From the IMG/VR virus record IMGVR_UViG_3300031623_000051, positions 1 to 22,856 of that record: 22,856 nucleotides of DNA. One strand, given 5' to 3'. The stretch comes from a virus. Both the position numbers and the translations under genes were made by a program. The notes beneath the pieces are model-generated. The model did no database searches. It saw nothing but the letters and a program-made list of their open reading frames with translations, and was not told where the DNA came from. Below are positions 1 through 22,856 of this stretch, piece by piece (positions within the stretch are counted from its first letter, which is position 1; each line of letters opens with the position of its first letter).

Positions 1-1520
1 ATTGATAAGCCGTTCACGATGATGTCAAAGTTCTCAAAGACGCCGAAGACAATTGTTTCAGGCAGGTCAGGGTCAGCGATGAATAGAGTAGGCGTGGACG
101 CTAGATCTGCCGCTTGCCGTTGAATGAAATAAGTATTGCTGGTGGGGATCATAACGGGAAAATCAACGACGCGAATCGTGCGGCGGGACACTATAGTGAG
201 GCTCCCAAACTCATCGCGCTTTTTTGTTGAGAATGTCAGATTGCGCGAGGTGACGCCAGCAAGAGACTGGCCAGCGTCCACTACCGGCCCTATGACCAGC
301 CGACCGACTGAAGATGGATCGCTTGGCCCGGTAGAATAGTTTGTTACGTGGAGCGTGACGCCTGCTCCAAAATAAGCGGGAAGATCATCGAATACCAGCG
401 TGGTTTCATTGGTGTAACCTGTAAAGAAGAACTCCCACCAATCACCTACTCCAATGTCGGAGATGTTTTTCGTTAAACTGTAGACTACGCCGCCTGGAAA
501 TACGATGGTGGGGTAGATGACCGCCTCATATGTGTCGCCGGGGAACGGTATCGAACCCGTGGCTGTAACGGCTATCCCAACCCTCTCGTAGTCAACCCCT
601 TCTTCTTGCCTAATCCCGTTCAGGAGCAACGTCGCAGTACCATCGACGGAAATCAAGAAGGATGCGTTCAACCCATTCTTCGTGCCGTAGATGGTTTCAA
701 CAATTGGCACATTTCCCGTGTATATGATCGCTTCGTAGACATCGGCAAGGAATGGGATCGAATTGACCGCCGTGATCGCAGTACCGACGCGGGTATAGTC
801 CGCGCTGACACCTTCTACCAGTTCCCTGCCGTTCAGGAAAATACGGGCAACGCCGAGTGCTTCTGAAATAGTGAAAGCCGTATTTGACCCATTCTTCGTG
901 CCGCCTATATTTTCTAGAGCAGGTTCGTCTAGCGTGAAGATTTCTGCTATATAGGAATCACCAGTGAAGGGAATCGAGGCAACCGCAGTGATCGCAGTAC
1001 CAACGCGAGTATAGTCAGTAAGTTCAACCTGCCTCACTCCGTTTAGATACAACATGACGAACGTCCCGGCGACTGAAATGGTAAACGCCGTATTCACGCC
1101 ATCCTTCGTGCCGCCGACATTCTCCACGGTCGGCGCTTCAATGTTCATTATCGTACTGTCAACAATCTTGACATTGACATTCAGCCCGACGGCACGAAGG
1201 ACGCCAACCGTAGTGGTGACGGTTGGTATTGGGACTGATACTTCTATATCACCAACCGCCTCACTTGGTGAATCCACTCCCTCGCGCCACATGCGCCAGA
1301 TATTCGCGAAACCGAGCAAAATCCAGGTGGGCGTTGCCTTTGCCGCTCCGACCGTTGGTTGATCAGTTGTGCTCGGGCTTGCCACCACTTCGTATACAGA
1401 TTCGCCCTCGACTTTCCGTGTCCCGAGTACGTAGGTGCCAGCAGCCCAATCGGCGTAATCATTGATGACGTTCGTCGTCAAGTTCGTCGAAGTCACTGTC
1501 ATTGGTACTACAAATTTCAT
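1..1520 (-). CDS. Distal tail / baseplate-type structural protein, 3' end outside window
   Basis: An open frame runs from an ATG at 1520 to the window edge without a stop, giving at least 506 residues. Residues 1-80 (MKFVVPMTVTSTNL, WAAGTYVLGT, ending near IWRMW) resemble the N-terminal module of phage tail proteins that sit just after the tape measure. Residues about 345-506 (GDWWEFFF, TLVFDDLPAYFGAGVTLHV, KKRDEFGSLTIVSRR, VFGVFENFDIIVNGLS) resemble the conserved C-terminal part of the same family. Between them lie three tandem repeats (see the repeat entry), which look like an insertion into the ordinary architecture. The ATG overlaps the tape-measure stop as ATGA, so translation is probably coupled. 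The gene's place after the tape measure suggests a tail-tip or baseplate role, perhaps host contact. The tail-structural class is fairly sure; the exact role is inferred. Confidence 0.75.
   Translation of the reverse strand, partial: MKFVVPMTVTSTNLTTNVINDYADWAAGTYVLGTRKVEGESVYEVVASPSTTDQPTVGAAKATPTWILLGFANIWRMWREGVDSPSEAVGDIEVSVPIPTVTTTVGVLRAVGLNVNVKIVDSTIMNIEAPTVENVGGTKDGVNTAFTISVAGTFVMLYLNGVRQVELTDYTRVGTAITAVASIPFTGDSYIAEIFTLDEPALENIGGTKNGSNTAFTISEALGVARIFLNGRELVEGVSADYTRVGTAITAVNSIPFLADVYEAIIYTGNVPIVETIYGTKNGLNASFLISVDGTATLLLNGIRQEEGVDYERVGIAVTATGSIPFPGDTYEAVIYPTIVFPGGVVYSLTKNISDIGVGDWWEFFFTGYTNETTLVFDDLPAYFGAGVTLHVTNYSTGPSDPSSVGRLVIGPVVDAGQSLAGVTSRNLTFSTKKRDEFGSLTIVSRRTIRVVDFPVMIPTSNTYFIQRQAADLASTPTLFIADPDLPETIVFGVFENFDIIVNGLS
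490..1124 (-). repeat. Three tandem ~70-residue repeats within the tail protein
   Basis: Repeat 1 begins at residue 133 (base 1124), repeat 2 at residue 203 (base 914) and repeat 3 at residue 275 (base 698). Each follows the pattern E-N/T-I/V-x-GTKxGxNxxFxIS, then LNGxR, then DYxRVGxAxTA, SIPF and D-x-Y-x-A-x-I. Repeats 1 and 2 are still close in DNA: a 27-base stretch at 774-800 and 990-1016 differs at only two positions, and the spacing is exactly 72 codons. Repeat 3 has diverged more. This indicates in-frame duplication, probably of a small beta-rich domain. The LNG and DYxRVG pattern resembles repeats seen in phage baseplate and fibre proteins. Confidence 0.88.
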
Positions 1521-4500
1521 ACCGCCGCCTGTGCCTCTCGATACTCTCGGTCAGCAATGTCAAGAATCCTAATGTTCGTGCGGGCACTCGTGCGACTGTA
1601 CTGGTCAATGCGGAGAAGGGTGGCTTCAATCCGCACATTCACAGGAGACACTAATTCTGGCGGTGTAATAGTCAGACCGCGCTCGGTTTCTAATGCAATC
1701 CGAAACTGCACTAATGCCTCGGCTACCGAAAGAACACCGGTTTCAATCCCACGTAATAGGTTCACTTGCTCTTCTGCCTTGGCAAGCTGATCATCAAGCG
1801 CTGCTATTTCTTCATCGAATTGTAGCGCCGCCTGATTGCTGGCTCTCGTTGCTGCCCGCTCTATCGAGGCTGTCTGAGATTCGATTGCGCTAACAGCCGC
1901 CTCAGCTTGATCCACTTGCCGTTCACCTTCATCGCCCAGACGCCCAAGCAGGGTCAGCGTGCGAACTTGTTCGCGGCGGAAGTCTGCCGCCGTTGAGAAG
2001 TTGCCGGACTCGACTTTGGCCGCGATTCCTGCCGCATCTCCGACTTCTGATATATTGCCGGTGGCCAGAGCCTGCCGAACCGCTGACAACGCTGATGCGC
2101 GTGTTTGAGCGTCTTCGCCTGCGATTGATGTACGAAGCGAACTCACCGCCGATGTTATGGCATCTACTACCGGCATCAGGGCAGAGAGCGCCTTCTGTGC
2201 CGCTTTGCCAGCCGCTTGGTTTGCCGCCTGCGCGGCCTCGCTAACCTCCTGGGCCGCCCTTACACTCTCGTCACGCTCCCGCTGTATGACGGCCTTTCGG
2301 GCTTCAATGGATTTTCGGAGCGCGCCTAGGGCCGCGTCAGTCCCGTGCTGGGATGTTTGGAATAGCTTGGCCGTAGCTGCGGCTTGGTCCGCTGCGGCTT
2401 TGGCAGCCGCTCTCGCCATGTCTTCTGCCGCCTTGGCAGCTGAGGCAGCCCCTTCCTCAAATGACGTGAAAATGATATCCAATTGTGGGGCGATAAGCAT
2501 AAGCGCTGCGAATGCCGTCCGTCCCGATTCGGTCGTCAGGTCCAACCCGGCAATGAGCGCAACCATTGCTTCTCTTGTGATGGGTATCTCTAATCCAAGT
2601 TCAGCGAATACTTCATTAACACCCTTCTGTATCCGTTCGAGCTTCTGCTCATCCGAATAGAAGTTTTCAACGAACGAATTGACGCCCTTGGCAAGCGCAT
2701 CTATTCCGCCCGCGAGCATTATCAGGTCGTCAGCGAAAGTGGCACCATCCACTCCGACGTTGAGCAACGTGGCGCCCATAAACTCCAGGACGTCGTTGAC
2801 ACCTTGGAGTTGCGAGCCAAGCCGCATCATCGCCTGGGACGCGCTCTCACCGTCCCGGGCAAGTTCGAGCAACCCGAGAGCACCGGAACTTTCCGCAGCA
2901 GCGCCGAATACGGCATCACTCAAATTCAGGAACCACTCATCAATGAGATCCTGTATTTCAGCTTGGGACTTGCCCTTTGTGCTTATCTTCAAACCGGCAA
3001 CGCGCACGGCGGTCAGTAGGCTACGGTCGATGTCGATACCGATGCCCGAGAAGATGACCTGGGCGCTGTCGATGATCGAGTCATAAGCGTCCTGAAATCC
3101 CGAAGCCGTTGCGGCGTCGAGAGCCGTCAGTTTGGTGCGCGTCTTGGACTTGCGAAACAACCCGCCCTTGCGGTGTTGTTCCTCGAACGATGAACCTGTT
3201 ACGCCATTCGCACCTAGGCCAAGCTGCACGCCTGCGTTCGTGGTCTTAAAACTCCCGCCGAATAACAGCCCGCCAAGTTTGGGAATGATGGAGGTTATAG
3301 CAGCACCGATGAGCGGGCCGATGATAGGGATGAACTTGGCTGTCGCGCCCACCGCCTTGCCGACAAACCCGCCAATTGATTCACCAACTTTTGAAATTAC
3401 GCCGCCGAGTTTATTAGTAAGCCCGCTGAATATCCCGCCTTTCCCGTCCTTGCCACCTGTGAAGATGTTGCCAAGCATCCCGCCTGGCCCTAAAAGTTTG
3501 GCCGCCGCCATCTCTGCCGCCATTCGTCGCAAGGTCTTCGAGAAGTTCCCAAACATCTTCTTCAGTCCGCCATCGAACGGATTGAACAAGAAGTCAGCAA
3601 ATGCCGTCTGTATATTCCGCGCAGCCTGAATAGCGAATTGGTTCATCTCGTCGGTATGTTGGCCCATCATGGCCAGAATCTCGTCGAGGCGTTCCTGCTC
3701 CAATGTTGTGAGGTCGATGCCGACCGCGATGGCTAGTGCCTTGCGAGCTTCAAGGGCATTCCGTTCCGCTTCCAGTAATTGCGCGCTGTTAGCTATGCCG
3801 CTCTCTGTGATCAAGCTGAAGCTGGTTTCAGCTGCGGCAGCTAGTTTAGATAATTCAGCCGTGCCCTGGGCAGATAATGCGGTGAACGCGGCTGCCAGGT
3901 CCTTGGTCATCGTGCTGACTTCTGCCAGAGGATCAGGGATCATTTTTATGACGCTAACCAATGTTTCCAGATCGACGACCGCCGCGCTCAGGGGCGGATG
4001 TAACGATTCAATTGCGGCAGCAAACTCCTCCGCGCCCTTCTCGTTCAATAATTCTTGAAGGTCAGCAAGCGCCGCCAGTACCGGCAAGGATGCCTTTTCT
4101 AATGATCCAAACTGTTTTTCGATTTCGCTAACAAAGCCTCTGACAGACTTGGCCATCTCGTCAAAAGACTTCTCACTCAGGCCGTCAATCGTGCCGCCGA
4201 ATCTGGCCGCAAGTTCGTCGGCCTGAATCAAAGCGCCCATGGATTCTAAGATCTGCTCTTCCCATTTCTCGTAAGCCTCTGCGGCGTTAATGATCGTGGG
4301 GACTACTTTATTGGTTTCCTCTGTAGCGGTTGCCGTGAATTCGTTTAGCTTCTTCAGCGCCTTGGAGTTTGTTTCGTACTTGCCGGAAAGATCGGACAGC
4401 CCCTCGCGCATCCGCTCCAACACTTTCGTAGTTTGAATTATTGCCCCGGCATCCATGACGATGGAATTATCATCAGCCGTGCCGCTAGTAAGGCTGCGCC

Positions 4501-6055
4501 TCAGTCTGACAAGTTCACCTTCAGCCTCGCTTATCTTGACAACGTACTCTTCTATTTCAATTCCGGTCGTCACTAAGGAACTACTGATTTCACTTATGGC
4601 CAGGTCGCGCTGCGCCTTTCCTAGATCCTCTACCGACATGGTTAGCTGGTCTACTCTATCGGTGAAATCCTGAACGGGCGTTATCGTGCCCTCCATCTCT
4701 CTCTTCCACAAGATGAACTGATAGACGAGTTCACCGACCAATACCGCCGCCGCTCCCAAGCCAGTGCGGATGAGGGCAGTACGAGTCATCTTCAAGCTGA
4801 CCACCAATCCCCGCGCAGCAACCCCAGCCGCCAGCAACGCCCCTTGGTAAGCGATGACCCCAGCGGCACCCGTGGCGAACCAGGCGGCAAGTCGCCCGCC
4901 ATTTTCCAGGACCAAGCCAAGCGCAGAGACAAGCCCCTCCAGTGCAGACACGGCAATCGGCACAGCCGATTCTCCAAATGTCGTTAGGTGCTTATTCAAG
5001 CCCTGTATCGCGAGGGTATAGCGCCCCTCGACGCTGGCAGCCCATTTGTCGTATGCGACCTGCAGGTCACCTTCTACCGTATCGGCAAGTGACGCAAATA
5101 TCTTTTTATTCGCTTCCAGATTCTCACCCAAGAGACTGAACAACCCGCGCATCGCCCTGATGTTCGGGAATATCTTGATCATCGCCTCTTCGTTGTCGCC
5201 AATGCGATCCTTCAGATCGCTCAGTGTTTCAAGAAGCCCATCTTGGCGGACACCCTTTCGCAGTAAGGCGAACGATGTGCCCAGCGTCTTCAGAGCTTTG
5301 TTGGCATCTTCCGTACCACCCTTGGCTAACGTCGTGAGGACGGCCTGTAACGATACCGCAGCCTCAGCAGCTGGAGAACCGAGTCGAGTCATCCCGGCAA
5401 TTGCCGCACCGACTTGATCGAAACCAACGCCTAGTTTCGACGTGATCGGAAGCAGCGAGCCTAGAACCGGGGCGATGGCACTAGCTTCCGCCTTGCCTTC
5501 GCGCACGGTTGCAGCAAGGATAGCCACGGCCTTTGTGGCGTTGATATTCCCTGCCCCGTAAGCGTTCACCGCCGAAGTAGCAGCATCAGCGATTATATTG
5601 GTCTCACCCAACCCAATCGCGGCACCTTTAGCGGAAGCCTCCAACGCATCCAGCGCCGCCGATCCTCGTAGTCCAGCGGACGTGATGAAAAACATGCCGC
5701 TGGCCATCTCTTCGGTGGACTTGCCCACGACACCGGACAGCTCAATCATGCCCTTGCGCCATTCGTCGGTCTGCTCGCGACTGACTCCGACCAGCGTGTT
5801 GATCTTCGTGACGTTACGATCAAATGCCGCAAAATCCGTGAACATTTTCCGTGCTATGATTCCGCCGCTGAACGCGAGGCCCAGCGAGGCCATAGACCGT
5901 GACAGCACGCTGAACCCCGTGCCCATCTTCTTCGTGGACTTCGTGATTCCTTTTTCTGACTTCCCTGCCGCCTTGGTGAGTTTGCCAAGTTCTGCCCGTG
6001 CCTTCTTCAGGTCTCCGGTTTCGGCAGCGAGGATCAATTTGGCGAAGTCTGCCAT
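1517..6055 (-). CDS. Tail tape measure protein
   Basis: 1512 residues, the longest gene in the window and the usual size for a tape measure. It sets tail length and is ejected ahead of the DNA. Residues about 60-360 match the TP901-type PhageMin_Tail domain (FDRNVTKINTLVGVS, ELSGVVGKSTEEMA, GMTRLGSPAAEAAVSLQAVL). Residues about 365-455 are hydrophobic (LAAWFATGAAGVIAYQGALL and LGAAAVLVGELVYQFILW) and could cross the host membrane. Residues about 815-940 (FNPFDGGLKKMFGNF then a Gly-rich hydrophobic run) resemble the lambda-type C-terminal tape-measure region. The rest is Ala-rich helical and coiled-coil sequence. The start is 2 bases after the chaperone stop at 6058. At roughly 1.5 angstrom per residue it predicts a tail near 220 nm; this is an inference from the known scaling. 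Confidence 0.95.
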   Translation of the reverse strand: MADFAKLILAAETGDLKKARAELGKLTKAAGKSEKGITKSTKKMGTGFSVLSRSMASLGLAFSGGIIARKMFTDFAAFDRNVTKINTLVGVSREQTDEWRKGMIELSGVVGKSTEEMASGMFFITSAGLRGSAALDALEASAKGAAIGLGETNIIADAATSAVNAYGAGNINATKAVAILAATVREGKAEASAIAPVLGSLLPITSKLGVGFDQVGAAIAGMTRLGSPAAEAAVSLQAVLTTLAKGGTEDANKALKTLGTSFALLRKGVRQDGLLETLSDLKDRIGDNEEAMIKIFPNIRAMRGLFSLLGENLEANKKIFASLADTVEGDLQVAYDKWAASVEGRYTLAIQGLNKHLTTFGESAVPIAVSALEGLVSALGLVLENGGRLAAWFATGAAGVIAYQGALLAAGVAARGLVVSLKMTRTALIRTGLGAAAVLVGELVYQFILWKREMEGTITPVQDFTDRVDQLTMSVEDLGKAQRDLAISEISSSLVTTGIEIEEYVVKISEAEGELVRLRRSLTSGTADDNSIVMDAGAIIQTTKVLERMREGLSDLSGKYETNSKALKKLNEFTATATEETNKVVPTIINAAEAYEKWEEQILESMGALIQADELAARFGGTIDGLSEKSFDEMAKSVRGFVSEIEKQFGSLEKASLPVLAALADLQELLNEKGAEEFAAAIESLHPPLSAAVVDLETLVSVIKMIPDPLAEVSTMTKDLAAAFTALSAQGTAELSKLAAAAETSFSLITESGIANSAQLLEAERNALEARKALAIAVGIDLTTLEQERLDEILAMMGQHTDEMNQFAIQAARNIQTAFADFLFNPFDGGLKKMFGNFSKTLRRMAAEMAAAKLLGPGGMLGNIFTGGKDGKGGIFSGLTNKLGGVISKVGESIGGFVGKAVGATAKFIPIIGPLIGAAITSIIPKLGGLLFGGSFKTTNAGVQLGLGANGVTGSSFEEQHRKGGLFRKSKTRTKLTALDAATASGFQDAYDSIIDSAQVIFSGIGIDIDRSLLTAVRVAGLKISTKGKSQAEIQDLIDEWFLNLSDAVFGAAAESSGALGLLELARDGESASQAMMRLGSQLQGVNDVLEFMGATLLNVGVDGATFADDLIMLAGGIDALAKGVNSFVENFYSDEQKLERIQKGVNEVFAELGLEIPITREAMVALIAGLDLTTESGRTAFAALMLIAPQLDIIFTSFEEGAASAAKAAEDMARAAAKAAADQAAATAKLFQTSQHGTDAALGALRKSIEARKAVIQRERDESVRAAQEVSEAAQAANQAAGKAAQKALSALMPVVDAITSAVSSLRTSIAGEDAQTRASALSAVRQALATGNISEVGDAAGIAAKVESGNFSTAADFRREQVRTLTLLGRLGDEGERQVDQAEAAVSAIESQTASIERAATRASNQAALQFDEEIAALDDQLAKAEEQVNLLRGIETGVLSVAEALVQFRIALETERGLTITPPELVSPVNVRIEATLLRIDQYSRTSARTNIRILDIADREYREAQAAV

Positions 6056-6057
6056 GG

Positions 6058-6405
6058 TTAGTCCGTCCGGTCGTAAGGCGCAATACGCATCAGCGAGTCA
6101 TTATTCCGCTCGTTCGCATAAGCCCCGCTCATTTGCCTGATGCAGCGGAATTCCCACGGGTCCACGAGCGACCCCGTTGCCTCGGCGTATGCTTGAATCT
6201 CAGCCCATGCCATCACCGTTTCACCGTACCCGTTATTGCCCGCCCAGCCAAGATCAGCAAGTGCTGCCACAAGGTACGCTCCTTGCTCTGGTGGGCTTGG
6301 AAATGGCATCCCCATCGCCTCGGAGCGCGTCTCTTTGTGGTCCTTTGGCTTGACTGATAGGTAGCCGACCTGCGCTGCATATTTTGCAAGGTCGGCAACT
6401 ATTCC
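6058..6405 (-). CDS. Tail assembly chaperone, C-terminal (GT-type) part read by -1 frameshift
   Basis: This frame follows the chaperone gene at 6399-6902 and is open from a TGA at 6426-6424 to the TAA at 6060-6058. It has no convincing start near its beginning; the first ATG is at 6315 with a weak GAGGCG before it. Coding-like sequence (GGIVADLAKYAAQVGYLSVK) precedes that ATG, so the whole frame is probably read as the tail of a fusion. Slipping at the G run would give a product of 281 residues (166 + 115). The C-terminal part, VMAWAEIQAYAEATG, DPWEFRCIRQMSGAYANE, matches the conserved Trp-Glu and Leu/Ile-Arg-x-Met-Ser-x-Ala-Tyr pattern of second-frame tail chaperones. If the frameshift is absent, an 85-residue protein from 6315 is the alternative. 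Confidence 0.8.
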   Translation of the reverse strand, partial: GIVADLAKYAAQVGYLSVKPKDHKETRSEAMGMPFPSPPEQGAYLVAALADLGWAGNNGYGETVMAWAEIQAYAEATGSLVDPWEFRCIRQMSGAYANERNNDSLMRIAPYDRTD

Positions 6406-6902
6406 CCCAAGTAAAGGCCTGAATCATTCGACGCGGTTAGGATTTGCTGAGCGAAACTATCGCCGCGCCAAACTTCTTCGCCATCACCCTCTTCATCGTC
6501 GGTCGCCATAAGCGACTTGACACTAACGAAATTAAGATCAAGAAACCATTCAATATCAGCCTTAGATGTCGTCAGCGGTTCGCCGTCGCGTTCGATGTAC
6601 TCGAATCCGCGAATGACGCGGGCCGCTCCCTCCACTAACGTCTTCTGAATATCCTCCAGCGCGGCTGATTGTTCGGCCTTCTTTTTCTTGCTTCTTGCCA
6701 CATTTAACTTTGCGCGCGCGTCGTCAAGGATTCCGGCTTGCACTGAGCGGGCTTGTGAGCCGACGACCATGACGGCACAGAAATCCTCGTCCATTCCATC
6801 CGTCGCGTCATTCATAATATAGAAGCCGGTGGCAGGATGCCGTAGCCTAACTACATGCGGCTTCTCTGCTGCCGTTCTTGCGTCGTGTTTTTTGAAGTCC
6901 AT
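6399..6902 (-). CDS. Tail assembly chaperone (gpG-like)
   Basis: 167 residues, placed between the tail tube gene and the tape measure as for gpG of lambda and its analogues. These proteins coat the tape measure during tail assembly and are not in the virion. The sequence is acidic and charged and has no enzymatic motif. A typical stretch is VVRLRHPATGFYIMNDATDG (residues about 18-37), which fits the P-x-T-G region of this group; a Lys-rich run follows near residue 85. The start at 6902 has a good AAGGAG site 9 bases upstream. It ends in LYLGE with the frameshift site just before the stop. Identification rests mainly on position, length and the adjoining GT-type frame. Confidence 0.82.
   Translation of the reverse strand: MDFKKHDARTAAEKPHVVRLRHPATGFYIMNDATDGMDEDFCAVMVVGSQARSVQAGILDDARAKLNVARSKKKKAEQSAALEDIQKTLVEGAARVIRGFEYIERDGEPLTTSKADIEWFLDLNFVSVKSLMATDDEEGDGEEVWRGDSFAQQILTASNDSGLYLGE
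6402..6411 (-). promoter_or_regulatory. Probable -1 ribosomal frameshift site (CTTGGGGGAA)
   Basis: The zero frame reads TTG GGG GAA TAG and stops at 6399. The -1 frame reads CTT GGG GGA ATA and continues into the GT-type sequence. A -1-frame TGA at 6426-6424 means the slip must occur within about 22 bases, and the five-G run at 6404-6408 is the only homopolymer there. A Gly tRNA on GGG can re-pair perfectly with GGG one base upstream. It is not a classical X-XXY-YYZ heptamer, so the exact slip codon is inferred. Confidence 0.7.
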
Positions 6903-6937
6903 TGCGTTTTTCTCCTTCGTCTATGTTTTTAATTTTA

Positions 6938-6969
6938 GCGGACCGGGAAAACACATAAACCCGGCCCGC
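6938..6969 (-). terminator. Strong hairpin after the tail tube gene
   Basis: On the minus strand GCGGGCCGGG and CCCGGTCCGC form a 10-bp stem with one G-U pair and a 12-base loop. Downstream is TAAAATTAAAAACAT, not a clean U tract, so it could be a partial terminator or an mRNA-stabilising or processing hairpin between the tube gene and the chaperone. Confidence 0.6.
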
Positions 6970-6973
6970 CTTA

Positions 6974-7004
6974 CTCACACCTTTGGAGGGAGTTGGGGTG
7001 TGAG
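6974..7004 (-). terminator. Second inverted repeat after the tail tube gene
   Basis: CTCACACC at one side and GGTGTGAG at the other give an 8-bp perfect stem, 7 bases past the tail tube stop and immediately before the stronger GC hairpin. No U tract follows. Together the two fill most of the 109-base gap. Confidence 0.45.
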
Positions 7005-7011
7005 CTAACCA

Positions 7012-7488
7012 TTACACCTGGGTGCTATCGACCGTGAAGTCATTCTGCTTGAAGCTGACCTCGAAGCCTTCGTGGGTCGTAACGTCACCCTGGACTTCAA
7101 GGTACCCATTAACGTAGCCCTGCGCGTACTGGATAGGATCGCCAACAACGAGCGCCTCAGCCACGCCAGAACCGCGTCCGATCTTGATCGAAGCAAGTCC
7201 CTGCGCACCGTTCGCCGTGGTTTCTACTAAAGCCTGGCCCGTGTCTGCGGCAACTTTACGAAATGAAGCGGTGCTTTCGTTTCCGCTCATCGCACCCTTG
7301 ACACCTGCCGTGAATCCGGTCTGAAGGTCCGGCACGTCGATGTTCGCACCTGAGACGCCAAGCTGAGGAAGCGATTGTGCTCCCTCAACCTTGGTAAAGG
7401 TCAAAGCATCGAATCCCGCAGCATCGTTCGTGGCGGGCAGAGCCGCACTAATGAACAGCGTTTTCCCGATCTGATTTTGAGTTGACAT
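7012..7488 (-). CDS. Major tail (tube) protein
   Basis: 158 residues, between the tail terminator and the chaperone genes, where the tube protein sits in siphoviruses. The N-terminus (MSTQNQIGKTLFISAALPAT, then FTKVEGAQSLPQLGVSGANI) and a later TTHEGFEVSFKQNDFTVDS match the lambda gpV / TP901-type tube pattern of a beta-sandwich with a long loop. No Ig-like C-terminal extension is present, so the protein is near the minimal length. The start has a clear TAGGAG site about 6 bases upstream, consistent with high expression. The two hairpins that follow may limit or stabilise its message. Confidence 0.88.
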   Translation of the reverse strand: MSTQNQIGKTLFISAALPATNDAAGFDALTFTKVEGAQSLPQLGVSGANIDVPDLQTGFTAGVKGAMSGNESTASFRKVAADTGQALVETTANGAQGLASIKIGRGSGVAEALVVGDPIQYAQGYVNGYLEVQGDVTTHEGFEVSFKQNDFTVDSTQV

Positions 7489-7497
7489 TATTTTCTC

Positions 7498-7899
7498 CTA
7501 AGTCTGTACCGCATAATCTACCCTAACCGGCACTCTGAAATCCGGTCCATCCTTATATCCCGCCAGTACCTCCGGCGGCTTCGTGACGAGGGCCACCCCA
7601 CTCGCAAATGAAATCCTCGTCTTGTAGGCGAAGCGAGCCATCACCCTATCCGCAAGGGCATTAGCGGAAGTCACAAATTGATTCTCTCCCACGACGACGC
7701 TTACATGGAGTTGGCCTATGACGGTCTCTCCCGTTCCATCTAGCGTCGGGTCGTCACGCGATCCTGGTATATGATCGACCGCCAAGAAGGGGCGCACGGG
7801 GTTGGCGTCTTTATTGGGCCACGCAATCGGCGGCACGCCAATCATCCCGGCCAGATGCTGATAGAGGGCAATTTCTATTTGTTCGAGGGATATTGCCAT
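7498..7899 (-). CDS. Tail terminator / tail completion protein
   Basis: 133 residues from the ATG at 7899, which overlaps the upstream stop as TGATG. The frame is open further upstream to 7947, but that would overlap the upstream gene by about 50 bases, so the coupled ATG is preferred. MAISLEQIEIALYQHLAGM is the usual N-terminal helix of small tail terminators (lambda gpU-like), followed by a VRPFLAVDHIPG strand, a GQLHVSVVVGENQF segment and a basic ending with FRVPVRVDYAVQT. Proteins of this kind cap the finished tube and join it to the head. No catalytic motif. The call rests on order and fold-like pattern. Confidence 0.78.
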   Translation of the reverse strand: MAISLEQIEIALYQHLAGMIGVPPIAWPNKDANPVRPFLAVDHIPGSRDDPTLDGTGETVIGQLHVSVVVGENQFVTSANALADRVMARFAYKTRISFASGVALVTKPPEVLAGYKDGPDFRVPVRVDYAVQT

Positions 7900-8345
7900 C
7901 ACTTGCCCTTGTACTTGTCCACATTCCGGCGCACAATCGACTGCCATCGCACAGCGTTCGCAGATATCCAGTGCCAGCCTTTCTGATTGTAGACGCGGCC
8001 CAATGAATCAGGGCCAGAAAAACCAGAATGAACCCTCGCGGAGTATTCTGCCGTCCAGCCAAAGCGAAGCGTGTCCCCGAGGTTCATGCCACCAATTGCG
8101 GTCACGTAACTATTCGCGCCCTCTCCGCCGAGCACCCCATTGGTTTCTACGGCCAAGCTATTCACGAGATCAGATGTGACGACAGGTATGCGCCCTTCAA
8201 TAATCGTGCCGCCAGCGGTCTTGCCTTGCGCTGTGGTTTGGGCGGCTTCCATTACGTCTTGGATGCTGTCCACAGCGACCGCGAGCATGGCCTTGGCGGT
8301 GAGTTTCTCCCACTTGCGGGTGCTGGCGGTGAAGGTAAGGGCCAT
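7899..8345 (-). CDS. HK97 gp10-like neck / head-tail joining protein
   Basis: 148 residues from the ATG at 8345, which overlaps the upstream stop as TAATG. A longer frame to 8393 exists but lies within the upstream gene. The protein begins MALTFTASTRKWEKLTAKAM, continues with a helix carrying MEAAQTTAQGKTAGGTIIEG (about residues 33-52), a V.TSDLVNSLAVETNG strand, and TAEYSARVHSGFSG (about residues 97-110). That last segment matches the Y-A-x-x-V/H-x-G pattern of the gp10 and minor tail/neck family. The neighbours are a minor head protein upstream and a tail terminator downstream, which fits a connector role. Confidence 0.78.
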   Translation of the reverse strand: MALTFTASTRKWEKLTAKAMLAVAVDSIQDVMEAAQTTAQGKTAGGTIIEGRIPVVTSDLVNSLAVETNGVLGGEGANSYVTAIGGMNLGDTLRFGWTAEYSARVHSGFSGPDSLGRVYNQKGWHWISANAVRWQSIVRRNVDKYKGK

Positions 8346-9337
8346 TAGTCCACCGCCATCTTCACGCGACGGAATACCGTGCAGTGACACCATATTGTGT
8401 GGTCTATCGGCGCGGCGGGGTCATTTGGATACATGAAGCGAACGCCGTCAGGGAACACGAACGGCTCGTCGTTCGGCAGCACGGTTCCACTTATCGCCTG
8501 ATGATCTGGACGCGGATCTTGCTGGTTGCCGGGATTCCATTGCCAACGCTTGCTTATCGAATCCACATTGGGCCGATCCTGCAATTGCCTGTACGCAATA
8601 TCCTGACCACCCGCGATACCGCGCCGAGCTTCTACCTGGCCGATGGACCTGGCCCTGTACCGCTCTGCTCGGTCGGCATAGCGCCCCGTGATCGTGTCAA
8701 TCTGACTCACCGATAGCGGCTTGCCTTCTTTAATCGCCCGGCGCACCTGTGCGTCGTAACGCTTGTCACGCCATTTTCGAGTCAGGTATTCACCATCCAG
8801 CTCTTGTAGGTTCTTGCGCGTATTATCAACAGCGCGGCTCTGCTGGCGTGTAAGGCCGATCCTAGCGCCCTCGCGAGCTTTCCCCCTGCCGATTAGCTCG
8901 CGGGCCACCTTGGCGCTCCCGTGGCCATCGCGTAGTCCTTCTTGAATGACGTCGCGAGCAACTCCCATAGCCGTATCGCTGATGTCCTGCACCAGCCGCG
9001 CTCCGTTGTCCACAATCCACTGCTCGGCAATCGTTTGTGTCCCGCTGAATGCGAACTCAGCTGCGATGGGCGCAAACGATTCGACCGCCATGCCGGAACC
9101 GATAAAGGCAGACCGCACCGCCTCCGACAATGCAAACATCCGTTCTGGTTCTAACTTCAGCAACACCCTAATCCGTTCGATATCACCACGCTCAATCGCC
9201 GCAGACAGCGCAGTAACGGAAACGTCCCGCGCACCCTTATGGACAGCTTCACTAAACGCCTGAGCGATGGCAGGGCCGTGCTTCTTGAGAAGGGTGACGT
9301 AAGCCTGATATTGTTGCTGGTTGGCGCCTCTCATCAT
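8345..9337 (-). CDS. Minor head / head morphogenesis protein (phage Mu gpF-like)
   Basis: 330 residues from the ATG at 9337, which overlaps the upstream stop as ATGA; a GTG at 9346 is an alternative. The N-terminal two thirds are helical (VHKGARDVSVTALSAAIERG; RDVIQEGLRDGHGSAKVARE). The C-terminus carries the Mu F domain: KRWQWNPGNQQDPRPDH, AISGTVLPNDEPFVFPDG, and IDHTIWCHCTVFRRV with conserved His and Cys residues. Members sit inside the capsid near the portal and act in head assembly. In many phages the gene follows the portal directly; here it lies seven genes further on, after the head-closure gene. The family call is strong, the function inferred. Confidence 0.88.
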   Translation of the reverse strand: MMRGANQQQYQAYVTLLKKHGPAIAQAFSEAVHKGARDVSVTALSAAIERGDIERIRVLLKLEPERMFALSEAVRSAFIGSGMAVESFAPIAAEFAFSGTQTIAEQWIVDNGARLVQDISDTAMGVARDVIQEGLRDGHGSAKVARELIGRGKAREGARIGLTRQQSRAVDNTRKNLQELDGEYLTRKWRDKRYDAQVRRAIKEGKPLSVSQIDTITGRYADRAERYRARSIGQVEARRGIAGGQDIAYRQLQDRPNVDSISKRWQWNPGNQQDPRPDHQAISGTVLPNDEPFVFPDGVRFMYPNDPAAPIDHTIWCHCTVFRRVKMAVD

Positions 9338-9708
9338 GCCCTGCACTGGATGATGTAATAGAGCGGGACGCCGCCCGGTGCTTTGGGGATAACGTCTATA
9401 ATCGCGTGCTCAACCGCGCCGATATTCAGCCTATCCGCTACCGTAGGCACTTCCCCAATTGCACTGACCATTACCTTCTTGTCCGTTGCGCGAATCAGCG
9501 TGCCGTCGATTTCATTCTTCTTCCAATTGTCGAGCATCGCCGGTAATGTAAACTCCTGAGGCACGCCGGTCGCAGGCGCACCCCAGGGGGTTGTCGGCTC
9601 ATCGGCGGCAACGCGGATCAACGTCACCGTAAACGAGCCTGCACCAACCTCTTTGGCGACCTCGCCAAGAGCTGAGGCGACTTCTGCTGCTATGATCTGG
9701 CCACTCAT
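9334..9708 (-). CDS. Head-closure / head-tail connector-like protein
   Basis: 124 residues. After an N-terminal helix (SGQIIAAEVASALGEVAKEV) the protein is mostly beta: SFTVTLIRVAADEPTTPWG, then EIDGTLIRATDKKVMVSA, VPTVADRLNIGAVEHAIIDV and APGGVPLYYIIQC. The D-G-T-x-I-R-x-T-D-K/R-x-V-x-V and A-D-R-L-x-I-G motifs are typical of a family found between adaptor and gp10-like genes of siphoviruses, thought to close the head opening. The start at 9708 is preceded by TAGGACCAGG. It overlaps the minor head gene by 4 bases. Confident as neck-region protein, moderately confident as head closure. Confidence 0.75.
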   Translation of the reverse strand: MSGQIIAAEVASALGEVAKEVGAGSFTVTLIRVAADEPTTPWGAPATGVPQEFTLPAMLDNWKKNEIDGTLIRATDKKVMVSAIGEVPTVADRLNIGAVEHAIIDVIPKAPGGVPLYYIIQCRA

Positions 9709-9717
9709 TGCCTGGTC

Positions 9718-10101
9718 CTAAGGTGCTACCACTACCTCAACCAATACTCCAATTGATTCCAGCCTTTCACGAGCCTTCGTTGCCTCCTTCTCGTCCAGCA
9801 CTTGAGTAGCCAACGCGGGCGGCAATAGGTCCGTGCGCCCTCTCGCGCCCGCCGCTTGGCGCAATGCCTCAACCTGGATATCTTTGACCAGTTTATCTAT
9901 CTCGCCTTGGATGTAAGCAAAAGTGGCGGCGTTGGTGACATCGGCTTCGGTCGCTGTTGCCTCGTTGGAGTCGGCCCCGGCAACGTACAGCTTGATTGCG
10001 TCGATTTTGTCGTCGTCAATAGACAGCGTGAATGTGCTGGTAATCGTCTGAGCCGCGAGGGCGGATGTAAACAGAATAGTGAGCAGCGTGAGTTTCTTCA
10101 T
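9718..10101 (-). CDS. Small protein with a signal peptide, unknown function
   Basis: 127 residues, not recognised. The first 17 or so residues, MKKLTLLTILFTSALAA, are a textbook Sec signal peptide with an ALA-A cleavage site. The mature part begins QTITSTFTLSIDDDKIDAIK and ends in an acidic and helical segment, then VLVEVVVAP. A good AAGGAA site precedes the ATG. It follows a second secreted-type protein and is followed by the head-closure gene, so it lies in the neck operon. Phage virion proteins rarely carry cleavable signals, so it may act in the host envelope. A membrane-anchored N-terminus rather than cleavage is an alternative. Confidence 0.75.
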   Translation of the reverse strand: MKKLTLLTILFTSALAAQTITSTFTLSIDDDKIDAIKLYVAGADSNEATATEADVTNAATFAYIQGEIDKLVKDIQVEALRQAAGARGRTDLLPPALATQVLDEKEATKARERLESIGVLVEVVVAP

Positions 10102-10111
10102 AGTAGATTCC

Positions 10112-10846
10112 TTAGATCAGACTCGCCCAAGCGCCGTTTTCGTAGCCCTCGAATTTATTCAGCGTCGTGTTGTAAATCAACATTCCATTTTCCGCTGTCA
10201 GCGCATCGCGTTGAGTAGTGGTCATTCTAGGGATGAGTAGTGCCCCGGTGGTAGACGTCAGATCCAGGATGGCGGATGCGTCGGGAGCCGCAGTACCTAT
10301 GCCTACGCTTCCGGTTGCTTTGATAAAAAAACTGCTTGTTCCGGCTTGACTTAGGAAATTGTAGCCATTGTAGGTTGCCTGCGTACCTTGGAAATGGAGT
10401 ACCCCGTCCGCGCTATTTCTTCCAATCTTATAATAGTTTGTTGTATCGTAGCCCACCCTGAGTTGATCAGCCGAAGTAGTACTAACAACCTGAAGAGCTG
10501 CGCCTGGAGTCGCCGTCCCGATGCCTACGGGGCCGCCGGTAAACAACGCCGAATAGGTGGGGTCAGAGAAAGTCGTTGTGCTTGTAAAGGTGTTGACTTG
10601 ACTTCCACCATACGCTACCCACGCTCCACTCTGCCGCGTGCAAATGACCTTCTTTGAGCCGCCGCCCGTTGTGCAAGATCCGTCAGCGCTGTCCTGGACC
10701 AAGTAAGGTGTACCATCACCATTCGGCGGGGATGCTGGCAAACCGGCGACAGTCGTGATCGTATAGACTGCCTGACGTGACAGGTTGATTTGGGCAGTCA
10801 ACGATGCGGACAAAATAAGAGCAACAATAATAAGTCTGCCAGCCAT
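10112..10846 (-). CDS. Exported fibre-like / adhesin-like protein with GIGT motifs
   Basis: 244 residues from the ATG at 10846, which has AGGTGA 6 bases before it; a GTG at 10855 is possible but overlaps the upstream gene. Residues 1-18 (MAGRLIIVALILSASLTA, then Q) form a signal peptide. Next come a YLVQDSADGSCTTGGGSK and VICTRQSGAWVAYGG domain, then two copies of a fibre-like motif (PVGIGTATPGAALQV and SVGIGTAAPDASAIL), and a C-terminal LLIPRMTTTQRDAL, GMLIYNTTLNKFEGYENGAW. Such GIGT..P and MTTTQRDAL/NTTLNKFEGY sequences occur in phage fibres and bacterial surface proteins. Why a signal is present is unclear. It could be a head fibre, a host-surface decoy or an adhesin. Confidence 0.8.
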   Translation of the reverse strand: MAGRLIIVALILSASLTAQINLSRQAVYTITTVAGLPASPPNGDGTPYLVQDSADGSCTTGGGSKKVICTRQSGAWVAYGGSQVNTFTSTTTFSDPTYSALFTGGPVGIGTATPGAALQVVSTTSADQLRVGYDTTNYYKIGRNSADGVLHFQGTQATYNGYNFLSQAGTSSFFIKATGSVGIGTAAPDASAILDLTSTTGALLIPRMTTTQRDALTAENGMLIYNTTLNKFEGYENGAWASLI

Positions 10847-10847
10847 T

Positions 10848-11291
10848 TTATTCACCTACCGACCACGCGCCCGCCATCACTCGGTTAGGGTCACGCACAC
10901 AGTCGAAATATAAACTCTCCAATAGCGTCGACGTTGGGGAAGACGAGAATGCGCCGTTGGCCTTGTCCCCCACGACGGTCCAGCGAATCGAACCCGCTCC
11001 GGTTAACGCCTTCTGCTGACTGGGCGTGTACGTCTGGTTGAAGAAATCCGCCGTAGTCAATTCAAACTGTGCCGCGATATAAGCGCCAACCTCCGCCAAC
11101 GTCAGCAGATTATACCCCGTTGCGATGTCGGTCCCGGAGCAACCCGTGCGGAACAGGTTGACATAGCGCAACTGGATGTAATCCGTTGCCCGCACCAGCG
11201 CCGCCGTTGCGTCTGCGTCACTTGCAGCGACTGGGGCGCTGTTGCCGCGAGCGGTAGCAAAGGTGCGAAAGTCTGCAAGCGTGCCTATCAT
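10848..11291 (-). CDS. Head-tail adaptor (gp6-like, DnaT-like family)
   Basis: 147 residues starting MIGTLADFRTFATARGNSAP. Pattern: a D-A-D-A-T-A-A-L-V-R-A-T-D-Y-I helix (residues about 26-40), an L..L..A...G.Y..A..F segment, and a C-terminal region with R/K-x-V-V-G-D. These features recur in the adaptor proteins that dock under the portal and that databases sometimes label putative DnaT-like. The gene follows the capsid genes as expected. GAGG lies 9 bases before the ATG, a weak site. No replication role is expected here despite the family name. Confidence 0.78.
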   Translation of the reverse strand: MIGTLADFRTFATARGNSAPVAASDADATAALVRATDYIQLRYVNLFRTGCSGTDIATGYNLLTLAEVGAYIAAQFELTTADFFNQTYTPSQQKALTGAGSIRWTVVGDKANGAFSSSPTSTLLESLYFDCVRDPNRVMAGAWSVGE

Positions 11292-11304
11292 CGGGCTGCA
11301 TCCT

Positions 11305-11565
11305 CTATACGGCTAACTTCGCGTCAATTTCGCGTTGCAGGCGTTTAACGCTCCACTGCGATCTGACTTCAACTCCAAGCTCTTTGGCTTGGGCGATCAA
11401 TTCGGCCTTCCCATAAAATACCGGTTCAGGGTTGACGATCATCATCTTCTCTTCAACGATATGGCCTTTGTTTTCAAGCCACGCGGGAACCTTGTCACCG
11501 TCAATCTCAACTAGAGAGCCGACAGTTAAGCCATTCGCGCCTTTTTTTGTTACTTCAAATTTCAT
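11305..11565 (-). CDS. Small capsid-region protein with a HeH/LEM-like C-terminus
   Basis: 86 residues. Residues 1-40 (MKFEVTKKGANGLTVGSLVE) form a short beta-rich piece. The C-terminal ELIAQAKELGVEVRSQWSVK followed by RLQREIDAKL matches the HeH / LEM-like helix-extended-loop-helix found in small proteins encoded next to phage major capsid genes. The role is unknown; possibly capsid stabilisation or scaffold interaction. A weak TAGGGC precedes the ATG, and a strong hairpin lies between it and the major capsid gene. Downstream is the head-tail adaptor. Confidence 0.7.
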   Translation of the reverse strand: MKFEVTKKGANGLTVGSLVEIDGDKVPAWLENKGHIVEEKMMIVNPEPVFYGKAELIAQAKELGVEVRSQWSVKRLQREIDAKLAV

Positions 11566-11577
11566 ATTGCCCTACTT

Positions 11578-11607
11578 TAGCGAGGCGGCCCTGTGACCGC
11601 CTCGCTA
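11578..11607 (-). terminator. Perfect hairpin after the major capsid gene
   Basis: Two arms, TAGCGAGGCGG and CCGCCTCGCTA, form an 11-bp perfect stem with an 8-base loop, 9 bases past the capsid stop. No U run follows (AAAGTAGGGC), so it may be a leaky terminator or a stabilising 3' hairpin that separates capsid from downstream expression levels. Confidence 0.65.
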
Positions 11608-11616
11608 ATGTTTCGG

Positions 11617-12582
11617 TTAGGAGCTATGGGCCAAGCCCATCTGGTTTGAGTAGTCGTGGCGAAGCTGCACTGCGGCAGCGGCCATTCCGACGAACTTGTA
11701 GTCGTCGTGAGTGTTGGCGCGAAACTTGGGGATGATCGTGCTCGGCATTGCGTTCAATACCTGCACAACGTCCGTCCGTTTGACGATTGCAATGATCTCG
11801 TTTGCTGGCACGTTAGATGCCGGGACGATGCTGGCAATCCCGGCGATTTCCATAACACGTTGGAGGATCGTTTTATCGCCCTTCGTGGTGGAGAAGTCCG
11901 TATTGCTGGCATAAAACCAATCATTCCAGTTCAGGTAGATGGTTGCCGGAGTGCGGAAGTTGTCCGCGTGGAGCAACGCCAGCGTGGCTACGATTTCCGT
12001 AACCCACTGAGCGCCGGTCGCGACGTTCAGTGTGACGCCAGTAGAACGCGTGTTGCGTAGCGGATCGTTACGCAAACCATATAGCTGGCTTCCGCCCACC
12101 ACAATCTTTGCCGATCCGTTCAGCGCCAGGTCTTCGAGGTCTTCCGCAATGCCGCGCATTGCGCTGTCTCGCGGAGCCATGTCAATGGAGAAGCCCTTCG
12201 CGCGGGCATTCTCCGCAAGCCGCCAACCGTAAACGAATGGGCGGGTAACGATAGGCAGCGGCGTGGAGAAGTGTGCGTACGCTGTACGGTCTTCTGCCCC
12301 ATCAGAAATGCCATCGAGAGAAATGTGAGTCTGCCCGGAGTCCGACGCAACGATAAATTCGTGACTAATCGGCCCGATAGGCACCGGACGCGAAACCGCA
12401 CTGGCTAGATCATTGAATACTGCCAGCACGTCGCGCTGGATGAGTCCGACGTCCGTGTCGATCATCTTCCAGAAATCGGTTGGGAGACCGGAAGCGTTGC
12501 CGAGAATGGTTTTTTGGCTGCTGTTGAACTGTGCCCGCTCGTTGCGTACATAGTCCATTTGCTCTTGATTGAATTGCAACAT
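11617..12582 (-). CDS. Major capsid protein
   Basis: 321 residues; HK97-like fold expected from position and sequence pattern. It follows protease and decoration genes. The N-terminal part (MLQFNQEQMDYVRNERAQFN) is helical, then come GPISHEFIVASDSGQTHISL and an E-loop-like region, and PLPIVTRPFVYGWRL with ARAKGFSIDMAPRDSAMRGI. Later are TIYLNWNDWFYAS, VMEIAGIASIVPASNVP and a C-terminal VGMAAAAVQLRHDYSNQMG. This is close to a capsid group related to encapsulins. No large cleavable N-terminal delta domain is seen, consistent with a separate scaffold. Strong AAGGAG site 8 bases before the ATG, overlapping the upstream stop. Confidence 0.88.
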   Translation of the reverse strand: MLQFNQEQMDYVRNERAQFNSSQKTILGNASGLPTDFWKMIDTDVGLIQRDVLAVFNDLASAVSRPVPIGPISHEFIVASDSGQTHISLDGISDGAEDRTAYAHFSTPLPIVTRPFVYGWRLAENARAKGFSIDMAPRDSAMRGIAEDLEDLALNGSAKIVVGGSQLYGLRNDPLRNTRSTGVTLNVATGAQWVTEIVATLALLHADNFRTPATIYLNWNDWFYASNTDFSTTKGDKTILQRVMEIAGIASIVPASNVPANEIIAIVKRTDVVQVLNAMPSTIIPKFRANTHDDYKFVGMAAAAVQLRHDYSNQMGLAHSS

Positions 12583-12594
12583 TTACATATCTCC

Positions 12595-13029
12595 TTAGGT
12601 CAACTTGACGCGGTTGGCGATTACGGCGTCGGCCAGCGCGGCAGCCGCGAACGTACCGGCCTGCTGGCAGTACGCAATTACCGGGTTGGTAGTGGCGGCG
12701 GCTGCAAGTTGCCCATTGGCGTCAACCGTGAGCGGATCGCCGACGGCGTAAGTGGCTGCGGCCATTTGAACCTGGTAGGTCTCGCCCGGCACAGTAACAT
12801 AAGCCACACCAGTATCTCCACTCACATAAGCGGTCGTGGTGTCCTGGTTGTTGAAATCAGCGTTGGCGAGCACGAGCAACTCATTGTCCGAATCGACAAC
12901 GACAGCGGCGGTCAGGACTACTCCGTTGGATGTGACCAGAAGTCCGGGCAGGTACGCACCGGCAACCGGAAGGTTGACCGTCTCCGCTTGGTTGCGGGTC
13001 GGTCCGCGATAGATGCTATTGCCGGCCAT
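12595..13029 (-). CDS. Head decoration / capsid-stabilising protein
   Basis: 144 residues, Ala- and Val-rich and beta-like, in the usual spot before the major capsid gene. It starts MAGNSIYRGPTRNQAETVNL and runs into VAGAYLPGLLV, a TVPGETYQVQ strand, YAVGDPLTVDANGQL and PVIAYCQQAGTFAAAALADA. This pattern (short leader, then a hairpin with GAYLPG, then VGDPL.V...G.L) is typical of DUF2190-type and related decoration proteins that bind the outer capsid. The ATG overlaps the upstream stop as TAATG, with AGGAG about 8 bases before it. Confidence 0.78.
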   Translation of the reverse strand: MAGNSIYRGPTRNQAETVNLPVAGAYLPGLLVTSNGVVLTAAVVVDSDNELLVLANADFNNQDTTTAYVSGDTGVAYVTVPGETYQVQMAAATYAVGDPLTVDANGQLAAAATTNPVIAYCQQAGTFAAAALADAVIANRVKLT

Positions 13030-13415
13030 TAATTTTTCTCCTTGCTGAGTCCCATGACCTCGTTAAAGTCGTACATTTCGGCATCTTTAGTGCCGTGCTG
13101 ATACCCATTAGCGTTCATCGGAGCGGCGTTGCCCGGTTCCGCCTTCTTGGCTAATGCGCGAGCAGCATTCAGCGTCAGCTCTTTGGCGGTGACCTCGTCT
13201 AGCAGGTTCGCCTTGACGATCTTACTCGTCAGGTCCACCAATTCCGCCGTGTCCTTGGCGTCCTGGTTTGCCTTGATGTCCACTAGGCTAGCGGTCAACG
13301 GCTTGACCGCTGCCGTTACGGCATTGGCGATTTGCTCGCTGATGCCGTCCACTTTCACCTTAAGGTCGTTCACCTCTCGGGAAAGCTCTTCTACTTGCTT
13401 GTTGTCTTCAGCCAT
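13029..13415 (-). CDS. Nested scaffold protein from an internal in-frame start
   Basis: 128 residues, same frame as the protease C-terminus, beginning MAEDNKQVEELSREVNDLK at an ATG at 13415. An exact AGGAGG lies 5 bases before that ATG, one of the best ribosome sites in the window, in the middle of a long gene. The product is acidic at the front, coiled-coil at residues about 5-35, with an Ala-rich middle and a Gly/Asn-rich end. Lambda C/Nu3 has the same layout, where the protease gene contains a nested scaffold gene. The nested start is strongly supported; the scaffold function is inferred. Confidence 0.78.
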   Translation of the reverse strand: MAEDNKQVEELSREVNDLKVKVDGISEQIANAVTAAVKPLTASLVDIKANQDAKDTAELVDLTSKIVKANLLDEVTAKELTLNAARALAKKAEPGNAAPMNANGYQHGTKDAEMYDFNEVMGLSKEKN

Positions 13416-14090
13416 ATCGGCCTCCTTATTGCTTCCCCGTAGGGCATTCGTAATTGCAGACGAGAGCCGTTCAATCAACGATTGGACAGGCTCAAAGTCT
13501 GACTCCTCAAGAATCGAATTGATAACTTCGACCTTTTCTTTATTGACTAACATTCCCACACCCTGATCCGGCTTGGCAGCGCCTTCCTCGTAGGTAAGGA
13601 TAGCGTCATGGTCGAACTCAATATTGCGCGCTATGAACTCATAGCCGCTCTCGGTGACCGCTTCTAAGTTTGCCACCAATCCCGTGCTGGTGTGAATCGG
13701 TTTTCCTTCATCGATAGCCGCCAGCAAAGAGCGTCCTTTTTCCGAAGAGCGGGCAACCTCGACGTCGATCACCTTGTCAAGGAACACACGCCCATTCTCC
13801 TGCCGCACATTAGCGTTGAACGCTCCGATGCCGAAGATATTTTGCGCCTCTGGGTCTTTCGCGGAAACGTGAACACCATTGATGATCGGATGGCCGAATG
13901 GCGCGGGGCTGCGCTCTAATGAAGCGTAGGATTTGGCAATCTCATCAGCAGGGTAATGTATTCCGTTCATCACGATGCCGTCGGGCATTGTTGCTGATGG
14001 GACTACCATCACCTCGCGACCGTTGCGAACTTCCAGCGTTGGTTTGCCTGCGTTCGTGCGGACGTTGATGCGGACTAATTTATCTGGCAT
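13029..14090 (-). CDS. Prohead maturation protease with C-terminal scaffold domain
   Basis: 353 residues from the ATG at 14090, which overlaps the portal end by 11 bases and has GAGGAAG before it; the frame is open to 14114 inside the portal gene. Residues 1-150 look like a DUF2213-type capsid protease: PAPFGHPIINGVHVSA with His67, IFGIGAFNANVRQENG, FLDKVIDVEVA, and GKPIHTSTGL with Ser135. His67 and Ser135 are the likely catalytic pair; the assignment is inferred. After about residue 225 the sequence changes to a charged coiled coil (VEELSREVNDLKVKVDGISE) and an Ala/Lys-rich tail, the expected scaffold. A strong internal ribosome site before residue 226 suggests a second, scaffold-only product. 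Confidence 0.85.
   Translation of the reverse strand: MPDKLVRINVRTNAGKPTLEVRNGREVMVVPSATMPDGIVMNGIHYPADEIAKSYASLERSPAPFGHPIINGVHVSAKDPEAQNIFGIGAFNANVRQENGRVFLDKVIDVEVARSSEKGRSLLAAIDEGKPIHTSTGLVANLEAVTESGYEFIARNIEFDHDAILTYEEGAAKPDQGVGMLVNKEKVEVINSILEESDFEPVQSLIERLSSAITNALRGSNKEADMAEDNKQVEELSREVNDLKVKVDGISEQIANAVTAAVKPLTASLVDIKANQDAKDTAELVDLTSKIVKANLLDEVTAKELTLNAARALAKKAEPGNAAPMNANGYQHGTKDAEMYDFNEVMGLSKEKN
13421..13426 (-). promoter_or_regulatory. Internal ribosome binding site AGGAGG for the nested scaffold
   Basis: The minus strand reads AATAAGGAGGCCGATATG inside the protease gene. The perfect anti-Shine-Dalgarno match has a 5-base spacer to the ATG at 13415. It lies where the protein changes from the enzyme domain to the coiled coil. 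Confidence 0.8.
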
Positions 14091-15402
14091 CGTCTTCCTC
14101 TTCTTTTTCCACATCGAGGCCCTGCGCCTCTAATGGCTTAAATCCTGCCTCTTCACGGATTTCGTCTTCCGTGAATATCGGCTGTCCATCCACCCCGTCG
14201 CGGTTGATTTCGCCCATTTTTTTGGCTCGATTCATCCTCTTGTCTGGAGCCATATCCAACAGCGAATCCCATCCCACTGTATAATCCCTTTCGGGGAGAA
14301 TTGCCGCGCTCTCCAAACGTCTCAACACGTCGTGCAGAATCGGATGAATGACTCTTTCGCGTCGCGCCATACACACACGATTGAAATCCTCTTGGTCTTG
14401 GGTAGATGCGCGCTCACCCGTCTCGTTGCCGACTAGAATGCGCGCAGGAATGGCGACCGACGCCGCAAATGATTGCAATGCAGTGTTGAAAAACTCTTTT
14501 GGCTGAGGCAGACTGATATTAGTAGCGTGTGCCTTCATCCCCGCCAGCATCAACGACTTGTTGAACCCGAGCTGAAACCCTTCGATCTCACTATCCAGGG
14601 CTTCTTTGACTTTATCGACTGCGACTCCCATTGCTGCGGCCATGTCTTCCAATCGCGCTTCGGGATCGACTTCGATCACCGGCAGGCCCTTCGCGGTTTT
14701 CCAGAATCCCTCGCCGCCCGCACCCTTGATCTTCTCCATATCGAGCAAATCATTGAATCCAGGCTCAAGATCTGATCGTGGGTGGACAGTTCTGTCGCGA
14801 CTCCAGATGATCACGCGGTCAGGGTGGACGTCATAAGACCGGCGCGGCGCGTTATTGTTATCCTTTCCATTATTCAACACGCTCTCACGCATTTCGTACA
14901 TGAGCGGCAGACCGTAGCTCGGGCTAGTTTCTTCTGTGTTCCAGTTCTTGACGACGAGTTGCGCAGCCCACACCGGCTCAGCCTTGACCAGGCCCCTGAT
15001 ACCACCGGGAACCGTGTCGATTGGCTCAGCGAATCGCTTGCTATCGGCGAACCGAAGGATCAAGCCAGCATAGCCGCCGATATATGCGCGGCGATCAGCC
15101 TCAATTGCCGATTGCCAGAAGCTAATATCCGCCAAGTGCTGCCGAATATCCGATTCCAGCGGACTTTCCGTGGGTTCAGTTTTTTCCCAGATAGCGGGAA
15201 GGGTCTGCCATACGCGCAGTGATGTCTTTTCCACCGCAGCGCACGCTAGGCCGTTCCTATGGGCGGCACGGAATAATAGATCAAAGGTGACATCACCCGG
15301 CCACCCATAATCCACCTCGAAATCATGCCGCTGATTGGCGAACGCCAGTGGGAATATAGTCGCGAGGTTGCGGGTCAGGGCGTTAGTAATACGGTCGGTC
15401 AT
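14080..15402 (-). CDS. Portal protein (DUF1073-type)
   Basis: 440 residues, just downstream of the large terminase with an ATGA overlap. Portal rings form the DNA entry vertex and bind the terminase. Matching features: VTFDLLFRAAHRNGLACAAV and VWQTLPAIWE near the N-terminus, YIGGYAGLILRFAD, VKAEPVWAAQL, VHPDRVIIWSRDR, then FQLGFNKSLMLAGM and FAASVAIPARILVGNETGER. This last piece resembles the I-P-x-x-x-L-x-G motif at the end of the wing/clip region. A highly charged acidic C-terminus (VEKEEEDDAR) ends the protein. Databases also label this family anti-CBASS Acb1-like, but here order and length point to a portal. Confidence 0.92.
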   Translation of the reverse strand: MTDRITNALTRNLATIFPLAFANQRHDFEVDYGWPGDVTFDLLFRAAHRNGLACAAVEKTSLRVWQTLPAIWEKTEPTESPLESDIRQHLADISFWQSAIEADRRAYIGGYAGLILRFADSKRFAEPIDTVPGGIRGLVKAEPVWAAQLVVKNWNTEETSPSYGLPLMYEMRESVLNNGKDNNNAPRRSYDVHPDRVIIWSRDRTVHPRSDLEPGFNDLLDMEKIKGAGGEGFWKTAKGLPVIEVDPEARLEDMAAAMGVAVDKVKEALDSEIEGFQLGFNKSLMLAGMKAHATNISLPQPKEFFNTALQSFAASVAIPARILVGNETGERASTQDQEDFNRVCMARRERVIHPILHDVLRRLESAAILPERDYTVGWDSLLDMAPDKRMNRAKKMGEINRDGVDGQPIFTEDEIREEAGFKPLEAQGLDVEKEEEDDAR

Positions 15403-16739
15403 CTGGCTCCGTACCTTGCGAGTGTACCACTAGAAAGAAATGCGCCAAAACGCTTGGTTTCTTCGAGCATCAGATCCGATGCCGCCCAGACCATTGCGTC
15501 AGCACGATCAGGTGAACGGTCGCCCATATAGCCGGACGCCGAGAAGTTAACCAACTGATCTTCAAGTTCTGGCCATCGCCCGAGATGGCGCATCTTAGGA
15601 TGATCGCCGTCATATAGTACCGATATCGGCTCAGCTCTTACGTGTTTACCACGCGATGCGGTCACCATCGTCACCGGCACACGCCGATCAATGGATTTAA
15701 TCGTGGCTTCGACCATCGCACCGCCATAGTTCCGCTCAGCGATAATCCTATCAGCTCCCCAACGCTTAAATGCGGCAACTACCTTGCTCGCCCACTCTTC
15801 CGGCCCAGCACGTAGCGAACAGTCTTCCAGCACGATGCCGATGCCGTCGCGAGTCCTGCCTACAACAACGATGCCGATTTCGTCAGACCGTTCTTCCTCT
15901 TTCCCGCTTGCGCCACTCGGATCAACGCCAACAACGATGCGCCCGATGTTGTACTTGTCGCAGATCGCCGCGCACGTATCCGCAGTCAGCATTCCTTCAA
16001 AGTCGATGCGCCCCGCCTCCAGTTTGTCGTACGTCCATAGCGAGCCATCAACCTCATCGACATAGACGCCTTCGTAGAACCGGCGGCGCTGCTTCTCTGG
16101 TAGGTTCTTCAGCGACTGTATGAACTCGGGCGACAAGTGCCCGGAGTTGTCTGCCGGGTTGAGGAATGCTCGCTTGTAGTTCTCGGGGTCATTCAGCGGA
16201 GCGCGCGATATCGGGTCAACGTGCTTGCCGAATAGCTGGTTGCTCCAGTGCATCGAGCCGCTTGGGTTGAGATCGTAGTAGGCCCGCTGTGTTAGGTCGG
16301 TGCGTTGCGCGAGACGTGTCAGTGCGAGCGTGACCGAGACGTACGGGATCTGGCTGCACTCATTAAAGTACACCGTCGCGAACTCCTGCCCTAGGATCTT
16401 CTCTGTGCGCTCTTTGTCGTCGAGGCCTCCGACCCATATTTGCGACTTGTTCGGCAACTGATAAAAACCGTCCTGCCGATGCTCGGTCAGCTTCACGCCC
16501 GGAGCTTCCATGCTCATCACCTTCGGCAACGTGTCGAGCGCAATCGACGAGCGTGCAGCGTTGGCGCGGAATCGGAGAATGGCGTGGCGGGACTCCTTGG
16601 CATACAGCGCACGAAGGATGATTGATCTAACGAGTTCTGTAGTTTTCCCAGAGCGTGCGCCGCCGACAAGCGCGGTGTGACGCTGGGGACCTTTCAGCAG
16701 CTTACGAGCACGCTGTTGGCCTGGGTTCTGAACGTACAT
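15399..16739 (-). CDS. terL: Terminase large subunit
   Basis: 446 residues: an ATP-driven packaging motor with an RNase H-like nuclease. Walker A GGARSGKT is at residues 26-33. Walker B is ATVYFNE at 121-127 with the catalytic Glu127. A coupling-type segment AYYDLNPSGS follows near 153-162. In the nuclease half, VVGVDPSG places Asp273, RIIAERN places Glu335, and SPDRADAMVWA places Asp411 and Asp414, a set that fits the metal-binding acidic residues. All are intact, so the protein is likely active. It starts at a TGATG overlap with TerS. Confidence 0.96.
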   Translation of the reverse strand: MYVQNPGQQRARKLLKGPQRHTALVGGARSGKTTELVRSIILRALYAKESRHAILRFRANAARSSIALDTLPKVMSMEAPGVKLTEHRQDGFYQLPNKSQIWVGGLDDKERTEKILGQEFATVYFNECSQIPYVSVTLALTRLAQRTDLTQRAYYDLNPSGSMHWSNQLFGKHVDPISRAPLNDPENYKRAFLNPADNSGHLSPEFIQSLKNLPEKQRRRFYEGVYVDEVDGSLWTYDKLEAGRIDFEGMLTADTCAAICDKYNIGRIVVGVDPSGASGKEEERSDEIGIVVVGRTRDGIGIVLEDCSLRAGPEEWASKVVAAFKRWGADRIIAERNYGGAMVEATIKSIDRRVPVTMVTASRGKHVRAEPISVLYDGDHPKMRHLGRWPELEDQLVNFSASGYMGDRSPDRADAMVWAASDLMLEETKRFGAFLSSGTLARYGAR

Positions 16740-17101
16740 CAGAGCTTGTTGTCGTCTGCTCCGAAATGCAGATGAATTTCGCTTTCTCCAAGGTCTAGCT
16801 CAACAGCGATCTTGCCGTCCATTCGGTCCCAGACTTCCTTGAGCGCTGTCGAGTTGCCCTGTAGTGCCAGCTTGACGGTGGCGCGAGCGACGAGTTCGGC
16901 GTAGGTGAACTTCTTCCCCTCGCTGGTCTCGGTTACCTCGTCCATCATTGCCCGCATGGCCGAGGTCAGGCATTGCCTGCTCTTTGGTCGTCCCAGAGGA
17001 TTGCCTGACTGGCCTGGCTGAAACAGATACGGCTTGCGGGCCTTCTCAAGCGCCACCATGCTGTTCGAGGACTTCTCAGTGTCGGACATTGTTGGTATCA
17101 T
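16739..17101 (-). CDS. terS: Terminase small subunit-like protein (DUF5681-type)
   Basis: 120 residues. The DUF5681 signature FQPGQSGNPLGRPKSRQ is at residues about 27-43, followed by a helical stretch (LTSAMRAMMDEVTETSEGKK) and FTYAELVARATVKLALQGNS, then TALKEVWDRMDGK. This architecture is frequent in small terminases lying next to TerL. The stop overlaps the TerL start. An ATG at 17089 (MSDTEKS) is an alternative start; neither has a strong ribosome site. The start at 17101 lies only 9 bases from the divergent ASCH gene start. Confidence 0.8.
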   Translation of the reverse strand: MIPTMSDTEKSSNSMVALEKARKPYLFQPGQSGNPLGRPKSRQCLTSAMRAMMDEVTETSEGKKFTYAELVARATVKLALQGNSTALKEVWDRMDGKIAVELDLGESEIHLHFGADDNKL

Positions 17102-17110
17102 CCCATATGG

Positions 17111-17440
17111 ATGCTTTTGTTTGTGAAATCAGAGTTCTTAAAGAAGATCATCGACGGCAGCAAGACCATCGAAATTCGCTGCGGGTCGAGATATCGCGGA
17201 ATTAGCGTCGGAGATCGGCTGTCCTTGAATGGATCAACAATACGCTACGCGAAGAACGTCAGACGCTTTGAGACACTGACCAAGATGATCGCGGGCATCG
17301 ACGTAAAGCTGATCGGCTTTAGCTCTAAGGCAGAGGCTCGTAGGGTTCTGCGAACGCTGTATCCCAAAACAGGTCCTCAGCTCTGGGTTGCGATTGGGTT
17401 GACTGAAGATTGCCCCAAAGCGCGTCGAGAACGGCTCTGA
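17111..17440 (+). CDS. ASCH-domain protein (PUA-like fold)
   Basis: 109 residues, the only convincing plus-strand gene. The ASCH pattern is clear: FLKKIIDGSKTIEIR with the GxKxxExR signature (G16, K18, E21, R23), VGDRLSLNG at residues 33-41, and then a short F-x-x-L-T-x-M helix and LWVAIGL. ASCH proteins bind nucleic acid, and some relatives are hydrolases of modified nucleosides. No Shine-Dalgarno site is visible. It is divergent from TerS with 9 bases between starts and convergent with the GNAT gene with 24 bases between stops, so it has no room for a separate promoter outside neighbouring coding sequence. It may be an acquired accessory gene. Family call good, function not known. Confidence 0.78.
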   Translation: MLLFVKSEFLKKIIDGSKTIEIRCGSRYRGISVGDRLSLNGSTIRYAKNVRRFETLTKMIAGIDVKLIGFSSKAEARRVLRTLYPKTGPQLWVAIGLTEDCPKARRERL

Positions 17441-17464
17441 TCGACACGGCGCACCTTTAACTCT

Positions 17465-17953
17465 TCAACCTTCATCAGTGATGTTCGGCGTGAGGGCGCT
17501 ACTAAGACGACCAGCCAGATTCTTGACGCTCTTTTTGACCATGATCTGTGTCAAAAACTTGCGGCCCTGTTTTGGAGTGCCGACGCTTACGTAGTCGAGA
17601 TTCTCGAAAAGCGGGACGAACTGCCCTATTGAGCGCACCCAGGAGCATTGAGCGAAGTCGAAGATGCCACGAAACAAACCGCGCCCTCGATACTCGGGCA
17701 GTATCGCAACCGCCATCACACAGTTGTAGCCTGGGTTGATAAGAAGAACTGCCGCGTCCTTTCCTTCAACCTGAAAAAAGAGTAACCCGCCGTTTTCAGA
17801 CCATCGCTGAACCGATTGACGACCAATGAACGCTGGAAATCTGGCGCGATCATAGATTCGCTTAGCTCTTCGGTAGTCCGTCGACCGACCGAGGACGACC
17901 GTGAAGTCTAATCGAGGACGACTGACGAGTGTTTCTTTCCGCATTTCGGACAT
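17465..17953 (-). CDS. GNAT-family acyltransferase
   Basis: 162 residues from the ATG at 17953; ATG 17944 or TTG 17959 are alternatives. It overlaps the ParB-like gene by 46 bases. The GNAT motif A is clear at residues about 81-98: AVAILPEYRGRGLFRGIF, with RGRG at 89-92 as the acyl-CoA pyrophosphate loop. The preceding strands LLFFQVEGKDAAVLLIN and the ending FENLDYVSVGTPKQGRKF fit the fold. The substrate is unknown. Being directly after a ParB-like gene and close to an ASCH gene, a nucleic-acid substrate is possible, as with Mu Mom, a GNAT relative; Mom-specific residues were not recognised, so this remains a guess. A protein or drug acetyltransferase is the alternative. Confidence 0.78.
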   Translation of the reverse strand: MSEMRKETLVSRPRLDFTVVLGRSTDYRRAKRIYDRARFPAFIGRQSVQRWSENGGLLFFQVEGKDAAVLLINPGYNCVMAVAILPEYRGRGLFRGIFDFAQCSWVRSIGQFVPLFENLDYVSVGTPKQGRKFLTQIMVKKSVKNLAGRLSSALTPNITDEG

Positions 17954-18447
17954 ACGCAATTAGGGAGCGGTGAGCGGACCGAATCTCTGTCTAGACTGGG
18001 CGGCGGTTCGAGATCCTTAAGACGCTCGGCGAGAATAGCATCGAAGTTCAGCAGCTCGTCGAGCGTTTCTTTGTCCAGGTATATGCTCTTTAATACGTCG
18101 TCGTCCATCCCGGCAAGAAAGGGTGCCAGAAGCTCAGCCGTCGGATCGCCGTGCACCGTGTTCGTGTTCACCGCGATTCTCTGCGCCTGCTTGTCGTCGC
18201 ACTCGACGACAACCGCTGAGATCGTCTCGTGGTTCAGCTCTGATGCCGCCATCCATCGGTGATTGCCGGCCAAGATTTCGTACTTGTCTTCGGCGTTCTT
18301 TCGCACGATGATCGGACAAAGAAACCCGTCTCGCTCGATGCTGTTCTTTAAGGCGTCCATCTGCTTCGGGGTCAGAAATTGCGGGTTCCTTCTCAACCCT
18401 ACACAGTCTGCAACGGGGATCAATTCGAGTTTTGGCTGTTTCTTCAT
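17908..18447 (-). CDS. ParB-like (ParB/sulfiredoxin fold) protein with C-terminal zinc-ribbon motif
   Basis: 179 residues. The ParB N-terminal domain spans residues about 8-90: LELIPVADCV, NPQFLTPKQMDALKNSIER, GFLCPIIVRK, and the key motif AGNHRWMAASE with GNHRW at 61-65. VVECDDKQAQRIAVNTN follows. The C-terminus has a C-P-K-C knuckle (166-169) next to another Cys at 164 and His173, possibly binding a metal. Phage ParB-like proteins include CTPases, nucleases and partners of DNA-modifying enzymes. The start overlaps a 22-residue upstream ORF as ATGA. The lack of a ParA neighbour argues against plasmid-type partition. Confidence 0.85.
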   Translation of the reverse strand: MKKQPKLELIPVADCVGLRRNPQFLTPKQMDALKNSIERDGFLCPIIVRKNAEDKYEILAGNHRWMAASELNHETISAVVVECDDKQAQRIAVNTNTVHGDPTAELLAPFLAGMDDDVLKSIYLDKETLDELLNFDAILAERLKDLEPPPSLDRDSVRSPLPNCVCPKCGKKHSSVVLD

Positions 18448-18512
18448 CTGCTTTTCAGTCTCGGATCCGGTTTCCCGCCACGCACCCTACGCCTGCCGCG
18501 TTTCTGACTCAT
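18444..18512 (-). CDS. 22-residue Arg/Lys-rich small ORF coupled to the ParB-like gene
   Basis: The ORF starts MSQKRGRRRVRGG and ends RLKSR, with 10 basic residues of 22. It fills the gap exactly: its ATG is one base after the stop of the 139-residue gene, and its TGA overlaps the ParB-like ATG as ATGA. Such a fit is what a real coupled ORF would give. A GAGAAG lies 7 bases upstream of the ATG. It could be a nucleic-acid-binding micropeptide or merely a translational leader. Too short to assign to a family. Confidence 0.5.
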   Translation of the reverse strand: MSQKRGRRRVRGGKPDPRLKSR

Positions 18513-18513
18513 G

Positions 18514-18933
18514 CTAGCACTTCTCGGTCTCGTTTTCGTCCACGGACCGCGCAGAGAGCGTCCCTACGGCGTCCGTGGTGCCCGATTTTGGGTTTATAGC
18601 GCCCAGACACGTCCAACGCGCTGGAGCGGTGCTAGTCCTTCGCCGTGAGAATATCTCGGGCGACCGGGCCAGGATCGGGGCCAGCGAACCGGGCGTTACC
18701 TTGGTCGAATTACGGCAGACGAGGTCTAGGGCGTTGTACAGTTCGGGCGAGAACCCTTCAGCCCTCCTGAAGACGACAGCCAGGGCGACCGGCTTATCGG
18801 CGAACTGAGCGATCCAGGTTTGGGCAAGATGCTCGGCGCAGGCAGCGTCGAATTCGGCATCGAGTCGGGCTGTTAGGATTCGGGCTATCTTGAGCTGATC
18901 GAGCAGATCGGCCAGGGAATCTGGGACTTTCAT
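18514..18933 (-). CDS. Protein of unknown function
   Basis: 139 residues, not recognised. The N-terminal half looks helical and acidic (SLADLLDQLKIARILTARLD, DAACAEHLAQTWIAQFADK), then there is a hydrophobic strand PVALAVVFRR. The C-terminal third is Arg/Ser/Thr-rich and probably disordered. The start is well supported: AGGAG lies just upstream (TAATAGGAGAAACATG), and it is the first gene after the 200-bp non-coding region. It is followed after one base by the 22-residue ORF and then the ParB-like gene, so it likely heads that operon. Confidence 0.65.
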   Translation of the reverse strand: MKVPDSLADLLDQLKIARILTARLDAEFDAACAEHLAQTWIAQFADKPVALAVVFRRAEGFSPELYNALDLVCRNSTKVTPGSLAPILARSPEIFSRRRTSTAPARWTCLGAINPKSGTTDAVGTLSARSVDENETEKC

Positions 18934-18979
18934 GTTTCTCCTATTAAAAATGACCCTACACCGGGCTACCCCTAAAATC

Positions 18980-19008
18980 AGCTATACACTAAGGATAGCA
19001 GTATAGCT
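18980..19008. promoter_or_regulatory. Spaced palindrome, operator-like
   Basis: AGCTATAC at 18980-18987 and GTATAGCT at 19001-19008 are perfect 8-base inverted half-sites 13 bases apart, overlapping the TATACT -10 candidate. It could be bound by a dimeric repressor such as the RHH-like or HTH proteins encoded upstream. Confidence 0.45.
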
Positions 19009-19042
19009 TAAAAGTACCATCAGCTCTATAGAGAAATATTAA

Positions 19043-19071
19043 AACAAGAGAAACATTTCTCTTCTCTTGTT
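19043..19071 (-). terminator. Terminator-like hairpin after the primase-helicase gene
   Basis: AACAAGAGAA and TTCTCTTGTT form a 10-bp perfect stem with a 9-base loop, about 63 bases past the primase stop. On the minus strand it runs into TTTAATATTT, a U-rich tail. The stem is AT-rich and therefore moderate in strength. Confidence 0.55.
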
Positions 19072-19133
19072 CTTTCTTCTGTTTCTCGTGTTTCTTTTGG
19101 GTCTGCATGGCTGGTTTCGTTATAGCCCGATGA

Positions 19134-21833
19134 TCACTGTATAGAGTCGGACGTCTTGAAAGTATACCCTAAGACCTTCGCGGCGGCTTCGAGTAGGTCT
19201 GAGTCGATGCCCGCTGGAGCCGAGACCTGACCCTCGGGACTCAGCCTAGCGCCGAACTGTTTGATGATTTCCATGGCTCGATGCTTGGAGATTCCGCCGA
19301 CCTCGACGAGCCATCTTGAGTCGGATTTGACGAACCGTAAACCGCCCTCGTATCGGTGAGCGTGGCGGGCGATGAAACGGCCAACAGATCGCCCATTGAT
19401 TGATCCACGGTTGTCGGCGATTTCAAGCATGGCGTCCTTGAGTGCGGACGTATCTTCGGAGCTGTAAAGCCCGCCGTCGTCGCTGGCTATCTTGATCGCT
19501 TCGCCGGTGGTTTTCGCGGACTTGCCGAAGACGGAGTGCCAGGCCTTGAGCAGGGCGGCGAGTTGGCTGGAGACAGGATCGGACTCCTCGATAGATTCGC
19601 GGCTATCGCAGGGGTCTGCCATGCCGAGCCAGACGAGCGGCTCGCGGATGAATCGAGACCATTGCTCGAAGCGGCCATAAACCGGAATCTGGACGCTATC
19701 GCTGGAAGCCATATAGGACAGGATCACGGTTAGCCCGGCTGCGACGAGTTCGGCTCGTTTACGGGGCACGACCTCGCGCAGGTTGATGTCGTAGGCTCGT
19801 TGGTCGGGATGCTCGACACCGGCGTCGATGTAGGACTGGATGGCTCGGGCGCTGAGGTCGCCGCGCATGACGATGTTATTGCCGGTGGCGATCCAGGTCG
19901 TCTTGGTCGATACCGCTACGGTGCGCGACATGCCGAGTATGCGCTCCTGCCAGATCGGCTCAGATAGGATGGTGCAGAGCGTGTCCGAGGACAAAGGCTT
20001 CTCGACGTTGTCGATACAGATCACGGCTGAGCCTTGCATGAGCAGGGCCAGGTATCGCTTCTTCTCTTCATCCTCGTTCGTCGCCTGGCTGATCATGACC
20101 GTCTCGCGCCCGGTTGCCAGGTAGCCGACGACATCGGCCAGCAGCGTCTTGCCTGAGCCCGCTTTTGGTGCGGAGAATGCGAACAAAGGAGCGGCTCGAA
20201 CGGCGTGCCTGATCAACGGGGTAAGCATGGCAGCAAGAACGGCAGAGCGGCTGGCCTCGTCACGGAAGGGGAAGCCGATCAATATCTTCAGCAGCTTGTC
20301 GAGCGCCGCCTTGCCTTCTTCTTTGGTGGGCTTGGCCGGGATCGGCGGGAATGTCACGTCTCCGGTGTCGAAGAACAGCCCGGAGTCGGCATCGTATCCG
20401 GGTGTCTGGATCAGCGAGCCATCGGGCCTGAACACGGGCGTCTCGGTGACTCCGGCCAGGTAGGGTGTCGTGCGCCATCCGCCAACGCCTGCTTGGTGAA
20501 GACTACGGGCGACATCCTCGGGCGCGTTGATCGGTCGCAGGTCGCCACCGGCTGTCGGCTTGACCCACATCGCTGCTCTGGTGAGAGCGGTGCGCATGGA
20601 TGATGTCGTCATCGGGTAGATATCGACCGACCCGGCCTCGATTTTGGCTGAGCCGAGCATCTTGGCGGTTTCGAGTCGTCCTAGTGTGACGAGCTGCGCA
20701 CCGCGAACATATACGCCGCCCGTCGCCTGCCGTCCAGTCCAGGACGATAGTGCTCGCTCTGCATCATCGACGTTATGGGCCAGGGCACCGCCCGAGAATT
20801 GGATCAGCGGGAGGTGAGTGGGTTCGCCGTCGTCGTCAGTGGGCGGCGGCTGTGGTTGCCCACCAGGTGGCGGCGGTGGTTGCTGCGCACGGCTACTGCC
20901 GAATCCGTCTGCGGCCAGCTTGCGGGTTGAGTCGGTGAAGTTTGCCGCCGAGAGTCCGCCACATTCGAGCGCAGTATATATGGCGTGCGGGGTATAGGAC
21001 TCGCTTAGGTCGAAGGGTGAAGCGTTACTTGAGAACACGTACAAGAAGCGCTTATCATCGTGCCAGATAGCGGACGCGCCTTTTTTCTTGCCGGGCCTTC
21101 GGAGGTGGTACTCGTCGCCGTGCTTGCGCTCGATGGCCCAGCCTTGGGACTGCATCAGGTCGAGAACTGGACCCCGGGCGTTGTAGTCGTCGCCTGGGCG
21201 TCCGGTTCCGGTCGGGCCGCTATTTGGGTGGCGTGGCGTCTCGGCTTGCGGCGGTGTCCAGGTATTGAACGAGCGGCAGCAGTCGAATAGAGCTTGGCGT
21301 TCTTCGGGCGTGATCTCCGGCGTCGCGGTGATGCGCCCGTGGGCCATTGTGTAGGGATTGCCGGAGACGTGGCAGGCGGCTGGACATCCAGGCGCGAGAA
21401 CATAGCCGCCGATTCCGCGAGTTTCGATGAGGACCTGGTAATGGTCGTTTGCGTCGGCTTGTCCGGCTAGCTTCTGGTTGCCTTCGATGGCTGAGCAGCG
21501 GTAGAAGATATGCCGCCCGCCAGATGGGGTGGCGACCTGCGGCAGACGGTCGAGCAGTCCGGGGCAGGCTTCCTCGATCAGCTCGGCGATCTCCGACCAC
21601 GGTGCGGCGCGTCCTTCGATGTCGATGACTTCGAGATTGCCGGAAGCCGGGCCGCAGATAATGCCGACGCCGAGACCGTCGAGAAAGTGCTGCTCGACTT
21701 CCTCTGTCGTCATGCGCTCGGTCTGGAGCGGTTTCCAGGTGTCGATAGCTGGGCCTTTACTGCCGTCCGCCTTGATGGGAAGAGCCGAGATTCCGGCACG
21801 GATGAGGGCGAAGGCGACTTGTTTGGCGGTCAT
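19134..21833 (-). CDS. Primase-helicase: prim-pol N-terminus fused to P-loop helicase-like ATPase
   Basis: 899 residues. The bifunctional primase/polymerase domain covers about 5-190: GISALPIKADGSKGP, VIDIEG with Asp71 and Glu73 as likely metal ligands, SGGRHIFYRC at 104-113, and ETRGIGGYVLAPG with Arg139. A Pro-rich disordered linker at about 316-335 joins this to the ATPase half. There Walker A is APKAGSGKTLL around 555-565 (Lys562) and Walker B is AVICIDNVEKPL near 605. WIATGNNIV and LSARAIQSYIDA resemble sensor and arginine-finger segments. It primes and unwinds phage DNA. The fusion is common in phage and plasmid replication proteins. The ATG overlaps the upstream stop as ATGA. Confidence 0.9.
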   Translation of the reverse strand: MTAKQVAFALIRAGISALPIKADGSKGPAIDTWKPLQTERMTTEEVEQHFLDGLGVGIICGPASGNLEVIDIEGRAAPWSEIAELIEEACPGLLDRLPQVATPSGGRHIFYRCSAIEGNQKLAGQADANDHYQVLIETRGIGGYVLAPGCPAACHVSGNPYTMAHGRITATPEITPEERQALFDCCRSFNTWTPPQAETPRHPNSGPTGTGRPGDDYNARGPVLDLMQSQGWAIERKHGDEYHLRRPGKKKGASAIWHDDKRFLYVFSSNASPFDLSESYTPHAIYTALECGGLSAANFTDSTRKLAADGFGSSRAQQPPPPPGGQPQPPPTDDDGEPTHLPLIQFSGGALAHNVDDAERALSSWTGRQATGGVYVRGAQLVTLGRLETAKMLGSAKIEAGSVDIYPMTTSSMRTALTRAAMWVKPTAGGDLRPINAPEDVARSLHQAGVGGWRTTPYLAGVTETPVFRPDGSLIQTPGYDADSGLFFDTGDVTFPPIPAKPTKEEGKAALDKLLKILIGFPFRDEASRSAVLAAMLTPLIRHAVRAAPLFAFSAPKAGSGKTLLADVVGYLATGRETVMISQATNEDEEKKRYLALLMQGSAVICIDNVEKPLSSDTLCTILSEPIWQERILGMSRTVAVSTKTTWIATGNNIVMRGDLSARAIQSYIDAGVEHPDQRAYDINLREVVPRKRAELVAAGLTVILSYMASSDSVQIPVYGRFEQWSRFIREPLVWLGMADPCDSRESIEESDPVSSQLAALLKAWHSVFGKSAKTTGEAIKIASDDGGLYSSEDTSALKDAMLEIADNRGSINGRSVGRFIARHAHRYEGGLRFVKSDSRWLVEVGGISKHRAMEIIKQFGARLSPEGQVSAPAGIDSDLLEAAAKVLGYTFKTSDSIQ

Positions 21834-21979
21834 GCTGCCTGCTTATTGCGTGCGGACTCGCTAAGCAGGCGTGCCACGGCTTGGACCATCGTGCAGGCCC
21901 ATTCGGCGGCTTTGATTCGGATGTAGCGGTGCGTCGGACCATCGACGCTGATGAGTATCTTGGTCATCTTGGATGGCAT
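21830..21979 (-). CDS. Small ribbon-helix-helix-like DNA-binding protein
   Basis: 49 residues from the ATG at 21979 (MPSKMTKILISVDGP); 21967 (MTK) is an alternative, and the frame is open upstream to 22072 but would overlap the gene before. TKILISVDGPTHRYIRIKA then AEWACTMVQAVARLL fits an RHH fold: a short strand, helix A with K-A-A-E, and helix B. Such proteins are dimeric repressors or nucleoid-type regulators. It sits directly before and overlaps the primase. A possible extended -10 promoter lies just before the start. Family call moderate because of the short length. Confidence 0.6.
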   Translation of the reverse strand: MPSKMTKILISVDGPTHRYIRIKAAEWACTMVQAVARLLSESARNKQAA

Positions 21980-21988
21980 AGGTTCGCT

Positions 21989-21997
21989 AGTATAACA
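21989..21997 (-). promoter_or_regulatory. Candidate extended -10 promoter element TGTTATACT
   Basis: The minus strand reads TGTTATACT, matching the extended -10 form TGnTATAAT in all but one position, 9 bases before the ATG at 21979. No -35 was seen. A start site here would give an almost leaderless message, so the alternative start at 21967 would fit better. Suggestive only. Confidence 0.3.
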
Positions 21998-21999
21998 AA

Positions 22000-22158
22000 T
22001 TACAACACGGGAAGGCGAGCCTCGGAATAAGTCGTGCGAAACCAGGACCGCCGCTGCTTCCACGCTCGCCAATACTGCTCGTTGCGCATGTAATGGCCGT
22101 AGGTCGTGAAGCGGTCCGTGGTCGGGATGGTGAGGTATTCGGCCCAGGTGAGGGTCAT
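22000..22158 (-). CDS. Protein of unknown function, 52 residues
   Basis: 52 residues from the ATG at 22158, overlapping the upstream stop as TGATG. It begins MTLTWAEYLTIPTTDRFTTY and is rich in aromatics, Arg and Tyr (YWRAWKQRRSWFRTTY), giving a basic protein. No family was recognised. A longer frame from 22266 exists but would overlap the entire DUF6011-like gene, so it was not chosen. It is part of the tight early cassette. Confidence 0.55.
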   Translation of the reverse strand: MTLTWAEYLTIPTTDRFTTYGHYMRNEQYWRAWKQRRSWFRTTYSEARLPVL

Positions 22159-22271
22159 CAGAACCCCCACCGCCCGGCGCAGATCGGTCCGATGCCGCGC
22201 TCGATGCTTTCCTTCACGATCAGTTGACGACCGCAACAGGCGCAGATGCCGTTGACCCATTTCCACCTCAT
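22158..22271 (-). CDS. DUF6011-like small zinc-finger protein
   Basis: 37 residues beginning MRWKWVNGICACCGRQLIV. It has a C-x-C-C-G-R-x-L knuckle, then ESIERGIGPICAGRWGF. The C..CGR.L...S...GIGP.C.G arrangement is the known signature of DUF6011, a short zinc-ribbon family frequent in phage genomes. The start and stop overlap the flanking genes exactly (ATGA at 22268-22271, TGATG at 22158), which supports it. Three or four Cys residues could bind zinc. The function is unknown. Confidence 0.72.
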   Translation of the reverse strand: MRWKWVNGICACCGRQLIVKESIERGIGPICAGRWGF

Positions 22272-22465
22272 CGCAGGTTCACCACGGCCCTGGAAACCTC
22301 TCGTTCTAGCTGCTTGACTTCTCCCGGTTGCAGCACGTACTCGGCAAACGCAAGCGGAAGTTGAGAGGCTAGAGATTGGCGCATCGTGATCTGGAGTCGG
22401 ACCAGCCCGTAGGTATCCGGCTCTTCAAACTCGAAGCGGATGTGTAGGTCGGCGGTGCGGCTCAT
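22268..22465 (-). CDS. Protein of unknown function, 65 residues
   Basis: 65 residues. It begins MSRTADLHIRFEFEEPDTYG and continues with a beta-like segment (LVRLQITMRQSLASQLPLAF) and ends with helical VKQLEREVSRAVVNLR. It overlaps both neighbours by 4 bases (ATGA), so it belongs to the same early operon. No family recognised. Confidence 0.65.
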   Translation of the reverse strand: MSRTADLHIRFEFEEPDTYGLVRLQITMRQSLASQLPLAFAEYVLQPGEVKQLEREVSRAVVNLR

Positions 22466-22668
22466 TTCTTGGCCACCTTCCTCGGTCGCCCGCGTCCCGG
22501 CCTGTTGATGACAGCCGGACGGTTGAGGTCTGACTCAAGGACCAGGAAGCCCGCCGAGGTCTTGCGAGCGGGTATGGTGCCCTTGCGGATAAGGTCAAGC
22601 ACGGCACGTGGTCCGGTCTTGAGGATTGCTGCGGCCTCGGCCACGGTGATGATGTTTTTGGTGGTCAT
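22462..22668 (-). CDS. Excisionase/MerR-like HTH protein with AT-hook-like tail
   Basis: 68 residues. The HTH_17 type pattern is clear: ITVAEAAAILKTGPRAVLDL with IRKGTIPARKTSAGFLVLE (residues about 7-45), i.e. helix-turn-helix plus a wing. The C-terminus RPGRGRPRKVAKK contains the GRP core of an AT-hook for the DNA minor groove. AAGGAG lies 8 bases before the ATG, a strong site. Such proteins act as excisionases or early regulators. No integrase is seen here, so regulation is more likely. Confidence 0.82.
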   Translation of the reverse strand: MTTKNIITVAEAAAILKTGPRAVLDLIRKGTIPARKTSAGFLVLESDLNRPAVINRPGRGRPRKVAKK

Positions 22669-22683
22669 GTTTCTGCTCCTTAC

Positions 22684-22856
22684 TTAGTTGCTGTGCCCGC
22701 TGCCCTTGCATCGGTAGCAATGCTCAACCGCGCCAGACTTGCCAGGAACCGCGCCCGTGCCCTTGCATGTTCGGCAGCAAGTTACTGCCCTGGCGCTGAT
22801 CTCGTAGCCCTTCTCAAGTCGCCCGTCGATGGTCTGGGCGAAGGCCACGGCCCGTC
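22684..22856 (-). CDS. Cys-rich zinc-finger protein, 5' end outside window
   Basis: The last 56 residues of a frame open to the window edge and ending in TAA at 22684. Two DnaJ-like CxxCxGxG repeats are visible, CCRTCKGTG and CYRCKGSG, 18 residues apart (first Cys of one to the first Cys of the next about 20). These four-Cys knuckles likely bind one zinc. No J-domain can be judged as the front is missing. Phages often carry short proteins with this pattern; the function is unknown. Confidence 0.65.
   Translation of the reverse strand, partial: RAVAFAQTIDGRLEKGYEISARAVTCCRTCKGTGAVPGKSGAVEHCYRCKGSGHSN

Follow-up and report, generated by a model that had tools for sequence, protein, structure and literature searches.

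Do three genes that lie together beside the terminase genes of a phage fragment, encoding a ParB-like protein, a putative GNAT acyltransferase and a putative ASCH-domain protein, form a cassette that modifies the phage's DNA, as a first-pass annotation had proposed? We addressed this question in the window, by which we mean the whole stretch of DNA that was analysed, a virus record fragment of 22,856 bases (22.9 kb) that is probably incomplete. Its late region lies on the minus strand and encodes a minor tail/tape measure protein, a tail terminator, a Mu F-like protein, a DUF6260/linocin-like protein that is the probable capsid protein, a portal protein, the terminase large subunit (TerL) and a DUF5681 protein, which by its position would be the small terminase (TerS-like). 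The ParB, GNAT and ASCH genes adjoin the DUF5681 and TerL genes and are upstream of both (Table 1). All three open reading frames (ORFs) were found where the first-pass annotation had placed them, with ASCH on the opposite strand, and each had the top codon score among the six frames; the score of the GNAT ORF was weak (0.11 vs. 0.10 in one antisense frame). A Pfam scan of the 20 window proteins likewise agreed with the earlier remark that the window holds no methyltransferase, an absence that carries little weight because the window is a 22.9 kb fragment. No Rfam match was found anywhere in the window. The head-tail region encodes two small proteins (9718-10101 and 10112-10855, minus strand) whose N-termini resemble signal peptides (...TSALAAQ and ...SASLTAQ), neither with a Pfam match. 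Upstream of the cassette, an 899-aa primase-polymerase (Prim-Pol) is encoded at 19134-21833 on the minus strand, and matches to the C-terminal two thirds of this protein were confined to phage families of unknown function.

Table 1. Coordinates of the cassette genes, their motifs and the adjoining terminase genes in the window.
Feature	Position	Strand	Evidence
ParB/sulfiredoxin-fold protein, 179 aa	17908..18447	-	Pfam ParB_N, PHROG ParB families, phage ParB alignment
ParB C-terminal knuckle CVCPKCGKKH, C164-H173	about 17929..17958	-	sequence; start of GNAT ORF
Putative orphan GNAT-fold acyltransferase, 164 aa from TTG	17465..17959	-	weak Pfam, hhalign
Putative acyl-CoA-binding motif A, YRGRGLF	17672..17692	-	HMM and hhalign alignments centre here
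Putative ASCH-domain protein, 109 aa	17111..17440	+	Pfam ASCH; PDB 1xne
ASCH motif GSKTIEIR (GxKxxExR)	17156..17179	+	sequence
DUF5681 protein, small-terminase position	16739..17101	-	Pfam DUF5681 3.3e-15
Terminase large subunit (TerL)	15399..16739	-	Pfam Terminase_6N/6C, phrog_979

The ParB domain is a nucleotide-binding, DNA-associated fold. On sequence grounds, the predicted membership of the window protein in this family is firm: it matched Pfam ParB_N with E=2.2e-16, many PHROG ParB families matched as well, and it shows the features of the ParB_N/ParB-CTPase fold, including the pocket arginine R64 (GNHRW) that is invariant in phage ParB alignments. Its C-terminal end, CVCPKCGKKHSSVVLD, carries the CPKC knuckle that had been noticed at the outset. 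A knuckle of the form CP[KEH]CG[KH][KE][FH] is common to a large phage ParB subfamily that includes the window protein, whose identity to most of the surveyed ParBs is 21-38%; its best match, the L116 ParB, has no knuckle. In phages, fusions of ParB to methyltransferases (MTases) are common, and GTP binding is reported for a bacterial fusion of ParB to an acetyltransferase (PMC12704722). ParBc genes with no assigned role are also reported near the cytosine carboxymethyltransferase CmoX (PMC12783734).

There is modest evidence that the ORF at 17465-17959 encodes a GNAT, as had been called from the letters alone. Two Pfam families matched the protein below their cut-offs (Acetyltransf_7, E=0.13; Acetyltransf_1, E=0.16), and both weak matches include, or extend up to, the stretch around LPEYRGRGLF. 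The top match among solved structures was 1wk4, a probable acetyltransferase (E=0.031). A profile assembled from GNATs of other loci gave 18.3 bits by HMM and 88.9% by hhalign over motif A (LPEYRGRGLF), a slightly circular test because the window GNAT had itself been the query that retrieved three of its nine members (L303, L312 and L317). By hhalign, unrelated profiles, four in number (Mom, ParB, TET-associated glycosyltransferase [TAGT] and C5-MTase), gave 0.1-0.7%. The segment PEYRGRGLF conforms to the motif A pattern R/Q-x-x-G-x-G/A, though F occupies the final G/A position. We found no homologue of the protein in viral contigs, INPHARED phages, plasmids or GTDB genomes, in scans of viral contigs and genomes that detect close relatives only, nor in 50 related viral records, and screening viral contigs for a motif-A pattern returned no relative either. 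When the search was relaxed to E<=10, a single ordinary-looking GNAT (L206) was retrieved, and the matches in 392 genomes from a single bacterial phylum were all weak and mostly over motif A.

These weak family scores and the lack of homologues are also what would be expected if the ORF were a decaying or misassigned, inactive gene. The ORF has no clear ribosome-binding site, its codon score is only marginally the best, and AlphaFold2 modelled the protein with low confidence (pLDDT 35 and 34, with one and five sequences), all of which would fit such a gene. The frame is nevertheless intact over 164 codons and several methods place motif A at one site, and we consider decay or misassignment highly improbable.

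The first-pass annotation had further pointed to Mom, the GNAT relative of phage Mu that modifies adenine in DNA, as possible kin. Mom (PF25680; PDB 8bv8, 'Methylcarbamoylase mom') and the window protein would share the GNAT superfamily, and both are strongly basic (pI 10.0-10.6 for Mom and about 10.3 for the window GNAT). This suggested kinship did not survive comparison: the window protein had no match to PF25680 at E<=1, and a Mom HMM built in this work scored -3.2 bits by HMMER and 0.2% by hhalign, ruling out that the protein is a Mom. The window GNAT instead appears to carry the canonical acyl-CoA motif A. In the same Pfam, HMM and hhalign comparisons, none of the known nucleic-acid acyltransferases proved homologous to it.

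What the window GNAT does share with Mom is its place. The start of its ORF falls within the codons of the ParB knuckle, and the two genes overlap by 52 nt when the GNAT is read from TTG (17959), by 46 nt from the first ATG (17953), which is the figure first reported, or by 37 nt from the second ATG (17944). Overlapping ORFs were also seen at most ParB-Mom loci, often by ~46 nt as in the window, although true starts may shorten these overlaps. The com-mom pair of Mu resembles the window in layout only: in each, an upstream cysteine-knuckle protein is encoded in a frame that overlaps the acyltransferase gene, but Com, a small RNA-binding zinc finger (PMC6483171), is not a ParB, and the ParB-GNAT junction showed no unusual RNA structure (z=0.64), so that a com-like translation-control structure was dropped from consideration. 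Programmed frameshifting to give a ParB-GNAT fusion is disfavoured, since no canonical slippery heptamer was seen and the frame offset, worked out by hand, is -1 vs. +1 in most ParB-Mom overlaps.

We then surveyed the genes that follow related ParBs. In viral contigs, these ParBs recur in the order ParB - X - small terminase (TerS) - TerL, and the window fits this layout, with a CPxCG knuckle, an overlapping putative enzyme gene and then the terminase genes, TerS being assigned by position. Counting ParBs that have a C-terminal CPxCG knuckle and no fused enzyme, the next gene encodes a nucleic-acid-modifying enzyme at 81 of 92 loci, or in 24 of 33 clusters formed at 60% ParB identity. X was Mom at 64 of these loci, a count inflated by ranking the survey on similarity to L164, a Mom-linked ParB; the others were C5-MTases (7), N4/N6-MTases (6) and B12-radical-SAM proteins (4). 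Pfam supported Mom in three representatives (5.5e-43, 4.5e-51 and 1e-48) and TAGT in two X proteins (3.5e-9 and 1.2e-35), and gave Tet_JBP at 6.5e-7, below its cut-off. ParBs without the knuckle were followed by TAGT, TET/JBP-like proteins, an ABC ATPase plus GNAT, a second ParB or terminase genes.

Knuckle ParB-Mom-TerS-TerL, with overlapping ParB and Mom ORFs, is a cassette very common in phages and recurs among loci L207-L286 (e.g., L217:3947-5200, L229 and L246); like the window GNAT gene, the Mom genes of these examples overlap an upstream CPxCG-knuckle ParB gene and, in most viral contigs, adjoin a terminase gene. We found no description of the ParB-Mom-terminase cassette in a literature search whose coverage did not include Iyer et al. 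2013. The ParB-N4/N6-MTase pairs and fusions (phrog_498; L002, L003 and L299) similarly place the enzyme after a ParB, here ending in CPKCGKKH (L002 and L003) or CPKCGKEH (L299) and followed in L002 by a terminase gene; in contrast to the window, the enzyme is a methyltransferase and not a GNAT. A B12-binding radical SAM-like protein occupies the slot at L245:4459-5907 (TIGR03960-like, E=2.7e-7), L247, L266, L300 and, after ParBs without the knuckle, L192/L193, and may be a radical SAM modifier of DNA that has so far gone unrecognised.

As a reverse control, 294 genomes of one bacterial phylum were searched with a Mom profile and no use of ParB. Of seven strong Mom loci, four had a ParB directly upstream, which in three cases carries a CPHCG knuckle, and the remaining three adjoin N4/N6 methyltransferases. 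One of the latter, L301, shares a genomic cluster with L299 of Planctomycetes bacterium GWF2_42_9, in which two MTases and Mom come after a knuckle ParB.

Proximity to the terminase genes could also mean that the ParB-GNAT pair is a packaging accessory that acts on the terminase or on DNA ends, with the ParB possibly an NTP-regulated nuclease and no base being modified. The cassette directly adjoins the genes for both terminase subunits, some knuckle ParBs (L126, L258, L291, L292 and L298) are immediately followed by terminase genes, without an intervening enzyme, and ParB-like domains can be nucleases (PMC5512222). Against this, the commonest ParB partner is a base-modifying enzyme. Moreover, in the cultured Arthrobacter phage Sicarius2 the gene for gp71, a ParB (...CPNCGHTF...), overlaps that for gp72, a Mom, by 1 nt and the pair adjoins the endolysin gene, with no terminase gene within the 5.7 kb read, indicating that proximity to a terminase is not essential. 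We regard a packaging role as improbable.

A more serious rival is that the GNAT is an accessory (moron) acetyltransferase whose target is a small molecule or a protein of host or phage, for instance in host takeover or toxin neutralisation, and that came to lie between ParB and terminase by chance. Its matches are to general acetyltransferases, and its GC3 is 0.57 vs. 0.68-0.70 in the minus-strand neighbours. Phage GNATs that act on proteins do exist, including Rac (PMC7824862) and RimI-like domains in polyvalent proteins (PMC5512222). Adjacency to a terminase can also arise otherwise, as GNATs of another kind lie just after TerL (L090:2240-2698 and L108:8938-9384) in phages with related TerL. 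The pairing of a ParB with a lone non-Mom GNAT was seen in no other locus that we examined, making the window a single case; 11 neighbourhoods of TerL relatives (64% identity and below) contained no ParB-GNAT pair, one of them, L062, having ParB and TAGT. On the other hand, the window GNAT occupies the exact slot that DNA-modifying enzymes hold at the majority of knuckle-ParB loci, and its overlap with ParB parallels that of Mom. We judge the moron explanation tentative, somewhat less probable than not, and keep it as a serious rival because other-family GNATs adjoin terminases and the exact pair has been seen once.

The explanation that we favour, to which we would give an even chance, is that ParB and GNAT form a variant of the widespread phage ParB(knuckle)-X-TerS-TerL modification cassette in which a non-Mom GNAT serves as the writer. 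Weighing against it are the single occurrence of the pair, the lack of homology between the GNAT and known nucleic-acid acyltransferases, the low identity of the window ParB to most surveyed ParBs, its knuckle-free best match and the knuckle ParBs that have no enzyme before the terminase genes. The first proposal of a DNA-modification cassette thus holds in part: the position supports it, in that knuckle ParBs lie directly upstream of Mom or other modifiers beside the terminase, but the kinship of GNAT and Mom does not. The same division applies to neighbour conservation, which had also been raised, since the ParB-enzyme-terminase layout recurs in many phages whereas the exact GNAT has no detectable close homologue. 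What is new here is the non-Mom GNAT in the writer slot. Judging from its position, the substrate of this enzyme would be DNA, and it is reasonable, if unproven, to treat the window GNAT as a candidate new DNA acylation enzyme.

If the window pair is such a cassette, ParB and GNAT would be co-translated from their overlapping frames, and the ParB domain might bring the writer to DNA or license it there. Using acyl-CoA as donor, the GNAT would then acylate an amino group of a base before the DNA is packaged, and the resulting mark may shield virion DNA against restriction. The ASCH protein could read or tend the mark, or be unrelated. A bolder version, in which the GNAT is the first of a new, Mom-independent family of phage DNA acyltransferases that sits in the writer slot and marks a base before packaging, with ASCH as reader or eraser, we think less likely than not. 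In support of the favoured reading, acylation of DNA bases has been predicted for GNATs coupled to an ABC ATPase (PMC7824862). Loci L157, L158 and L183 encode, after a ParB, an ABC-type ATPase together with a canonical GNAT, the two being fused in L157/L158, and then terminase genes. The window likewise has a seemingly canonical GNAT after ParB and before terminase genes, but its cassette has no ABC ATPase and the GNATs are alike only in motif A (11-15% identity overall).

More broadly, the locus places an uncharacterised putative acyltransferase where phages keep DNA-base modifiers, and the survey shows that ParBs of the subfamily ending in a cysteine knuckle strongly mark the genomic sites of such enzymes. 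It also offers a search rule for undiscovered modification enzymes, namely a gene that overlaps a knuckle-ParB gene upstream of the terminase. Whether the ParB targets, licenses or regulates the modifying enzyme is a question that can be approached now, because cultured Arthrobacter phages carry ParB-Mom pairs.

ASCH domains have a PUA-like fold. The call of an ASCH protein in the window falls just below threshold but is supported by its motif: the match to Pfam ASCH (PF04266; E=7.6e-4) reached 20.6 bits against a cut-off of 21.2, 0.6 bit short, and GSKTIEIR corresponds to GxKxxExR. The top PDB match was the hypothetical protein 1xne (E=0.0029). The gene is convergent with GNAT, with 24 bp between the gene ends, and being on the opposite strand it lies outside the ParB-GNAT transcript. 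Among the loci that we scanned for GxKxxExR ORFs near ParB, Mom or TerL, three (L214, L215 and L226) have such an ORF, in each case directly after Mom, the gene ends overlapping by 4 nt. L215 is a near-identical copy of L214, and L226 has 77% DNA identity to L214; Pfam ASCH matched the L226 protein at E=0.0084 and left that of L214 unsupported. ASCH as a partner of Mom-type cassettes, in two related lineages, is therefore suggestive but not established.

We also compared the window ASCH with the YqfB-type ASCH amidohydrolase, an N4-acylcytosine deacylase whose catalytic octapeptide and residue spacing have been described (PMC6972931). Both proteins have an octapeptide with Lys and Arg, but the window reads K-x-x-E-x-R-C where the catalytic pattern is K-x-x-T-x-R-D. 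With the catalytic Thr replaced by Glu and the Asp after Arg by Cys, YqfB-type deacylation of N4-acylcytosine is not predicted and assignment as a YqfB-like deacylase is unsupported. The window ASCH could instead read a mark, or could be unrelated to the ParB-GNAT pair. A promoter-like site lies just upstream of the ASCH gene (17073-17101, plus strand; 9 of 12 matches), but chance alone would give roughly one site of this kind in the region scanned. DUF5681 and ASCH are read divergently from start codons only 9 bp apart (17101-17111), so that the ribosome-binding region of each gene must fall within the other.
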